A stretch of DNA of 57,421 bases from an uncultured Chlorobiaceae bacterium. Lineage in GTDB: Bacteria; Bacteroidota; Chlorobiia; Chlorobiales; Chlorobiaceae. This document shows positions 1 through 57,421 of this stretch, one piece after another. The notes under the pieces were generated by a model. That model saw only the letters and a program-made list of their open reading frames with translations. It did no database searches and was not told the origin of the DNA. Made by a program: the position numbers and the translations under genes. Where the stretch lies: positions 1 through 57,421 of the forward strand of contig CAJAIK010000113.1 in assembly GCA_903939765.1 (NCBI GenBank). The letters run 5' to 3'. Position 1 is the stretch's first letter. Each line of letters starts with the position of its first letter.

Positions 1-370
1 TCCACGCTTCTGCATAGTCTGGCTTCAGCGCAATCGCACGGTCATAACTCGACACTGCAGCTTCGTATTGCCTGAGTTCTTTAAACGCAACACCACGGTT
101 GCTGCAAGCTTCTGCATAATCTGGGTTCAGCGCAATCGCACGGTCATAACTCGCTACTGCAGCCTCATAGTGCTTGAGTTCATTGAGCGCATTGCCCCGG
201 TTGTTCCACGCTTCTGCATAGTCTGGCTTCAGCACAATCGCACGGTCATAACTCGCTACTGCAGCTTCATATTGCTGGAGTTCATAGAGCGCAACGCCCC
301 GGTTGTTCCAGGCTTCTGCAAAGTCTGGTTTCAGCGCAATTGCACGGTCATAACTCGATAGTGCAGCTTC
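1..370. repeat. Tandem 102-bp repeats encoding TPR units
   Basis: About 3.6 copies of a 102-bp unit lie head to tail, each one 34-aa TPR of the gene on the minus strand. The copies share long exact blocks such as 'cgcacggtcataactcg', seen at about 40, 141, 242 and 343. Sequence this similar can expand or contract by slippage or unequal recombination, and is a likely place for assembly collapse. Confidence 0.9.
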
Positions 371-661
371 GTACTTCCTGAGTTCCTTGAGTGCATTGCC
401 ATAATTACTGTAAAAAAAAGCATTTCCCGAGCAAATTTCAATGGCTTTACCAATAAGCTCAACAGCCTTGTGAAAATTTTTTGTCTGGGATGCAACGACG
501 CCCGAAAGATGTAACGACTCAAAATGAAGTGGCTGCAATTGTAATATTTCATCATAAAGCAGTTGCGCCTGGGCCAACTGACCTGATTGATGAAATTGAA
601 GGGCTTGTTGAAACTTCGCTTGTGTTTGATCTTTTAAAGCATTTCTCTGACCTTGTTTCAT
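1..661 (-). CDS. TPR-repeat protein, N-terminal part (runs off the window)
   Basis: The frame is open from an ATG at 661 to the window edge, so the C-terminus lies outside. The first 35 residues are Gln-rich (starting MKQGQRNALKDQTQAKFQQA). Then follow 34-residue tetratricopeptide repeats of the form YGNALKELRKYEAALSSYDR, with the canonical A-L/Y-A-P spacing and an N-P or K-P turn. TPR arrays are protein-interaction scaffolds; in many bacteria this type of N-terminus precedes an O-GlcNAc-transferase-like (SPINDLY) or sulfotransferase domain, which cannot be checked here. The four visible distal repeats are almost identical at DNA level, pointing to recent repeat expansion. It reads away from the window and is separated from the stress protein gene upstream by about 57 bp. 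Confidence 0.85.
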   Translation of the reverse strand, partial: MKQGQRNALKDQTQAKFQQALQFHQSGQLAQAQLLYDEILQLQPLHFESLHLSGVVASQTKNFHKAVELIGKAIEICSGNAFFYSNYGNALKELRKYEAALSSYDRAIALKPDFAEAWNNRGVALYELQQYEAAVASYDRAIVLKPDYAEAWNNRGNALNELKHYEAAVASYDRAIALNPDYAEACSNRGVAFKELRQYEAAVSSYDRAIALKPDYAEAW

Positions 662-717
662 GGAATAGTCTCAAAAACTGTAAGGACATTATTGCTCGAA
701 CTCTCTTTCCCCCCTCT

Positions 718-1176
718 TCACTCGTCGCCGATAAACTCCTTCTCTTCACTCTTGACAATCAGCACCGGGCAATTGGCCTTGCGCACCACCGTCTCGGCAA
801 CACTGCCCATAATAAGGCGGCTCAGCCCCTTTTTACCATGAGAACCCATAATGACCAGATTGACATCAAGCTCATCGGCTTTCTCAAGAATAACGTCAGA
901 AGGATTACCAAACTCAATTGAGCACTCAGCCCTGAGCCCTGCCTGGGTAAGTTCCTGCAAAATCACCTTGAGATCCTCTGCGGCAGCTTTTTCCAGATCC
1001 TCTTCCAGCGGCACATAATTGAGCGTAATGTCAACCGCCATCGGCCTCGGCTCCACAACATTCAAGAGATGGACCGAAGCACCCTTGCCTGCTGCAAACT
1101 CCCGCGCATACTGCACCGCCTTGCGGGAAGCATCAGAAAAATCGACGGGACAAAGAATCGTATTAATCTTGAACAT
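718..1176 (-). CDS. Universal stress protein (UspA family)
   Basis: A 152-aa single-domain Usp. It opens with INTILCPVDFSDASRKAV, the strand and helix that hold the first nucleotide contact (the Asp after CPV). It ends with GSHGKKGL...MGSVAETVV, the G-2x-G-9x-G(S) ATP-binding signature of ATP-binding Usps. Length matches the family's usual 140-160 residues. These soluble dimers accumulate under starvation or redox stress; their targets are generally unknown. It lies 12 bp downstream of the slipin gene on the same strand, so the two could share a transcript. Confidence 0.9.
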   Translation of the reverse strand: MFKINTILCPVDFSDASRKAVQYAREFAAGKGASVHLLNVVEPRPMAVDITLNYVPLEEDLEKAAAEDLKVILQELTQAGLRAECSIEFGNPSDVILEKADELDVNLVIMGSHGKKGLSRLIMGSVAETVVRKANCPVLIVKSEEKEFIGDE

Positions 1177-1188
1177 GATCGAAATAGT

Positions 1189-1959
1189 TTAGGTTGCCTG
1201 AGGAGATGAGGGTGGCCTGTTTTCAAAAAAGGGTTTGAACAGATCCATTGGTATTGGAAAAACCGTTGTAGAGTTGTTCTCTGCAGCGATATCCTTCAGC
1301 GTCTGCAGATAACGAAGCTGCAAGGCCGCAGGAGAGCCTGAAATAATCGTCGCCGCATCAGCAAGCCGCTGTGCCGCCTGGAACTCCCCTTCTGCATTAA
1401 TGATCGCCGAACGGCGTTCACGCTCAGCCTCAGCCTGCTTGGCCATTGCACGGCGCATTCCTTCGGGAAGGTCAATCTCCTTAACCTCCACTTTGCTGAC
1501 CTTGACCCCCCAGGGTTCAGTATCCTTGTCGAGAATGGCCTGAATCCGGTCATTGATTTCATCGCGCTCCGCAAGCAGATTATCAAGCTCACCCTGACCG
1601 CAGACACTGCGAAGCGTCGTCTGCGCAAGCTGGGAAGTTGCAAAATGAAAATCAGCTACATCAACAATCGCCTTGATGGCATCAAGCACACGAAAATAGA
1701 CAACAGCACTCACCTTCACCGAAACGTTATCGCGAGTAATAATATCCTGCGGAGGAACATCAAGAGTGACTGTACGAAGGTCGACCCGCACCATTTTATC
1801 GATCCCCGGAATCAAAATAATAAGCCCGGGCCCTTTTGCTCCAATAATCCGGCCAAGACGAAAAACAACCGCCCGCTCATACTCCCTGAGTATTTTTACC
1901 GACGAAATAAAAAAAGCAGCAATCAGCAGAAGAATAGTCATGACATTAAATTCAAACAT
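1189..1959 (-). CDS. Slipin / stomatin-like SPFH membrane protein
   Basis: I place the start at the ATG at 1959, which has GGGAG about 8 nt upstream; an in-frame extension to 2025 lacks this. The 256-aa product begins with a hydrophobic anchor ([17 protein letters not shown]) and continues with the SPFH/band-7 core: [55 protein letters not shown] charged helix follows ([19 protein letters not shown]) that forms oligomeric coiled coils in this family. Slipins scaffold membrane microdomains and are often encoded beside an NfeD protein. No NfeD gene is adjacent here; the downstream neighbour is a Usp. Confidence 0.88.
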
Positions 1960-2099
1960 AACATCAGCTCCCTTTCTTGAAGTTACCCCGAAACCATAGC
2001 GCCAAGCATCAGTATAGTACAACAAAAATCACATCAGAACCATTCCGCCCAAAAACAAAAACGTCACAGCCACCTCGCGACGAAATGCATTTGCCAAGA

Positions 2100-3188
2100 T
2101 CAAAACATGGAATGCTCACCAAGCTCTTGTCCCGCAATCCCCTCTTTGAGCACACGCCTGTAGAAATCACGCAAGGTATCGCTGCCGTATGAAGGCGTCA
2201 TATCGGCATCATATTTTCCGGTCTGCGGATCAAGCACCAGCATCGACTCCGAGCAATAATACTTTCCAATACGGGCAAACTCAGCCTTGTCCTGAAACTT
2301 TGGAAAAATCTTTGCGAGCAGACTCAACAGAGGAGTGATCACATCAAACATCTGAATCGGCATCTTTTTGAACTTGGGGGGAGTGCCAAGAAGCTCAAAA
2401 AGCATAGCACCCTGCTCTTTCGGAGTAACCGCCTTTCCCGGTCCTCCGACAGGGAGTATTTTATTTTTCTTTGCCGGATCTTCGAGGCAATCAGCAATAA
2501 AACGGGCCAGATCCGGTTCGCTGATCGGCTTGCAGGCGGTCAGTTCGCCATTACCGAACATGACATAGGGCTTCCCCTTTTTAAGCGATTCAACCTGACC
2601 TGCAATAGACTTGAAAAAGGCCGTCGGGCGGACAATCGACCAAGTAAGCCCTGACTCCTTCAGCTCCTGCTCAAATTTCAGCTTTGCTCTCTGGAATTCA
2701 AGCAACGGCTTCTGGACGCATATTGCAGAAAGCAGCACAAAATGCTTTGCCCCGGCAGCTTTGCCAGCATCAAGCGCATTGCGATTTGCCTGATAGTCGA
2801 TATTCCAGGAATCCTTTACTCCACCATTACGGGAAGTGAGGCACGAAACCACCACATCAAAATGTTCTCCCCGAATGCCTCGCTTTATCAGCGAATCCAT
2901 GCTGCTCACATCACCAAAACGTACCTCGGAACCCTTCAACTGGGAGCAGGTCTCCCCCGCCCTCGTCTTTGAGCCAACACCTGAACGCTCACGGGCAAAA
3001 CTCACCACATCATATCCTCTGCCAACCAGTTCACGAACAACAAATTTGCCGATATAGCCGGTAGCTCCAACAACAAAAACACGTTCTGGACGACTCACGG
3101 AAGGGTGTAATGAAGTATTCACAGTATAAAAATGGTTACGGTTCAAATGCAGGAAACATCGCCAATGCCAGCTCAGTCCCTCCAGCAT
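2100..3188 (-). CDS. bciA: Divinyl (proto)chlorophyllide 8-vinyl reductase, BciA type
   Basis: An atypical short-chain/NmrA-like reductase. The Rossmann dinucleotide motif [14 protein letters not shown] lies near residues 41-54, and the NADPH-facing acidic/basic loop is [12 protein letters not shown]. Later segments are [37 protein letters not shown] and [20 protein letters not shown], matching what I recall of BciA and plant DVR. These use NADPH to reduce the C8 vinyl group of divinyl chlorophyllides in (bacterio)chlorophyll synthesis; BciA was characterised in Chlorobaculum tepidum. The start is uncertain: the ATG at 3188 gives 362 aa, but the first 35 residues look non-conserved, and GTG codons at 3122 and near 3098 are alternatives without a clear ribosome-binding site. 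This gene is the main evidence that the host is a green sulfur bacterium. Confidence 0.85.
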
Positions 3189-3515
3189 TGGAAAATGCTA
3201 CAATGCTCAATGCAGCTTAAGCGCATAGCACAAAGTACTGCATTATTTTCGGTTTTCAAATCCTTTAACAGAAAGAACAGCGCTCTCTTCCAGCCAAATC
3301 CCGGCAGTATGCAATGCCGTTAAAAAGTAATATCGCAGTCTATTAAGACTTTTTTTATTGTAAAAAAAACAGGATATTTTAGGAAATACACTTTTTATTT
3401 ATTAACAATCTTGAATATCGATCCTCACGAGGAAAGATACAATGGAAGGGATTACAACAATCCATAGCAGCTTCCGCTCAATCACAACTCCTTTAACCTT
3501 TAAATACCCACCAGC
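3189..3515. other. Intergenic region between divergent genes
   Basis: About 330 bp separate the reductase gene (leftward) from the 622-aa protein gene (rightward), so promoters for both must lie here. The stretch from about 3320 to 3410 is AT-rich with long A and T runs. I see no convincing -35/-10 pair, no RNA gene and no reading frame worth naming. Confidence 0.5.
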
Positions 3516-5384
3516 ATGACCGCCTACATTAAAGGAAGTCTTAAAGGTTCTCTTTGCGAAACTTGCTTTGAAGAGCTTGCTAACACGAAAGTGTTGCTTT
3601 ATAAAACAAGAGCCGGATCCAATGTCACTGCAGCAGCAGTTGCAGAGTCGAAGGAAACATTCCGAGCCGTTAAAGATGCAGAGGCAAACGCCCGTAAAGA
3701 ACTTTTGATTGCAACGACTGTCACCAATGAAGCTGGTGAGTTTGTATTTGAAGTTTCCGAAAACAATCTGGAACAGGCCTTCGATATCGATTTTGTATGT
3801 GGCTCTGTACCGCACAGACCAATACCTCCAAAAGGAGGAAAAGAGTATCAATTTCACATTACAACTCTTTATCCCAAATGGAGACGTGGTGAAAATGAAA
3901 ACCTGCTTTACAACTGGAATTATGCAATATCAAGCAAGTGGTGGTGTTTTATCAGAGGGTATTTTTTCGATGCCTGGGTCATTTGCGGCGTGCTGGTTGA
4001 CTGTAAAACAGGTGGCCCGCTTCCTGATGTCACGGTAACAGCTATGGATGCCGACTTCTTCACTGACGACAATCTGGGAACATCGGTCACCGATTCGACA
4101 GGCCATTTCCGCATTGACTACACCTCTGCTGATTTTAAAAAGACCTTTTTCTCCCCTGTTATTAATATAGAAACTGACACGACCTTTCCATTTTTCAGCT
4201 CTGGACCCGATGTCTATTTCAAGCTTGAAATCGGCGGCACACCAATTACATTTGAAACTTCTGCCAACAGGCGCAAAAACGTAGGCTATTGTCTGTGTGT
4301 CCGCTTGTGTATCAGCGATTTGATCATTGCAGATCCACCAATCCCAGCATCATTTACCCGTATCGGTCGTTCTGCCAGGTTCGGCATCGTAAGCGAAATC
4401 AATCCTGCAACAGGGAAAAGCTTGCGCCCGGGCTTTGACAATTACGCCTTCTATTCTTCAATTATCCTTGTGGGAAGTTTGTCCAAAAAGCTGAACAATC
4501 AGCCGATGGAATATATGTTTGAATATCAGGAAGTTGCCGCACCCGGAAATCCGCTCTTGCCAGGCGCATGGCATCCTGTGACCCCGGCCATGATCCCGAA
4601 AACAGTCATTGGCTATATCTGGAGTCTGACCGGTGACATTATGAACCCCATTGCTACCGAAGACTATTTTATCAATGGCAATCCCGTCCTTGAAAAAACC
4701 GTCACCTTTAACGGAAACTGGATTAAAATGCCTCAGGAGTCTCATTTTGCTCCGCACATCGATACGGATATCCTTACGCTTAATACCGAGGCATTGATGC
4801 CGATAGTCAATATCAATGTTGATACAATGACCATTGGCAGCGCCACGGTTCCCGCCGTTGCAGCAGAGGTTTCAAACCGATATTTTGCACTCCGTATGAA
4901 ACAGCGCCAGTGGGGGAATCCAGCGACCGAAGTTGTAGCCGGAACCTCACGTCCCATCGCTATTTTTAACGCACGATACGACCGTGTACCAAAACACGGA
5001 AGCTGGATACCCGGGAAATTTGATGGCGAGTTGGGCGTCTGCTCTCTTGACATTGATGAAATTATCATCGGCATGGGAGGCTGTGGAAAAATCACCAACT
5101 CTCTCACCATTCACTTCAATGCAAGGAATGAAAACCTTGGAGTAACATATCTTACCCTTACAGGCCCTGCAAAGCCCGGACAATCGTTCTCGTTCCCTGC
5201 CATTGCTACAGCCCAGCCGGAAGTATACAGCAACTCCATACATCCTGTTATTTTGCCGATCAACAGCGTCAGCGAGTTATTGCCCTGTGCCTATACCGTA
5301 ACGATGAGTACATCACTTTTGCTGACCACCGGCGATTACATTCCCGGACCTCTCTATGACTTCATATCATTCTGCAAAGTATAG
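3516..5384 (+). CDS. Uncharacterised 622-aa protein with two transthyretin-like domains
   Basis: I do not recognise a named family. There is no signal peptide or membrane helix, so the protein is probably cytoplasmic unless exported by a special route. Two segments look like carboxypeptidase-regulatory/transthyretin-like beta sandwiches: residues about 5-95 (ending TVTNEAGEFVFEV) and about 155-225 (GVLVDCKTGGPLPDVTVTA, then SVTDSTGHFRIDY). They are joined by an aromatic linker, WWCFIRGYFFDAWVICG. The remaining 370 residues are beta-rich and lack a motif I can name. The protein has many cysteines (near residues 14, 17, 95, 143, 157, 162 and a CLCVRLC cluster near 263-269). It stands alone between long intergenic stretches. 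A structural or secreted-apparatus role is possible but not shown. Confidence 0.8.
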   Translation: MTAYIKGSLKGSLCETCFEELANTKVLLYKTRAGSNVTAAAVAESKETFRAVKDAEANARKELLIATTVTNEAGEFVFEVSENNLEQAFDIDFVCGSVPHRPIPPKGGKEYQFHITTLYPKWRRGENENLLYNWNYAISSKWWCFIRGYFFDAWVICGVLVDCKTGGPLPDVTVTAMDADFFTDDNLGTSVTDSTGHFRIDYTSADFKKTFFSPVINIETDTTFPFFSSGPDVYFKLEIGGTPITFETSANRRKNVGYCLCVRLCISDLIIADPPIPASFTRIGRSARFGIVSEINPATGKSLRPGFDNYAFYSSIILVGSLSKKLNNQPMEYMFEYQEVAAPGNPLLPGAWHPVTPAMIPKTVIGYIWSLTGDIMNPIATEDYFINGNPVLEKTVTFNGNWIKMPQESHFAPHIDTDILTLNTEALMPIVNINVDTMTIGSATVPAVAAEVSNRYFALRMKQRQWGNPATEVVAGTSRPIAIFNARYDRVPKHGSWIPGKFDGELGVCSLDIDEIIIGMGGCGKITNSLTIHFNARNENLGVTYLTLTGPAKPGQSFSFPAIATAQPEVYSNSIHPVILPINSVSELLPCAYTVTMSTSLLLTTGDYIPGPLYDFISFCKV

Positions 5385-5404
5385 GCAAAAACATCTCTTG
5401 TCGA

Positions 5405-5429
5405 TGACCGGCAGATTACCTGCCGGTCA
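5405..5429 (+). terminator. Hairpin downstream of the 622-aa gene
   Basis: A perfect 10-bp inverted repeat (TGACCGGCAG and its complement) around a 5-nt loop lies 20 bp after the stop codon. No T-run follows, so it may be a factor-dependent terminator or an mRNA-stabilising hairpin rather than a classic intrinsic terminator. Confidence 0.55.
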
Positions 5430-5772
5430 TTGCCGGATACTCTGCTTGTCCAAAGCCTTTGCATCATTACCCCACTCGCGGGTGACCAACAGAGGCAAAT
5501 CATCACCGATGCCTTCGAACCAGCAGAAGCGTTGCCGCAAACACAATGGCTTTCAAAAAAAAGAGACTCTTCAATAGTGCATCTTTCACCCCGATTCAGC
5601 AGTGCCCAGGAATATTTGAAGGCTGAAGCACTTTTTCTTTGAACAATTATATTATATTTACCGTGATAACTGCACGAAGAATTTGACACCATTTTACTCA
5701 TTCATGGCAGACAAAAAATCCCGACATATTTTTGCAAGCACAACTTCCATTATCACATAAACACATACGACT
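5430..5772. other. Gene-free region upstream of the 105-aa gene
   Basis: About 340 bp without a convincing gene; the short frames present look like chance openings. The AT-rich stretch around 5636-5665 could hold the promoter of the 105-aa gene, but no clear pair of boxes stands out. Confidence 0.4.
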
Positions 5773-6090
5773 ATGGCAAACGAAAACAATGGCGTTTTTA
5801 CCAACCTCCTTATTGCGGTCGGTGCTCCAATCCAGAATGTAGCTGACACCGTGACCGAAACCGTAGGCAGCGGTCTCTCAGCAGCAAACTCGATCGTCCA
5901 GTCAGGCATCAATCTCGCTGGAACAACCGCCACCAATTCACTCGATCTCGTAGGTTCTGTCGCCACAAGTTCGCTCAATCTCGCTGGAACAGTAGCAACC
6001 AGTTCGGTCACCACAGCCACAAAGTTTTTGGAAAGCGTAGGAAATGCGGTTACAGCAGCCATCACCGCAGCCGTCACCCCGAAAAAGTAA
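5773..6090 (+). CDS. Small protein with 11-residue amphipathic repeats, possibly chlorosome-envelope-like
   Basis: A 105-aa protein with no cysteine or histidine, and rich in Ala, Thr, Ser, Val and Leu. Residues 44-76 are three consecutive 11-mers (SGINLAGTTAT, NSLDLVGSVAT, SSLNLAGTVAT), and the flanking residues continue the pattern weakly. An 11-residue period fits a long 11/3 amphipathic helix lying on a lipid surface, as in LEA proteins, perilipins and synucleins. In green sulfur bacteria, small proteins coating the chlorosome monolayer envelope (CsmC/CsmD class, about 11-14 kDa) have similar size and composition, so this is one candidate. I base that on size and composition only and have not aligned it to Csm sequences. 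The start is the first ATG, 11 nt after an A/C-rich leader without a clear Shine-Dalgarno. Confidence 0.75.
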   Translation: MANENNGVFTNLLIAVGAPIQNVADTVTETVGSGLSAANSIVQSGINLAGTTATNSLDLVGSVATSSLNLAGTVATSSVTTATKFLESVGNAVTAAITAAVTPKK

Positions 6091-6111
6091 CGACCTGGCC
6101 ATTATCATAAT

Positions 6112-6141
6112 GCCATCTTGCCCATCGCAGTGCAGGATGGC
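6112..6141 (+). terminator. Probable terminator after the 105-aa gene
   Basis: A 10-bp stem with one G-T pair (GCCATCTTGC against GCAGGATGGC) and a 10-nt loop begins 22 bp after the stop codon. It is followed by a T/A-rich stretch (gttatataaaaat). It may also serve the convergent metalloprotease gene. Confidence 0.5.
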
Positions 6142-6238
6142 GTTATATAAAAATCAGGACCCAACAACCCGATCAGAACCCTCACCGGAGGCTTTTCAGC
6201 CCATCATTCCACTCCCCTATCAGTGTTTCACCAATCGG

Positions 6239-6955
6239 TCAATACACCCACTCCTCATGCTTGACCGGTAACCGGTTCAAATCATCACGAATTGATCGCC
6301 ACTGGGGCATGACGTTATCCATGAGCGAAACAAATCGTTCATTGTGATGGCGCTCCAGAAGGTGAACCATTTCATGCACGACAATATATTCGAGGCACTC
6401 TTTCGGTTTTTTGGCCAGCTCAAGATTTATCCAGATACGGCGAGCTTCAGGGTTGCAGGTACCCCATTTCGTTTTCATTTTTTTGATACCGAACTCCTGA
6501 ACACCAGCACCGACTCTTTTTTCCCACAATGCAATGAAGTCAGGGATGGCAACCTTCAACTGTTTCCGGTACCACTCATCCAGAATCACCTGTTTTCTCT
6601 CCTCACTTGCGTCAGGCCTGATATGCAGAACTATGGTGCTGTGCTGCAAATCAACAACGGGCGGAGCATCCCGTTCAACGATTTTCAGGAGGTATCGCTT
6701 TCCCCAAAGATAATGGCTCTCCCGGTCAAGGTACTCCCTCGGAGTTTCGCGTTCCTGCCCCTGCAACTTGCGCTGCTGTTTTTTTATCCAGCCAAGCCGT
6801 GAAATGGCATAGAGCCGGATAGTGTCAATCTTCATGCCGGAAGGGGCCGAAATACGCACACGGCCTGACGGGGGATAAACGCTGAGATGGATGTTTTTAA
6901 TCTCCTTCAGCACCACATCAACCCCGATATCCCCGAGAGCAAAGCTGGTAACCAT
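6239..6955 (-). CDS. YgjP-type (DUF45) zinc metallopeptidase linked to hsdR
   Basis: A 238-aa protein. The C-terminal half carries the gluzincin-like motif HEMVHLLERHHNERF (near residues 195-209; HExxH plus a downstream His) and the family landmark KTKWGTC. The N-terminal half is the beta-rich DUF45 region (VRISAPSGM). Members of this family sit next to hsdR in many type I restriction loci; their substrate is not established. Its ATG directly abuts the TGA of hsdR (no gap), which suggests translational coupling and a shared transcript. Confidence 0.88.
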   Translation of the reverse strand: MVTSFALGDIGVDVVLKEIKNIHLSVYPPSGRVRISAPSGMKIDTIRLYAISRLGWIKKQQRKLQGQERETPREYLDRESHYLWGKRYLLKIVERDAPPVVDLQHSTIVLHIRPDASEERKQVILDEWYRKQLKVAIPDFIALWEKRVGAGVQEFGIKKMKTKWGTCNPEARRIWINLELAKKPKECLEYIVVHEMVHLLERHHNERFVSLMDNVMPQWRSIRDDLNRLPVKHEEWVY

Positions 6956-9900
6956 TCAATACTCTCTTTGCCGTTCAATAACAAGAAAGAGTCGCTCCAC
7001 AGCATCTTCATCCTGCAACAGGTCGAACAGGGCCTTCTTGATCACATTCTCCTTCGGTTTCACTCCACGCCAGCCGTCCGGACTTACTCGCCTGATGCTC
7101 TCATCTATCGTCATCGCCATACGCAATTTTTTATCCTGAAGCCCTTTATAGCCGGGTGAATCCTCAGAAAAATCAAGGTCAACACTGCCAACCCGGTCAA
7201 GCTTCAGGTTGTTGTACAGTGCCCGGCGACCGGGTGTATTCAGTTGGGCAGGAGTCTCTTCAGCACGGCCTGATTCCACCCGGTTGGCCAGTTCGGCGAT
7301 CCGCTTGAGCCAGGCTTCATAATCAATGGCGTGCTGGTGACGCGATGCAATAAGCTCATCAAGCAGGGTTGACATCCGGTCATAAAAGGCAGGATCATTC
7401 AGATGATCTTTGATGATTTTGCTGCGGACATTATTCTCGATGGTTTCGGCAATCGCATCCTTGCTGCTTTTGATTCCCTCGGGCAGTTTTTTAATCGCTT
7501 CTGCAATACCGGATTTCACCACCAACTCCAGCAGCGGCATAGCATCGAACGGAGAGATCTTCCTCGGCTCATCGGCTTCAATGTAGGTGTCGATAAGATG
7601 GCGCATATCGGCCTCATAAGCCTTGAGGTCAATGCTTTCACCACTGGCATGGCGGATGATTTCACGCAGCTTCAGAGAGCGATCAATATCCCTTTTGATA
7701 CGCTGGATATCAGAAGCAGCATAGCCTGCGGCATCAAACTCACCCGAAATACCGCCGTACGCCCTTACCAGCATGGCCGTTGCCTTGTAGAGGGCAGCAC
7801 GCAACGGTTCCCGATCAAAAAGCTCTTCCGGAATTTCACTGTTCCCGCAAAAATAATGGATATGCTGCAATTCTCCCTTGGGAGGCTCAACCGGTTCGCA
7901 GATCAGTGCAAGAGCTTCCAGGGCATTGTCGAGCCGCTCCCGTCCTTTGGCAAGACGGTCTTTCATCAGAATGTCGGACTCCCCTCCATTCGTATCGCTC
8001 TTATCCAGCTCCGATGTATAGACGGTATAAACCTTCAGCGCATCGTTGACCTTGTTGAAAAGATCTTTATAATCAACGATATAGCCGAACTCCTTGTCGT
8101 CACCGTCAAGACGGTTGGTGCGGCAGATAGCCTGAAAAAGGCCATGATCCTGCATACTTTTATCGATATAAAGGTAGGTGCAACTCGGAGCATCAAAGCC
8201 CGTCAGCAGTTTATCGACCACAATCAGCAGCTTCATGCTTGCCGGCTGCTCCCGAAAAAGCTTCTTGGCATTATCCTCGTAGCTCTCTGTTTTCGACTTG
8301 CCCGCGGTCGCATCGACATGCAGCAGCAGTGCGGTATAGGTGTTGTAGATGAACTCCTTGTCGGTTTCCGTGTTGGCGCCCGTGTCTTCCGTCGTGATGT
8401 CTCGCATTTGCGGATTGTAGGAGGTAATGACCGCGCACCTGCCTTTGAAAACCGATTTCTGAAACAGTTCGAAATACTTGCAAGCCTCGTAGATGCTCGA
8501 AGCCACCAGAATGGCGTTGCCGCGATGGTTACTGAGGCGGGGCTTGACACTGAAATCAAACACAATATCGTTGACCACCCGGTTCATTCGCGATCGGGAG
8601 CTGAGCAAATGCTGCATGGTTCCCCACTGCTCACGAAGGGCGGCCTTCTGCCACTCGTTCAACCCCCTCGTCTTGGCATCGAACCAGGCATCAATCTTCT
8701 CCTTCGACCCAAGCTGCTGGTCAATATCCCGCGCCTCATAGAGCAGATCGAGCACCACCCTGTCCTCAACAGCCTCGTTGAACTTGTAGGTGTGGATGTA
8801 GCTCCCGAACACCTCAAGGGTGGTTGCCGCATCTTTCTTCAGCAAGGGCGTGCCGGTAAAGCCGATAAACACCGCATTGGGCATCAAAGCCTTCATCGTT
8901 CGGTGCAGCTTGCCGCTCTGCGTCCGGTGGCACTCATCAACAAAGACAAAAACATCCCCCACCGTATGACCCGGCTGCGACTCAAGCTCCCTGATAAACT
9001 CCTCAAAATTATCCACCCCTTTTCGGCCGAACTTGTGCACCAGCGAGCAGAGCAAACGCGGTGCAGGCTGGTCGAGCTGCTTCATCAAATCACGGCCGCT
9101 GGTAGTGCGCCTGATTGTTTCTCCCGCATCGGTAAAGACTCCTGCAATCTGCTTGTCGAGCTCATCGCGATCGGTAACAATCACCACACGGGCGGCAGGC
9201 TTGTTCTCCAGAATCCAGCGAGCCAGAAGCACCATCACCATGCTCTTGCCGCTCCCCTGCGTATGCCAGATAATGCCGCCCCTGAACGCATCAACCTGGC
9301 GCTGTGCCGCCTTCACACCAAAATACTGGTGCACCCGTGGAAGCTTCTTTACGCCGCCATCAAAAACAACAAAATCATGCAGCAGCTCAATCAGTCGTGA
9401 CTTTTCGCAGATTTTGAGCAGATACTTGTCGAGCTTGAAGCGCGAGTTATCCACTTCATCCTCCTTCCACTGCAGAAAATACTTCTCCTCCGTGCCGACT
9501 GTGCCATACGTCAGCCCTTCCGAATCGTTACCGGCAAAAATGAACTGCACCGTTGAAAAGAAGGGGGCAATAAACTCCGAACGCTGATTGACAAGACTTT
9601 GCCGAATGCCGTCACCAAGCGATACCCTGCTGTTCTTCAACTCCAGCACGCCAACCGCAATCCCGTTGACGTAGAGCACAATATCGGGCCGTTTGTCGTG
9701 CACGCAGCAAACCGTCACCTCCTCGGCAAAGGCAAAATCGTTCCGTTCAGGATGCTCGTGGTTGAGGAGCTTGATGGTCTCAGTGTTCTCCCCCGCTGCC
9801 GCTTTTACCGGAACACCATAATGAAGCAGGCCGTAGACTTTCCGGTTGTTATCATAGAGAGTGCGGTTCGGATTACTCGCCTCAATGTGGAGTTCATGGA

Positions 9901-10096
9901 TGGCTTTGGCAATCTGCACCCCGGTGTAGCCACTCCGTAAAAGATATGCCGTAAGCAGACCCTCTTCGATATTGCTGTTCCCCTCACGGTCTCTCCAGTC
10001 GCCGAGATAGCGATAGCCAAGCTCGCTGGTGAACAGGGCAATAACACGGTTCTGTGTTTCGCGTTCAGAGTTGCCGATCGAGGTCAAGCGGTTCAC
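6956..10096 (-). CDS. hsdR: Type I restriction endonuclease, motor/nuclease subunit R
   Basis: A 1,046-aa HsdR. The nuclease core is near residues 135-160 (DIVLYVNGIAVGVLELK, the D...E-x-K pattern). The SF2 translocase motifs follow: Walker A HTQGSGKS (about residue 280), DECHRTQSG (about 384), GFTGTPLL, then later helicase motifs (LLTGFDAP, AICRTNRL). The C-terminus is the helical region that docks on HsdM/HsdS. With those subunits it cuts unmodified DNA after ATP-driven translocation. The start is a GTG at 10096 that overlaps the TGA of the 46-aa gene (GTGA). About 6.4 kb of other genes separates it from hsdS; the operon appears split by a later toxin-antitoxin cluster. Confidence 0.95.
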   Translation of the reverse strand: MNRLTSIGNSERETQNRVIALFTSELGYRYLGDWRDREGNSNIEEGLLTAYLLRSGYTGVQIAKAIHELHIEASNPNRTLYDNNRKVYGLLHYGVPVKAAAGENTETIKLLNHEHPERNDFAFAEEVTVCCVHDKRPDIVLYVNGIAVGVLELKNSRVSLGDGIRQSLVNQRSEFIAPFFSTVQFIFAGNDSEGLTYGTVGTEEKYFLQWKEDEVDNSRFKLDKYLLKICEKSRLIELLHDFVVFDGGVKKLPRVHQYFGVKAAQRQVDAFRGGIIWHTQGSGKSMVMVLLARWILENKPAARVVIVTDRDELDKQIAGVFTDAGETIRRTTSGRDLMKQLDQPAPRLLCSLVHKFGRKGVDNFEEFIRELESQPGHTVGDVFVFVDECHRTQSGKLHRTMKALMPNAVFIGFTGTPLLKKDAATTLEVFGSYIHTYKFNEAVEDRVVLDLLYEARDIDQQLGSKEKIDAWFDAKTRGLNEWQKAALREQWGTMQHLLSSRSRMNRVVNDIVFDFSVKPRLSNHRGNAILVASSIYEACKYFELFQKSVFKGRCAVITSYNPQMRDITTEDTGANTETDKEFIYNTYTALLLHVDATAGKSKTESYEDNAKKLFREQPASMKLLIVVDKLLTGFDAPSCTYLYIDKSMQDHGLFQAICRTNRLDGDDKEFGYIVDYKDLFNKVNDALKVYTVYTSELDKSDTNGGESDILMKDRLAKGRERLDNALEALALICEPVEPPKGELQHIHYFCGNSEIPEELFDREPLRAALYKATAMLVRAYGGISGEFDAAGYAASDIQRIKRDIDRSLKLREIIRHASGESIDLKAYEADMRHLIDTYIEADEPRKISPFDAMPLLELVVKSGIAEAIKKLPEGIKSSKDAIAETIENNVRSKIIKDHLNDPAFYDRMSTLLDELIASRHQHAIDYEAWLKRIAELANRVESGRAEETPAQLNTPGRRALYNNLKLDRVGSVDLDFSEDSPGYKGLQDKKLRMAMTIDESIRRVSPDGWRGVKPKENVIKKALFDLLQDEDAVERLFLVIERQREY

Positions 10097-10233
10097 TGTG
10101 CTTTGCCATCAAGAATGGAAAAAATTTCATCCTCTGATACAAAATCATTCTTTCTCCCTTCGGCGATGGCATTTGCCAAGCCAACATCCTCAACCGCATC
10201 TATTATAACATCATATATCAACGACCAATCCAT
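10093..10233 (-). CDS. 46-aa protein coupled to hsdR (antitoxin-like fragment?)
   Basis: A small acidic product that opens MDWSLIYDVIIDAVEDVG and continues through ANAIAEGRKNDFVSEDEIFS. A strong purine-rich ribosome-binding site (AGGAGAGGAG) precedes the ATG. The start overlaps the end of the nucleotidyltransferase gene by 16 bp, and the TGA overlaps the GTG start of hsdR. The tail (a helix with EGRK followed by VSEDEIFSIL) resembles the C-terminal stretch of some RelB/Phd-like antitoxins, but it is too short for a firm family call. The tight overlaps on both sides and the good ribosome-binding site argue that it is translated. Confidence 0.65.
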   Translation of the reverse strand: MDWSLIYDVIIDAVEDVGLANAIAEGRKNDFVSEDEIFSILDGKAQ

Positions 10234-10616
10234 GCTTCTCTCCTCTCCTTCAGAATTCTTCGCTGATAAGGCACGAAATCCTCCTGGTTATAAAGATGTT
10301 TGAGCACCAGCTCAGCAAAAAGCGTATTGCTGCCAACGATTCTCCTTCCTCCGGCGATAATCTGGCCCAGCAAAGGTTCTCCAACGGTTGACAAATCAAT
10401 CAAGTCAACAGGGCGTCCAATTACTTTTGCCAAGTCTGAAATCAGTTCGATTGTTTCATGAACGTCAAGCGGATGATCAGCGCCAACCGCCAAATCGAGA
10501 TCACTGTCATGATGAGCACTCCCTTTGGCCAAGGAGCCAAACAACAGCGCGAGTCGAATGGCATTGTGCCGTTCAAGCACCTGGCGGATCTCTTTGTCGA
10601 TATTCTCTGTCACCAT
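10218..10616 (-). CDS. MNT-type minimal nucleotidyltransferase
   Basis: A 132-aa protein starting at the ATG at 10616; the longer in-frame extension to 10808 reads as non-coding. It has the polymerase-beta fold signature GSLAKGSAHHDSDLDLAV, with GS at residues 27-28 and metal-binding Asp at about 37-41. Such proteins often act as antitoxins of the HEPN/MNT type by AMPylating the HEPN toxin. No HEPN gene is adjacent: the next gene is a 46-aa protein and then hsdR. It may be an orphan antitoxin or may have acquired a role with the restriction locus. Confidence 0.85.
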   Translation of the reverse strand: MVTENIDKEIRQVLERHNAIRLALLFGSLAKGSAHHDSDLDLAVGADHPLDVHETIELISDLAKVIGRPVDLIDLSTVGEPLLGQIIAGGRRIVGSNTLFAELVLKHLYNQEDFVPYQRRILKERREAWIGR

Positions 10617-10878
10617 GCTTTTGTGATTCTGTTCCCCATTTTTTCTTCCACGACTCTCAACTTCGCAGCTCAAGCAACTCTGCAATAACCAAGTATTTCT
10701 TTTGTTACGGAATATATTGATTTTGTCACTCTCCATCACAGTATATAACGCGCATCTGGATTTCGCGTCCAGAGTTGCAAGGAGCTGGTGTGCATGAAAT
10801 ATTGTCAAGAAGCTGCCAGATTTTCCTGTATTCTGTCTATCATAGCCAGAACGATCATAAACTGATGGGGAGAAGACA

Positions 10879-11145
10879 ATGAAAACATGGCAACTGCAAC
10901 ATGCAAAAAATCATTTGAGCGAAGTGGTCCGCAACGCCCTCAATGAGGGGCCACAGGCTATTACCCTGCATGGCAAGCCTTCTGCAGTGGTTATCTCTTT
11001 TGACGAATACAACAAGGCAATCAATGTTCGCAAGCCGGACGAGCCTCTCTCAAGTTTTATTCATAACTCACCGCTCCGAAATTCAGGGATAGAACTCAAC
11101 CGATCAAAAGATCCTGAGAGACAACAAACACGTCAGCAAAGCTGA
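10879..11145 (+). CDS. Phd/YefM-family antitoxin, apparently orphan
   Basis: An 88-aa protein with the standard Phd/YefM N-terminus (TWQLQHAKNHLSEVVRNAL), then AITLHGKPSAVVISFDEYNK, the DNA-binding dimer core. The following IHNSPLRNSGIELNRSKDP is the part that usually folds on the toxin. The last dozen residues (Gln/Arg-rich, ending QQTRQQS) do not look like a normal end and suggest a small frameshift. No PIN or RelE toxin follows on this strand: the next gene is BrnA on the other strand. It is likely an orphan antitoxin or a degraded pair. An ATG with GGGGAG about 10 nt upstream supports the start. Confidence 0.85.
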   Translation: MKTWQLQHAKNHLSEVVRNALNEGPQAITLHGKPSAVVISFDEYNKAINVRKPDEPLSSFIHNSPLRNSGIELNRSKDPERQQTRQQS

Positions 11146-11209
11146 AATCCGGTTCACGCAAACCGTTATTGCGGAACAAGATGATCATGTCACCCGTTCC
11201 CGTGCTTTT

Positions 11210-11461
11210 TTACTTTTGTGCAACTGCACGTTCAATGGCCTGACGGATAAACCGCTGATACGGTACCCCCTCCCTTGCTGACTGTTTTTGTACAGCAACA
11301 AGCAGTTCTTCAGAAAGTCGAATACTAATGGATTTACCTTTCGGTTTAAATTCAAATTGAACCAACTGACCGCCGGATAGATCATAGTTGCTCAAATCTT
11401 CATGAGCAACAAATTCCTCGGCATCCTCATCACTCCTGAATATCGGGATTTTCTTTTTCAT
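11210..11461 (-). CDS. brnA: BrnA-like CopG-type antitoxin
   Basis: An 83-aa ribbon-helix-helix protein. The core is KSISIRLSEELLVAVQKQSA followed by EGVPYQRFIRQAIERAV, typical of CopG/BrnA regulators that bind DNA as dimers and neutralise BrnT. Its reading frame starts 32 bp inside the 3' end of the toxin gene, the usual brnT-brnA order and overlap. The pair is probably autoregulated from a promoter upstream of the toxin. Confidence 0.85.
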   Translation of the reverse strand: MKKKIPIFRSDEDAEEFVAHEDLSNYDLSGGQLVQFEFKPKGKSISIRLSEELLVAVQKQSAREGVPYQRFIRQAIERAVAQK

Positions 11462-11741
11462 AAGCTGTTATCTCCTTATGGTGCATATATCTGGCACTGA
11501 TTGGCCTTATCAAGAGTGCATCATGGTCCTTGCGCAACGTGAACACAACAAAAACATGGCGGTTATCCTTTGCTTTACCAATGGCCTTGAATCGCGTCTC
11601 GGCATCTGAATGGTCATCTGGAAAAGTCATAACAGGACGAGTAAAAATATCCTCTATGACATCAAGCGAAACCCCGTGCTTTCGGCATTTTTCCTTATTG
11701 CCTTCATCCCATTGGAATCCTGATACCTGTGCATGTTTCAT
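11430..11741 (-). CDS. brnT: BrnT-like ribonuclease toxin
   Basis: A 103-aa protein with the BrnT/DUF497 layout: FQWDEGNKEKCRKHGVSLD near the N-terminus, then RFKAIGKAKDNRHVFVVFTL and a C-terminal RPISARYMHHKE. The conserved Arg and the RxISAR segment belong to the RelE-like mRNA cleavage fold. It overlaps its antitoxin gene. It appears complete, with no obvious inactivating change. Confidence 0.88.
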   Translation of the reverse strand: MKHAQVSGFQWDEGNKEKCRKHGVSLDVIEDIFTRPVMTFPDDHSDAETRFKAIGKAKDNRHVFVVFTLRKDHDALLIRPISARYMHHKEITAYEKENPDIQE

Positions 11742-11783
11742 AGCTTAATGATATGCATTTGTATATACATTCACAACAAAAAA

Positions 11784-11965
11784 AAGCCATGTTGCCGCAT
11801 CAAATTCACGTTCCGTTGGAGAGGCCATCAGCATCCTCATATCCATACTTGTTAACAAACGATCCAGTATAGATGCCGCACTGTTCAACTTCAGCAAGAT
11901 AGAGCCCATCCGTCCTGCGATCAGCAGCAGGAGCATCCTCGGCCATAACAAACGGGTTGATCGTA
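11784..11965 (-). pseudogene. Remnant A of a DUF4062-type N-terminal domain
   Basis: On the minus strand the stretch reads AEDAPAADRRTDGLYLAEVE, then CGIYTGSFVNKYGYEDADGL. After a frame slip near 11810 it continues EREFDAAT. This matches the middle of the DUF4062 domain commonly fused to AlbA_2-type regulators (consensus as I know it: FEDVPASDRRPDELYLDEVE then CDIYVGLFGNEYG). No start, upstream part or C-terminal partner is present, so it is a decayed fragment. A related but different fragment lies at 13045-13222. Confidence 0.7.
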
Positions 11966-12133
11966 GTCACCCGGAACACAGCCGACATGATCGATTCTGG
12001 CGCAACACTTCTTGATCCCTGGGAATAGCAACCGCGTTTCATACCAGAGAACCAAAATAAAAAATATTGCTTCTCTGTGCGAAGTGTCGCATATTTGCAG
12101 TACACGGTTTTAAGTATTGAATTTTTTTACACG

Positions 12134-12370
12134 ATGACCACTTTTCAGAGCATGATGCCTGCATCTATCGACACAACAAGCCTTCCACTACCGGCTTCTT
12201 TGGTAGGAACGTGGCGTCGCTTTGGCTTGTTCGGCCCCGTTTATGAGATTATAGGCGTTGGAGGTAAACTGCCGAATGGCGATATCTTAATTCGTGTTCG
12301 TGTCGTTGAATCCGGTGAAGAATTGGACTACCGCTTTGCTGACATTCTGGATGATCCAAAGGAACGCTGA
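12134..12370 (+). CDS. DUF5397 family protein, partner of VapD
   Basis: A 78-aa product starting at the ATG at 12134. The landmarks SLVGTWRRFGLFGPVYEIIG, ILIRVRVVESGEELDYRFAD and ILDDPKER are those of DUF5397 proteins that are encoded directly before vapD. It is thought to be the antitoxin of the VapD ribonuclease. The TGA overlaps the ATG of the vapD remnant (TGATG), the usual coupled layout, but that toxin is truncated here, so this antitoxin has lost its target in cis. Confidence 0.78.
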   Translation: MTTFQSMMPASIDTTSLPLPASLVGTWRRFGLFGPVYEIIGVGGKLPNGDILIRVRVVESGEELDYRFADILDDPKER

Positions 12371-12450
12371 TGTTTGCCATTGCTTTTGATCTCGTCGTTG
12401 CAGACACCTCACAAAACCACCCGTCATCAATCATTCAGACAACGTATATC
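12370..12450 (+). pseudogene. vapD: vapD, truncated after about 18 codons
   Basis: The frame starts MFAIAFDLVVADTSQNHP, the conserved N-terminus of VapD (a Cas2-like ferredoxin-fold mRNA interferase of about 90-100 aa). Similarity stops after HP, and the frame then runs into the next antitoxin gene. The remaining 70 to 80 residues, including the catalytic core, are gone. The break point sits about 30 bp before an unrelated toxin-antitoxin pair, suggesting deletion or insertion of that pair. Confidence 0.75.
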
Positions 12451-12657
12451 ATGAAAATTCAGCTTCAAATTGATGATGTAATCAGCAAAGATTTTATGAA
12501 TTTTTTAAAATTACTGCCACAGGATAAAGTGCACATTATATCTGTTGACCGTCAATCAAGCAATGTCAAAGGCTTGAATAAACTTGCAGGTTCGATAAAA
12601 TCTTTAAGCGTTGATCCGTTAAAATTTCAGGAGGAGCAACGTAATGAGTGGAACTAA
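12451..12657 (+). CDS. Antitoxin of a PIN-domain toxin pair
   Basis: A 68-aa protein starting at the ATG at 12451, opening MKIQLQIDDVISKDFMNFLK and ending FQEEQRNEWN. The family is not recognised by name. However, its size, the LAGSIKSLSVDPLKFQEE tail and the 14-bp overlap with a PIN-domain gene fit the antitoxin half of a VapBC-like system. The same frame is open back to the vapD remnant, so a fused longer product starting at 12370 cannot be excluded. Confidence 0.75.
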   Translation: MKIQLQIDDVISKDFMNFLKLLPQDKVHIISVDRQSSNVKGLNKLAGSIKSLSVDPLKFQEEQRNEWN

Positions 12658-13018
12658 CTATCTCTTTGATACAAACGCCGTTCTTTATTTTTTAAATCAG
12701 CCAAAACAATTACAAAACAATAGCTCTGCCGTTTTTATTTCATTTGTCAATGAACTTGAACTCTTGTCGTACAGCAAATTGAGTTCAAATGAAGAACAGG
12801 CAGTTAAACATTTTTTAAAACTGATTGAGATTATAAATATTGATCAGGAAATAAAGAATATGACGATAACACTGCGTCAAAAATATTTACTGAAACTCCC
12901 GGATGCCATCATTTGCGCAACCGCAATGAGTCACAAACTAACCCTTGTGACTAACGATATGAAACTGCACACAATTTCTGAAATCAAATCCTGTCATTTG
13001 GAAGATATTACTGATTAA
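12644..13018 (+). CDS. PIN-domain ribonuclease toxin (VapC-like)
   Basis: A 124-aa PIN protein. The acidic residues are in place: LFDTNAVLYFL (first Asp), ISFVNELELLSY (Glu), KLPDAIICATAM (Asp) and LVTNDMKLH (Asp). It is probably an mRNA or tRNA endonuclease held by the preceding antitoxin. The GTAATG start lies 14 bp before the antitoxin stop, with GGAGGA upstream as ribosome-binding site. The coding sequence is AT-rich compared with the restriction genes, consistent with separate arrival. Confidence 0.85.
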   Translation: MSGTNYLFDTNAVLYFLNQPKQLQNNSSAVFISFVNELELLSYSKLSSNEEQAVKHFLKLIEIINIDQEIKNMTITLRQKYLLKLPDAIICATAMSHKLTLVTNDMKLHTISEIKSCHLEDITD

Positions 13019-13044
13019 ACTAAAAGAACAAGCCAAGATTGATT

Positions 13045-13222
13045 ACGCTGCACTGCTCAACTTCTGCAAGATAGAGTCATCCGCCCTGCGGTCAACGGCA
13101 GAAACATCCTCAAAGAAAAACAGCTCAAAAAACCGACGCATCAGGGCTTCACCACGCCAATAATCACGCAGTGCCACCCGTTCAGCCGAAAACTCTTTCT
13201 GAACGCTGCTGATAAAAATGCG
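13045..13222 (-). pseudogene. Remnant B of a DUF4062-type N-terminal domain
   Basis: The minus strand reads RIRIFISSVQKEFSAERVAL, then RDYWRGEALMRRFFELFFFE and DVSAVDRRADD, a near-consensus start of the DUF4062 domain. The frame then changes and the rest is missing. Its last 65 bp resemble the start of remnant A at 11784-11965 (roughly 80 percent by eye). The two are separate copies or a duplicated junction flanking the DUF5397/PIN cluster. Confidence 0.72.
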
Positions 13223-13310
13223 AATCGGGTTTCACTGGGGTTTAAGCCTGAATTTTGCAATCAACGATGTACGGAGCTATTGATAAAGGTAAATAATCTG
13301 TTGAACAACC

Positions 13311-14261
13311 TCATTGAATTTGATCAAAAAGGTTGCCCTGCGCAGCGATAAGTCGTTTATTGGATCTATACCGTTTGCCCTGCAAAGTTTCTTGGGACTT
13401 AACACCATCAGACAGTGAAAGAACAGTTGCCACCGAACAGCCCGTGATATTGACGTTTCCAATCTTATCGAACTTTCTGTAAATGTTTAGAACACATTCA
13501 ATTGTGCTTCCATTTTGAAAACTGATATCACGGCGTAACACTGCTGTTTTAAATACCTGATCAAGCATTTTGAATATAATTGCCTGATCAGCATATATAC
13601 CTTTCCACTGATAGTTACCCTCCTTGAGTACTGGTGAAACTATTTCAATCCGAGCTTCTTCAACAACTTCAATAGGTAGTGTATCACTGGTAAGAAGAAA
13701 TTTTGAGAAGTCATGCCGTTGAACAGTATTTTCAACCACAGGGATCATTTGAGGATCTTGAGCAGAAGCAAAACCGGCCGCAGTGACTTTTTCGTAGTCA
13801 AGGAGGCCGCGGTAAAAATTGGAACGTCGAGTTGCGACTTTAAGATCACGTTCAAATTCATGAGCAACAGAAGAAATTGTTTCTTGTTCTGGATAGCCAC
13901 TATTAAGCTCACGTTTCAGTTTTTCAATGCTCAATTTTTTTTCTTCAATAGTGACCTTGGCAACCTCCTTATTAAGAGCGTCCATTGCTGAATCAGAAAC
14001 TGGAACACGGGAAAACACCAGTACAATAACTGAAATCAAGAGCGACAACTGTACATTATTTTTTCCAATAAATTGCCAGATCTCTTTAAGCCCACCCTTC
14101 GTAAACACACTCGACTCAAGCTGGAGAGGTATACCGAGTTCTGCAGCAATGTAAATGCATACAGCAAGCGCTTCAGCCTCGCTTTTATTGCGAACGACAG
14201 CGTTCATCGCATGAGAATCACCAATAAGATGGTAATGCAATTCTAGTAACTCTATAGCCAT
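13311..14261 (-). CDS. Uncharacterised 316-aa protein with one membrane helix
   Basis: I do not recognise the family. The N-terminal 70 residues (LELHYHLIGDSHAMNAVVRN...) look globular. A single hydrophobic segment, LSLLISVIVLVF, lies near residues 72-84. A charged coiled-coil stretch follows (VAKVTIEEKKLSIEKLKREL), then a beta-rich C-terminal region of about 150 residues with KFDKIGNVNITGCSVATVLS. It lies about 145 bp downstream of the OLD-family gene on the same strand within the restriction island. It may work with that nuclease as a membrane-linked partner, which is inference from position only. Confidence 0.75.
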   Translation of the reverse strand: MAIELLELHYHLIGDSHAMNAVVRNKSEAEALAVCIYIAAELGIPLQLESSVFTKGGLKEIWQFIGKNNVQLSLLISVIVLVFSRVPVSDSAMDALNKEVAKVTIEEKKLSIEKLKRELNSGYPEQETISSVAHEFERDLKVATRRSNFYRGLLDYEKVTAAGFASAQDPQMIPVVENTVQRHDFSKFLLTSDTLPIEVVEEARIEIVSPVLKEGNYQWKGIYADQAIIFKMLDQVFKTAVLRRDISFQNGSTIECVLNIYRKFDKIGNVNITGCSVATVLSLSDGVKSQETLQGKRYRSNKRLIAAQGNLFDQIQ

Positions 14262-14405
14262 TGTTTATTGATAGTCTAACCCATTTTAACAGAAAGAACC
14301 CAATGCAACAAACCTCATATTAAGCAGCAGTATTTCTCTTTAAACGAAATAATTTTTTAAAAGATTGACAAATTGAAACCGTGTATAACTTATTTATCAG
14401 CTTAT

Positions 14406-16358
14406 TTATTTTAACACTTTATTGAGCATTTTAAAAGCTTCTTCAAATCGCCCAAGTGTTTCATCAAGTTCTGGGCTATCAAGTAAAAATGTTGGATTAC
14501 GTATCAACCAATCTGAAGGGTGAAAGTGATCGAATTCAGGTACATCCTGCGGCATCACTCTAAAAACAGCTTCAACTTTTTTAACAATGCGTTCAGTATT
14601 TGGGAGTGCTGCATTTAACTTCACAACACTAATACTATTTTTCTTAGAAAGATTATAGGCAGTGTTAAGAAGCTTTACAAAAAGTTCCGGATGAAAAAAA
14701 TCTTCAATATCGCTCTCTGACTTTCCGGTAAAATCAACCGCTGTATATAATTGGCCTGCTTTTAAAATCTGACTCTTTCTTAGTTTTTCAAGCTTCGTCT
14801 TATCACCATTCGCCAAATCACACAACACTGCAATATTCAAATTATTAGCACCAAATAATGAGGCGAATGGCAATATTTTATCAATACCACCGGAAGGACA
14901 CATTGTCCAACGCATATCTAAACCTTCACGTTTGCGATTCTTTAAAGCTATCGAAAAAGCTTGAAGATAAAGGATATCTGAAGGGCCTTCTACCAAAAGC
15001 GTATTTTTTCCAATAAAAAGTGACTGTGTAATTTCATATCCTAACGCTCCTTGTAACGGAAATAGTGTTTCTTTATCAACTGCCAATACGTCTGAAGAAA
15101 CCTTGGTACCCATCACAATAGACTTTCGACCTTCATGTTTAATTACATCTTCAACGATACGAACAGTCGCCATACGTTCAGCCGGAATCATAAAAGGAGA
15201 GTGTGTTGTATAAATTACCTGATGTTCAGGAAGAAGTCGCTCTTCAATGTAGTGAAGAAGATCGGATTGAGCTTTTCCATGCAATGTTAACCCTGGCTCA
15301 TCTAGCAATATAATAGAATTCCCTGTGGTCTTTTTAAGTTGTTTAAACTGTGACAAGAAGGAAAAAAACCAAACGAACCCAGCACTACGTTCAGAAAGTG
15401 GAACAGTTACATGATGATTTGTGTTTTCAATACGTATTTTAACAATAGTACCAACGTCAAATGGAGGTTTATCTGCAGCTTTTCCTTCTCCAATATCAAT
15501 TAGTACTCGAAGGGATTCATTTTGACTCCAAAACTGAAATATCTCATCCGTTATCTCATTTGAAGCTCCTTCACACTTCGCCTTTAGTTCTTCATACCTT
15601 ACAGCACCCCTTAATTCATCGATAGAAGTCCCTGCGTACTCTAAGAAATCAAGGAATATTTGATCTGAAGCACTTACAGTTTTTTGTGTAATATCAGTCT
15701 GAATTTTATTAATTGAAATCTCTCCAGACATGCGATCGAAATGAGATGTGTAAAAAAAATTTGGCATCTCACTGTACAGTATACTTATGATCTGTTCATG
15801 AAAGCTACAATTTACTAGTTGATTTAATTCTATCAATAATAAGTCAAGCTTTTCAGATCGTTGAGGATATTCGTTAAGCATATCAATAGCTTCCTTTGCA
15901 CTATTAGCGCTTTTCAATATATTTTTTTCTATTTCATCTAAATCAAGTTTATAAATTAAATGATCGAGACAGGCCCTTTCATCACATGAAATATCCCAAG
16001 ACAACAAATCGTCACCAATAAAGCTACATACACTTATTTCTTCGCTTTTTAATGAACCGAGCCCATAAAGATCACTTATTATTTTCGAATCCTCCAAAGA
16101 TAATGCCCAATGTGTAATAACGACCTTAGATGAACCATCTGTATGCCGATCATCAAAACGATTCAAATAACGACGTGGGTAGTCACGTGTTTTTTCATAT
16201 TTAAATGACCCAATTGGCTTGATCCCATGTAAAGCCTGAAGAACAGCTGTCTTACCAGCTTCATTCTTACCAACTAAGCAAGTCAGGTCATCTAATTCAA
16301 ACTCATTACTGTCATCAATAGATCTGAAATTGGTGATATGAGCACTGATCAGTTTCAT
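14406..16358 (-). CDS. OLD-family ATPase with TOPRIM nuclease domain
   Basis: A 650-aa protein. The ABC-type ATPase half has Walker A GKNEAGKT (residues about 31-38), a signature-like segment PLSERSAGFVWFFSFLSQF and Walker B SIILLDEPGLTLHGKAQ. The C-terminal half holds the TOPRIM motif LLVEGPSDILYL (about residue 456) and acidic residues in IAVLCDLANGD and DIEDFF. OLD proteins are ATP-powered DNA nucleases; several are anti-phage effectors (OLD of P2, GajA of Gabija). No UvrD-like GajB is next to it. The gene is AT-rich compared with hsdM and hsdR, which suggests acquisition into the restriction locus. Confidence 0.9.
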   Translation of the reverse strand: MKLISAHITNFRSIDDSNEFELDDLTCLVGKNEAGKTAVLQALHGIKPIGSFKYEKTRDYPRRYLNRFDDRHTDGSSKVVITHWALSLEDSKIISDLYGLGSLKSEEISVCSFIGDDLLSWDISCDERACLDHLIYKLDLDEIEKNILKSANSAKEAIDMLNEYPQRSEKLDLLLIELNQLVNCSFHEQIISILYSEMPNFFYTSHFDRMSGEISINKIQTDITQKTVSASDQIFLDFLEYAGTSIDELRGAVRYEELKAKCEGASNEITDEIFQFWSQNESLRVLIDIGEGKAADKPPFDVGTIVKIRIENTNHHVTVPLSERSAGFVWFFSFLSQFKQLKKTTGNSIILLDEPGLTLHGKAQSDLLHYIEERLLPEHQVIYTTHSPFMIPAERMATVRIVEDVIKHEGRKSIVMGTKVSSDVLAVDKETLFPLQGALGYEITQSLFIGKNTLLVEGPSDILYLQAFSIALKNRKREGLDMRWTMCPSGGIDKILPFASLFGANNLNIAVLCDLANGDKTKLEKLRKSQILKAGQLYTAVDFTGKSESDIEDFFHPELFVKLLNTAYNLSKKNSISVVKLNAALPNTERIVKKVEAVFRVMPQDVPEFDHFHPSDWLIRNPTFLLDSPELDETLGRFEEAFKMLNKVLK

Positions 16359-16538
16359 TTTAAATAACCCTTTCTTTTTAAGAGATAATAAAAATTGAAT
16401 TGTAAAACTTTTTTCAAAAGTACCAGTTTAAATTAAAGTCAATCAAACTTATGCAAAAAATAAGTAAAAGATGATATCATATTAAAATAAAAGAGCAATA
16501 AAGCGTTGAATTTTCTGATAAAAACACAGGGCTGGTGG

Positions 16539-17834
16539 TCATATCAATCGGATTTTTCCGGTTAACAAGTTGTGCATCATGCCCTGCTTAAGATGGCGAG
16601 CTTTCTCAAGCTTTACTTCCAGCACTTCAATCTCGGAGTCCATATCCATCAGTATCTCAGCGATAGCGGCTTGTTCAGGGAAAGGGGGAACTGGCAGTGT
16701 CAGCTTCGGGATGTTCGTTTTACTGATACCTGAAACTTTTGTTCCAACTGCAAAAAACAGGAATTGCTGGTGGATATCTGCTGTTTGAAAACAGTAACGT
16801 CGATACTCATGGGTCAGTTCGGATGTCTTGCTTTTGGCGACAATGGTGTGTAGCCCTGCTATAAATGGGATATCATCCTTGTTCACGACCACAATGTACT
16901 TGCATGTGCCTTCGTCATCCTCTGAGGCATCGACGAATACAACATCACCATCTTTAAGAAACGAATTGAAAGCTATTCGCTTAAGTGGAATATTGAGCTT
17001 TGGGATGTTTTGGTAGTCCTCTTTTGCATCAATGATCATTTTTGACGATCCGTGAATGTCCCCATAATGAAGATAGCAATGACCTTCAGAAGATAGCTGG
17101 TCTCTTGAAGCTGAATAGCCGCCGCTAAAACTGAAAAGGTCACCCAACCACTTAACCTCCCACTCCCCGCTGAAACCTGGCAGGCGCTTTTTACCGGTGA
17201 GCAGTTCCTGCATTGCACCTTGTTTGATCTGGCGTTTTTTGATGATGAGTTGCTCAAGGGATTCAATGAGGGCATCAGCATCGCTCAAGGCTTCGGCAAT
17301 GGCTTCTTGTTCTGCTTTGGTTGGAATTGGTAATGATATTCGTCGTAAAATCGCTTGGTTCATCGACGGCATTGTCGTGCCAGTGGCATTTTTCAGAAGC
17401 CACGCTTGGATTTCATTTCGTTGCAACTGGTAGGCAATGAATAGTGCATGGTTAACTTTCAATGGCCTCATACGAATTCCGTCCGACCCCAAAAAGCAGC
17501 CCGCTTGATGTTTCTGAACTATTGCAGAACGATCTACACCACCCTTTCTGCCAAAAACAATATCCCCATCATTAAGAACATATTCCGACATACGCCGAAC
17601 AACCGTGCTCGGAACAAGTGGAGTATGTTCATCGAAAGTCAATTTCCCTTCTCCAATATCCCGAACGGATACCAAAGGAACCCCTTCAACAGCATAATAT
17701 TCTGCAGCCTTAAGCGACGTACCAAAAGGGCCCGTTTTAATATTGCCGATTTCAGCAAAACTTTTCACTTCCCAATCCCCCGGAATCACACCGACCTCAG
17801 TCTGCTTGTAACCGGGTTTCACTTCTGCACTCAT
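16539..17834 (-). CDS. hsdS: Type I restriction specificity subunit S
   Basis: A 431-aa HsdS with two target-recognition domains and two conserved regions. Both conserved regions contain the same signature: LPIPTKAEQEAIAEALSDAD...KKRQIKQGAMQELLTGKKRL near residues 168-218, and LPVPPFPEQAAIAEILMDMD...LEKARHLKQGMMHNLLTGKIRL near the C-terminus. The first TRD has IKTGPFGTSLK, the second starts LGDLFSFSGGYS. The two TRDs differ, so the enzyme should read a bipartite asymmetric site. It overlaps the KilA-N gene by 4 bp (ATGA). Confidence 0.95.
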   Translation of the reverse strand: MSAEVKPGYKQTEVGVIPGDWEVKSFAEIGNIKTGPFGTSLKAAEYYAVEGVPLVSVRDIGEGKLTFDEHTPLVPSTVVRRMSEYVLNDGDIVFGRKGGVDRSAIVQKHQAGCFLGSDGIRMRPLKVNHALFIAYQLQRNEIQAWLLKNATGTTMPSMNQAILRRISLPIPTKAEQEAIAEALSDADALIESLEQLIIKKRQIKQGAMQELLTGKKRLPGFSGEWEVKWLGDLFSFSGGYSASRDQLSSEGHCYLHYGDIHGSSKMIIDAKEDYQNIPKLNIPLKRIAFNSFLKDGDVVFVDASEDDEGTCKYIVVVNKDDIPFIAGLHTIVAKSKTSELTHEYRRYCFQTADIHQQFLFFAVGTKVSGISKTNIPKLTLPVPPFPEQAAIAEILMDMDSEIEVLEVKLEKARHLKQGMMHNLLTGKIRLI

Positions 17835-18673
17835 GCCTCCTCCTTTCCGGGGCTTGGCGGGAGTGAACGTAGTGATGATGCTGTAAGGGTTTGCATCTGA
17901 CGGATAGCTATCTGGTTGAGCCGTTTCAGTCGGTCGTTCTGTACAAGATTCATGTGAATAAATTCGGCGTTCATCCCCTCAATGTTTGCAAGCACGAGCA
18001 ACTGCTCTACAGTGGCATGGTCGCGCATGTTGCCGTCAAGCTTGGGATTGGCATCGCGCCACTCTTTCGCGGTCAGGCCGAAAAGGGCAACATTGAGAAT
18101 GTCCGCCTCATTTGCGTAGGTGAGGGCTGCCTGCATGGGTGTGATTTCCGGTGGGATGAGGTAGTCACGAATAGCATCAGTATGAATACGGTAGTTCAGT
18201 TTTGAGAGAGTACGGTTAAGGTTCCATGAGAGGGAAAGTCGCCGGTTTTCGTCATCCTTGAGACGGCGAAACTCCTTAACCAGGTATATTTTGAACTCTG
18301 GACTGATCCACATGCCAAATTCAAAAGCAATATCAGGATGAGCATAAGTACCGCCATAACGGCCTGTCGTAGCCTTGAGACCTATGGCGTTTGTTTTCTC
18401 CACCCACTCCTTGACGCTGAGTTTGTAGCTATTGAGACCGGCCCTGCTTTTAATTATGGCAAATTCGCCATAATTAAAAGCAGGGTTAAACACTGATTCC
18501 CAGATACCAAGAAACTCAACGGTATTACGATTGCGGAGCCAATCCGATATGAAAAACTCTCCATCCTTGGCTTTGAGCATGTCCGTAAGGCTGATATAGT
18601 CATCGTTTCCAGTGCGAACGATGCTGATCATTGTTCCCTGAACATCCACTGTGGATTTTTTTGATGTGCTCAT
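17831..18673 (-). CDS. KilA-N domain DNA-binding protein in the type I locus
   Basis: A 280-aa protein. The KilA-N domain spans residues about 15-125 (DYISLTDMLKAKDGEFFISD, WVEKTNAIGLKATTGRYGGT, then IAFEFGMWISPEFKIYLVKE), followed by a helical region with AEDILNVALFG-like text (EADILNVALFGLTAKEWRDA). KilA-N proteins are phage-derived DNA binders and commonly sit between hsdM and hsdS; their role there is unknown, possibly regulatory. It overlaps hsdM and hsdS by 4 bp each, so all three are translationally coupled. A perfect 19-bp inverted repeat lies inside its coding sequence at 18442-18485. Confidence 0.9.
   Translation of the reverse strand: MSTSKKSTVDVQGTMISIVRTGNDDYISLTDMLKAKDGEFFISDWLRNRNTVEFLGIWESVFNPAFNYGEFAIIKSRAGLNSYKLSVKEWVEKTNAIGLKATTGRYGGTYAHPDIAFEFGMWISPEFKIYLVKEFRRLKDDENRRLSLSWNLNRTLSKLNYRIHTDAIRDYLIPPEITPMQAALTYANEADILNVALFGLTAKEWRDANPKLDGNMRDHATVEQLLVLANIEGMNAEFIHMNLVQNDRLKRLNQIAIRQMQTLTASSLRSLPPSPGKEEA
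18442..18485. repeat. Perfect 19-bp inverted repeat inside the KilA-N gene
   Basis: The left arm CCCTGCTTTTAATTATGGC (18442-18460) and its exact complement (18467-18485) flank a 6-nt spacer. The repeat encodes residues around AFNYGEFAIIKSRAG, in the middle of the KilA-N domain. Thirty-eight paired bases without a mismatch is far beyond chance for coding sequence of this length. The mRNA would form a strong hairpin, and the DNA could extrude a cruciform or bind a dimeric protein. Confidence 0.92.
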
Positions 18674-21072
18674 AGCTCCATCCCCATTCGCTTAAGATGC
18701 GCATTAACCTTCGCCTCAAGTTCAGCAACCTTGCGATTGACTTCAGGCAGCGGCATTTCATAGCGTTCGGCAAGCTCCGTCACCCGGCGGGTGAGGTTCT
18801 GGCTGATGCGATCCATCTCACCGTGAATGGCAGCAGCGATTGCGGCAAGCCATTTGTCGCCAACAACCAGCGTTTTGACCTCTTCCTCGCTCAGCTTTGG
18901 ATATTTGGCATAGGCGAGCGCGTCAAGGTTGGCTTCAGCTTCCTTGAGCATTTTCTTCATGTCGGCTTCCTCTCCTGAAAGTTTCAGCCACTCCCGGAGA
19001 ATATCTGCCTCCTCTTTGGCCTCCTTGTCGCCTTTGATCTCTTTCAGGCGGGCAGCGACAGTTGCCTTGTTCACCTTGTCCAATCCCGCAAAAGCGCCCT
19101 CTTCGCCGCCCTGTTCCTCCTCCAGCTCGCTTATGCGTGCCGTGAGGCTTTCCAGTTCGGCCTCAAGCCCGGTGATGGCTACCTGAAATTTGGCAAAGTA
19201 GCGGGCAACAATGAGGGGTTTGGGCATGAGGTCACAGGCCCACCCCTTGTCGACCTCTTTCCCTTTACTGTTCTTCACCAGAACCCGGGCGGTTTCAGCT
19301 CTCCATCCATCGGCGGCGATGAGGTAGCAGTCGTCCTGCATGGTCTCTGTCCAGTAGTCCATCAGGTGCTGGTAGACGTGGTAGTTGTCGATCAGCGGTT
19401 TACCGGTGTAGTGCGTGAGCAGCTCTTCGGAGAGTTCCTGAATCAGCGCCTTGGGGTGAAAACCGGGCTTGAGGCTTTTGAGCCTGAGGGCGGCGCTCTT
19501 TTGCCAATCGGCAAAGAGGGTGTTCATGCTCTCGATAAAGGTGACGAACTCCGGGTGGGTGTAGATGGTGCTCTTGATGGCACCCTTCGGGATGGCGAGA
19601 TCAAGATAGCCTGGACGGTTGGCGGTAAAGAGCGTCTGGCGAAGTTCCCCGCAGACCTCCCAGTATGGCTGAAGCCCGTCAACATCGGTTGTCGGAATTC
19701 CGCCGCGAAGGTGGCCTTCAATATCCTGAATATCCTCTGCCTCCTGATTGTCGATGTAGCGCGGAAGGTTGAGGTTGAAGTCGTTTTTCTCAATCTCCTC
19801 AATGCCGACCATCCGGGAGTATTTCGGGAGTTCAAACTGCCGGGTGAAGACATCGACAATCTTGTGGAGATCCATGTCGCGCAGGCGGTTCTTGGGGCCA
19901 TCCTTCATGTAGCCTGCGCTGGCGTCGATCATGAAGATGCCTTTGCGGGCATGAGCATCTTGTTTGTCGATGACGATAATGCAGGCGGGAATGCCGGTGC
20001 CGTAAAAGAGGTTGGCCGGAAGGCCGATGATGCCCTTGATGTATCCCATACGGATGAGTTTGCGGCGGATGTCGCCCTCGGCATTGCCCCGGAAGAGGAC
20101 GCCGTGCGGCAGAATACAGGCTCCCTTGCCGGTGCTTTTGAGTGAACGGACAATGTGGAGCAGGTAGGCGTAGTCGCCCTGTTTGGCTGGCGGAACGCCG
20201 AAATGCCGGAATCGGCCATAGGGATCGTTCAAGGGATCGATCCCCTTGCTCCAGCTCTTGTCGCTGAAGGGGGGATTGGCGACGACATAGTCAAAGGTCT
20301 TGAGATCGCCCTGATCGGCATCAAAAAAGAGCGGATTTGCCAGCGTATTGCCCTGCTTGATCTCAGCGGTCGGGTTGTTGTGCAGGATCATGTTCATGCG
20401 GGCAAGGCCGGAGGTGGCGGCATCCTTTTCCTGACCGTAGAGCGTTACCCTGGCGCTGGCTTCATCACCAACCTTCAAAAGAAGCGACCCCGACCCGCAG
20501 GTGGGATCGCACACCGTGGTGTTACTGGTTGTCGGGGCGTCATGAATACCGATGATTTTGGCCATGATGCGGCTCACCTCTGACGGGGTGTAAAACTGCC
20601 CTTTGCTTTTGCCGCTCTCGGTGGCAAAGTGGCGCATCAGATACTCGTAGGCATCGCCAAGGATATCGTCGCCCTCTGCGCGGTTTCTTGAAAAATCAAG
20701 GGCCGGGTTCTCGAAAATGGCGATAAGGTTGGTCAGGGTATCAACCTTGTCTTTGCCGCTGCCGAGCTTGGTATCGTCGTTGAAGTCCGGCATGTCGGAG
20801 AGCTTGTTGGCGCTCGCCAGCGGGCCGAGAATACGCTTGTTGATCTGGTCGCCGATGTCGGTTTTGCCTTTGAGGGCAACCATGTCGCTGAAGCTTGCGC
20901 CTTCAGGAATGGTGATGGGTGAATATCGTACGCCTGCGTATTTGTCGCTGACATATTTGACAAAGAGCAGAACGAGGACGTAGTCTTTGTACTGGCTGGC
21001 ATCCATGCCGCCGCGCAGTTCGTCGCAGCTTTGCCAGAGAGAGGAATAAAGTTCGGATTTCTTGAGGGCCAT
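18670..21072 (-). CDS. hsdM: Type I restriction modification methyltransferase subunit M
   Basis: An 800-aa N6-adenine methyltransferase. The N-terminal helical HsdM domain is followed by the SAM-binding motif DPTCGSGSLLLKVGD and the catalytic motif IV FDYVVANPPFSDKSW (near residue 265). The C-terminal 200 residues are a long charged region rich in coiled coil (ELESLTARISELEEEQG..., then ITRISQNLTRRVTEL-like segments). That extension makes it longer than the classic 500-aa HsdM, as seen in the YeeA/long-HsdM type. First gene of the leftward hsdM-kilA-hsdS group; its ATG lies about 76 bp from the end of the fucosyltransferase gene. Confidence 0.95.
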   Translation of the reverse strand: MALKKSELYSSLWQSCDELRGGMDASQYKDYVLVLLFVKYVSDKYAGVRYSPITIPEGASFSDMVALKGKTDIGDQINKRILGPLASANKLSDMPDFNDDTKLGSGKDKVDTLTNLIAIFENPALDFSRNRAEGDDILGDAYEYLMRHFATESGKSKGQFYTPSEVSRIMAKIIGIHDAPTTSNTTVCDPTCGSGSLLLKVGDEASARVTLYGQEKDAATSGLARMNMILHNNPTAEIKQGNTLANPLFFDADQGDLKTFDYVVANPPFSDKSWSKGIDPLNDPYGRFRHFGVPPAKQGDYAYLLHIVRSLKSTGKGACILPHGVLFRGNAEGDIRRKLIRMGYIKGIIGLPANLFYGTGIPACIIVIDKQDAHARKGIFMIDASAGYMKDGPKNRLRDMDLHKIVDVFTRQFELPKYSRMVGIEEIEKNDFNLNLPRYIDNQEAEDIQDIEGHLRGGIPTTDVDGLQPYWEVCGELRQTLFTANRPGYLDLAIPKGAIKSTIYTHPEFVTFIESMNTLFADWQKSAALRLKSLKPGFHPKALIQELSEELLTHYTGKPLIDNYHVYQHLMDYWTETMQDDCYLIAADGWRAETARVLVKNSKGKEVDKGWACDLMPKPLIVARYFAKFQVAITGLEAELESLTARISELEEEQGGEEGAFAGLDKVNKATVAARLKEIKGDKEAKEEADILREWLKLSGEEADMKKMLKEAEANLDALAYAKYPKLSEEEVKTLVVGDKWLAAIAAAIHGEMDRISQNLTRRVTELAERYEMPLPEVNRKVAELEAKVNAHLKRMGMEL

Positions 21073-21148
21073 ACTTCCTTGATAAAAGCCTCTTACGGCT
21101 GGTTAATACCTGTAGCTGATCGCCGGTTTCGAGAGAGCTATCCCAAGA

Positions 21149-22024
21149 TTAATACTCATAAACACGGTACCAGTTATCTGGGTATACTTGAGTTTCGATA
21201 TCGTCTTTTGTAAACCTAAATGGACAAATGGTAATATTCCCGGAATTGGTATTTAACCAAGCACCCCACCAACTAAATGTGCTGTTTGAAACAATATGAT
21301 GCGCACACCGAGTCATTAAATACATATCTTTCCAGGAGTCAATCCCGCGATTACAATCTATATATGTCACATTATTTCTTATTATATTTTTTCTTACCCA
21401 CTCAATATCATCTGAAAAAATATAATAATGAGGGGAGCTGACTTTTGACTCAATAATCTCAAATGCTTTTTCATAATACTTGAGTGTACACACATTTCCA
21501 AAGAAATCTGCATTAACACCAACCAAATAGTCACCTCTTCGCACGTGCACAGAAACGCTGTTTGTTTTATCAATTTTTTCAATATACTTATTGTTGGTCT
21601 GATCGTTTATTTTTTTAAAATCAAAACGATTGATTAATTCGCTTCTGTTTTGAACAAAATATTTCTCGCAATGCCAGCCGCCATAATAAAATCTTATGCC
21701 ACCCATGGAACTTAAAAAACGTTCATTAAACTTATAATCAGATTCAAAAATCACAGAGATATTAAATATTTTAAAAAAAGCTTTAATTATTTTATTAACA
21801 AATCCAGTCCCGGTACTGATAAGCAGGTGAAAAATTATCAACAATATTTTTTGAGAAATTGTATTACAAATACTGATATCAAATATATCAAGTAATTCAA
21901 ATCCATTATGGGCCCTGCAGTTATGAATGATTTTGGTTGAATTGTCGAGCTGTTTTTTTTGCATATAAAATGCAAATTGTGACATTTGATTTCCCAAACC
22001 ATTTAATATTACGACAACATCCAT
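21149..22024 (-). CDS. Alpha-1,2-fucosyltransferase-like protein (GT11)
   Basis: A 291-aa glycosyltransferase with GT11 landmarks: GLGNQMSQFAFY near the N-terminus, VSVHVRRGDYL (the Arg-rich donor-binding motif), YYIFSDDIEWV and HHIVSNSTFSWWGAWLN. It would transfer fucose from GDP-fucose to a galactose-containing glycan, likely lipopolysaccharide or capsule. The coding sequence is strongly AT-rich compared with the flanking hsdM and sbcC, and no other glycan genes are adjacent, so it is probably a single transferred gene. Confidence 0.88.
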   Translation of the reverse strand: MDVVVILNGLGNQMSQFAFYMQKKQLDNSTKIIHNCRAHNGFELLDIFDISICNTISQKILLIIFHLLISTGTGFVNKIIKAFFKIFNISVIFESDYKFNERFLSSMGGIRFYYGGWHCEKYFVQNRSELINRFDFKKINDQTNNKYIEKIDKTNSVSVHVRRGDYLVGVNADFFGNVCTLKYYEKAFEIIESKVSSPHYYIFSDDIEWVRKNIIRNNVTYIDCNRGIDSWKDMYLMTRCAHHIVSNSTFSWWGAWLNTNSGNITICPFRFTKDDIETQVYPDNWYRVYEY

Positions 22025-22107
22025 ATCAGTTTTTTTTATACCGCAAAAGCAAAGCTATTGGTAGCTGGTCGTCAAAAAAAATATTCAAATCAAGATTATC
22101 TATTTTA

Positions 22108-22206
22108 TTAAATACGTTTATAAGTGTTGCCGGCAAATAGCATAAATACATCAAGCAAGTATTTCATGCCATAAATTACAAAAGAAAGCCACCGTCTGCT
22201 CATCAT
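22108..22206 (-). CDS. Possible 32-aa hydrophobic peptide coupled to sbcC
   Basis: The ATG ATG start overlaps the TGA of sbcC (ATGATGA arrangement). The product opens MMSRRWLSFVIYGMKYLLDV, with a basic N-terminus and a hydrophobic helix. The coupled start makes translation plausible, but there is no homology I can name, and a chance frame in this AT-rich spacer is equally possible. Confidence 0.25.
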   Translation of the reverse strand: MMSRRWLSFVIYGMKYLLDVFMLFAGNTYKRI

Positions 22207-25200
22207 TTGGCAACTTCTTTTTCAAAACTTACCGCAGGGCCGGAGAGTCGGCTGCGGCCTCCGGAGCCGGGATGCACCCTGATTTGTGTACTGATGCGCT
22301 CCTTGATGGCTGGTACGTGTGAGATGATACCGATGATCTTGCCCTTTTGCTGCAGGGCGGCAAGGGTGTACAGGGCGGTATCGAGGGCATCCTCGTCGAG
22401 CGTGCCGAATCCTTCGTCAAGAAAGAGCGAATCGACCCGAACGTTGCGGCTCGACATCTGCGAGAGCCCGAGCGCGAGGGCAAGGCTGACGATGAAGCTC
22501 TCTCCTCCCGAGAGGTTACGGGTGGAGCGTACCTCTCCAGCCTGATAGTTGTCGATCACATCAAGACCGAGAGGCTGGCTTGCTGAACGAACAAGGAGGT
22601 AACGGTCGCTCATGTTGACCAGTTGGCGGTTGGCATGGCCGATCATGATGTCGAAGGTGATTCCCTGGGCGAAATTGCGATATTTTTTGCCGTCGGATGA
22701 TCCGATAAGGTCGTGCAGGGTTGTCCACCGTGCACATTCCACCTGCCGGGCAGCGAGAACGGCTGTTTTTTCACGCAAAAGGGCGGCAGCTTTTTCGTGC
22801 TCATAGAGACGGATTTTCAGTGCGGCACTCTCCGTGCGGAGCGTGCCGAGGGTGACGGAGAACTGGTTGAGCTCTTCCTGCAACTCTCCAGGCAAGTGTT
22901 GGCTGAGGGCTCTTTGCTCTTCCTCCATCAGCTTGCCTTTGCGTTCGCCCTGCAGCGTTTCAAGTTCGATGCGGCGTGCGGCAAGCCTTTTGGAGCGCTC
23001 TTCAAGCTTTTCCAGCGCATCACGCTCCAGCCGTGCTGCAAGAAAGCATTCAAGGCTCTCAAACCGGGTACTTGTGAGTTCCTGAATAAGCCAATTCTGC
23101 TTCTGTGCAATCTCCAGAGCCCTTTCCTCTGATGATGCGGCAATCATGCCAAGCCGGGCCGAAAGGTCGCTGATTTGCAGGGAGGCTGCATCCCGACGGC
23201 TTCGGGCTAACTCAAGCGCCTCTTCGGCGGCAGTTTTTTTGGCGATGAGCTTGCGCTCCTCTTCGTCAGGATTTTTTTCTCCAAAGAGTTGCTGCCGCTG
23301 CTGCTGAAGCAGTGACGATGCCGCGTTAGTGGCAAGAGATACCTGCTCCTTTTCACCATGTTCCTGCGTTTTTGCCAGACGCAGCTCCTGCTGGGATTTC
23401 AGATTGCCTTCCAGTATGGTGATCTGCTGAAGCGCCAGGGATTTGGTGTCGAATGCTTCTTGCCACTGTTTGCAACGAGAGCGAAGGACAAGAATCAGAT
23501 CACGGCAAGAGAGCTCTTTGGTGGATGTGAGTGCGTATGCCGAAAGCTCCCTTTCGAGGCTTTCCTGGAGTGCGCCTCTTCGCTCAAGGCTTTTTCTGAG
23601 GGCTTCCGCTCCTCTCTCGACCTCCGCTTCAGCCGTTTTAAGAGCATAAAGGGCACTCTCCTCCTGCCGAACAGCTTCCGCAAGCTGCTGGGAGTGCTGC
23701 TGCTCTTCAGCTTCGGCAAGTCTCTGCCGTTGTTCAAGTTGTTCCGCACCGGCAAGCACCTCTGCACGCTCTGAAGCCTTACTCCGGGCAAGAGTAAGCA
23801 TGGCAACAACCTCTTCATGGCTCATTTCACCAGTGATATCAAGCTGTGAGGCAAGAGTAAACAGAAGGGTACGCTCCACTGCGAAAGCTTTTTGCTGATC
23901 GCTGATCTGGCGTTCATGGTGCTCACGGTCACTTAAAGCCTTGGCGGCATCAACCTGTAAGGCGTTGAGTCTGACGGCAGTCGTTTGCAAGGCGGCTTTT
24001 GCAAGATGCAGTGCATCACCACCACCGGCGGTGTCGGGGCTCTCATCAGCCCAGGGGTGATGCAGCGCTCCGCAGAGAGGGCAGGGCACGCCTTCATGCA
24101 GCAGACGGCGCTCCTGGTCGAGTGAAATGATTTTCCGAAGCAATTCCGCCTCACGCTCAAGCCCTTCAACAATCTGCACCTCTTTCTGCTGAAGCAGGGT
24201 TAAGCGCTCTATCTCTCCTGCAAGATGTGACTGGAGGGTAGCGCAAGCCTCCAGAGCAGAGCCTGACGCCTCGATACGCTCTTCAATCTCTTTGGTTGCA
24301 GCGACTCTTGCAGAAAAGGCTTCCAGTGATCTTGTCCGCTCATGCAACACCTCAACCTCTCGGCGCAGTTGCCCGATATCCAACCCGGCAAGCAGGGATG
24401 CAAAACGTTCCGACAAATTCTGCCGGAAGAGACGGGAGGCATCAAGAGAGAGCCTGGCTTGTGCCGTTTGCGGTTGCAGCTTGACGAGCAGCGCTTCAGC
24501 AGCTCCAGCCTCCCGTTGCCTCTCTTCGAGCACTATTACCGCCTCTGCTTCCCCTTTTTGCGACTCCTCGTAGTGCTGCACCGCTGCTTCAATGCCGCTC
24601 AAGGAAGAGAGGAGGAGCTGGTCGGTTGCATGACCGGCAAGATAAGCCTCCGACTCTTCAGCGGTTTTTCTCTTTTGCTCCCTCTCCAGTTCGAAATCGC
24701 CAATCAACTTTTCTGATGCTGAAATCTGGTCAAAAAGGCGCTTTGCAGCTTCCTCGTGCTCCCGGCACTGCTCCTGCTTTGCCGTCAACTGCCCGTCAAG
24801 TGCCCGCACCTCGCGCAACACACCGGAGAGCGTTTTCTCCTGCTCTTTCAGATGCTGCTGTTGCTCTTCCGATTGCCGAAATTCTTTGGCACAATCGGCA
24901 AAAGCCGTTTTTGCATCATCCAGCTTGCCCTCGATGCCGTTTTTTTCATGCATCTCCCTCTGCTGAGTTTCCTGGAGATGAATAAGAGTTGTGTATGCTG
25001 GCTCAAAGGTGGCTGCCAGTCGAGCCAGTTCCATCCGTTGACGGTCAGGGATGAAGCGCTCTTCGTAGCTTGCAAGCTGCCGAAAATCTTCCTCCATCTC
25101 TTCAAGCTCTGCCTTCATGGCCGTAATCTGGCTGAGCCACCGCAGAGCAGCTTCAGCGTCGCTCTGCCTGCTGATAATGGTGGCCTCCTCCCTCTCTTTT

Positions 25201-25880
25201 ACCTGAAGCTCAGCGCCCGCTGCGGCAAGCGCCTCTGCATCAAGCAATTGAATAGAGGAGCACTCCTCCCTGAGTGCTGTGAGTTGCTGCTGCTCCAGGC
25301 GGTTGCGCTCGTGCACACGAATGGAGATTCGGGAGTAGATCTCTGTACCGGTGATCTGTTCAAGTACCGGAGCCCGCTCGTCGGCCGGGGCCTGGAGAAA
25401 GGCAGCAAATCCGCCCTGGGCAAGCAGCATTGAACGGGTGAACTGTTTAAAATCCATCCCGGTCAGTTTTACCACTGCGGCAAGAGTATCCTGCAGTTTT
25501 GATTCGATGATTTTGCCTGTTGCTTCGTCGGCAATCTCATGCTTCTGGGGCTGGAGCTCGCCACCGGGTTGCTTTCGCGAGCGGTGCTGTGACCAGTGGC
25601 AACGGTACCGGCCGCTTACCGTCTCAAAGAGCACTTCCGAAAAACACTCTCCGCTCAGGCGCGACATGATTTCATTGCCGCTCTTATTTATCTTTTCGAG
25701 ACGGGGTGTCTGGCCATAGAGCGCAAGCGCAACGGCATCAAGAATGGTGCTTTTGCCTGAACCGGTCGGCCCGGTAATGGCGAAGATGCCGTCCAGCGCA
25801 TACTCCGGAGCGGTAAAATCGATCATCCACTCTCCCGAAAGAGAATTCAGGTTTTTGAAGCGTAACGAGAGGATTTTCAT
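22203..25880 (-). CDS. sbcC: SbcC exonuclease subunit (Rad50-like ATPase)
   Basis: A 1,225-aa SMC-like protein. Walker A GPTGSGKSTILDAVALALYG is near residues 37-56. Two long coiled-coil arms flank the zinc hook CPLCGALHH (near residue 600). The C-terminal head has the signature NLSGGESFIVSLALALGLSQ and Walker B DSLFLDEGFGTLD. With SbcD it forms the ATP-dependent nuclease that opens hairpins and processes DNA ends and long inverted repeats. The 4-bp overlap with sbcD (ATGA) shows coupling. Length is somewhat above the E. coli protein, within the family range. Confidence 0.95.
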   Translation of the reverse strand: MKILSLRFKNLNSLSGEWMIDFTAPEYALDGIFAITGPTGSGKSTILDAVALALYGQTPRLEKINKSGNEIMSRLSGECFSEVLFETVSGRYRCHWSQHRSRKQPGGELQPQKHEIADEATGKIIESKLQDTLAAVVKLTGMDFKQFTRSMLLAQGGFAAFLQAPADERAPVLEQITGTEIYSRISIRVHERNRLEQQQLTALREECSSIQLLDAEALAAAGAELQVKEREEATIISRQSDAEAALRWLSQITAMKAELEEMEEDFRQLASYEERFIPDRQRMELARLAATFEPAYTTLIHLQETQQREMHEKNGIEGKLDDAKTAFADCAKEFRQSEEQQQHLKEQEKTLSGVLREVRALDGQLTAKQEQCREHEEAAKRLFDQISASEKLIGDFELEREQKRKTAEESEAYLAGHATDQLLLSSLSGIEAAVQHYEESQKGEAEAVIVLEERQREAGAAEALLVKLQPQTAQARLSLDASRLFRQNLSERFASLLAGLDIGQLRREVEVLHERTRSLEAFSARVAATKEIEERIEASGSALEACATLQSHLAGEIERLTLLQQKEVQIVEGLEREAELLRKIISLDQERRLLHEGVPCPLCGALHHPWADESPDTAGGGDALHLAKAALQTTAVRLNALQVDAAKALSDREHHERQISDQQKAFAVERTLLFTLASQLDITGEMSHEEVVAMLTLARSKASERAEVLAGAEQLEQRQRLAEAEEQQHSQQLAEAVRQEESALYALKTAEAEVERGAEALRKSLERRGALQESLERELSAYALTSTKELSCRDLILVLRSRCKQWQEAFDTKSLALQQITILEGNLKSQQELRLAKTQEHGEKEQVSLATNAASSLLQQQRQQLFGEKNPDEEERKLIAKKTAAEEALELARSRRDAASLQISDLSARLGMIAASSEERALEIAQKQNWLIQELTSTRFESLECFLAARLERDALEKLEERSKRLAARRIELETLQGERKGKLMEEEQRALSQHLPGELQEELNQFSVTLGTLRTESAALKIRLYEHEKAAALLREKTAVLAARQVECARWTTLHDLIGSSDGKKYRNFAQGITFDIMIGHANRQLVNMSDRYLLVRSASQPLGLDVIDNYQAGEVRSTRNLSGGESFIVSLALALGLSQMSSRNVRVDSLFLDEGFGTLDEDALDTALYTLAALQQKGKIIGIISHVPAIKERISTQIRVHPGSGGRSRLSGPAVSFEKEVAK

Positions 25881-27139
25881 AGGAGTTGCTTCGGCAAAGG
25901 AGTGGTGGCGGAGGGCAGTTCATCATCTTCGTAAAGCGAAAGCACGATCTCCTGATAGGCCTGCAGAAGATCCGGTCGCTGGGCATCGGGCACTTTTCCG
26001 GCATTGAGGCAGCGCTCAAAAACATCAAATGCTCCAAGTTCATCAAGTGATTCATGCTCCGAAAGCTGGTGCAGCACAAGGGTTGCCAGACGGTTGTTTT
26101 TAATCCGCCGGATTTCAAGACTGGAGCCCTTTACCGCTTCTTCAAGCAGCTCCCTCAGGTTGCCGGGCAGTTCAGCACCGGTGTACTCAATTTCAAGCCA
26201 GGCGGAGCTTCCTTCGGCCTTGAGGCAATAGATACGTGAGGTGACGGCCTCAACGCTTCCGCTGATGCGTTCAAGCGGCTGAAAGAGGGGCACTGCAACC
26301 TGAGTGATGCTTCGCTCCCCTTCCAGAAAGTCGATCAGCACCACCTCTTTCTGCTGGCGTGCCTCACCAAACCCCATCGGAAGGGGCGAGCCGCTGTAGC
26401 GCAGGTGCTCCTCGCCTCCTACCCTCTGGGGAACATGCAGGTGGCCGAGGGCAAGATAGTCTATCCCTGCAGGAAAGATCGTACGGCTCACATGGGCCAG
26501 CGAACCGACATAGAGTTCCCGTACCCCGTCGCCATCAACGGTTGTGCCCCCGGCGGTGAAAAGATGGCCCATTGCAACCATCGGCACCGCGCCGCCCACA
26601 TCCTGTCGAAGCACCTCTCCCGCCTGGCAGACCTCCCGGTAATGACGCTCAATGCCGTCAAGCAGTTTGCGGCTTTTCTCCTCCAGGCTCTCTCCGGCCT
26701 CAACGCTGCGGATGTCGCGATCACGCAGGTGCGGCACCGCGCAAACAACGGCCTCAAGCACTCCCCGGCTGTCGCGAAGTTCCACCACCTCACCCGTCGG
26801 TTCCTCACTCGCCGAGCCCACCACGTGCACATCAAGCGCCCGCAAAAGCGCTTTGGGAGCATTGAGAAAGGAGGGGGAATCGTGGTTTCCGGAGGTAATC
26901 ACCACATGGTGGCAGATGGTGGAACGGGCAACCTTGTGGATAAAGCTGTAGTAAAGCTCCTGTGCACGACTGGAGGGCACGGCGCTGTCGAACACATCTC
27001 CGGCAACCAGAAGCGCATCGACTCGCTCACTCTCAATCAGCGCGGCAAGCCACTCCAGAAAAGCTGAAAACTCGTCATAACGGCTCCTGCCGTAAAGGGT
27101 TCGGCCCAGATGCCAGTCGGAGGTATGGAGAAATTTCAT
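25877..27139 (-). CDS. sbcD: SbcD exonuclease subunit (Mre11-like)
   Basis: A 420-aa calcineurin-like phosphodiesterase with the five metal-binding motifs in order: DWHLG (residues about 7-11), GDVFD, GNHD, GHLF and GHLH. These bind two Mn ions for 3'-5' exonuclease and endonuclease activity. The C-terminal third is the capping/SbcC-binding region. First gene of the sbcDC pair. Confidence 0.95.
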   Translation of the reverse strand: MKFLHTSDWHLGRTLYGRSRYDEFSAFLEWLAALIESERVDALLVAGDVFDSAVPSSRAQELYYSFIHKVARSTICHHVVITSGNHDSPSFLNAPKALLRALDVHVVGSASEEPTGEVVELRDSRGVLEAVVCAVPHLRDRDIRSVEAGESLEEKSRKLLDGIERHYREVCQAGEVLRQDVGGAVPMVAMGHLFTAGGTTVDGDGVRELYVGSLAHVSRTIFPAGIDYLALGHLHVPQRVGGEEHLRYSGSPLPMGFGEARQQKEVVLIDFLEGERSITQVAVPLFQPLERISGSVEAVTSRIYCLKAEGSSAWLEIEYTGAELPGNLRELLEEAVKGSSLEIRRIKNNRLATLVLHQLSEHESLDELGAFDVFERCLNAGKVPDAQRPDLLQAYQEIVLSLYEDDELPSATTPLPKQLL

Positions 27140-27489
27140 GGTTTACCGTTACGCGTTCTGTGTTTGGTTGCGCCGTTATGCCGGGCGAGAAATCCTCATT
27201 TTGCAGGGCTGCCGGAGATGCTGTGGCAACGCTTTTTGCTGCAAAATTTACCATTTATTTTATTCAGCTACGAGCTTTTGTTCGCGCACTGACGCAGCCA
27301 GCCATGAACTCATGGCTACAGCCTGATGCACAGGAGCTTCATCTTTTGTGAACTGTTTTCCGGCGGGTTCTCTTTTCTTGTTTATGCCATAAATTATGTA
27401 ACTTTATCGTGAATTTCCAATAATCAGCAAGCGCAGCAAATTACACAAAAGAGGAGTTTACGAAGTCCACTAAAAAAGGAGTGCTATCA
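27140..27489. other. Intergenic region with a palindromic REP-like element
   Basis: About 350 bp between sbcD (leftward) and the caspase gene (rightward), so divergent promoters lie here. It contains a perfect 8-bp inverted repeat at 27300-27317 (agccatga and tcatggct, spacer ac). A motif of this kind recurs as scattered REP-like sequence in many bacteria. No convincing gene was seen. Confidence 0.5.
27300..27317. repeat. Short perfect palindrome, REP-like
   Basis: Eight-base arms agccatga/tcatggct with a 2-nt centre, followed by acagcctg. It could be a repetitive extragenic palindrome or a cruciform/protein-binding site. Only one copy was noticed in this window. Confidence 0.5.
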
Positions 27490-28320
27490 ATGGCTACAAA
27501 CAAAAAAGCTTTGTGTGTTGGAATCAACAACTTCAAGAATTATCCGAGCGCTGCATTGCAGGGTTGTGTGAATGATGCCAACGACATGTCGAAATTGCTG
27601 CAAAATCTGCTCGGATTTCAGTGTAACGACATAACCGTGCTGACTGATGCTCAAGCCACGAAAGCCAACATCATCAGCAACCTTACGGCTATGGTTGATG
27701 GTGCAAAGGCAGGGAGGTATTCCAATCTGGTGTTCAGCCTCTCAAGCCATGGCACACAGGTTCCTGACCTGAGCGGCGATGAACCAGACCGTGCCGACGA
27801 AGCATTCTGTCCTCATGACCTTGCCCAGTCTGGCAACCAGTGGGATACCAATCACGTCCTCCTTGATGACGAACTGCGTGATCTTTTTATTCAAGTGCCG
27901 GCCAACGTGCTTTTGGAAGTCTTTCTGGATACCTGCCACAGCGGTACTGGTTTGAAGGCAATTGACATGTTGCTTGATCGCACACCACGCTATTTGCCAC
28001 CACCCTCGCTGGAGGCATTCGAAGAGGTAGACAACAAGCGATCTCGTGGACTTCGTCACGGATTGCTTGAAAAAGGTATGGTTCACAACATTCTTTGGGC
28101 CGCCTGCCGTGCCGACCAGACCAGTGCGGATGCCAATATTTCCGGCGGTTGGCATGGTGCATTCACCTACTTTTTCTGCAAGGAGATGACGGCCTGCAAT
28201 AACTCTCTCTCTCGTGCAGAATTACTTGCCAAAGTTCGTACCGATTTAAAGAAAGGAAAATACAGCCAGATTCCACAACTGGAGTGCGAGGCAACGAAAC
28301 GTCAATTGGAAATCGGGTAA
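27490..28320 (+). CDS. Caspase-family (C14) cysteine protease
   Basis: A 276-aa single-domain bacterial metacaspase/orthocaspase. The catalytic His is in FSLSSHGTQ (H87) and the catalytic Cys in FLDTCHSG (C149), with the p20-type opening KKALCVGINNF. The acidic pocket residues lie in DEPDRADEAFCPHD. Such enzymes cleave after Arg or Lys. No effector or sensor domain is fused and no obvious partner is adjacent. The start is the ATG at 27490, with AAGGAG about 8 nt upstream; a GTG at 27481 inside that ribosome-binding site is less likely. A hairpin follows the gene. Confidence 0.92.
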   Translation: MATNKKALCVGINNFKNYPSAALQGCVNDANDMSKLLQNLLGFQCNDITVLTDAQATKANIISNLTAMVDGAKAGRYSNLVFSLSSHGTQVPDLSGDEPDRADEAFCPHDLAQSGNQWDTNHVLLDDELRDLFIQVPANVLLEVFLDTCHSGTGLKAIDMLLDRTPRYLPPPSLEAFEEVDNKRSRGLRHGLLEKGMVHNILWAACRADQTSADANISGGWHGAFTYFFCKEMTACNNSLSRAELLAKVRTDLKKGKYSQIPQLECEATKRQLEIG

Positions 28321-28356
28321 GCACTATTTTCCGTTTTTTTTCTAAATTCTTTTCAC

Positions 28357-28385
28357 AGGGGAGCTTGGCACAACAGGGCTCCCTT
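28357..28385 (+). terminator. Probable terminator after the caspase gene
   Basis: An 8-bp stem (AGGGGAGC against GCTCCCTT, with one G-T pair) closes a 13-nt loop, starting 36 bp after the stop codon and followed by a short T stretch. Confidence 0.5.
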
Positions 28386-28462
28386 TGTGGAACTTTTCTG
28401 TTTTTTTATATGGTTACGCTCAGTTCAAGCAAGTGCTCTTTTTATGAGAACGATAAACGATA

Positions 28463-29164
28463 ATGACGCTCATGTATTTTGATCCTTTGTATTTTGTTTT
28501 TGCCCTGCCCCCCATGCTGCTGGGCTTATGGGCGCAGTTCAAGGTAAAATCTGCTTTCAACAAATATTCTCAGGTGCGCACCCAGAGCGGCATTAATGGC
28601 GCTGAGGCGGCCCGGCGTATTCTTCAGCGTGGCGGACTCGGCAATGTGACCATTGAAACGGCCAGTGGTATGCTTTCCGACCACTACGACCCTCGCCAGA
28701 AGGCGCTGCGCCTGAGTGAGGAGGTCTACCGCCTTCCAAGCATTGCCTCAGTTGGTGTTGCCGCTCATGAAGCCGGCCATGCCCTTCAGGACAAAACGGG
28801 CTATATGCCTCTGCAGTTACGCTCGATTATGGTGCCTGCGGTCTCAATCGGCAGCAATCTCGGCCCCATTATCTTTATGGCTGGCATGTTCCTTGCCGGA
28901 ACCATCGGCACAACCCTTGCGTGGGCGGGGATCATCCTCTTTGGAGCTACGGCGCTTTTTGCACTGGTGACGCTTCCTGTGGAGTTTGACGCAAGCCGAC
29001 GGGCAAAAGAGCTGCTGGTCTCACAGGGAATTGTGTCGAGTGCCGAGATGGAGGGAGTCAATGCGGTACTCAATGCCGCGGCGCTCACCTATGTTGCCGC
29101 TGCGGCCCAGGCAATTATGCAGTTGGTCTATTTTCTCACCATCATGAACCGAAGGAACTCATAG
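28463..29164 (+). CDS. Membrane zinc metallopeptidase, YugP type
   Basis: A 233-aa membrane protein. A membrane-anchoring N-terminal helix (YFVFALPPMLLGLWAQF) precedes VAAHEAGHALQD, the HExxH zinc motif at residues 102-106, with the third ligand probably in VEFDASRRA. Two hydrophobic hairpins lie near residues 125-175. The family is widely conserved and its substrate is unknown. The permease gene begins 1 nt after its stop codon, so the two are probably co-transcribed. Confidence 0.9.
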   Translation: MTLMYFDPLYFVFALPPMLLGLWAQFKVKSAFNKYSQVRTQSGINGAEAARRILQRGGLGNVTIETASGMLSDHYDPRQKALRLSEEVYRLPSIASVGVAAHEAGHALQDKTGYMPLQLRSIMVPAVSIGSNLGPIIFMAGMFLAGTIGTTLAWAGIILFGATALFALVTLPVEFDASRRAKELLVSQGIVSSAEMEGVNAVLNAAALTYVAAAAQAIMQLVYFLTIMNRRNS

Positions 29165-29165
29165 C

Positions 29166-30653
29166 ATGAAGAACAGTTTCCGAAAAAAGCCGCTTTCATT
29201 GCTGCTTGGTGAAATGGATGGCGAGCATCGGCTGAACAGGATTCTCGGGCCGGTTGCCCTTACCAGCCTTGGTGTTGGTGCCATTATTGGAACCGGCATC
29301 TTTGTGCTCATTGGCGTAGCCGCTCACGACAAGGCTGGCCCGGCCGTGACGCTCTCTTTTGCTGTTGCCGCTCTTGCCTGTATTTTTGCTGCGCTCTGCT
29401 ATGCGGAATTTGCCTCAATGGTGCCGGTTGCCGGTTCGGCCTATACCTACGCTTATGCCACCCTTGGTGAGCTGATGGCCTGGATCATAGGGTGGGATCT
29501 GATTCTTGAATATGGCGTGGCTTCCGCAACAGTTGCGCACGGATGGTCGAAATACTTTCAGGATTTTCTCGGTATCTTCGGCATCGGCATTCCCCACCTT
29601 TTTTCCAATGCTCCGCTCGATTTTGACCCGGCAACCGGCCTGTTGAGCTTGACCGGTGCCTGGTTTGATCTGCCGGCAGTGCTCATTGCCCTTGCCGTCA
29701 CGGTCATTCTTGTCAAAGGAATCAAGGAGAGCGCCCGCTTTAATGCAGGAATGGTGATCGTGAAAATTGCCATTGTGCTGCTGGTGATTGTGCTTGGTGC
29801 AATGTATGTCAACCCGGAGAACTGGACGCCTTTTGCGCCCTTCGGCTATTCAGGGTTGAGTCTCTTCGGCCATACCGTTCTCGGTGAACCGGGTCTTGGT
29901 GGTTCGCCTGTCGGGGTGCTTGCCGGAGCGGCCATGATTTTTTTTGCCTATATCGGCTTTGATGCCATTTCGACCCATGCCGAGGAGGCACGCAATCCCC
30001 AGCGTGATATCCCGATCGCCATTATCAGCTCGCTGGTCATCTGCTCGCTCCTCTATATTGCCGTGGCGGCCGTCGTAACAGGCATGGTTCCCTACAACCA
30101 GATCAGTATTGATGCTCCGGTTTCCAATGCGTTCATGCAGGTTGGTATCGGCTGGGCGCAACTGCTCATTTCACTTGGAGCAATCACCGGTATCACCTCT
30201 GTCCTGCTGGTGATGATGCTGAGCCAGCCAAGGATTTTTCTGGCCATGGCGCGTGACGGCTTGCTGCCGAAATCGTTTTTCGGGGCGATTCATGAAAAGT
30301 TCAGGACTCCCTGGAAGTCAACCATCCTGACCGGTTTTTTTGTTGCCTTGCTGGGCGGTCTTCTCCCCTTGCGCCTGCTGGCCGAACTGGTCAATATCGG
30401 CACCCTTTTTGCCTTTGTTGTAGTCTGCAGCGCCGTGCTCATCATGAGAAAAACACACCCGGAAGCCCATCGTCCGTTCAAGGCTCCCCTGGTGCCGTTT
30501 GTTCCAATTGCGGGTATTCTCACCTGCCTCCTGCTCATGTTCTCACTTCCGGCTGAAAACTGGCTCCGGCTGATTGTCTGGCTGCTTCTGGGATTTGTGA
30601 TCTACTTTTTTTACGGACGCAAACACAGTGCATTGAACACGATCAAACCATGA
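29166..30653 (+). CDS. APC-superfamily amino acid permease
   Basis: A 495-aa protein with about 12 to 14 membrane helices. The N-terminal LTSLGVGAIIGTGIFVLIG is the helix-1 substrate-binding loop of the cationic amino acid transporter (CAT/YfnA) group. Helix 3 has YCYAEFASMVPVAGSAYTY-like text (CYAEFASMVPVAGSAYTYAY), and FFAYIGFDAISTHAEEARNP is the family signature after helix 6. It probably imports or exchanges amino acids by proton symport. Its last 4 bp overlap the start of the SDR gene. Confidence 0.92.
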   Translation: MKNSFRKKPLSLLLGEMDGEHRLNRILGPVALTSLGVGAIIGTGIFVLIGVAAHDKAGPAVTLSFAVAALACIFAALCYAEFASMVPVAGSAYTYAYATLGELMAWIIGWDLILEYGVASATVAHGWSKYFQDFLGIFGIGIPHLFSNAPLDFDPATGLLSLTGAWFDLPAVLIALAVTVILVKGIKESARFNAGMVIVKIAIVLLVIVLGAMYVNPENWTPFAPFGYSGLSLFGHTVLGEPGLGGSPVGVLAGAAMIFFAYIGFDAISTHAEEARNPQRDIPIAIISSLVICSLLYIAVAAVVTGMVPYNQISIDAPVSNAFMQVGIGWAQLLISLGAITGITSVLLVMMLSQPRIFLAMARDGLLPKSFFGAIHEKFRTPWKSTILTGFFVALLGGLLPLRLLAELVNIGTLFAFVVVCSAVLIMRKTHPEAHRPFKAPLVPFVPIAGILTCLLLMFSLPAENWLRLIVWLLLGFVIYFFYGRKHSALNTIKP

Positions 30654-31363
30654 CCATAAACGATATGAAGGGCAAGGTATTTCTCATTACCGGTGCATCA
30701 ACCGGTATCGGTGAAGCAACGGCAAGGCGCGCGGTTGAAGCGGGCTTTAATGTGGTGCTTGCCGCCCGTTCTACCCAAAAGCTTGAGCGTCTGCAGGCGG
30801 AGTTTGGCCAGGAAAGGGCACTTGCGGTTACCTGCGATGTTGCTGACTGGAAGTCACAAGTGAATCTGGTGGAACAAACCCTGAACCGGTTTGGCCGGAT
30901 TGATGTTGCCTTTGCCAATGCCGGTTTTTCGAAGGGATCGACTTTTTATGGCGGCGAGGATAAAGCAGAAGAGTGGCGGGAGATGGTGATGGTCAATGTT
31001 TATGGCGCGGCGGCTACGGCTCGTCTGACCCTTCCTGAACTGGTGAAAAACAGGGGACACTTTCTGATCACGGGCTCTGTAGTCGGGCGCGTAACCTCCA
31101 TCCGTAACCTCTATTCTGCCACAAAGTGGGCTGTCACCGGCATGGCGCAGGCTATCCGCAATGAGATGGCGGCAACCGGAGTGCGCGTCACCCTTGTTGA
31201 GCCGGGAGTAGTCGATACACCGTTCTGGGAGAATCTGCCGAAACCCTGCACGGCAGAACTTCAGTCGGACGATATTGCTCGCGCAGTGATGTTTGCCGTC
31301 AGTCAGCCAGCGCATGTCGATGTCAACGAAATCCTGATACGGCCAACAGGCCAGCCCCATTAA
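30650..31363 (+). CDS. Short-chain dehydrogenase/reductase
   Basis: A 237-aa classical SDR. The cofactor motif is ITGASTGIGEATARRAVEAG, followed by the second-strand LAARSTQKLERLQ (Arg-containing, favouring NADP). The catalytic set is ITGSVVGRV (Ser) and YSATKWAV (Tyr-x-x-x-Lys), with VEPGVVDTPF after it. The substrate cannot be read from sequence. It overlaps the permease gene by 4 bp (ATGA) and precedes tmk by about 42 bp. Confidence 0.92.
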   Translation: MTINDMKGKVFLITGASTGIGEATARRAVEAGFNVVLAARSTQKLERLQAEFGQERALAVTCDVADWKSQVNLVEQTLNRFGRIDVAFANAGFSKGSTFYGGEDKAEEWREMVMVNVYGAAATARLTLPELVKNRGHFLITGSVVGRVTSIRNLYSATKWAVTGMAQAIRNEMAATGVRVTLVEPGVVDTPFWENLPKPCTAELQSDDIARAVMFAVSQPAHVDVNEILIRPTGQPH

Positions 31364-31405
31364 TTTTCGCCTCTGGCAAGCTCTCCCGAAATACAACTCG
31401 ACGCA

Positions 31406-32044
31406 ATGCTGATTACCTTTGAAGGAATTGATGGCGCAGGCAAATCAACCCAGATACAAGAGCTTGTCCATGCCCTTGCCGTCAGGGGTATAGAGGCAAT
31501 AACCCTTCGAGAACCTGGAGGCACGGCTGTGGCTGAAAAAATCCGCCATATCCTTCTTGAAAGCTCCCATGAGATCAGTCCGATCGGTGAGCTGCTCCTT
31601 TTTTCGGCAAGCAGGGCCGAACTGATTCAGCAAGTTGTCACGCCTGCCCTTGCAATTGGCAAAACGGTCATTCTCGACCGTTTTTTCGACTCAACAACCG
31701 CCTATCAGGGTTATGGACGGGGCCTCGACCTGGAGATGCTCCGCTCAATCATTGCCATTTCAACTTGCGGAATTAATCCTGATATAACTTTTTATCTCGA
31801 TCTTGAGCCGGAAGAGGCAATGAAGAGAAAATTTTCAAAAACATCCATTCCGCTGGCATTCGAGGGAGAGGAGCTTGACCGTATGGAGCGTTCCGGGCTT
31901 GAATTTTATCACAATGTCCGACGTGGCTACCTCGACATCGCACGCATCAACAGCGGGCGTTTTGTCTTGCTCAATGCCCTTGATTCCGTTGCCGTGATTC
32001 ACAACACCATTATGGCCCGTCTGAAGGAGCTGTTTGGAAGCTGA
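31406..32044 (+). CDS. tmk: Thymidylate kinase
   Basis: A 212-aa kinase that phosphorylates dTMP to dTDP. It has P-loop [13 protein letters not shown] at the N-terminus, the dTMP-binding [14 protein letters not shown] and the DRF/Y motif [17 protein letters not shown]. Length is as usual for bacterial Tmk. The lid region around [19 protein letters not shown] lacks an obvious Arg-rich insert, pointing to the type I arrangement with a basic P-loop neighbourhood being less certain. Confidence 0.95.
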
Positions 32045-32220
32045 AGGCTGCCTGCTTGAGCAAAAAGAGAGCCCTTGCCTCCATCGCGAAAAAAGCGTCT
32101 CGCTCGAAACTCGATATTATCGGACTTTTGTTTATTAGTGAAATTTTTGTACACGAATTTGAAAGATTTTGATTAGATTGGAGTACATATTACACCATCG
32201 CACACCCTTACCGGCAATCC

Positions 32221-33483
32221 ATGCACGAGAGTATTCTTAAAGAACGTCAGTTAAGCACCTTTTCCACGTCAATCTCATTACAGGATATTCGCACCCTGAA
32301 AGAGCTCTACCAGCTCAAGGCGGAAACCCGTGAGTTGCGTGCACCGGTAGTCAACAACATCATCAAGCAACGGGTGGTTGGGCAGGCCTGTGTGGAATCA
32401 CTGAAAAATGCGCTCTACTCGCTCGAAACCATCTATATCGATGACGAAACAGGGTATCGGCTCCTGCGTCTTGACGGACTGAAGCAGATTCATGTGGATC
32501 TCACTTATGAAATCAGGGAGCTCCAGAAGGACATTTACTACCTTGAGTATGGTGAAGACAAGTTCATCGACTATCTCGCAAAGTTCATTCCTGATTTCCG
32601 CTCCTATGTCAACGATGGGGTTTCGCTGTTGAATGGAAAGCACTTTGATGCCTTTATCACCGATCGTGACGGAACAACCAACAACTACTGCGGACGTTAC
32701 CGCTCTTCGGTGCAGCCCATCTACAACTCGGTATTTCTCACCCGATTTGCCAAGAACCGCTGCAACAAACCCATTATCATCACCTCGGCACCACTGAAGG
32801 ATTTTGGAATTCTGAATGTTTCAATCAATCCGAGCAACACGTTTATCTACGCCGGTTCGAAGGGAAGAGAGTTCATTAATCTCGACAGCGAGTTCAACAG
32901 CTTCCCCATAGAAGAAAAAAAGCAGCAACTGATCCATCTTTTGAACGAGCGTATGGTGGTACTGCTTCAGGAACAGGATTTTGAAAAATTCAACTTTATC
33001 GGCTCGGCCCTGCAGATCAAGTTCGGCCAGACCACAGTTGCCCGACAGGATATCAGCCACTCCATCAAGGATGACGAATCTGCCGCTTTTCTTGAAAAGG
33101 TAAAAGGGATTGTCCGGGAAATAGACCCGACTGGTCGCAACTTCAGAATTGAAGACACTGGCCTCGACATCGAGATCATTTTGACTATCGATGTAGCTTC
33201 CGGTGAATCGCCAATCAAGGATTTTGACAAAGGGGACGGACTCGCCTTTATCTGCAGCAAACTGGGTCTGTGCGCCACGCGGGGTTCAGCCCTTGTGTGT
33301 GGCGATACCCCTTCAGACATTCCAATGTTGAAAAAAGCTATGGAAATGTTTGACGATGTATGGGCGATTTTTGTTACAAAGGATGAAAAGCTGAAAAAAC
33401 AGATTGCAGAGATATGCCCGAACAGCTATACGGTACCCTACCCAGACATTCTTCTGACCATTCTTGGTCTGCTTTCCCTGTAA
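32221..33483 (+). CDS. HAD-superfamily sugar phosphatase, trehalose-6-phosphate phosphatase-like
   Basis: A 420-aa protein. After a helical N-terminal region of about 140 residues comes the HAD motif [12 protein letters not shown] (the nucleophile Asp and general acid Asp). Motif II is [11 protein letters not shown], and the C-terminal motif III/IV is [14 protein letters not shown]. The cap between them and the terminal DTPSD acid pair fit the trehalose-phosphatase branch (HAD IIB). It lies directly before the GH65/phosphoglucomutase fusion gene (37 bp gap), so the two probably serve one alpha-glucoside pathway. The exact sugar phosphate is inferred, not shown. Confidence 0.8.
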
Positions 33484-33520
33484 AAATGATTGACTTTATG
33501 ATAATCTTTTAACTACTGGT

Positions 33521-36500
33521 ATGAGCAATATTTTCAAAGGCGCAATTTTCGATCTTGACGGAGTCATTACTGGCACGGCAAAAGTGCACAGCCTTGCATG
33601 GGAATCGATGTTTAACTACTTCCTGAAGAATTATGCGGAGTTAAACGACGACACCTACTTTCCTTTTGACCCGGCCCACGACTATCACAAGTATGTGGAT
33701 GGCAAGCCTCGAATGGAGGGCGTCAAAAGCTTTCTTGCCTCTCGCAATATCGACCTTCCTTTCGGCGAAATGGACGATGATCCGGAAAGAAATACGATCT
33801 GCGGCCTGGGAAACCGTAAAAACAGCCTTTTTACCGAAATTCTCATCAAGGAGGGGCCGGAGGTTTATACCTCATCGGTTGATCTGATCAACGTCCTCAT
33901 CTCAAAGGGGATCAGGATCGGTATCGCCTCATCAAGCTGCAACTGCCAGCTCATTTTGAAGCTTGCCAAACTTGAACATCTCTTTGAAACCCGTGTGGAC
34001 GGAGAGGTCTCCATCCAGCTTGGCCTGAAGGGAAAGCCGAATCCTGATATCTTCATCATGGCGGCCAAAAACCTTGGCCTGGAACCGCATGAATGTGTTG
34101 TTGTTGAGGATGCCATCTCCGGCGTTCAGGCTGGAGCGCGAGGTAATTTTGGCATGGTACTCGGTATTGCCCGTGACATCGAAGGGTCAAAACTGAAAGA
34201 AAATGGTGCCGATATTGTTGTCAGTGACCTTGGAGAAATCACGGTTGCAGAGATCGAACGATGGTTCAGCAAAGGGCTTGAGTTTGAGGGATGGAACCTC
34301 ACGTATACGGATTATTCTTCCAAAGATGAAAAGCTGCGCGAAACCCTGACCTCATGCGGTAATGGTTATCTTGGCGTAAGAGGTGCCTATGAAAGTTCCT
34401 CCTGTTCCAACCATCACTATCCCGGTACCTATATTGCAGGAATTTTCAACCGCGTGCCCTCGGAGGTACATGGCCAGACCGTTTTCAACAATGACTTTGT
34501 CAATACACCGAACTGGCTGCCCGTCGAGTTCAGGATCGGTGGCGGCGAGTTCATTGAACCGCTTGGGCAGAAAATACTGAGTTATCGCCAGAATATATGC
34601 TTGCGCAACGGCCTCATGGAGCGGGATCTCGTCATCCAGGACAACCTTGGAAGAATAACGAGCATCAGCAGTCGCCGGTTTGCAAGTATGGCCGATCCGC
34701 ATCGCTGTGCGCTGAAGTTTACCCTGAAACCGGTCAATTACAGCGCCGAAGTCGAGTTCCGATCAGGAATTGACGGCAGGGTGCGGAACAAAAATGTTGC
34801 CCGTTACAACGAGCTTACCAGCGATCATCTGGAAGCTGTGGAAAGTCTCTCGGAAGAACAACTGATGCTGCTTCATGTCCGCACCAATGTATCGCATTAC
34901 GACATTGTAACCGGCACAAAAACAAGAATTTTATGCCACGGCAAGCCTGCGGTTATTGAGCGATCAACCCTGAAGAGTAACCGCTACATCGGTGAGATGT
35001 TCAAGCTGTCACTTAATCCGAACAAAGGCTGCACCATTGAAAAACTGGCTTCCATTCACACTTCTCTTGATGCAAACAGTATTGACCCGCTGAAAGCTGC
35101 CCGACTTTCACTGCAAAGCGAAGACTCTTTCGATTCGCTCTTCAAGGCGCATAATGATGCGTGGGATAAAATCTGGAAAAAGGCCGATCTGGTCATTGAG
35201 GGCGACCGCTACAGCCAGAAACTGCTAAGGCTGCACACCTTTCACATGATGTGTACCGCTTCGCCGCACAATCCATCCATTGACGCCGGAATGCCGGCCC
35301 GTGGCCTGAACGGTGAGGCTTACCGTGGCCATATTTTCTGGGACGAAATCTTTATTCTCCCCTTTTTCAACCGCCACTTCCCTGAAATTTCGAAGGCACT
35401 GCTCATGTACCGCTACCACCGCCTTGATGCGGCAAGGGAGTATGCACGTGAAAATGGCTACAAGGGGGCAATGTACCCGTGGCAGACCGCCGATGATGGT
35501 CGCGAAGATACGCAGGTCATCCATTTCAATCCAAAGAGCGGAACCTGGGGCCCTGACCTCAGCCGTCTGCAACGACACGTTTCGATTGCGGTCTTCTACA
35601 ACGTCTGGCGTTACATCTATGACACCGACGACACGCAGTTCCTCAATGAATATGGTGCGGAACTGATGTTTGAGATTGCGCGCTTCTGGGCATCAATTGC
35701 TACTTATGCACCCGAAAGCGGCAAGTACCATATCGAGGGTGTGATGGGACCTGACGAATTTCATGAAACACTGCCCGGAAGCGACAAAGATGGCCTGAAA
35801 GATAATGCCTACACGAACATCATGGCAATCTGGCTCTTCGATAAAGCCGCTGAAATAGGCGAAAGAATGGATCCCGCTCTTCTTGAAAAGTTGGTATCGA
35901 AAATCAATCTTGATCTTGATGAACCGAAATTATGGCGGGAAATCAGCAGCCATTTGAATGTTCTGATTGACGAGCGTGGTGTGCTGGAGCAGTTTGAGGG
36001 TTACAACAGCCTCAAAGAGCTTGACTGGCCACACTATCGTGCCCGATATGGAAATATCCACCGTATGGACAGGATACTGAAAGCTGAGGGTGATTCCCCA
36101 GACCTGTACAAGGTTGCCAAACAGCCTGATGTTTTGATGACATTCTATACTCTCTCTCCCGGAGAGGTGGCCGAGTTGCTGGGAAAAGTCGGCTATACAC
36201 TGCCTGATGCGCTGACTTTTGTGAGAAACAATTATGCCTATTATGAACCACGGACAAGTCACGGTTCAACCTTGAGCAAAGTAGTTCACAGCATCATCTC
36301 AAGCTATTTGCATGATGGCCATGAGATGGCGTGGAAATGGTTCTCCGAGGCATTGAAAAGTGATATTCAGGATACCCAGGGCGGCACAACCCAGGAGGGC
36401 ATCCACTGCGGCGTAATGGCCGGAACGCTTGATACGGTTATCCGTTATTTTGCCGGAATCTCATTCTACAATGAAAAAATCAATGTGCACCCAAACCTGC

Positions 36501-36685
36501 CGGCACAATGGAAAAAACTTTCGCTGAGCGTCTGTTTCAGAAAAAACCGTTATGCCGTGACCATTGCGCAAAACGATGTCACCGTCACCCTCATCGAGGC
36601 TGAGGATGATAATGCCCCTGCTTGTGTTGTCGGGCAACATATTACCCTGGAGAAAGGAGTTACCTACCACTCTGCGTCGGTATAA
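33521..36685 (+). CDS. Fusion of beta-phosphoglucomutase-like HAD and GH65 glycoside phosphorylase
   Basis: A 1,054-aa two-domain enzyme. Residues about 1-245 are a HAD mutase of the beta-PGM type: [46 protein letters not shown] and [12 protein letters not shown]. The remainder is a GH65 phosphorylase: (a/a)6 barrel segments [26 protein letters not shown] and [11 protein letters not shown] (catalytic acid Glu near residue 745), then [19 protein letters not shown]65 enzymes split trehalose, maltose or kojibiose with phosphate to glucose plus beta-glucose 1-phosphate, which the fused mutase would turn into glucose 6-phosphate. The specificity cannot be read by eye. The phosphatase gene upstream suggests a trehalose route. 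Confidence 0.92.
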
Positions 36686-36708
36686 AAAAAGTATAAAAAA
36701 ATGCATGG

Positions 36709-36730
36709 AGGCTGGCGTCAAGCCAGCTTT
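36709..36730 (+). terminator. Probable terminator after the GH65 fusion gene
   Basis: An 8-bp stem with one G-T pair (AGGCTGGC against GCCAGCTT) and loop gtcaa lies 24 bp after the stop codon and is followed by a T-rich stretch. Confidence 0.6.
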
Positions 36731-36796
36731 CTGCTTTATATTGTAACGTTGAGTTTTAGTGTTTTTTTGACCTTTTGTTGACCTATTGAAGATCCC

Positions 36797-37837
36797 ATGC
36801 GCCTTTCAAACTTTCGTTTTACCCTGCCCAAAACAAAAATAGCTGACGAACCCTCATCGCCCAGAGAGAAGTGCAAGATGATGGTGCTGAACCGGCGAAA
36901 AAAAGATATCGAACATAAAAACTTCGAAGATATCGTCTCCTATTTCAAGAAAGGGGATCTGCTCATTTTGAATAACAGCAAGGTATTCCCTGCAAAAATT
37001 TTTGGTCAGAAAGAGAAGACCGATGCAAAAATCGAAGTTTTCCTGCTCAGGGTGCTCAACAAAGAGGCTGGATTGTGGGATGTGCTGGTTGATCCGGCAA
37101 GAAAGGTAAGGGTAGGTAACAAGATTTACTTTGATGAGGATGTGGTTGCGGAAGTCGTCGACAACACAACCTCCCGTGGCAGAACCATCAGGTTTCTCAA
37201 TCCGGATATCGATGTTTTCAGTCTTGTCGACAGAATTGGCAGAATTCCCCTTCCCCCCTATTTCACCCGCCAGCCACGTGAATCGGACAGGGAGGATTAT
37301 CAGACGGTCTACGCCTCCGAAACTGGTGCGGTCGTTGCCCCTATGGCAGGATTGCATTTCACCATGCCCATACTGGAGAAAATCAAGAAAATCGGTGTAA
37401 AGATACTCCCCATTACCCTTCATCCGAGCCTGAGCACGTTCAACGCCATTGAGGTCGAAGATGTCTCCAAACATAAGATGGATTCGGAATATTTCAATAT
37501 TCCCTACCAGACGGCCATGGAGATCAATGAAACCAAACTCAATAAATCAGGACGAATTATTGCTGTCGGAACAACGACTTGCCGCGTGCTTGAGGCCAAT
37601 GCTACGGTTGATGGAAAGATAAAATTCGGAAGGGGCTGGACCGACAAATTCATCTATCCCCCCTATCAGTTCAAAGTGGTCGATGCTCTTCTGACCAATT
37701 TTCAGCAGCCTGAAACGACTCTGCTGATGACCGTCAGCGCTTTTGCCGAACACCGGCTGCTTATGGATGCCTATAAAAGCGCACTCAAGGAGGATTACCA
37801 GTTTCTGGCATACGGAGATGCCATGTTCATCCATTAA
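36797..37837 (+). CDS. queA: tRNA preQ1(34) S-adenosylmethionine ribosyltransferase-isomerase
   Basis: A 346-aa QueA. It starts MRLSNFRFTLPKTKIADEPS, and has KMMVLNRRKKDIEHKNF, LLILNNSKVFPAKIFG, GRIPLPPYFTRQP, YQTVYASETGAVVAPMAGLH, ITLHPSLSTF and RIIAVGTTTCRVLE. Together these cover the full enzyme that transfers the ribosyl group of SAM onto preQ1 in tRNA, the penultimate step of queuosine synthesis. Length is normal. It is followed by ispD after 23 bp, so the two may be co-transcribed. Confidence 0.95.
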   Translation: MRLSNFRFTLPKTKIADEPSSPREKCKMMVLNRRKKDIEHKNFEDIVSYFKKGDLLILNNSKVFPAKIFGQKEKTDAKIEVFLLRVLNKEAGLWDVLVDPARKVRVGNKIYFDEDVVAEVVDNTTSRGRTIRFLNPDIDVFSLVDRIGRIPLPPYFTRQPRESDREDYQTVYASETGAVVAPMAGLHFTMPILEKIKKIGVKILPITLHPSLSTFNAIEVEDVSKHKMDSEYFNIPYQTAMEINETKLNKSGRIIAVGTTTCRVLEANATVDGKIKFGRGWTDKFIYPPYQFKVVDALLTNFQQPETTLLMTVSAFAEHRLLMDAYKSALKEDYQFLAYGDAMFIH

Positions 37838-37860
37838 CCGCCGGAGCAATTGACTCGTTT

Positions 37861-38592
37861 ATGCATGCAATAGCCATTATAGCCGCAAGCGGTATCGGAA
37901 AAAGGATGCAACTCAAGGAGGGAGAGAGCAAGCAATTGCTTGAAGTAGGAGGGTTTCCGGTTATCTATCATACCCTGAAGGCATTTCAGATGGCCGCCTC
38001 CGTGCAGGCAATCTATATTGCCACAAGGCTGGAGAACCGCAGAATACTTGAGGAGATGGCAGAGGCATCAGGCTTCAGCAAGCTGAAAGCCATTATTGAG
38101 GGGGGAAATGAGCGCCAGGATTCCGTCTATAACTGCATCAGGGCGCTTGAAAAGGAGAGATGCACGACGGGAAGTCTGGTAGAAACCATTCTGGTCCATG
38201 ACGGTGCGCGCCCCTTCATTAGCCCTGAAGAGATTGATGAAATTTCGCGCCTTGCGATGCTGTACGGCGCCTGTGTGCCGGCAAACCGCCCAAAGGATAC
38301 CATCAAGCTGGTCGGAGACAATCCGGATTTTTTTGGTAAAACCCTTGATCGCAGCAAACTTCTGCAGGTACAGACCCCCCAGGGCTTTCGTAGCGAGCTG
38401 CTGATTCAGGCGCACGAGCAGGCTGGACTTGAGGGGTGGTATGCAACCGATGACGCGGCGCTGGTTGAGCGGTTTTTTCCGCAGCAGCCTGTGAAAATTT
38501 TCGAAACCGGTTACCATAACATAAAAATCACGACGCCGGAAGATATTCCTGTGGCCGAAGCGATATTCCGCCAGATCTCCGCACGGAGTTAA
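37861..38592 (+). CDS. ispD: 2-C-methyl-D-erythritol 4-phosphate cytidylyltransferase
   Basis: A 243-aa IspD of the MEP isoprenoid pathway, which makes CDP-ME from CTP and MEP. The nucleotide-binding loop is AASGIGKRMQLKEGESKQLL (Gly-rich loop with Lys), then GGNERQDSVYNCIRALE, ILVHDGARPFI, VPANRPKDTIK and LLQVQTPQGFRSELL. In a green sulfur bacterium the pathway feeds chlorophyll tails, carotenoids and quinones. Confidence 0.95.
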   Translation: MHAIAIIAASGIGKRMQLKEGESKQLLEVGGFPVIYHTLKAFQMAASVQAIYIATRLENRRILEEMAEASGFSKLKAIIEGGNERQDSVYNCIRALEKERCTTGSLVETILVHDGARPFISPEEIDEISRLAMLYGACVPANRPKDTIKLVGDNPDFFGKTLDRSKLLQVQTPQGFRSELLIQAHEQAGLEGWYATDDAALVERFFPQQPVKIFETGYHNIKITTPEDIPVAEAIFRQISARS

Positions 38593-38673
38593 CACTGCAA
38601 AAAAAGAACAAATAAAACATCTATCCGGCTTGCTTTTTCATGACGCCTGTAGTATATTTTCAGCCGGTAAAAT

Positions 38674-38750
38674 GGTGAGGTAGCTCAGTTGGTTAGAGCA
38701 CAGGATTCATAACCCTGAGGTCGAGGGTTCAACTCCCTCTCTCACCACCA
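38674..38750 (+). tRNA. tRNA with CAT anticodon (elongator tRNA-Met)
   Basis: A full cloverleaf of 77 nt: acceptor GGTGAGG pairs with TCTCACC (one G-T), discriminator A, encoded CCA; D arm AGCTCAGTTGGTTAGAGCA; anticodon loop TTCATAA; T arm GAGGG-TTCAACT-CCCTC. The first base pair is G-C, so it is not an initiator. CAT could also be a lysidine-modified tRNA-Ile2, but methionine is the simpler call. Confidence 0.95.
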
Positions 38751-38757
38751 CTGTAAA

Positions 38758-38830
38758 GCGGGTGTAACTCAGTTGGTAGAGTGTTTGCTTCCCAAGCAAA
38801 ATGTCGCGAGTTCGAATCTCGTCACCCGCT
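38758..38830 (+). tRNA. tRNA-Gly (CCC anticodon)
   Basis: A 73-nt cloverleaf starting 7 bp after the first tRNA. Acceptor GCGGGTG pairs with CACCCGC, discriminator T as usual for tRNA-Gly; anticodon stem TTTGCTT-CCC-AAGCAAA; T arm with GTTCGAATC. CCA is not encoded, unlike its neighbour. Confidence 0.95.
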
Positions 38831-38876
38831 CAGATTCAGTGGATACTCTCTTAATCTCTTTTTCAGGTTGCCGTTT

Positions 38877-39329
38877 ATGACTCACTCCTCTGTTTTTTTT
38901 GGTACGGTCACCATTGAAGAGATTAACACCACACAGATTATTGATGGCCAGATGGCCCGTCATCTCGGTATTGAAATGACCGAAATCGGCCTCGATTTTA
39001 TGACCGCCAAAATGCCTGTCGACCATCGCACCATCCAGCGTATCGGTATTCTTCACGGAGGCGCTTCGCTCGCCCTGGCCGAAACCGTTGGAAGTATTGC
39101 CGCGTCTTACTGCGTTGACCGCGACTCCTTTTACATTGTCGGCCAGGAAATCAATGCCAACCATATCCGTCCGGTCAGAAGTGGTTTTGTCTATGCTACG
39201 GCAACTCCCCTGCACCTTGGAAAAAGCTCTCAGGTATGGGATATCAGAGTAAGAAATGAAGAGGGAAAACTGACCTGTGTCAGCCGGTTTACCGTTGCTG
39301 TCCTGAAAAAGTCTCCGCTTCCCCGATAA
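38877..39329 (+). CDS. Hotdog-fold thioesterase (PaaI/MenI type)
   Basis: A 150-aa protein starting at the ATG at 38877; longer frames run back into the tRNA-Gly gene and are not used. The hotdog signature is RIGILHGGASLALAETVGSI, followed by GQEINANHIRPVRSGFVYAT. The Glu in LAETVG and the HGG loop match the 1,4-dihydroxy-2-naphthoyl-CoA thioesterases and PaaI-like enzymes. A menaquinone-synthesis role is plausible for a phototroph that uses menaquinone and chlorobiumquinone, but other acyl-CoA substrates are possible. Confidence 0.88.
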   Translation: MTHSSVFFGTVTIEEINTTQIIDGQMARHLGIEMTEIGLDFMTAKMPVDHRTIQRIGILHGGASLALAETVGSIAASYCVDRDSFYIVGQEINANHIRPVRSGFVYATATPLHLGKSSQVWDIRVRNEEGKLTCVSRFTVAVLKKSPLPR

Positions 39330-39414
39330 AGCCGGGCGCTTGTTTGCTGTTTTTTTTTAATACCTTCATTCATCCGTCGAAGAAGTTTTTCACATTTATT
39401 GCAGATTTCAGGGT

Positions 39415-40824
39415 ATGCAAATCATACAATCAGAAACTCTCGTCTCGCCACTTAACCTCACCTCCGACCCCTCAGAGGCTCTTCTTCACCAACTTGCTGC
39501 AGAGCAGCGATCACGCAAGAAATGGCTGCTTATTCAACCGGTAAGCAACACCAGCATGATGGTGGATTCGGGTACGGTCAGTATGCCGCTCAACCTGATT
39601 ATGGTTGCCACCATGGTCGGAACGCTTTTTGACGTCACCTTTATTGATGAACGGCTCGGAGAGACGGTGCCGGAAGATTTTTCAGGATTTGATGTTGTTG
39701 CCATCACCTCGCGAACACTCAACGCATCCAAAGCCTACCGGATCGGTGACGCCGCCCTGAAGCAGGGCAAAACCGTCATTCTTGGAGGCGTTCATCCCAC
39801 CATGCTGCACGGCGAGGCTTCAGAGCACTGCACCAGCGTTGTCTATGGTGAAATTGAATCGATCTGGACGGAACTTGCCACCGATGTGCTTAGGGGCACG
39901 ATGCAGTCCATTTACCGCGCAAAGGAGCTCAAGCCGATGAGCACCATGCAGCACCCCGATTTCAGTTATGCGCTTTCATCGAAAAACGCAAAAAAATACA
40001 GCTCCCGTATACCGATTCTTGCAACCAAAGGGTGCCCGGTAGGATGCAACTTCTGCACAACGCCAACCATTTACGGCAAAAACTACCGTTTCCGTGAGCT
40101 TGATTTTGTGCTTGACGAGATGCGCTACCATCAGGAACGTATCGGAAAGAAAAATGTCAATTTTTCCTTCATGGACGACAACATCAGCTTCCGTCCCAAG
40201 TATTTCATGACACTGCTCGAAGAGATGGCCAAGCTCGGTGTGCACTGGAATGCCAATATCTCCATGAACTTTCTTGACAAACCCGAAGTTGCCGAACTGG
40301 CTGGTCGCTCTGGCTGTGACCTCCTGAGCATCGGTTTTGAGTCGCTCAATCCAGAAACCCTGAAAACCCTGCACAAAGGCTCAAACCGCCTGAGCAACTA
40401 CCAGCAGGTTGTAGGCAATCTGCACAAAAACGGCATTGCCATTCAGGGATACTTCATGTTTGGTTTCGACAATGATACGGAGGAGAGCTTTCAGCTCACC
40501 TACGACTTCATCATGAAAAACAAGATCGAGTTTCCGGTTTTTTCGCTTGTTACCCCGTTCCCCGGAACACCCTATTTTGACGAAATGAAGCCCCGCATCC
40601 GCCACTTCGACTGGGACAAATACGACACCTACCACTACATGTTCGAGCCAAACAACATGACCGGCGGAAGATTGCTCGAAAACTTTGTCAAGCTCCAGAA
40701 AGAGGTCTACAAGGGACGCGCCATCATGCAGCGAATGGCAGGCAAACCGCTCAACTGGGTCTGGCTCGCCAACTTCGCCATGAACCGCTTCACCAGCAAG
40801 CTGTCGCCGGAGTACTATTACTGA
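39415..40824 (+). CDS. B12-binding radical SAM protein, candidate tetrapyrrole-modifying enzyme
   Basis: A 469-aa protein. Residues about 35-185 form a cobalamin-binding Rossmann-like domain (TMVGTLFDVTFIDERLGE..., VILGGVHPTMLHGEA). The radical SAM core has KGCPVGCNFCTTP, the CxxxCxxC cluster motif near residues 205-212, then FSFMDDNISFRPK and LLSIGFESLNPETLKTL. The relatives I know are BchE (ring cyclase) and the green sulfur BchQ and BchR methyltransferases of C8 and C12 side chains. I cannot decide between BchQ, BchR and another family member from motifs alone, so no symbol is given. Confidence 0.88.
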   Translation: MQIIQSETLVSPLNLTSDPSEALLHQLAAEQRSRKKWLLIQPVSNTSMMVDSGTVSMPLNLIMVATMVGTLFDVTFIDERLGETVPEDFSGFDVVAITSRTLNASKAYRIGDAALKQGKTVILGGVHPTMLHGEASEHCTSVVYGEIESIWTELATDVLRGTMQSIYRAKELKPMSTMQHPDFSYALSSKNAKKYSSRIPILATKGCPVGCNFCTTPTIYGKNYRFRELDFVLDEMRYHQERIGKKNVNFSFMDDNISFRPKYFMTLLEEMAKLGVHWNANISMNFLDKPEVAELAGRSGCDLLSIGFESLNPETLKTLHKGSNRLSNYQQVVGNLHKNGIAIQGYFMFGFDNDTEESFQLTYDFIMKNKIEFPVFSLVTPFPGTPYFDEMKPRIRHFDWDKYDTYHYMFEPNNMTGGRLLENFVKLQKEVYKGRAIMQRMAGKPLNWVWLANFAMNRFTSKLSPEYYY

Positions 40825-40986
40825 GGGGTATTGGCTTGAAATAAAATGCGTTAGGAGCCTTGCGGACTGAAGAAAATATTGCCGGGTAAAAAAATGACTG
40901 TGCCCTGTGTTATTGGCTGAAAAGTTTTTCGTTAAGCAAATGAGTTTCTGGTGCCGGGAGTTGTCGCTTATGGAAACTTTCCCCGG

Positions 40987-41022
40987 CTGAAGCCAGGCAA
41001 AAAAACTTGCCTGCGACTTCAG
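40987..41022. terminator. Bidirectional terminator between the radical SAM and trxB genes
   Basis: A two-part stem, CTGAAG and AGGCAA pairing with TTGCCT and CTTCAG, closes an A-rich loop. The flanking T stretch (tactttttg) on one side and the A-rich loop suit termination of both converging genes. Confidence 0.6.
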
Positions 41023-41067
41023 TCAGGTACTTTTTGACGTTTACTGCAGCAACAAGATGATGTGCGG

Positions 41068-42003
41068 TTACCGAATCGTTTCAAGAAAGCGCTCCGCATC
41101 AACCGCCGCCATGCAGCCGGTTCCTACAGCGGTAACCGCCTGGCGATAGGTAAAATCCTGAACATCGCCACAGGCAAAAACGCCTGGCACATTGGTTTCT
41201 GTTGATGATTTTTTGGTATTTATATAACCGTAATCATCCATATCAAGCTGATCCTTGAACAAGGTAGAGTTTGGCGCATGGCCAATGGCGAGAAAAACAC
41301 CATCACACTCATGCTCTGATAATTCACCGGTCACGACATTTTTAAGCCGGATTGCCGTAACTTTTTGACCGTCACCGATAATTTCATCGACGATCTCATT
41401 GAGCATCATGCTGATTTTTGGATTTTTTCGGGTGCGCAAACTCATGATTTTCGATGACCGGAACTCTTCACGCCGATGCACCAGAGTGACATGAGATGCA
41501 AATTTGGTGAGATAGAGCGCCTCCTCCATTGCCGTATCGCCTCCTCCAATAACAAAAACCTTGCAGTCACGAAAGAAAAACCCGTCACAGGTAGCGCAAG
41601 CCGATACCCCCTTGCCCCTGTAGCGATTCTCGGAATCGATTCCGAGCCATTTGGCGTTTGCCCCGGTTGCAACAATAAGCGCATGGGTCAAAAATTCACG
41701 ACCATCCTCAAGCGTCAGGCAAAACGGGCTTCTTGAAAGATCAACATCGGTGACACTGCCGTTCACAAACTCCGCACCAAACTTTGCTGCCTGATCACGC
41801 ATTTTTGCCATAAGCTCCGGACCACGGATACCTTCAGGAAAACCCGGAAAATTTTCGATCTCTGTCGTGATCATAAGCTGACCACCAGGCTGAAATCCAT
41901 CAATGACAAGAGGTTTGATGTTAGCCCGCCCTGTATAAATCGCGGCTGAATAACCGGCAGGACCGGTACCCATGATGACGATATCACGTACGTTACTCTG
42001 CAT
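41068..42003 (-). CDS. trxB: Thioredoxin reductase
   Basis: A 311-aa flavoenzyme. The FAD-binding GTGPAGYSAAIYTGRA is at the N-terminus, the redox-active pair SACATCDGFF near residues 136-141, NADPH-binding GGGDTAMEEALYL, and the C-terminal FAD contact FACGDVQDFTYRQAVTAVG. It reduces thioredoxin with NADPH. Two thioredoxin genes lie directly upstream on the same strand. Confidence 0.95.
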   Translation of the reverse strand: MQSNVRDIVIMGTGPAGYSAAIYTGRANIKPLVIDGFQPGGQLMITTEIENFPGFPEGIRGPELMAKMRDQAAKFGAEFVNGSVTDVDLSRSPFCLTLEDGREFLTHALIVATGANAKWLGIDSENRYRGKGVSACATCDGFFFRDCKVFVIGGGDTAMEEALYLTKFASHVTLVHRREEFRSSKIMSLRTRKNPKISMMLNEIVDEIIGDGQKVTAIRLKNVVTGELSEHECDGVFLAIGHAPNSTLFKDQLDMDDYGYINTKKSSTETNVPGVFACGDVQDFTYRQAVTAVGTGCMAAVDAERFLETIR

Positions 42004-42026
42004 GATCTGTTTGTTTCGGAGTATGG

Positions 42027-42362
42027 TTAAAGAGAGCCGATATGCTCGTCGAGTTTCGTTGCAATCGTATTTTTCGGCAGAGCTCCAACCATCTGGTCGA
42101 CAACCTTGCCATTTTTAAAAACAAGAAGGGAAGGGATGCTTCTGATACCATACTGGGCTGCAATCTTTGGATTCTCGTCAACATTGAGCTTCGCCACAAC
42201 GGCCTTTCCGGCGTAGTCACTGGCAAGTTCCTCAATAACAGGGCCAAGGATTTTACATGGGCCACACCATGGAGCCCAGAAATCAACCAGCCCAACTTTA
42301 TCAGAATCAAGAATCTCTGCCTTGAAATTCAGCTCTGTTGCCACAAGATAGTTATCACTCAT
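42027..42362 (-). CDS. Thioredoxin (first of a tandem pair, next to trxB)
   Basis: A 111-aa thioredoxin with active site WAPWCGPCK and the cis-Pro loop RSIPSLLVF. I place the start at the ATG at 42362 (MSDNYLVATELNF), which aligns with the second thioredoxin; the in-frame extension to 42398 is not shared by the paralog. The trxB gene starts 24 bp downstream, so a trx-trxB operon is likely. Confidence 0.93.
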   Translation of the reverse strand: MSDNYLVATELNFKAEILDSDKVGLVDFWAPWCGPCKILGPVIEELASDYAGKAVVAKLNVDENPKIAAQYGIRSIPSLLVFKNGKVVDQMVGALPKNTIATKLDEHIGSL

Positions 42363-42398
42363 TATTTTATTCACCGGTTTAGATTTAACAGCACTCAC

Positions 42399-42692
42399 AA
42401 CTTTACTGAAAGAAATATATCGGCACCAACCTTTAAAGACTCTGAAGTCAAGCTTAAAAAACCCCTAAAAAACCATCCCCTATTCCCGGTTGAAAACAAA
42501 GCGCAAAAAATGCACGCGCAGAGAGGGATCGTTGTGATGATTTCGTAAAGGCCGCAACAGCCCCCGATGGTATCGGGCCTGCATACAGGTAACTCTGCAC
42601 CACGATGGGCTGTGAGAATTGAATAACAAACAGGATAACCCGCTATCCCGGCAGTTGGCAGAGGGATGGCGGGTATCATTGTTCCCGGTCTA
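42399..42692. other. Spacer between the two thioredoxin genes
   Basis: No gene was seen here. A small hairpin at 42563-42577 (CCCGAT/ATCGGG, loop ggt) and a run of A residues near 42460 are the only features; the hairpin may be a weak terminator of the upstream paralog. Confidence 0.4.
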
Positions 42693-43022
42693 TCAACCGA
42701 TATGCTCGTCGATTTTCTTTGCGATCATGTTTTTCGGCATAGCTCCAAGCATCTGGTCAACAACCTTGCCATTTTTGAAAATAAGAAGGGAGGGGATGCT
42801 TCTGATACCGTACGCGGCAGCACTGTTGGGATTATCGTCAACATTAAGTTTTGCAATAACAGCCTTTCCTGCGTAGTCACCGGCGAGCTCCTCAATAACA
42901 GGGCCGAGCATCATGCATGGGCCACACCAGGCTGCCCAAAAATCAACCAGCGCCACTTTATCGGAATCAAGAATCTCGGCCTTGAAATTCAGGTCTGTTG
43001 CCACAAGATATTTTCCACTCAT
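42693..43022 (-). CDS. Thioredoxin (second tandem copy)
   Basis: A 109-aa thioredoxin with active site WAAWCGPCM and RSIPSLLIF. It is highly similar to the copy at 42027-42362 along its length (both open with a short tail plus YLVATxLNFKAEILDSDKV). The change from K to M after the CGPC motif and P to A before it are the main active-site differences. The pair arose by tandem duplication. Confidence 0.93.
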   Translation of the reverse strand: MSGKYLVATDLNFKAEILDSDKVALVDFWAAWCGPCMMLGPVIEELAGDYAGKAVIAKLNVDDNPNSAAAYGIRSIPSLLIFKNGKVVDQMLGAMPKNMIAKKIDEHIG

Positions 43023-43123
43023 TTTTTTATGTACCAGTTTAGATTAATGATAGTCACAACGGTTGAACAAGAATTGAAAATCAATCAGTGAAGAAAGTAA
43101 CAAAATTTTATCAATAAACCGGG

Positions 43124-46100
43124 CTACCCGGAAATACGCACATTGTCAGGACCAAAGAGCTCCTCAAGCTTCTCTATCGTGCTCTCCGCCGGATCAATCG
43201 GGGTGCTTCGGGCAAAGAGCGTTATTGTCTCAATATTTTCTCCCGACTGCGCTTTGACCTCAAACTCGACAGGCGTCCCACCCTTGTTGGTATCGAATAT
43301 TTTTTTGAGCGTGCCGAGCTTTTCCATCTGCGACTGATCATCGGCATCTACTTTCAGAATGATTTTTTTAACAAGAGCATGACGAACCTTTTTTATCGGT
43401 ATGACCTCCCGGACAAGCAATTTGAGCATACCGCCGCTCACCTCTCCTTCGGCAACCAGCATCAACACCTCTTCAGGCTTTATAAGATGGCCGTACTGTT
43501 CATAAAGACTGGCAAAAACGGTAAAATCCGCCTTTCCGGTAAAGTCCTCAATAGAGCCAAAAAGCATCTGCTTGCCTTTTCGGTCCTGATAGGGTTTTAC
43601 CGATACAACAAGGCCAATCACCTTGTACTGTTTTGCCGCAACAACCTCTTTTGCATGAAGCTGAAGCGTCGCAAAAGCCTGCCAGTCGCGACGGTAGGGC
43701 GAAAGCGGGTGATGGCTCAAATAAAAACCGACCAGCTTCTTTTCATGCAAAAGCTTTTCAGCTTCCGCCATCATCTCGGCACTCTCCATTTCAGGATAGT
43801 GCTCCTCCTCAAGCAAAGCTCCCTCTTCTGCCGTAAAAAAGCCACACTGCCCCAACGTCACCGAACGGTTCTGCATCTGGCCGAACTTGAATGCCTTGTC
43901 AACATTGGCAAGAAGCCGGGCTCGATGCTGGTCAAGCTCGTCAAATGCCCCCGCAAGAATCAGGCACTCAAGCGCCTTGCGGTTCATAACCCTCAAATCA
44001 ACCGATGCTGCCAGATCAAAAAGGTTTACAAAATCACGTTTTCGGCGAAGCCTTGAGGTAACAACCGCTCTTGCTGCCGCACCAACCTGCTTGATGGCAC
44101 TGAGCCCCACGCGGATGAACGAGCGGCCTGCAACATCATCCTCAACGGAAAAAAGCGCGTCACTCTTGTTGATGGAAGGTGGCAGCGTCGAAATTCCAAA
44201 ACTTTTGGCCTCATCGGTCAAATGCTTCATCCGTTCAATGTCGCCAATTTCGCTGTTCAAAACAGCCGTCACAAACTCAATGGTGTAATGGGCTTTCAGG
44301 TAACCCGTCCAGTATGCGAGAACCCCGTAAGCCGCCGAATGGCTCTTGTTAAAACCGTAACCGGCAAACTCGGCCATCAGCTCAAAAACCCTTGTAGCAA
44401 GCGTATCATGCACTCCCTGCTTGATGCCTCCCTGAACAAAATCAGCCTTGTACTTCTCCATGATCTCGGGCATCTTTTTTCCCATCGCCTTGCGCAAATT
44501 ATCCGCCTTGGCAAGAGAGAATCCGCCCATCACCTGCGAAATCTGCATCACCTGTTCCTGATAGACAATAACGCCGTAAGTTTCCTTCAGAATTGTCTCA
44601 AGCATGGGGTGCATGTAATCAATCGCTTCGCGGCCATGCTTGCGGTCAACAAAGAGATCAACGGCATTGCGCTTCTCATCAATACGGGCATTGAGGGCTC
44701 CCGGACGGTAGAGCGCACTCATGGCAATGATATCTCCAATCTGTGTGGGCTGAAGGCGTGTCATATAGCTCTGCATCCCCGACGACTCAAACTGGAAAAT
44801 ACCGGCCATCTTCCCCTCCTGAAAAATCCTGAAGGTTTTGCGGTCGTTCATGGGCACTTTTTCAAGCTCAATATCAAGATTGTGCCGCCGCTTGATCATC
44901 TTGAGCGTTTCATCAATAACCGCAAGGGTTTCAAGACCGAGATAGTCAATCTTGAGTAATCCGGAGGTTTCAATCCAGTTCTTGTCAAACTGGGTAACAA
45001 CCTGCTTCTCATCATGAGCATCTGAAGCCTTACCCCTCACATGATCGGGTCCATCAAGATCGATCTCATCGGCAAATTTGCGCTCCTCCGTCTCAATCTT
45101 GTTGGAAACATAGAGCGGAACCTGCTCCTCAAGCCGTCCGTCAGTAATCACAACAGCTCCGGCATGCATCGAAACATTCCGCGCCCTCCCCTCAAGGGCA
45201 CGGGCATAACGAATCAACTCCCTGAGCTGCGGCGTACTGTCGGCAAACTGCTGCATCTCTTTTGCCTCACTCAACGCCTTTTCAAGCGTGATGCCCGGCT
45301 TTACAGGAACCAGTTTTGCAAGTTTATCGACCAGAGGCAGCGGAACCTCAAGCACCCTTCCGGCGTCACGAATCGCCGCCTTGGCTGCGAACGTACCAAT
45401 GGCGATAACCTTTGCAACACTGTCGGTACCATATTTTTCAACCGTATATTCAAGCACCTTCTGCTTGCCGACAGGAGTAAAGTCAATATCAATATCCGGC
45501 ATCGATGAGCGCTCAGGATTCAGAAAGCGCTCAAAAAGCAGCTTGTATTTTAACGGATCGATCCGTGTAATTCCAGTCAGGTAAGCCACAATACTCCCTG
45601 CCGCCGACCCCCTGCCCGGCCCGACCGAATAGCCAAGCCGCCGTGAAGCCGCTATAAGATCGCTGACAATGAGAAAATAGGAGCTGAACCCCATCTTTTC
45701 GATCACACCAAGCTCCAGCTCTATACGCGCACGCACATCCTCAGCACTGATTCCATCGGCTTCAGCATCAGCATACTTCTCTTTTGCCCCCTCCCAGGTC
45801 AGATGACGGAGATAGGAAAATTCATTGTCGAAGCCGTCAGGAAGAGGAAAATGGGGCAGAATAGGCTCTTTGTTGCTGAAACTGTAGGAACATTTTTCGG
45901 CAATCAGCACCGTATTGCTCAGCTCCCGATGTTCATCACTGAAGAGGGCGTTCATCTCGGCGGAAGACTTCAGATAATGGTCGCTGCCTGCAAGTGCCAG
46001 CAAATTCTGGTTAGAGAGCTTCTCCTTGGTGCGGTTGGCAACCATCGCCCTGTAACAGTCGGCATCCTTTCTTTCGAGATAGTGGACATTGTTGGTAGCA

Positions 46101-46696
46101 ACCAGTTCAACAGAAAATTTTTTGGCCAGGGCAATAATCTCATTGTTGAGCTTTTCATCAAAAGGGGTGCCATGACGCTGAAGCTCGAGATAAAAGTTCT
46201 CCCCGAAAATCTCCTGATAGTAGGCGGTAAAAGTTTCAGCCTCATCAATGGCCCCGGCAAGAAGCGCCCGGCCTATTCTGCCCGAAGAGTAAGCCGAAAG
46301 GCAGACAAGCCCCTCATTACAGCTTTCAAGCAGACGACTCTCAATATGCGGCATACCATTAACAAAGCCCTCCTTGGCCGCTCGTGAGAGCAGAATGCAG
46401 AGATTCCGGTATCCTGCGTCATTCTGGACAAGAAGCACCAGCGAAGAGGAGACCGGGATGCGGCTGTGCTGATGTGCATCGGTTTCGAGCAGCAACAACT
46501 CGCTGCCAATAATGAGCTTGACACCTGCATGTTTTGCCTCGCTGAACAACTCCGGCATATTGAACATTGCGCAATAATCCGTAACCGCAATGCTCTTCAT
46601 GTTAAACTTTACCGCAGCAGAAAATATCTCATCAGGAAAAATCGGACTGCTCTGCATTGAATAATGCGTATGAGCATGTAAATGTATAAAATCCAT
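43124..46696 (-). CDS. dnaE: DNA polymerase III alpha subunit
   Basis: A 1,190-aa replicative polymerase. The PHP domain opens the protein (MDFIHLHAHTHYSMQSSPI). The polymerase active site has SVGPGRGSAAGSIVAYLTGI and MPDIDIDFTP, with the catalytic Asp residues near 400. The rest covers the fingers (KMAGIFQFESSGM, YQEQVMQISQVMGGFSLAKAD) and the C-terminal OB and beta-binding parts. Length and order match DnaE1. It stands alone, with a 250-bp spacer upstream that holds no clear gene. Confidence 0.97.
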   Translation of the reverse strand: MDFIHLHAHTHYSMQSSPIFPDEIFSAAVKFNMKSIAVTDYCAMFNMPELFSEAKHAGVKLIIGSELLLLETDAHQHSRIPVSSSLVLLVQNDAGYRNLCILLSRAAKEGFVNGMPHIESRLLESCNEGLVCLSAYSSGRIGRALLAGAIDEAETFTAYYQEIFGENFYLELQRHGTPFDEKLNNEIIALAKKFSVELVATNNVHYLERKDADCYRAMVANRTKEKLSNQNLLALAGSDHYLKSSAEMNALFSDEHRELSNTVLIAEKCSYSFSNKEPILPHFPLPDGFDNEFSYLRHLTWEGAKEKYADAEADGISAEDVRARIELELGVIEKMGFSSYFLIVSDLIAASRRLGYSVGPGRGSAAGSIVAYLTGITRIDPLKYKLLFERFLNPERSSMPDIDIDFTPVGKQKVLEYTVEKYGTDSVAKVIAIGTFAAKAAIRDAGRVLEVPLPLVDKLAKLVPVKPGITLEKALSEAKEMQQFADSTPQLRELIRYARALEGRARNVSMHAGAVVITDGRLEEQVPLYVSNKIETEERKFADEIDLDGPDHVRGKASDAHDEKQVVTQFDKNWIETSGLLKIDYLGLETLAVIDETLKMIKRRHNLDIELEKVPMNDRKTFRIFQEGKMAGIFQFESSGMQSYMTRLQPTQIGDIIAMSALYRPGALNARIDEKRNAVDLFVDRKHGREAIDYMHPMLETILKETYGVIVYQEQVMQISQVMGGFSLAKADNLRKAMGKKMPEIMEKYKADFVQGGIKQGVHDTLATRVFELMAEFAGYGFNKSHSAAYGVLAYWTGYLKAHYTIEFVTAVLNSEIGDIERMKHLTDEAKSFGISTLPPSINKSDALFSVEDDVAGRSFIRVGLSAIKQVGAAARAVVTSRLRRKRDFVNLFDLAASVDLRVMNRKALECLILAGAFDELDQHRARLLANVDKAFKFGQMQNRSVTLGQCGFFTAEEGALLEEEHYPEMESAEMMAEAEKLLHEKKLVGFYLSHHPLSPYRRDWQAFATLQLHAKEVVAAKQYKVIGLVVSVKPYQDRKGKQMLFGSIEDFTGKADFTVFASLYEQYGHLIKPEEVLMLVAEGEVSGGMLKLLVREVIPIKKVRHALVKKIILKVDADDQSQMEKLGTLKKIFDTNKGGTPVEFEVKAQSGENIETITLFARSTPIDPAESTIEKLEELFGPDNVRISG

Positions 46697-46951
46697 ATTG
46701 ATAACAACCCTTCACTCTTTAATGGCCGTATGATGATGCTGTGCACGAACCCGGCTCTTTCATCGAACGGAATGCTCCGGCAATTTAAGGATTAATAAGG
46801 GAATGGGGAGAGTAAACTGTTACCGTATGAATCTTTTCTTTTTTCCAAAAATGTGCACCTCCTGCACAAGGATTATCTGGCAACTGGCACTCTCCGGGGG
46901 GCAACAACCCTCCATAATTGAACTTCATGGAATCTTAACACCCGGTTCTCC

Positions 46952-48022
46952 TCAAGCACAAAACCGTCTCCCATGAAGCGAGCGATCTGCAAGAATATTG
47001 TAGTACAGCGACTCGTAATTATTGACCATGCTTTCCGACAAAAAACGACGCTCGAACTCCTCCCTGCACGCTTTTCTTGAAAGCCGGTCAATGCTGCGTA
47101 TAGCCTTGATAAAATCCAGCTTGCTTTCACAGATAAATCCTGTTTTGCCATTGGTAATGAGCTCAGGAGCCGATCCGCATTTTCTGACAATGACAGGGGT
47201 GCCGCATGCAAGCGACTCAATCATGACCAATCCAAACGGTTCCGGCCAGTCTATGGTGTTCAGCAACGCTTTGGCATTTTTCAATAGCGCAATCTTTTGT
47301 TGATCATCAACCTCACCAACAAAGTCAATCAGGGGGTGGTTGAGCATGGGTTTTATCCTGTTTTCAAAATAATCTTTGTCTGTCGGATCAACCTTTGCGG
47401 CAATTTTCAGAGGAACTCGACATGCCTTTGCCAGCATGATGGCGTCATCAGGCTTTTTTTCCTGAGACAACCGACCCAGATAGAGAAAGTAATCACCGGG
47501 AGTCTCATTATAATCGAAACAGGATGCAGGATAGCCGTGATAGATGGTTTTTGCCCAGTTGATCTCGTTCACGGGAGCCCTCTGTGCGTCACTGATCGAC
47601 ACATAGGGAATATGACTGTACCAGCGCAAAATTTTGCAATGATCAGCAATATCAAGCCGACCATGCATGGTCAGCAAAGTTGGAACGTCAGCTCTGCTGG
47701 CGTAGGGCAGCGTCATGTATTCCAGATGGGAGTGAATGATATCAAACTCATCGATCATTTTTTCATAGAGCTGACCCAGCATCAGCATCGTCATCAGTGC
47801 CGGTGAATGAGGCTTCCTTCCAAGACGGATACTCTCGCCAACCGGCGAGACAAGCCTTGCTGTGGTCAGGGAATCACCAGAAGCAAAAAGGGTTACGCTG
47901 TGGCCCCGCTCCACCAGCCCCTCTGTCAGGTAATAAACGACTCTCTCCGTGCCCCCATACTTTTTAGGAGGAACCCGCTCAATAAGGGGAGCGATCTGTG
48001 CAATCCTTAATTTTTTTTTCAT
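46952..48022 (-). CDS. GT4-family glycosyltransferase
   Basis: A 356-aa GT-B transferase. It starts KKKLRIAQIAPLIERVPPKKYGGTERVVYYL, a GT4 N-domain for the acceptor. The C-terminal donor domain has YLGRLSQEKKPDDAIMLAKA, then PFGLVMIESLACGTPVIVRK with the E-x7-E pattern binding the nucleotide sugar. Its start lies 44 bp inside the GH65 gene, so the two are coupled; they may act on the same glucan or disaccharide. Confidence 0.9.
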   Translation of the reverse strand: MKKKLRIAQIAPLIERVPPKKYGGTERVVYYLTEGLVERGHSVTLFASGDSLTTARLVSPVGESIRLGRKPHSPALMTMLMLGQLYEKMIDEFDIIHSHLEYMTLPYASRADVPTLLTMHGRLDIADHCKILRWYSHIPYVSISDAQRAPVNEINWAKTIYHGYPASCFDYNETPGDYFLYLGRLSQEKKPDDAIMLAKACRVPLKIAAKVDPTDKDYFENRIKPMLNHPLIDFVGEVDDQQKIALLKNAKALLNTIDWPEPFGLVMIESLACGTPVIVRKCGSAPELITNGKTGFICESKLDFIKAIRSIDRLSRKACREEFERRFLSESMVNNYESLYYNILADRSLHGRRFCA

Positions 48023-50405
48023 CCAGTATCCTTTGTGAGTGTTCTAACGTGCAATAAGGCAGCTCATATCTTTTATTCGTCGTTATCTTGTAACTCTTTT
48101 TGTAGAGGCTCATTGGCAGCGAAATCTCCTCATCCGAGCGGATCAGAATTGAAACACTGTCGTGGAAGAGCGTTATTTCAACCGTTCTTGCTCTCCAGTG
48201 CACACAAAAAGCAAGGGATTTCCATTTTTTCGGAAGCCATGGCTTCAGCACCAAGCGGTCCGACTTTATCGAAAAACCACCAAACCCATAGACCACAGCC
48301 TGCCAGGTGCCGCCAACAGCCGCCGCATGAATCCCGAGTGCCGTGTTTTGATGCAGGTTCTTGAGGTCAAAATGTGCTGCCTTTATAAAATAGTGATATG
48401 CCCTTGCCCGCTTGCCGACAGCAAGACCCATCATGGCATGAATACAACAACTCAGTGACGAAGCGTGTGCTGTTCGTTTCTCGTAAAATTCAAAATTGGC
48501 AGCTTTATCCTCATCACTGAACAAATGAGGAAAAAGCGTCATCATGATGAGCACATCAGCCTGTTTGATAAGCCGCGTCGACTGTATATTACCGTAATCA
48601 ATACCTTCGGGAAGAACTGGATTACCTTGGCGATCAAACCCCTCGATACAATAATCTTTCAGGGAGAAATAGCCGTCAAACTGTTCAAAAAGCCTTGTTT
48701 CGGGATTATAGGAGAGCTTGATTTTCCGGCTTATGACCATCCAGGAATCGACCTCCTCCTTTTCAAGTGTTATTTTGACAGCAAGATCACGAAGAATATC
48801 GGAATGTTTCCGGCCCATATACCTGAAAAGCAGAACCGCAAGGTTGAGATGCCACTTCACCAGATAATTCGTATAAGCATTGTTGTTCACATGCTCATGA
48901 AACTCATCGGGACCGATGACACAACGAATGGAATAGTGTTCACCTTCTTCAACAACCCTCGATGCCCAGAATCGCGCCGTAAGAAAAACCATTTCGAGAC
49001 CGTAATCCACAAGAAAGTCCTTATCACCAGTAACGCGAAAATACTTTTCAACACCATAGATCACATCAGAAACAATATGATCCTCCTCAGTCCCTGTGTA
49101 GATCAACCGTATGGTTCGCTCGAGCTTTGAGGCAAACCTCGGAGTAACATCCTCTCCGGTTCTTGCAGACTCCCAGGCATATTTAGCCCCTTTGTAGCCC
49201 ATCTTCAGGGCATTTTTCTTTGCCCCGGCGAGAGTATTGTAACGGTACAGAAGCATGTTACGGGCAATATCAGGGAAATTGTAGATAAAGAAAGGGAGGA
49301 TAAAGATCTCCGTATCCCAGAATACATGGCCCAGATAACCCTCGGAACTGAGGAATTTTGCACCAATACTTGCAGCAACTGATGGCCCATTGATAAGCAA
49401 CTGATAGATGTTGTAGCGCAATGCATGCTGTGCCTTTTCATCACCGATAATAACAATATCTGCCTGCTTCCATTTTTTATCCCATGCTTCAAGATGGGCT
49501 GAAATTTCGGTCGTTACACCGCTGAGAACAAAAGATTTTAACATGCAGATCGAACCCTTGAACATATCCTCAGCCAGAAGCTCCCTGCTCGTGACAACAA
49601 CGGCCAGTTTTTCAAAAAGAGAGCTCTCACCCTCACGGACATCAAGAGTGATTTCACTTGCAAAGTTTTCGCCATAAATTCTTGGCTCCCATTTTTGCAA
49701 CCGGGAGAGGGGTGAAATCAGCCTCCACGAAGCCGCCTCCGAAATCCGCAGGTTTTGTTCCCTGGTTGTCATTTCGAGATACATAAAATCGCGGCCACGC
49801 TCAATCCGCTCAAGATGAAGATGCTTGAGCTTTTCACGAGGGAAAAAGCCTTTATTGTACACCTCTCCATCCAGGCCACTGAGGAGGCAAATTGAACCGG
49901 AAAAATTTTGGGGCGTAACCTTTACCACCATCATGCCCAGATGCACATTGTGCATGAAAACAAGGCGCACCGTTTCAAGCGTAAGAATCTTTCCTGACTT
50001 CTCCCTGAAAGTAGTGATACGATGCAGGGCCCCTTTTTTCATGTCAAGAATCTGCTCGTGATGAAGTACCGTGCAGGTGGAAACACATAACTTGTACTCC
50101 CCGATCCATACCGACAGACCAGTCCACATGGGGCATTTGACCAGCTCCTCAACAGCAGCCTCTGATTTATCATAAATCCCGCTGAGGTACATTCCACCGG
50201 AATGTCCGGGAGGCAACTCCTCAAGACTTCCCCTGATATTGAGATAACCATTCCCGATCGTCAAAAGGGTCTCGTTAAGCCGTATGTGGTTTTCTTTGTT
50301 GCGGAACCACTTTCTCCTCAACAACCACTCCTCCCCCGAAAGCTCAAGCAATGACCAAGCCTCCGAGCCCCCTTCTGAACCCTCTCTTGAAAGACCATCA
50401 ATCAT
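47979..50405 (-). CDS. GH65 family glycoside hydrolase/phosphorylase without HAD domain
   Basis: An 808-aa enzyme starting at the ATG at 50405, which has GAGGGGGG directly upstream; an in-frame extension to 50453 is less likely. It has the N-terminal super-sandwich (YLNIRGSLEELPPGHSGGMY), the catalytic barrel segments [26 protein letters not shown] (catalytic Glu near residue 495) and ENALGIHAAAVGGTWQAVV-like text (NTALGIHAAAVGGTWQAVVY). It is a separate paralog of the GH65 part of the fusion at 33521-36685 and lacks the mutase. Confidence 0.92.
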   Translation of the reverse strand: MIDGLSREGSEGGSEAWSLLELSGEEWLLRRKWFRNKENHIRLNETLLTIGNGYLNIRGSLEELPPGHSGGMYLSGIYDKSEAAVEELVKCPMWTGLSVWIGEYKLCVSTCTVLHHEQILDMKKGALHRITTFREKSGKILTLETVRLVFMHNVHLGMMVVKVTPQNFSGSICLLSGLDGEVYNKGFFPREKLKHLHLERIERGRDFMYLEMTTREQNLRISEAASWRLISPLSRLQKWEPRIYGENFASEITLDVREGESSLFEKLAVVVTSRELLAEDMFKGSICMLKSFVLSGVTTEISAHLEAWDKKWKQADIVIIGDEKAQHALRYNIYQLLINGPSVAASIGAKFLSSEGYLGHVFWDTEIFILPFFIYNFPDIARNMLLYRYNTLAGAKKNALKMGYKGAKYAWESARTGEDVTPRFASKLERTIRLIYTGTEEDHIVSDVIYGVEKYFRVTGDKDFLVDYGLEMVFLTARFWASRVVEEGEHYSIRCVIGPDEFHEHVNNNAYTNYLVKWHLNLAVLLFRYMGRKHSDILRDLAVKITLEKEEVDSWMVISRKIKLSYNPETRLFEQFDGYFSLKDYCIEGFDRQGNPVLPEGIDYGNIQSTRLIKQADVLIMMTLFPHLFSDEDKAANFEFYEKRTAHASSLSCCIHAMMGLAVGKRARAYHYFIKAAHFDLKNLHQNTALGIHAAAVGGTWQAVVYGFGGFSIKSDRLVLKPWLPKKWKSLAFCVHWRARTVEITLFHDSVSILIRSDEEISLPMSLYKKSYKITTNKRYELPYCTLEHSQRILDEKKIKDCTDRSPY

Positions 50406-50539
50406 ACACCCCCCTCTGACGCCATAAATACAGGAAAAATTGACACACAACAACCATTGCGAGCGAAATATACGTATTTAATCTGTGGTTTTTGAAGAAA
50501 CTTGTCAGCATAAACGTTTACCCGCACGCTTAACTGCTC

Positions 50540-51889
50540 ATGCACAATAATTTCAGCCACCAGCAAACGCGATCAAACTTTATCGGAATTTTCAAGCTCC
50601 CGTTTATGGGGATAACGCTTTTTTTCTTATACTTTAGAAACTTATCTGACCTGTTTTACTCAATTACATTACTTCCTGTTACCGTTTTGGAGCAAAATAC
50701 CTATAACCAATGCCCGGTCTGCGGCTACCCCCTCACCACGCAGAGTGCGGTATGTCCCCGATGCGGAAACGATATCCTTGAAGATATATCCTCCCTTGAC
50801 CAGCAATCCAGGGAGTTTCACCATCACAGCATTGAAGGGAAAAAGGCCGAGTGGTATACCCGTTGCCTTACTGAAAAACTCAATGTCAGCACCGATGACT
50901 CCACCGCTTCTGCCCCAAAGAGCGTTCAACAGGCAATACCAAAAGAGAGCGTCGAATGCCCCGAAGCAGTTGATTCCCTCAGCCGCATCTCCAGAGCCGA
51001 GCTCATCAATGAGGGCTCCATACGAAAAAAATGGTGGTCGGCCCTCTCCATTGACTGGAAAGAGATCGTCAAAACAACCCTGAAAATTGTCCGGGATCCC
51101 TCCGATCCGGAGTTGCTTGACTTCCTTGAAATTACACACCTGCGTTGCGATAATCGCAGGATTCATAACCTTTGGCCCGTCAGTGTGCTCGAAAACCTTC
51201 AGCAGCTCCGTTGCGATGAATCGCCTGTCGAAAGCCTCGACCCGCTCAGGAACCTTCAGCATCTGCGCCGCCTCTACGCTTTCGACTGCGACTTTTCATC
51301 ACTTGAACCCCTTCGCAACCTGAAAGAGCTGAAACTCCTCTGGGTATCCAGCACCAAAGTCAGTTCACTTGAACCAATCAGCAGCTTGCTTGCCCTTGAA
51401 GAACTCTACTGTTCCGAAACGATCATCAGCGACCTTTCCCCGCTGAAAGCACTCGTCAACCTCGAAAAGCTCAGTTGCTACAAAACCGCCATCACCTCAC
51501 TTGAACCGCTCCTGAACCTCGAAAACCTTGTTGAGCTGGGCATCGACAATTCAAACATTACCGATATCACGCCACTCTCCGGGCTCAGAAACCTCGAATA
51601 TCTCCGCTGCAACAAAACCGGAATCAAAAACATCGAAGCGCTGAGAAATCTTTTTGAACTTCGGGAACTGAGCCTTGCAAACACGCCGCTTATCGATATC
51701 GACCCTCTCGAAGAACTGGCCAACCTCGAAGAGCTCGATTTGTCGAACACCTCCATCACCACAATTGGCCCCGTCATGCACCTGCAGAATCTTGAAAAAA
51801 TAGAACTTTCGGCCGGCAGGATTCCCCAGGAAGAGCTCGAACGCTTTATTGAACTCCACCCGAATTGCGAAGTAGTGCTGAAACCCTGA
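50540..51889 (+). CDS. Zinc-ribbon and leucine-rich-repeat protein
   Basis: A 449-aa protein. A zinc ribbon (CPVCGYPL...CPRCG; cysteines at residues 58, 61, 72 and 75) precedes a low-complexity linker. From about residue 200 to 430 there are roughly ten 22-residue leucine-rich repeats of the form LENLVELGIDNSNITDITPL, the internalin/SDS22-like type with I or L ending each unit. The N-terminal 50 residues are hydrophobic and may not be translated; a TTG at 50687 giving MEQNTYNQCPVCG is a realistic alternative start. LRR arrays bind proteins; the target is unknown. Confidence 0.85.
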   Translation: MHNNFSHQQTRSNFIGIFKLPFMGITLFFLYFRNLSDLFYSITLLPVTVLEQNTYNQCPVCGYPLTTQSAVCPRCGNDILEDISSLDQQSREFHHHSIEGKKAEWYTRCLTEKLNVSTDDSTASAPKSVQQAIPKESVECPEAVDSLSRISRAELINEGSIRKKWWSALSIDWKEIVKTTLKIVRDPSDPELLDFLEITHLRCDNRRIHNLWPVSVLENLQQLRCDESPVESLDPLRNLQHLRRLYAFDCDFSSLEPLRNLKELKLLWVSSTKVSSLEPISSLLALEELYCSETIISDLSPLKALVNLEKLSCYKTAITSLEPLLNLENLVELGIDNSNITDITPLSGLRNLEYLRCNKTGIKNIEALRNLFELRELSLANTPLIDIDPLEELANLEELDLSNTSITTIGPVMHLQNLEKIELSAGRIPQEELERFIELHPNCEVVLKP

Positions 51890-51906
51890 GCAAGCTGCCC
51901 CCATTT

Positions 51907-51943
51907 ACAGCAATAGCGCCATGAGGTGTGGCGCCATTGCTGT
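51907..51943 (+). terminator. Strong hairpin after the LRR gene
   Basis: A 15-bp stem with a single A-C mismatch (ACAGCAATAGCGCCA against TGGCGCCATTGCTGT) and a 7-nt loop starts 18 bp after the stop codon, followed by a T-rich stretch. A likely intrinsic terminator. Confidence 0.75.
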
Positions 51944-51975
51944 ATTGGCAGATTTTCTTGTGCAAAAATCCCTTC

Positions 51976-52111
51976 CATGTAAAAAAAATTTTCCAGCCTT
52001 TCCTTGTCAGTTTTTCCCTGTCGAGTGAGCTTACTTTTTCAGAGTTTCAGAGAACAGAGTGTCAGAAATTCAGGAAGAAAAAGGACTGGAACGAATCACT
52101 CGAAAACCCAT
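51976..52111. repeat. Copy of the variable-protein 3' end and downstream flank
   Basis: This stretch matches 53323-53452 closely, including 'ggactggaacgaatcactcg' and much of the non-coding flank beyond the stop codon. The shared block covers the last 12 codons and about 95 bp after the stop, so a whole gene end was duplicated, not a coding motif alone. Confidence 0.85.
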
Positions 52112-52165
52112 GACGTAGTTGATGACGTAGTCCCGCAGATAGTAGTCGAGATAATCGGTCGTAAA
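52070..52165 (-). pseudogene. Orphan 3' tail of a second DGR variable protein
   Basis: On the minus strand the end reads DYYLRDYVINYVMGFRVIRS then SPFSS and a stop. The last 12 residues (GFRVIRSSPFSS) are identical to those of the NACHT-FGE protein at 53410-56442, but the 12 residues before MGF differ. Ten of those 12 codons are NNY (GAC, TAC, TAT, GAC, TAC, GTC, ATC, AAC, TAC, GTC), the footprint left when adenines in AAC/AAT template codons are randomised. Upstream of about 52165 similarity stops, so the rest of the gene has been lost. Confidence 0.75.
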
Positions 52166-52300
52166 GAGAAAATGGAGAGAGGGTGACTGGTAAAATGAAA
52201 CCCCTTCACCGTTAAGCCCTCCTCATTTTTGATGATTTTTTGCTATTATTACTTTTACAGCCAGCAGAACGATTTACTAACAAAAAACATGTTGAGGCTC

Positions 52301-52519
52301 ATGATTTCAATACATGATGTTTACAGGAGTGCTTTAGCCCTGAACCTGCGGGAGCAAGCGGAGCTTGTTGACAGGTTGATTGCTCAGCTTGATCAGCCAG
52401 ACAGAATAATTGATGAGTTATGGATGAATGAAGCAGAAAGTCGGATTAATGCTTTTGATCAAGGGAAAATAAAAGCCATCCCTCTGAACGAGGTACTTGG
52501 AAAGTATTTTAATGCGTGA
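52301..52519 (+). CDS. Antitoxin of the ParD/RelB-like addiction-module type
   Basis: The start at the ATG at 52301 has GAGG 4 nt upstream; earlier in-frame ATG codons at 52289 and 52229 lack one. The 72-aa product (ALNLREQAELVDRLIAQLDQ, then EAESRINAFDQGKIKAIPLN) matches the putative addiction-module component family seen with RelE/ParE toxins. It overlaps the toxin gene by 8 bp. Confidence 0.85.
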   Translation: MISIHDVYRSALALNLREQAELVDRLIAQLDQPDRIIDELWMNEAESRINAFDQGKIKAIPLNEVLGKYFNA

Positions 52520-52808
52520 TAATATCCAATTTCTGGAAGTTGCCCAATCTGAGCTTGACGCAACCATAGACTACTACGACCATGAGTTGTCGGGTTTAGG
52601 CAAGATTTTTCTTACTGAGGTACTTCATGCTCTTGATCGGATAGTGAATCATCCTGATGCATGGCATCCGTGTTCACTGCGCACCAGGCGATGCCAGCTT
52701 CGTCGTTTTCCTTATGGAATAATTTACCAGATACGCGAACAAGACATTCTTGTTATTGCCATAGCAAATCTCCACAGAAGGCCATCCTACTGGAATGATC
52801 GTCTTTGA
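52512..52808 (+). CDS. RelE/ParE-type toxin
   Basis: A 98-aa protein starting at the ATG at 52512 (MRDNIQFLEVAQSELDATID). It has the RelE/ParE fold landmarks YYDHELSGLGKIFLTEVLHA, RRCQLRRFPYGIIYQI and IAIANLHRRPSYWNDR, the last being the typical C-terminal region with a basic residue needed for toxicity. It is paired with the antitoxin upstream and sits between DGR remnants. Confidence 0.88.
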   Translation: MRDNIQFLEVAQSELDATIDYYDHELSGLGKIFLTEVLHALDRIVNHPDAWHPCSLRTRRCQLRRFPYGIIYQIREQDILVIAIANLHRRPSYWNDRL

Positions 52809-52823
52809 GTGCTTCTGCCCCCC

Positions 52824-52937
52824 TCACAACCCCAACGAGCGCAAAAGGTTGCGGGTATTGGCCTGCCGGGCGTGGCCGACCCAACCTGAAAGGCTCTGCC
52901 GCAAGTTTTCATGCTTGGCAAGCAAGGTGCATTGCAT
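52824..52937 (-). pseudogene. C-terminal stub of a reverse transcriptase (DGR-type)
   Basis: The 37-codon frame opens MQCTLLAKHENLRQSLSGWV and continues GHARQANTRNLLRSLGL. The LxxSLSGWxGHARxANTxxL pattern resembles the end of the thumb region in DGR reverse transcriptases, as I recall those sequences. It begins 5 bp after the stop codon of the Avd pseudogene, so the template repeat and most of the polymerase gene must have been deleted between them. The call rests on a short segment and is tentative. Confidence 0.6.
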
Positions 52938-52941
52938 CCTC

Positions 52942-53263
52942 TCAACCGCCAAGCATTTTTCCCAACTCGGCAATCTGCCGGCTCCCGAATTCGTATGAGG
53001 CAAGATTGATGAATTGCATCTCAAAACTCATGCGCAACAGGAGGCGCAGGCGCGTCAAAACCTCATCAGCCTCTGCCAGCGCCGGGCGCTTGTGGTTGCG
53101 CATGTTGGCAATGGCAACAAGTTCGGTAAATTCAAGCACGGCATTTTAGAGGGCGAACAGCAATGCTGAACCGATAGCTCTTCGGGAACTTTCCGGTATG
53201 GTGCAGCAGCCATTTCGAAAAATCAAAGGCTTTTTTGACGATCAGCATTTCGTGATTTGGCAT
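52942..53263 (-). pseudogene. avd: Avd accessory protein of a DGR, frameshifted
   Basis: Starting at the ATG at 53263 it reads MPNHEMLIVKKAFDFSKWLL, then HHTGKFPKSYRFSIAVR. An extra C near 53160 shifts the frame. In the other frame the sequence continues LEFTELVAIANMRNHKRPAL, AEADEVLTRLRLLLRMSFEM and ends ELGKMLGG. The sum of both frames is a 106-aa four-helix-bundle Avd, the basic protein that assists the DGR reverse transcriptase. Compared with the copy at 57190-57421 it has one inserted C and a G-to-T change. The gene is therefore inactive unless frameshifting occurs. Confidence 0.85.
52976..53173. repeat. Direct repeat copy 1 (Avd sequence)
   Basis: Nearly identical to 57224-57421 over about 198 bp, with a handful of differences including the frameshifting C. 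Together the two copies flank a 4-kb segment carrying the variable-protein gene and a toxin-antitoxin pair. Homologous recombination between them would delete that segment. Confidence 0.9.
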
Positions 53264-53322
53264 GAGCAAATGAACAATTGACAGTTGACAATGGAGAAGC
53301 GCCGACTTCAAGGTTTTACAAA

Positions 53323-53452
53323 AAAAATTTCCAGCCTCTCCATCTCAGTTTTTCACTGTCGAGTGAGCTTGCTTTTTTTCAGATTTCCAGAGAACAGAGT
53401 GTCAGATTATCAGGAAGAAAAAGGACTGGAACGAATCACTCGAAAACCCACG
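53323..53452. repeat. Variable-protein 3' end, partner of the copy at 51976-52111
   Basis: Shared with 51976-52111 at high identity, and covers the last codons of the NACHT-FGE gene and about 85 bp of downstream sequence. In a DGR the sequence just after the variable region holds the initiation-of-mutagenic-homing site. Conservation of that flank between the two copies fits this role. A short CACT-CGAC-AGTG hairpin lies within it. Confidence 0.75.
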
Positions 53453-56442
53453 CTGAAGAAGCTGATCCTCGGATAGTAGTAGTTCCGGGAGGAGCAGCGC
53501 AGGGCATCAGCTTTATCACTATAATACGCGCTGCCCCGTATTGCACGCCAGCCATTCTCTTCATTATACCAGTCGTCCGTCCACTCCCACACATTGCCCG
53601 CCATATCATGCAACCCTTCAGGTGTAGCACCTTCAGGATAACGACCTACCGGTGTTGTGGCACCTTCATTGTTGTTATAATTCGCATGTCTGGTTGATGG
53701 CTCTGCACTCCCCCATGGGTAGACTCTGTTCTCTTTCCCCCCTGCCGCGTATTCCCACTCCTTTTCAGTTGGTAACCGATAGAGCGCTGTATTTTCTCCA
53801 TTACTCTCAAGCAGGGAGATCCAAAAGCAATACGCTTGAGCGGCATACCAGCTCACCCCAACGACGGGCTGATCATCTTTGTTGAAGCGTTTGTCATCAT
53901 CCTTATATGAAGTAAAACATTTGGAGAGCGATTCTTCTCCCCGCAGAAAATCGCTGAACCCCTTGATTTTCTTTGCCTCTCGCTGCAATCGTACTGTGTA
54001 ACGCTCAACGGGAAGCACGGTTGCAAATTCGATATCCTGGGCCGCCAGATAGTTGATAAAGCGGCGATAAAGCTGGTTCGTCACGGTGTATTTGGCCATA
54101 GAGAGATCCTGCACCCTCTCCTGCTTCTTTGTCAGCGAAAAGATAAAAGAACCGCCTTTGATGAGAATGTACTCTGCCCCAATCTTGTCACGCAACACTG
54201 CTGTGGTGGCATGAACTTCACGAAACTTCATCACCATGGCAAGCGCTTCCGGCTTGCCAATTGTTTTCAAACACTCCATGATGTATCGCTGCCGGTTCGG
54301 CGTTGTTGCCGGATCAAGCAATTTCGTCTGCAAGGCATCAATTTTGCGTTGTGGCGCCTCCTCGACGAGGGTAATCAGCAAATCCTGCTGCTTTGGCGTC
54401 AAAGAGTCTGTGACTGGTGAATCAAAGAGCTTCTCCATGAAGGAATCAAAAATCCCGGCGTCATCAACATGACCAATAAAAAAACGGAGCGGCTCCTGCC
54501 ACCAGTCGTCACCGAAATGGGTGACCAGTTCGTCAAGAGAACCTCCCCTGTGCATGGTTTTTTCAAGCTGAACTCCCGCCAGGTACTCACGGAAGGATTT
54601 ATGACGAAACACATACTCTTTTTCACCGTACTCCACCAGCAGACCAGCCCGGTCAACAAGGTTCCGGCAAAAATCTGTGGCAGGCAGTGAATTGTAGAGC
54701 GTATCGAGCAGCTCCTGCATTTTCTCCTGCATTTTCTCCCGACCTGCCTCATCTTTTTTCAACTCCTCCTGCATCCAGAGCGAGACAGGGCTCAGCACCC
54801 GCCTCGCATCTTCTGCGGCAAGTAACGGGTCAATTCCTCTCCGGCGGTCACGATAATCGAGCATATAGTTCAATGCAGCGTCGTAGAGCTTTAAACGACT
54901 GCCCGGCAGATACTGGCGATCTTTCCAGAGCATCGCCATAATCTGCAACAACAGCGGAACCCCTGCCAATGATTGTAAACTCCGGTTTTTCTCCTGAGCG
55001 AGAAAGTCAAGAATTGCATCGGCTTTTTTGGCTGCTTGCTGTTCCTGATGGATGCGCCACTCCGCCTTGTCTCCGGTGGCGGGTGGAATTTCGCCGAGGA
55101 AAGCGGCCTTGAACCAACGCTGTAAAAACTGCGCCTGCTGCTCTTTGGAAAAGTCCATAATGTCGGCACGCAGATGGCTTGCTTCAAGCTCAATGCCATC
55201 GCCTTTCCTATAGCCTGTGCTCCTTGAGGTCACCACAAACCGGACAGAGGTAAACCTGCCAACCATCTTGTCAATCCAGCCACAAACCGCAATCCGGTCA
55301 TGGACATCACTGATTTCATCCAAACCATCAAGAAGCACAAGCGTTGAGGGCTCCTCAAGCCAGCCGGAAAAGAGCGTATCGGGGAGAACAAGGAAATTTT
55401 TTTCACACCATGCAGAGAGCGTTGCGGGCAATGAAGCGTAGCCGGTATCACCCCTTCTGAGTTCACGCAACGGAAGGTAAAAAACATTGACCGGTTCGCT
55501 GAACCCGAACTCCTTGTGCCGACCGTTGTCGAGACAGGAGAGCGCATAGTATTTGAGCAAGGTTGTTTTTCCTGAACCGGGATCGCCAATAATGAGCAGC
55601 AATGGATGATGCTGAAAAACAAAACGCATCACCTCTTCAGGAGTGCTGGTACAATCCTTTTGGTGAGGCACACACTGATCATCTGCGCTGTAGGGACGTG
55701 TTTCGCAGCGCGACGAGCCGGAAAGAGTTAACGACACAAAGGTATCGGAGAGCTTTACTGAAAAATTTGTAATGGCGGGAGAACCTGTCAGGGTGATGTT
55801 ACCCAATTGGCGTTTCAGGGTTGACTGGTAGAGCTTGAGGGCCGAAGCCGCATCAAGCTCAGGCAAAACGACAATCCGGTCTTGAACTGCGGCGTCCGGC
55901 CCAAACCACCGGGGTATCTGGATGTCGAGATGAGTCAGAAGGTTTTGACGAAATATATCAGGACTATCATATTCCCACAACAGCGAATACCCTTGCATCG
56001 ATGCTTTAAATTCAGCAAGTCTCGTCAACTGGTCGGCGAACTCCATTACCTTGCCGGAATCGGAGAGATTCAACGGGTAGTTGGCTTTGGAAAAATAGAG
56101 CATGACCGGCTTGCGATAACTCATTAACCTTTGTACCTCTTCAACAGCTCCTCCCGGAGCTACACCTGTATCAGTACCAATCCGTGTCCAAAACATCCCG
56201 ATGGCGCAATCGCACGCATCAACAATCTGCTTATTAAGAATTCCCTGCACCCTCTCACCACTTTCAGGTGCCCCGTGCGATTCCCACAACACTGGCTCAA
56301 GCATGAGGCCGGACTGTGGATGACGGATATGCCAGGTGCAAATTACTTCATCGGCTATTTTCCGCTCTGCGGCAACGTCGGAGGGTGAAGCGACGAGAAC
56401 TTTTACGATTCGAGCCAGGTTGTCAGGCATTGGGCATTTCAA
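53410..56442 (-). CDS. DGR variable protein: N-terminal sensor-like domain, NACHT NTPase, C-terminal FGE/C-type-lectin domain
   Basis: A 1,010-aa protein. Residues about 10-120 (VKVLVASPSDVAAERKIADE, DCAIGMFWTRIGTDTG) form a DUF4062/TIR-like N-terminal domain. The NACHT NTPase has Walker A IIGDPGSGKTTLLKYYAL (286-293 core), Walker B STLVLLDGLDEISD, and a helical domain with ENRSLQSLAGVPLLLQIMAM-like text (EKNRSLQSLAGVPLLLQIMA). The C-terminal 250 residues are a formylglycine-generating-enzyme fold (YRLPTEKEWEYAAGG, HDMAGNVWEWTDDWYNEENG, WRAIRGSAYYSDKADALRCS). The final RNYYYPRISFFSVGF segment has nine NNY codons among the eleven at 987-997. FGE-fold proteins with such tails are known DGR targets, and NACHT fusions of them are proposed conflict-system sensors. 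The start could also be the ATG at 56430. Confidence 0.92.
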   Translation of the reverse strand: MKCPMPDNLARIVKVLVASPSDVAAERKIADEVICTWHIRHPQSGLMLEPVLWESHGAPESGERVQGILNKQIVDACDCAIGMFWTRIGTDTGVAPGGAVEEVQRLMSYRKPVMLYFSKANYPLNLSDSGKVMEFADQLTRLAEFKASMQGYSLLWEYDSPDIFRQNLLTHLDIQIPRWFGPDAAVQDRIVVLPELDAASALKLYQSTLKRQLGNITLTGSPAITNFSVKLSDTFVSLTLSGSSRCETRPYSADDQCVPHQKDCTSTPEEVMRFVFQHHPLLLIIGDPGSGKTTLLKYYALSCLDNGRHKEFGFSEPVNVFYLPLRELRRGDTGYASLPATLSAWCEKNFLVLPDTLFSGWLEEPSTLVLLDGLDEISDVHDRIAVCGWIDKMVGRFTSVRFVVTSRSTGYRKGDGIELEASHLRADIMDFSKEQQAQFLQRWFKAAFLGEIPPATGDKAEWRIHQEQQAAKKADAILDFLAQEKNRSLQSLAGVPLLLQIMAMLWKDRQYLPGSRLKLYDAALNYMLDYRDRRRGIDPLLAAEDARRVLSPVSLWMQEELKKDEAGREKMQEKMQELLDTLYNSLPATDFCRNLVDRAGLLVEYGEKEYVFRHKSFREYLAGVQLEKTMHRGGSLDELVTHFGDDWWQEPLRFFIGHVDDAGIFDSFMEKLFDSPVTDSLTPKQQDLLITLVEEAPQRKIDALQTKLLDPATTPNRQRYIMECLKTIGKPEALAMVMKFREVHATTAVLRDKIGAEYILIKGGSFIFSLTKKQERVQDLSMAKYTVTNQLYRRFINYLAAQDIEFATVLPVERYTVRLQREAKKIKGFSDFLRGEESLSKCFTSYKDDDKRFNKDDQPVVGVSWYAAQAYCFWISLLESNGENTALYRLPTEKEWEYAAGGKENRVYPWGSAEPSTRHANYNNNEGATTPVGRYPEGATPEGLHDMAGNVWEWTDDWYNEENGWRAIRGSAYYSDKADALRCSSRNYYYPRISFFSVGFRVIRSSPFSS
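53449..53530 (-). other. Probable DGR variable region of the NACHT-FGE gene
   Basis: Codons for residues 987-997 are NNY with only two exceptions (CCG, AGG), as expected when AAC/AAT codons of a template repeat are randomised at their adenines. The invariant GFRVIRSSPFSS end follows. Upstream, residues YYSDKADALRCSS may belong to the same region. A template with A at those positions was not found in the window, so the assignment is by codon pattern and comparison with the tail at 52070-52165. Confidence 0.7.
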
Positions 56443-56499
56443 TTGAAAATTCAGGAGCCGTTATGTGGTTCTGCAAAAGTGACCGGTATTTATCCAGCT

Positions 56500-56796
56500 T
56501 TATAGATCAAGCTCATCCAAACGCAGTAAACGGTGCCCTTCAAAAACGGTGAGAATTTCAACATGCAGTGAAGTGCGCCTATACACTATTCGGTAATTCC
56601 CGACAAGTATCTCCCTGATTTCAGAATAAGAGAGCTCAGGAACCACTCTTCCCGCATCAGGATATATACCGGTCAAATCGCCTTTTTCAAGAAGGTGATC
56701 AATAAAATCAGAAGCCCTGTCCGAATTATCCTGAGCGATAAACCCTTCAATTTCAGCAAGTTTTCTGACCGCTTCGCTTGTCCAGACCACCTTCAT
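56500..56796 (-). CDS. RelE/ParE-type toxin
   Basis: A 98-aa protein with VVWTSEAVRKLAEIEGFIAQ at the N-terminus, then PDAGRVVPELSYSEIREILV and YRIVYRRTSLHVEILTVFEG, the RelE/ParE core. It differs in sequence from the toxin at 52512-52808. It overlaps its antitoxin by 4 bp (ATGA) and lies 58 bp before the variable-protein gene on the same strand. Confidence 0.88.
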   Translation of the reverse strand: MKVVWTSEAVRKLAEIEGFIAQDNSDRASDFIDHLLEKGDLTGIYPDAGRVVPELSYSEIREILVGNYRIVYRRTSLHVEILTVFEGHRLLRLDELDL

Positions 56797-57083
56797 TCTT
56801 TTCTGGAAGCTCTTTTTTCAGCAAGCATCTGCCGTACCTCATCCGTATCATAGTGTTCCCCGGATTCTGCCGCTGCCAAGCCACGCTCAACAGATTCGGA
56901 AAATTGTTTGCGGTACACCAATGCGTCATATTCAACAGGTGAAAGCAGAACTCCGGCCGGCCGGCCATTCTGGGTAATAATCAATGGATGACCAGTAACC
57001 TGTGCTTTTTTCAGGCAGGCAGAGATCCCGGCCTTAAACTCACCCAGCGGAATAATATCGCTTGATATTTGAATGTTTTTCAT
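56793..57083 (-). CDS. Phd/YefM-family antitoxin
   Basis: A 96-aa antitoxin: IIPLGEFKAGISACLKKAQV, then HPLIITQNGRPAGVLLSPVE, the Phd/YefM DNA-binding and dimer region. The C-terminal ESGEHYDTDEVRQMLAEKRA is the toxin-binding tail. It is translationally coupled to the RelE toxin. The frame appears whole. Confidence 0.9.
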   Translation of the reverse strand: MKNIQISSDIIPLGEFKAGISACLKKAQVTGHPLIITQNGRPAGVLLSPVEYDALVYRKQFSESVERGLAAAESGEHYDTDEVRQMLAEKRASRKE

Positions 57084-57189
57084 GAAAAAGTATGGTTTTC
57101 AGATCCGAATTCAATCCTTTTTTCGATCTACAATAAAGCAAGTATAATCAAACGAAATAAACCACACAACCTCTTCAACCGGCTTACGC

Positions 57190-57421
57190 TCAACTCTTCC
57201 ATATACCACTTGATATTGTTATTTGCCGGCTCCCGAATTCGTATGAGGCGAGATTGATGAATTGCATCTCAAAACTCATGCGCAACAGGAGGCGCAGGCG
57301 CGTCAAAACCTCATCAGCCTCTGCCAGCGCCGGGCGCTTGTGGTTGCGCATGTTGGCAACAGCAACAAGCTCGGTAAATTCAAGCACGGCATTTTCGAGG
57401 CGAACAGCAATGCTGAACCGA
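57190..57421 (-). pseudogene. avd: Second Avd copy with replaced C-terminus (runs off the window)
   Basis: The frame enters from the window edge with RFSIAVRLENAVLEFTELVA, intact where copy 1 is frameshifted, and continues through VLTRLRLLLRMSFEMQFINL to FGSRQI. There homology stops and the frame ends after TISSGIWKS, instead of AELGKMLGG. The lost tail carries the conserved Gly-Gly end of Avd. The N-terminus lies outside, so it could be an active gene with a new tail or another pseudogene. Confidence 0.75.
57224..57421. repeat. Direct repeat copy 2 (Avd sequence)
   Basis: Partner of 52976-53173; the identity starts at 'tgccggctcccgaattcg' in both and extends to the window end, and may continue beyond. 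The junction at 57224 marks where the Avd C-terminus was cut. Confidence 0.9.

Follow-up and report, generated by a model that had tools for sequence, protein, structure and literature searches.

The window analysed here, the whole stretch of 57,421 nucleotides from an uncultured Chlorobiaceae bacterium, carries an intact NACHT-FGE target gene of a diversity-generating retroelement (DGR) and, between this gene and an LRR gene, a short variable-region (VR) tail that belongs to no target open reading frame. The features of this part of the window, including those that we assign to an eroded copy of a DGR module, are as follows.

50540..51889, plus strand: conserved LRR gene (PF12799), the fixed neighbor of the presumed fossil, with a match in 82 of 86 family genomes
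51982..52069, minus strand: downstream flank common to other targets, running up to the 3' flank of the LRR gene
52070..52108, minus strand: constant 3' end, with GGTTTTCGAGTGATTCGTTCC at its start (common to the template repeat (TR) and the VRs), then SPFSS and a stop
52109..52150, minus strand: orphan VR core of 14 codons, template form N4-P-R-N7-M, with 14/24 template adenines and 1/18 other bases changed
52151..52380, minus strand: upstream region of the presumed lost target, which meets the VR core at 52151/52150 without any intervening sequence
52229..52519, plus strand: antitoxin-like gene (PF09720) within the eroded module
52497..52808, plus strand: ParE-like toxin gene (PF05016) within the eroded module
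52796..52939, minus strand: reverse transcriptase (RT) remnant, consisting of the 3' end (RT residues 295-344) and following bases, 91.7% identical to L024 3777-3634
52943..53248, minus strand: frameshifted avd copy joined to the RT tail, with the TR and most of the RT gone (about 1.3 kb)
53410..56442, minus strand: intact NACHT-FGE target gene (PF05729, PF03781), VR core at 53449-53484
57220..57421, minus strand: second avd piece at the contig end, its 3' side cut off, the last 141 bases identical to an end of contig C97

Read on the minus strand from 52150 to 52109, the orphan core consists of the codons CTC GAC TAC TAT CTG CGG GAC TAC GTC ATC AAC TAC GTC ATG, which are followed down to 52070 by GGT TTT CGA GTG ATT CGT TCC AGT CCT TTT TCT TCC TGA. 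The closing GFRVIRSSPFSS, with its stop codon, is identical to the end of the intact NACHT-FGE gene at 53410-53448, and the constant 3' end as a whole is identical to the other VR tails of the genome, a few bases excepted. A preliminary description of this DNA had claimed that the orphan shares both its 3' end and its downstream flank with the NACHT-FGE gene, and comparison of 51982-52113 with 53320-53450 bears this out with 90% identity over ~130 bases. The corresponding E-value is about 1e-44, and for this reason the shared block is not a product of chance. The 12 residues that precede the methionine are D Y Y L R D Y V I N Y V, encoded by ten NNY codons together with CTG and CGG; the earlier count of ten was correct, and the CTC codon just before this stretch adds an eleventh. 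The fragment is also isolated, as had been proposed, in that the sequence immediately 5' of the core is a homolog of the upstream region of another target and not of an FGE domain, and neither FGE nor NACHT coding sequence lies upstream of the orphan. The 5' TR homology (GCTGATGCCCTGCGCTGCTCCTCCCGG) is missing and the 3' homology is retained. Neither ATG nor GTG nor TTG occurs in the target frame ahead of the ATG that ends the core, and the orphan therefore makes no target-like peptide. A short GTG-initiated frame runs across the junction, out of frame with the target. A search of 86 family genomes that tolerated up to 3 mismatches yielded no second copy of the exact orphan stretch.

Which system could have produced such a tail? 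A piecewise search of the bacterium's own genome (G000; 2.98 Mb in 128 contigs) revealed a matching DGR on contig C97 (locus L024), which comprises an Avd gene, a TR, an RT and another NACHT-FGE target. The TR, which reads CGG AAC AAC AAC AAT CCG AGG AAC AAC AAC AAC AAC ATG GGTTTTCGAGTGATTCGTTCC, lies ~0.2 kb upstream of the RT gene and is the sole TR of its type found in this assembly. The RT of 344 aa exceeds the cut-off for RVT_1 (PF00078) and contains IGNLTSQ and YVDD in its translation, and the Avd protein scores 103.6 bits (cut-off 80) against NF033474 DivGenRetAVD and also matches PF22296 bAvd. An FGE-sulfatase domain (PF03781) is C-terminal in both the C97 target and the NACHT-FGE gene of the window. 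When the five intact VRs of the genome, including that of the window's NACHT-FGE gene, are compared with the C97 TR, 63/100 adenines and 1/80 other bases are changed; the VR core of the window's gene taken alone differs at 11/20 adenines and at 0/16 other bases. The C97 system thus presents the features by which a DGR is recognized, namely an RT beside a TR, an Avd, and differences between TR and VR that fall at template adenines. Residues 10-176 of the intact target at 53410-56442 match the PADLOC model PDC-S60 (1.9e-19), which makes its product a candidate defence protein, and this N-terminal match is in line with a putative role as a defence sensor.

Two further DGRs were observed in the same genome. 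The first of these, L026 (C87:40000-48000), has a TR at 3713-3579 and VRs at 2229-2095 and 5505-5373, in which 15/15 and 16/16 mismatches, respectively, fall at TR adenines; the VR at 5505-5373 is preceded by a NACHT-FGE frame that ends at 5509 and is apparently broken by a frameshift. The other, L029 (C16:46000-51000), possesses its own RT, a TR at 1815-1679 and a VR at 3592-3456, and 17/21 of its mismatches are located at TR adenines.

In DGRs, cDNA synthesis and homing are thought to begin at the constant 3' end shared by TR and VR. Anchored at its 3' end and aligned without gaps to the C97 TR, the orphan shows 8/16 non-adenine mismatches, and this five-codon register was dropped in favor of one whose second AAC run counts 7 codons. 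Against a template of the latter form, 14/24 adenines and 1/18 other bases are changed, the sole non-adenine change being CCG to CTG (C to T). Second-run lengths from 3 to 9 were tried, and all except 7 leave at least 5 non-adenine mismatches. In the seven-codon register the orphan keeps 15/16 non-adenine template positions 5' of the ATG, and the chance of such a fit at 16 sites is about 3e-8 with three run lengths allowed for; a shuffle test returned 0/300,000 equally good fits. The proposal that the orphan samples the same adenine-directed mutagenesis as its neighbor is upheld by these counts. The stricter prediction, that differences would fall solely at template adenines, holds in the seven-codon register save for one base, and hence solely with a change in length permitted, but fails for the five-codon TR without gaps. 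Relative to the only TR found, the orphan has gained 6 nt and carries one non-adenine change, and both count against the explanation that we favor; the lone C to T would be about what is expected in a relic, judging from the 8-9% divergence of its flanks. A search of 86 family genomes for a TR whose second run has 7 codons found none, a further point against that explanation. Because the orphan ends a whole eroded avd-TR-RT-toxin-antitoxin-target module, the template from which it was written may have been lost along with that module, and the C97 TR is a candidate source.

How unusual is a VR that is longer than its TR? Eight genomes in which the TR is known supplied 31 VRs for a survey; the VRs were gathered by their 3' motif, such that diverged ones were missed. 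In this set 25 VRs have the length of the TR, another 4 exceed it by one codon, the remaining 2 (the orphan and L062) exceed it by two, and none is shorter; gains of one or two codons are therefore seen in 5/30 Chlorobiaceae VRs besides the orphan. These 30 VRs keep 516/518 non-adenine positions and are changed at 355/592 adenines. The longer VRs (6/31) are L043:5659, L052:7519, L062:1897, L032:1561, L050:3709 and the window's own 52109-52150. With the only TR found in each genome as the reference, the extra codons of all six are AAC-derived, and an unassembled second TR in some genomes may alter the count. Slippage, shortening of the template or an unassembled second TR could be the source of these gains. 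For DGRs, a proposal of in-frame slippage at AAC repeats is credited to Wu et al. 2018 in PMC12875486, and the likeness, to the extent that the citing paper describes that work, lies in indels in multiples of three within AAC repeats. The proposal as cited there covers insertions or deletions, whereas the 6/31 Chlorobiaceae VRs that differ from TR length here are all gains.

Piecewise comparison with C97 places the orphan in a larger context. The minus strand from 53248 to 51982 is a collapsed copy of the whole C97 module, in the order avd, RT tail, toxin-antitoxin pair, target upstream region and VR core; C97 itself is without most of the toxin-antitoxin pair. The stretch 51981-53174 matches C97 at 91-97% identity, piece by piece, and is interrupted by two gaps, one of about 1.3 kb where C97 has the TR and the RT body and one of about 2.95 kb where it has the body of the target. 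The segment 52151..52380 is 91.3% identical to L024 3637-3407, directly upstream of the C97 target, and 82% identical to the equivalent place in G067 (L093 7952-7791). C97 and G067 are the only places beyond the window where a match to this upstream region turned up, and in both it precedes a target of one and the same class; the gene that was lost thus probably encoded a NACHT-FGE protein like that of C97. The breakpoint at 52151/52150 falls exactly between the template's constant CGG codon and its first AAC codon. The orphan junction was seen in this one assembly only, which also counts against the favored explanation, and no transposon was seen at either of the two junctions. The preliminary description had read the fragment as the fossil of a second diversified target, and this reading is sustained by flanks that match the up- and downstream regions of the C97 target around a missing body. 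Its account of the loss was right as to the target and too narrow in extent, since the deletions also took other parts of the module that the orphan ends.

At the right end of the window, 57281-57421 is identical over 141 bases to L024 1-141, within an avd repeat, and the C97 contig with its TR and RT may adjoin the window here. From the avd piece at 57220-57421 toward position 56442 there come first two small genes (56500-57083) that resemble a toxin-antitoxin pair and next the intact target; TR and RT seem to be absent from this interval as well. The contigs of this genome break in avd repeats, and the array around the window is therefore incomplete.

The LRR gene provides a fixed point for comparison among relatives. 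This same LRR gene has a full-length NACHT-FGE target converging on it in G035 and G057 and a truncated VR tail next to it in G069, and in G054 and G052 no NACHT-FGE target was found beside it within the stretch read. This comparison supports the former presence of a target at the site and shows that targets have come and gone next to a neighbor that stays fixed. The LRR gene recurs next to NACHT-FGE DGR targets in several Chlorobiaceae (L142, L143 and L144, from G035, G057 and G066). Broken NACHT-FGE targets were observed in relatives at L054:3209, L050:3709, L046:3827, L055:2526, L108:5573 and L093:7947-8396, with differing breakpoints; target loss is common in these arrays. At L061:4803 and L051:351 the GFRVIRSS ends are intact and the variable stretch is off-template, with many non-adenine differences; these are possibly targets that have dropped out of diversification.

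We conclude, with a probability of roughly 0.93, that 52150-52070 represents the 3' end of a former DGR target and thus the fossil of a deleted second target. A duplicate avd-TR-RT-toxin-antitoxin-target module would once have ended beside the LRR gene, its target would have been written by mutagenic retrohoming while the module was intact, and later deletions would have removed the TR-RT portion and the body of the target. One source of the two extra AAC-derived codons could be cDNA synthesis that slipped in frame on the AAC run; the other is a deleted template with a longer run, from which they would have been copied. Under the established model of DGR function, the tail is probably frozen, no longer rewritten and without present function, because the 5' TR homology is missing and the orphan is not translated within a target. 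The well-kept constant 3' end might instead be taken to mean that the orphan functions as it is, whether as a small transcript, a short peptide or a VR reserve for recombination with intact targets. However, we find this barely credible given that the target frame offers no start codon before the end of the core, that the exact stretch was not found in the other family genomes searched, and that the 5' TR homology is gone and the neighboring avd and RT are broken.

How was the body of the target removed? The position of the breakpoint, exactly at the boundary of CGG and the first AAC codon, raises the idea that the DGR itself made the deletion, such that a cDNA whose end fell on the border of the mutable block was linked to the upstream region in place of the 5' homology of the VR, and a single aberrant retrohoming event removed the gene. 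The fossil at L054:3209, whose breakpoint is the 3' edge of the mutable block, agrees with this idea, and if it were true, DGRs would buy their diversity at the price of a steady loss of targets, seen as tails broken at the mutable-block edge. We nevertheless regard it as improbable: the targets in L046, L050, L055, L108 and G069 break elsewhere, the TR-RT deletion in the same module does not lie in a VR, and ordinary illegitimate recombination is enough to explain the junction. Clustering of breakpoints inside VRs was considered as a sign of deletion by the DGR and was discarded; two early examples fit and the wider set did not. Repeats clearly troubled the assembly, as seen from contigs that break in avd repeats and from the identical bases shared by the window end and C97, and VR tails are themselves repeated, so that a tail from another locus might have been joined artificially to unrelated sequence. 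Such a chimera is very unlikely, however, since both flanks of the orphan are 8-9% off every other copy in the genome and therefore were not borrowed from an assembled copy, and since a VR tail is joined to the LRR gene in G069 as well. The loss of a formerly diversified target through deletion remains our preferred reading.

Degenerate DGR loci and a non-coding VR have already been published, and the orphan is a well-resolved further case. In the DGR of Pelodictyon phaeoclathratiforme BU-1, one of the four VRs lies outside any identifiable coding region (Schillinger et al. 2012, PMC3521204), and the likeness extends to a green sulfur bacterium with a multi-VR DGR of which one VR is non-coding. 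The route by which the BU-1 VR lost its gene is not given (PMC3521204), whereas here the missing gene and the TR and RT pieces are mapped; BU-1 is compared by its description. Thiohalocapsa PB-PSB1 harbors degenerate DGR loci, and a putative role as sensors of antigens has been assigned to its NACHT-type targets (Dore et al. 2024, PMC10907252). It resembles the present genome in having several DGR loci, some without an RT or TR or with a broken one, and NACHT-type targets with C-terminal lectin-fold domains. Decay in PB-PSB1 is tied to transposons and MITE-like repeats (PMC10907252), in contrast to the two junctions described here, at which no transposon was seen. Pseudogulbenkiania sp. NH8B has a duplicated DGR with one decayed RT (Schillinger et al. 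2012, PMC3521204), a parallel in which one RT is lost and targets are served from the other copy. The remote targets of NH8B are intact open reading frames (PMC3521204), whereas here the target is gone and the tail alone is left.

The orphan alone opens no new mechanism. It confirms the NACHT-FGE gene of the window as part of a multi-target DGR and illustrates the decay of an array in which a module would have been copied and would then have lost its TR and RT and, after these, its target, while the one remaining TR on C97 still fits all 5/5 intact targets checked. Fossil tails of this kind preserve traces of earlier mutagenesis and of the lengths that templates once had, and the full-length targets that lie by the same LRR gene in relatives make the gain and loss of targets traceable.

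Follow-up and report, generated by a model that had tools for sequence, protein, structure and literature searches.

Remnants of an Avd and reverse transcriptase unit in a putative multi-target DGR array of an uncultured Chlorobiaceae bacterium

Targets lying more than 370 kb away from the reverse transcriptase (RT), and accompanied by another RT that is heavily mutated, were recorded in the DiGReF survey of DGRs (Schillinger et al. 2012, PMC3521204), whose authors proposed a duplication after which one RT was lost, the other enzyme being enough for all variable repeats (VRs). In the Pseudogulbenkiania sp. NH8B type of that survey (PMC3521204) the distant targets match the template repeat (TR) of the working RT and a damaged RT adjoins them, as we observe here. 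The DGR of Pelodictyon phaeoclathratiforme BU-1 has four VRs, one of which lies outside any identifiable ORF (PMC3521204); going by this published description, it resembles the present case in being a green sulfur bacterium with one RT and several VRs, and its orphan VR is comparable to that at 52060-52125 of our sequence. Duplicated DGR loci with NACHT-CLec targets are known from multicellular bacteria such as Thiohalocapsa PB-PSB1 (PMC10907252), where, as here, NACHT is combined with a diversified C-terminal C-lectin/FGE domain, the loci are duplicated within the genome and several targets are found per RT; in Thiohalocapsa the duplication is tied to transposons (PMC10907252). The present case fits a kind already described in 2012 (DiGReF, PMC3521204). 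Unlike the multi-VR cases of that survey, however, the RT has here been lost by an internal deletion that fused it to Avd, several units have collapsed, and toxin-antitoxin pairs are placed between RT and target.

The window, that is, the whole stretch of 57,421 nucleotides analysed here, is contig C113 of a 2.98-Mb source genome (G000) made up of 128 contigs. Its two collapsed units are called unit A (52824-53263) and unit B (57217-57421), and the intact unit on contig C97 was used as the reference (Table 1). A preliminary description of unit A had reported an Avd gene broken by one inserted C, and we found this extra C near 53152 accompanied by a G>T change (intact copies read GTTCGCCTCGAAAATGCC and the window GTTCGCCCTCTAAAATGCC, as aligned by eye). 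Both halves of the broken gene were recognized by NCBIfam DivGenRetAVD, by Pfam bAvd and by a family HMM built in this analysis, the Pfam and NCBIfam scores falling short of the cut-offs set for whole proteins owing to the small size of each half. The C-terminal part ends in KMLGG-stop at the deletion junction, and after 4 bp (GAGG), rather than the 5 bp given earlier, begins a stub which counts 37 codons from its ATG (52937..52824), the original RT 3′ flank continuing past it to 52796. As the stub is too short to be matched in Pfam and NCBIfam scans, which returned nothing for it, an HMM was built from 14 related full-length DGR RTs; the stub was detected with high significance, while the top match in five shuffled windows, which served as control, reached only E=0.5. 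At the protein level the stub shares 83% identity with the C97 RT C-terminus (E=5e-18). Its earlier recognition as the C-terminus of a DGR RT was thus borne out: it neither belongs to an unrelated family nor represents an intact RT gene with an unrelated ending of its own. Unit A retains RT residues 302-339 alone, its Avd frame is broken and the TR expected between the two genes is absent from the window, so that it does not qualify as a functional DGR.

Table 1. Features of the window and collapsed units in other Chlorobium genomes
Feature	Position	Strand	Evidence
Avd N-terminal part (aa 1-37; MPNHEMLIVKK...FSIAVR), unit A	53153..53263	-	100% identity to Avd aa 1-37 of C97/C87; DivGenRetAVD E=8e-5; bAvd 0.029; family HMM E=8.5e-23
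Avd C-terminal part, unit A, other frame	52942..53152 (frame read 53139..52942)	-	92-97% identical to C97 Avd; NCBIfam DivGenRetAVD E=4e-15; bAvd 2e-7; family HMM E=7.5e-37
RT C-terminal stub (RT aa 302-339 + stop), unit A	52824..52940	-	RT HMM E=4.2e-16; 92% DNA identity over 144 nt to C97 RT end + flank
Antitoxin (Unstab_antitox) + ParE toxin pair, intact, unit A	52301..52808	+	Pfam 2.4e-12 and 4.1e-9
Orphan C-terminal end of lost second target gene (VR end + ...GFRVIRSSPFSS*)	52060..52125	-	sequence comparison
VP1, intact DGR target, 1010 aa, STAND-like, NACHT + C-terminal FGE-sulfatase/C-lectin	53410..56442	-	Pfam NACHT 1e-14, FGE-sulfatase 2.6e-42
VR1, variable repeat of VP1	53427..53509	-	11 differences from C97 TR in 83 nt, each at a TR adenine; p=1.5e-7
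Phd/YefM-ParE toxin-antitoxin pair, intact, unit B	56500..57083	-	Pfam PhdYeFM_antitox 8e-14, ParE_toxin 2e-13
Short sequence after truncated Avd of unit B	57084..57220	-	by eye like RT-remnant 3′ end/flank in G041 C160; no tool score
Avd aa 31-97, collapsed unit B	57217..57421	-	99% DNA identity to C97 Avd, then match stops; HMM E=7e-37
G041 C160			deletion from Avd aa 52 to RT about aa 290
G041 C224			deletion from Avd aa 76 to RT upstream region, TR lost
G014			copy 98-99% identical to intact unit on same contig; TR and RT lost
G020 C323			deletion from RT aa 49 to about aa 313
G054			deletion from Avd to RT aa 325
G027			reduced to Avd aa 1-62; junction mapped less clearly

When unit A was mapped on the C97 unit, positions 1-231 (Avd) were found joined to positions 1534-1677 (RT 3′ end and flank) with 3 bp between them, and the flanks were collinear on both sides of the junction, which supports the internal deletion proposed earlier. 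About 1.3 kb is missing with respect to C97, comprising the TR together with the final codons of Avd and RT residues 1-301. Beyond the RT flank, unit A continues with a toxin-antitoxin pair, sequence that is found upstream of the target VP2, and what is left of a target gene, its final codons and VR end. Unit A and C97 thus descend from one unit and have been damaged in different ways.

In the source genome a single full-length RT belongs to the stub's family, and it lies on C97. On the minus strand of this 5.3-kb contig, Avd is followed by an AAC-rich TR (4889-4996), the RT (339 aa), the target VP2 (NACHT-FGE) and the start of another Avd. The RT matched RVT_1 (E=4.5e-15) and carries both motifs by which DGR RTs were judged ([ILV]GxxxSQ and YxDD) in the form IGNLTSQ and YVDD, as do 13 aligned relatives. 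The accessory Avd, of the same family as the window Avd that matches DivGenRetAVD, is represented on C97 by aa 31-117, its N-terminal part being on C87 or at the other end of C97. A genome-wide search found a TR of the C97/unit A family on C97 only. The terminal 141 bp of C113 recur exactly at both ends of C97, as its first and its final 141 bp, and C97 (+ strand) ends in the same 22 bp with which C87 begins; with each contig used once, only the order C113-C97-C87 therefore fits these overlaps. From this order we infer that the C97 RT would be placed about 4-5 kb upstream of VP1, the target next to unit A, so that the intact unit most likely belongs directly upstream of VP1 in the same array, the two contigs being separate in the assembly. 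There is a slight chance that C97 was misbinned, given the fragmented genome and same-genus relatives that are mostly MAGs, but the exact 141-bp overlap argues against it.

Two further loci of the source genome deserve mention. A second, distant DGR is present on C16 at 47.7-49.6 kb (L018 3684-3815 / 5461-5592), where the RT is 37% identical and 17 of the 19 differences in the TR/VR pair are at adenines, and a third, DGR-like locus on C87 at 42.5-46 kb (L005) contains a 133-nt repeat pair (88%), an RT that is 38% identical, and FGE-like genes. The full-length DGR-like RTs of C16 and C87 (44 kb), about 37% identical to that of C97, are unlikely partners of VP1, as they adjoin other TR/VR-like repeats.

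VP1 starts with TTG, an alternative ATG being present at 56430, and VR1 falls in its last 35 codons, the 3′ end at which a VR is looked for in a C-lectin/FGE target. Among the 83 TR positions compared, 24 are adenines, and VR1 equals the C97 TR at all the 59 others. When the five VRs VR1 to VR5 were compared with the C97 TR by a hypergeometric test, 11/11, 13/13, 12/13, 12/15 and 15/15 of the differences, respectively, were at adenines (63/67 in total; p 7.6e-6 to 1.1e-10); the four targets other than VP1 (one on C97, two on C87 and one on C96) account for 52 of 56. The suggestion of the preliminary description that the deletion had switched off an in-cis DGR is thus not supported, since a search of the genome for another RT leads to the C97 unit, in which a full-length RT of the same family stands with Avd and TR. 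One might argue from the loss of TR and RT next to VP1 that its only DGR has been inactivated and that VP1 is now frozen. We regard this as improbable, because the genome retains an intact TR-RT-Avd unit of the same family that matches VR1 at every non-adenine position, and because Avd and stub of unit A have drifted by 3-8% from C97, whereas a frozen VR of equal age would be expected to carry a few non-adenine changes. The lost TR, if it was identical to the one on C97, might in principle have been the source of the latest rewriting of VR1.

In unit B, the 5′ end of Avd is cut by the contig end and its 3′ end is truncated, after which there is no TR and no RT; the toxin-antitoxin pair follows, and then VP1. 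This pair (56.5 kb) is 86-92% identical to one in G041 C160 (L073 3279-3859). The pair of unit A sits downstream of the RT stub, and its equivalent in C97 is a 27-aa antitoxin remnant only. Toxin-antitoxin pairs between RT remnants and the next target remain open where RT and Avd have been gutted, in both window units as well as in G041 C160. The orphan VR end is fused to sequence that in C97 lies just upstream of the VP2 gene (window 52151-52380, upstream of the orphan VR end, is 91% identical to C97 3407-3637). It is two codons longer than the C97 TR and may stem from the lost TR; no TR matching it was found. Adjoining it, at 50540-51889, is a leucine-rich-repeat protein whose N-terminus bears a pair of CxxC motifs resembling a zinc ribbon. 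Elsewhere in the window, copies of a roughly 102-bp direct repeat, 85-89% identical, occupy the contig start (1-400), and a 349-bp direct duplication (86% identity) is formed by 42037-42385 and 42697-43045.

We also examined 65 Chlorobium genomes, the same-genus set including MAGs of uncultured Chlorobiaceae and a Chlorobium sp. The Avd family of the window was present in 17 of these, and distinct deletions of Avd, TR or RT were seen in five further genomes (two in G041, and others in G014, G020, G027 and G054; Table 1). One full-length RT of the family was found in each of the six genomes with collapsed units, the source genome included. The close identity of the collapsed G014 copy to its intact neighbor indicates that collapse came after duplication. 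As microhomology, the 4 bp GTTC are shared at the junction in G041 C224; on that contig (L074 4957-5346) a full-length DGR RT is present, but the TR and the Avd C-terminus are deleted, and a search by pattern found no TR of the family in G041, whose genome is 82% complete. In G020, on C323 (L071 1-480) and C364, the TR looks intact and the RT that comes after it has lost an internal segment in frame, while the full-length RT (C36) is accompanied by a degenerate TR. Outside the genus, truncated copies occur in a Chlorobaculum (L106) and in an Aminicenantes MAG (L097).

These comparisons bear on two ways in which the junction of unit A could have arisen with no deletion in the genome. Several Chlorobiaceae targets are followed by a truncated Avd only (e.g. 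L106), so that target duplications might have brought along just the 5′ part of Avd, which then landed by an unrelated RT end; this is very unlikely, as the succession of Avd, RT C-terminus, RT 3′ flank, toxin-antitoxin pair and target 5′ flank in unit A is fully collinear with the intact unit, and the same collinearity is seen in G041 C160 and G054 C181. An assembly chimera between repeated Avd and RT copies is still harder to sustain, for even though contigs of the source genome do break at Avd repeats, the junction sits 4.4 kb within the contig, unit A differs from C97 by 3.5% in Avd and by 8% in the stub, which are therefore not collapsed C97 copies, the toxin-antitoxin pair that follows the stub is absent from C97, and similar but distinct junctions are present in other assemblies.

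Taken together, the remnant in unit A is very probably a degenerate satellite unit in a multi-target Chlorobium DGR array, in which the C97 unit serves the targets and the lost RTs were redundant. The ancestral repeating unit would have had the order target, Avd, TR, RT, (toxin-antitoxin pair), target, and such units would have been duplicated. In unit A one internal deletion, or nested deletions, would then have removed the end of Avd, the TR and 89% of the RT, Avd would also have been frameshifted, and the next target gene would have been deleted down to its VR end, while unit B would have lost the end of Avd, the TR and the RT. The C97 unit would supply RT, Avd and template RNA to VP1 and at least four other targets, and the lost RTs would therefore be redundant. 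The evidence fits a redundant copy decaying in the usual way rather than loss of the system, whose present-day activity we presume from sequence. It is conceivable, though rather doubtful, that in DGR arrays of Chlorobiaceae the RT/TR units collapse time and again until a single master is left, with the targets kept, and that toxin-antitoxin pairs persist in gutted units as addiction modules which hold the array together.

The junctions in several species point to a route by which multi-target DGRs may arise, namely duplication of whole units, deletion of the redundant RT and TR, and retention of the targets under one master. Such arrays would offer a ready means of finding out what number of NACHT-type receptors can be diversified from a single template. 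For annotation, they are a warning that a target need not be frozen just because an RT remnant adjoins it.

Follow-up and report, generated by a model that had tools for sequence, protein, structure and literature searches.

A NACHT and FGE-like DGR target gene of an uncultured Chlorobiaceae bacterium and its template on another contig

Closest described systems

DGR-diversified sensors of the NACHT/nSTAND1-CLec kind, with modular N-termini, degenerate loci and action in trans, were described by Dore et al. (2024, PMC10907252), who also mentioned Chlorobi. The stretch analysed here, a contig of 57,421 nucleotides from an uncultured Chlorobiaceae bacterium (hereafter the window), contains a gene that resembles the clade 5D DGRs of Thiohalocapsa PB-PSB1 (DGR 3 and 6; PMC10907252) in its central NACHT/STAND domain, its C-terminal FGE/CLec domain with a variable repeat (VR) and its modular N-termini. 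Further points of likeness to the Thiohalocapsa elements are degenerate loci with diversification in trans, the perfect match to the template outside adenines and the hypothesis of an antigen sensor (PMC10907252). In contrast to them, a single template (TR) fits five targets on four contigs in the present genome, eight VRs were counted in a sister genome (G014), and the effectors are of the DUF4062 type; the likeness is one of architecture and does not extend to the clade of the reverse transcriptase (RT).

DGRs with several VRs have been recorded in green sulfur bacteria, to which the present genome most likely belongs, as the named relatives retrieved with the window protein are uncultured Chlorobiaceae. 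The parts of the DiGReF survey of 2012 (PMC3521204) drawn on here list two VRs in Chlorobium phaeobacteroides DSM 266 and four in Pelodictyon phaeoclathratiforme BU-1. As in the window system, several paralogous targets share a template, and one BU-1 VR lies outside any gene, comparable to the relic described below. Unlike for the window system, neither NACHT nor N-terminal effector domains are given in those parts; the survey was confined to a stretch of roughly 11 kb at each RT, so remote targets were left uncounted. In Treponema denticola, according to the sections of PMC4891356 considered here, as many as seven targets depend on a single TR. All have the FGE fold and the majority lie remote from it; unlike the window protein they are mostly lipoproteins, with no NACHT domain reported in these sections.

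A preprint of 2026 (PMC13174449) reported that DUF4062 acts in defence against phages as an NADase of the TIR-like kind. The window protein is like Swarozyc and the other DUF4062 TIR-like NADases in having a DUF4062-like module, and DUF4062 adjoins NACHT in human TEP1, NWD1, NWD2 and NPHP3. Swarozyc, unlike the window protein, senses the phage portal by an auxiliary domain of its own and has neither a DGR nor a hypervariable tip (PMC13174449). A word search detected no mention of DGRs in PMC13174449 and none of DUF4062 in Dore et al. (PMC10907252), and in a literature search by title and abstract for a link between DGR, TIR and NADase the terms occurred only apart. In view of Dore et al., DiGReF and the T. 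denticola precedents, DGRs acting on NACHT sensors are already known, multi-target DGRs in relatives included. The link between DUF4062 effectors and DGRs and the natural allele pairs reported below are apparently new, and the window family joins two recent lines of work, on DGR-diversified NACHT sensors and on DUF4062 NADases, which are not linked in the papers considered here.

The target gene and its domains

We read the window gene, with a probability of about 0.75, as a DGR target that is diversified in trans and encodes a sensor of the NLR type, its effector TIR-like and its tip hypervariable, probably directed against phages. The gene is an intact ORF at 53410-56442 (-), its domains being assigned from Pfam and PADLOC matches and Walker motifs. 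Counted from its TTG start it has 1,010 codons for amino acids; an ATG four codons in, at 56430, is the probable start codon and yields 1,006 aa. An earlier note on this DNA had proposed a NACHT ATPase joined to an FGE/C-type-lectin-like C-terminus, and both domains were recovered by Pfam. The NACHT NTPase domain occupies residues 282-446 (55105-55599 (-); PF05729, E 1e-14) and has both Walker A (GDPGSGKTT) and Walker B (LVLLDGLDEI). The FGE-sulfatase-like (C-type-lectin) domain covers residues 771-1004 (53431-54132 (-); PF03781, E 2.6e-42) and was also identified by alignment and structure. With an N-terminal effector-like domain, a Walker A/B STAND NTPase and a C-terminal sensor-like domain, the protein has an NLR-like layout.

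The positions aligned with the FGE catalytic cysteine pair are not Cys in the window domain. A role as formylglycine-generating enzyme was therefore rejected, and the domain is regarded as a binding domain. Its model reached a pLDDT of 75, with low values in some loops close to the VR. It shows the C-type-lectin/FGE fold known from variable proteins of DGRs, and the VR is placed C-terminally in it. TvpA of T. denticola (PDB 2y3c, Z 18.9) has the same fold and was matched along with TaqVP (5vf4, Z 10.7) and Mtd (1yu3, Z 10.2).

The N-terminal domain (residues 10-176, 55915-56415 (-)) had been described in the same note as DUF4062/TIR-like. Pfam gave no match to the N-terminus even at E<1, PF13271 (DUF4062) included, and a direct Pfam assignment to DUF4062 was dropped; the description is supported indirectly, by PADLOC, by sister proteins and by a weak model resembling TIR and nucleoside-deoxyribosyltransferase (NDT) folds. 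PADLOC matched these residues to the phage-defence candidate PDC-S60 (E 1.9e-19). Sister proteins scored between E 4e-19 and 0.037 for DUF4062, those of the window's own N-terminal type between 0.0014 and 0.037, all below the cut-off. In an alignment with the DUF4062 sister targets a Glu is invariant in the column formed by -AVEEV-, -ITELE- and -QELE-, the first being the window's version. The weak model of the domain (pLDDT 61) had a TIR domain (4c6t, Z 11.7) and DNPH1/NDT (Z 11.6) as its top structural matches; since Foldseek returned mostly generic Rossmann-like matches, only the structural re-alignment was used, and cautiously. By analogy with the DUF4062 NADases, the domain would most likely act by NAD+ hydrolysis.

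Toxin-antitoxin pairs, of the Unstab_antitox/ParE and PhdYefM/ParE types, flank the target gene among DGR fragments at 52229-52808 (+) and 56500-57083 (-), and may stabilise DGR cassettes. Elsewhere in the window, a tandem repeat of 102 bp lies at the beginning of the contig (1-502), and at 42037-42996 there is a direct repeat of 300 bp, the copies of which are 86% identical and 660 bp apart.

The variable repeat, its template and the retroelement

A DNA search of the genome with the 3′ end of the gene matched five FGE genes, the window gene included, and gave one short match beside an RT gene (G000:C97:4885-4975). The template sequence there, AAAGCTGATGCCCTGCGCTGCTCCTCCCGGAACAACAACAATCCGAGGAACAACAACAACAACATGGGTTTTCGAGTGATTCGTTCC, is AAC-rich and a typical TR. 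The VR of the window gene, 87 bp at 53428-53514 (-), matches it (G000:C97:4889-4975 (-)) at 76 of 87 positions. All 11 mismatches fall on template adenines, of which 11 of 26 are changed, and the 61 non-adenine positions are all identical. Adenine mutagenesis of a template, as suggested in the earlier note, is thereby borne out, and the adenine-differing repeat that was sought was located on contig C97, not beside the gene in the assembly. A terminal A>G just outside the 87 bp is common to all targets; if counted, 12 of 12 mismatches are at template adenines. As the match has an E value of 8e-25, and as adenines make up 28 of 91 template positions (hypergeometric P 1e-7 for 12/12), chance was excluded.

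The core hypervariable codons, for residues 987-997 (53452-53484 (-)), correspond to template codons that are mostly AAC or AAT. They read AAC TAC TAC TAT CCG AGG ATC AGC TTC TTC AGC, so the count of nine NNY codons in eleven that had first drawn attention to them is correct. Chance or codon bias behind this run was rejected on account of the TR. That the gene is an ordinary FGE paralog, diverged without any retroelement and with a codon bias producing the NNY run, is hardly credible: FGE domains are indeed common in this genome (23 PF03781 matches), but this account is contradicted by the template, the RT, Avd, the adenine-directed mismatches in related genomes and the allele differences confined to VRs.

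At its 3′ end the VR has an invariant segment, GGTTTTCGAGTGATTCGTTCC (53428-53448 (-)), which is identical in the TR and all own-genome VRs and, judged by sequence, probably represents the segment for initiation of mutagenic homing (IMH). With a viral origin in mind these 21 bases were compared with IMG/VR, which gave no exact match; divergent viral versions may exist. A hairpin or cruciform just downstream of the VR is a feature of the Bordetella phage BPP-1 and is not counted as defining for cellular DGRs. No perfect stem of at least 7 bp was found within 180 nt of the VR in the window gene and in 17 of 19 other targets. The stretch after the VR (53300-53427 (-)) is conserved, with repeated CTGA-like words and, about 100 nt on, a run like GAAATTTTTTTTG. 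It has equivalents in most targets of several species, has no canonical hairpin and is possibly a recognition element for retrohoming.

Contig C97 (5.3 kb, minus strand) contains avd, the TR, the gene of a 344-aa RT (C97:3662-4696 (-)) and one target gene; the RT ORF and the TR (C97:4889-4975) are intact. The RT has the motifs IGNLTSQ and YVDD, and its closest PDB match (E 2e-52) is 8ub7, named "Reverse transcriptase", which we take to be the DGR RT of a Bordetella phage. Avd scored 103.6 bits against the NCBIfam equivalog NF033474 (DivGenRetAVD, cut-off 80), the gene being read across a 141-bp self-overlap of the contig. An avd fragment at the end of the window (57221-57421 (-)) shares an identical piece of 141 bp with each end of C97. 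Going by this repeat overlap, the window gene may have an intact avd-TR-RT-target cassette, perhaps in tandem, as its immediate upstream neighbour.

Downstream of the window gene the order is an avd/RT remnant, a toxin-antitoxin pair, a copy of the C97 spacer between RT and target, and a VR stub. The avd pseudogene (52943-53248 (-)) has 97% identity to the corresponding region of C97 avd and is interrupted by a one-base frameshift. It is fused to a 3′ remnant of the RT gene about 50 codons long (52796-52939 (-); 92% nucleotide identity to C97:3634-3777), the protein of which matches RT residues 295-344 (E 1e-15). The TR and the remainder of the RT have been deleted from this local cassette. 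The spacer copy (52151-52380 (-)) is 91% identical to C97:3407-3637 and represents the region upstream of a lost second target. Next to it, at 52070-52125 (-), the final 12 residues of the window protein (GFRVIRSSPFSS) recur. The earlier note had taken this for a second tail sharing these residues, which it does, but a second target gene was rejected here, as comparison of VR, TR and tail identified a relic of a second VR and gene 3′ end adjoining the spacer copy. Spacer copy and VR stub together are the scar of a second cassette from which the target gene was deleted.

With the local avd frameshifted, the RT reduced to a stump and the TR lost, the window gene would be diversified only in trans. 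The same decay fits the alternative of a frozen target, diversified in the past and not rewritten since the local TR and RT were lost, so that its VR differences would be historical. We consider this quite unlikely, since all 61 non-adenine VR positions still fit the remote TR although a third of the sequence upstream now differs, and since the RT ORF and TR on C97 are intact. In the 300 bases that precede the VR the window gene is only 64-68% identical to the sister targets; this is most simply explained if the VR was rewritten from the TR after the gene bodies had diverged. From the perfect match outside adenines we infer that the window gene is currently being diversified. TR, RT, Avd and the adenine-specific outcome are visible in the sequences. 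Following the known DGR mechanism, RT and Avd would copy the C97 template RNA and make errors at its adenines; the resulting cDNA would replace, in trans, the VR of the window gene and those of four or more sister genes.

Sister targets, natural alleles and further elements

The C97 template fits the window gene and four other NACHT-FGE genes of the same genome, and 71 of the 75 VR mismatches in these five targets are at template adenines. Ten other genomes of the genus were found to have this RT as well, at 77-84% identity, together with a TR that matches. Among 25 VRs from seven genomes, compared by gapless alignment, template-adenine sites were changed in 298 of 628 cases and other sites in 6 of 1547 (P about 1e-177, indicative only because VR sites are not fully independent). 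The bases at the changed sites were T (140), G (128) and C (30), a T/G-rich and C-poor outcome that is unexpected under fully random incorporation.

Two genomes, G006 and G023, have identical TRs and share two orthologous targets. The first pair differs at 12 of 3,099 nt, 11 of them template-adenine sites of the VR; the second differs at 18 of 3,060 nt, with 12 at such sites and one elsewhere in the VR. Together, 23 of the 30 differences are VR sites at template adenines. In the comparison of homologs that the earlier note had proposed, VR variation is thus almost limited to template adenines, and these orthologs differ almost nowhere else; the allele pairs show recent natural diversification in the family of the window gene. 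They are receptors nearly identical save at template-adenine sites in the tip, joined to effectors with a predicted and measurable activity (NAD+ loss), by which the idea that DGRs diversify immune sensors becomes testable.

Of 32 sizeable targets, 31 have Walker A and the remaining one is truncated; a strict Walker B pattern was found in 25. N-termini are more variable. Of the five own-genome targets, three have N-termini unlike that of the window protein, and one of these three is membrane-anchored. Across the targets there are a DUF4062-like type (ASPGD), a second TIR-like type (IGHSDDAS) and classical DUF4062 (E 4e-19); other targets have membrane-anchored or metallophosphoesterase N-termini, and one giant protein combines ParA-like, Mrr-nuclease and DUF4062 parts. 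Swapping is directly visible, as unrelated N-termini are found on bodies 84-89% identical.

This range of N-termini (TIR-like, membrane-anchored, metallophosphoesterase, ParA/Mrr) would also suit a DGR-diversified NACHT receptor for kin, surface or environmental ligands that regulates cell fate or signalling, its N-terminus being a signalling module, and signal-transduction roles have been proposed for cyanobacterial DGR targets (PMC7517822). We judge a non-phage sensor of this kind rather unlikely, as NACHT with TIR-like/DUF4062 or Mrr-type nuclease N-termini is typical of antiphage conflict systems (PMC10907252, PMC13174449) and the window N-terminus matches a phage-defence candidate, PDC-S60. 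In the preferred reading, an anti-phage sensor, the FGE/C-type-lectin tip with the VR would bind a ligand that varies, probably a protein of a phage or of other foreign origin. Upon binding the NACHT ATPase would oligomerise, and the DUF4062/TIR-like domain would stop the infection, most likely via NAD+ hydrolysis. Counting against this reading are the weak N-terminal model, the missing DUF4062 Pfam match of the window protein, the different N-termini of three own-genome targets and the absence of a stem after the VR. The immune-receptor-like sensor proposed in the earlier note is supported as regards its diversified surface by the template, RT, Avd and adenine-limited variation; its immune function we infer. 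We suggest tentatively, at somewhat less than even odds, that the targets form a green sulfur bacterium's repertoire of phage sensors of the NLR type, in which effectors can be exchanged (TIR-like NADase, membrane-anchored, phosphoesterase and nuclease-linked) and all tips are rewritten from one template RNA, a hypermutating and adaptive-like set of receptors that diversifies in nature.

At least two further DGRs, each with TR, RT, an FGE target and adenine-biased mismatches, were found in the genome at G000:C87:42106-46059 (L053), where the mismatches were 15 at adenines and 0 elsewhere, and at G000:C16:47695-50239 (L054). A third TR-like element with two targets, at G000:C116:9256-12400 (L056), had no RT found beside it. 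Finally, a 1,639-aa FGE protein at G000:C47:17696-18430 (L058), similar to the targets in the NACHT region and without a TR-matching VR, is possibly a stable, undiversified paralog.
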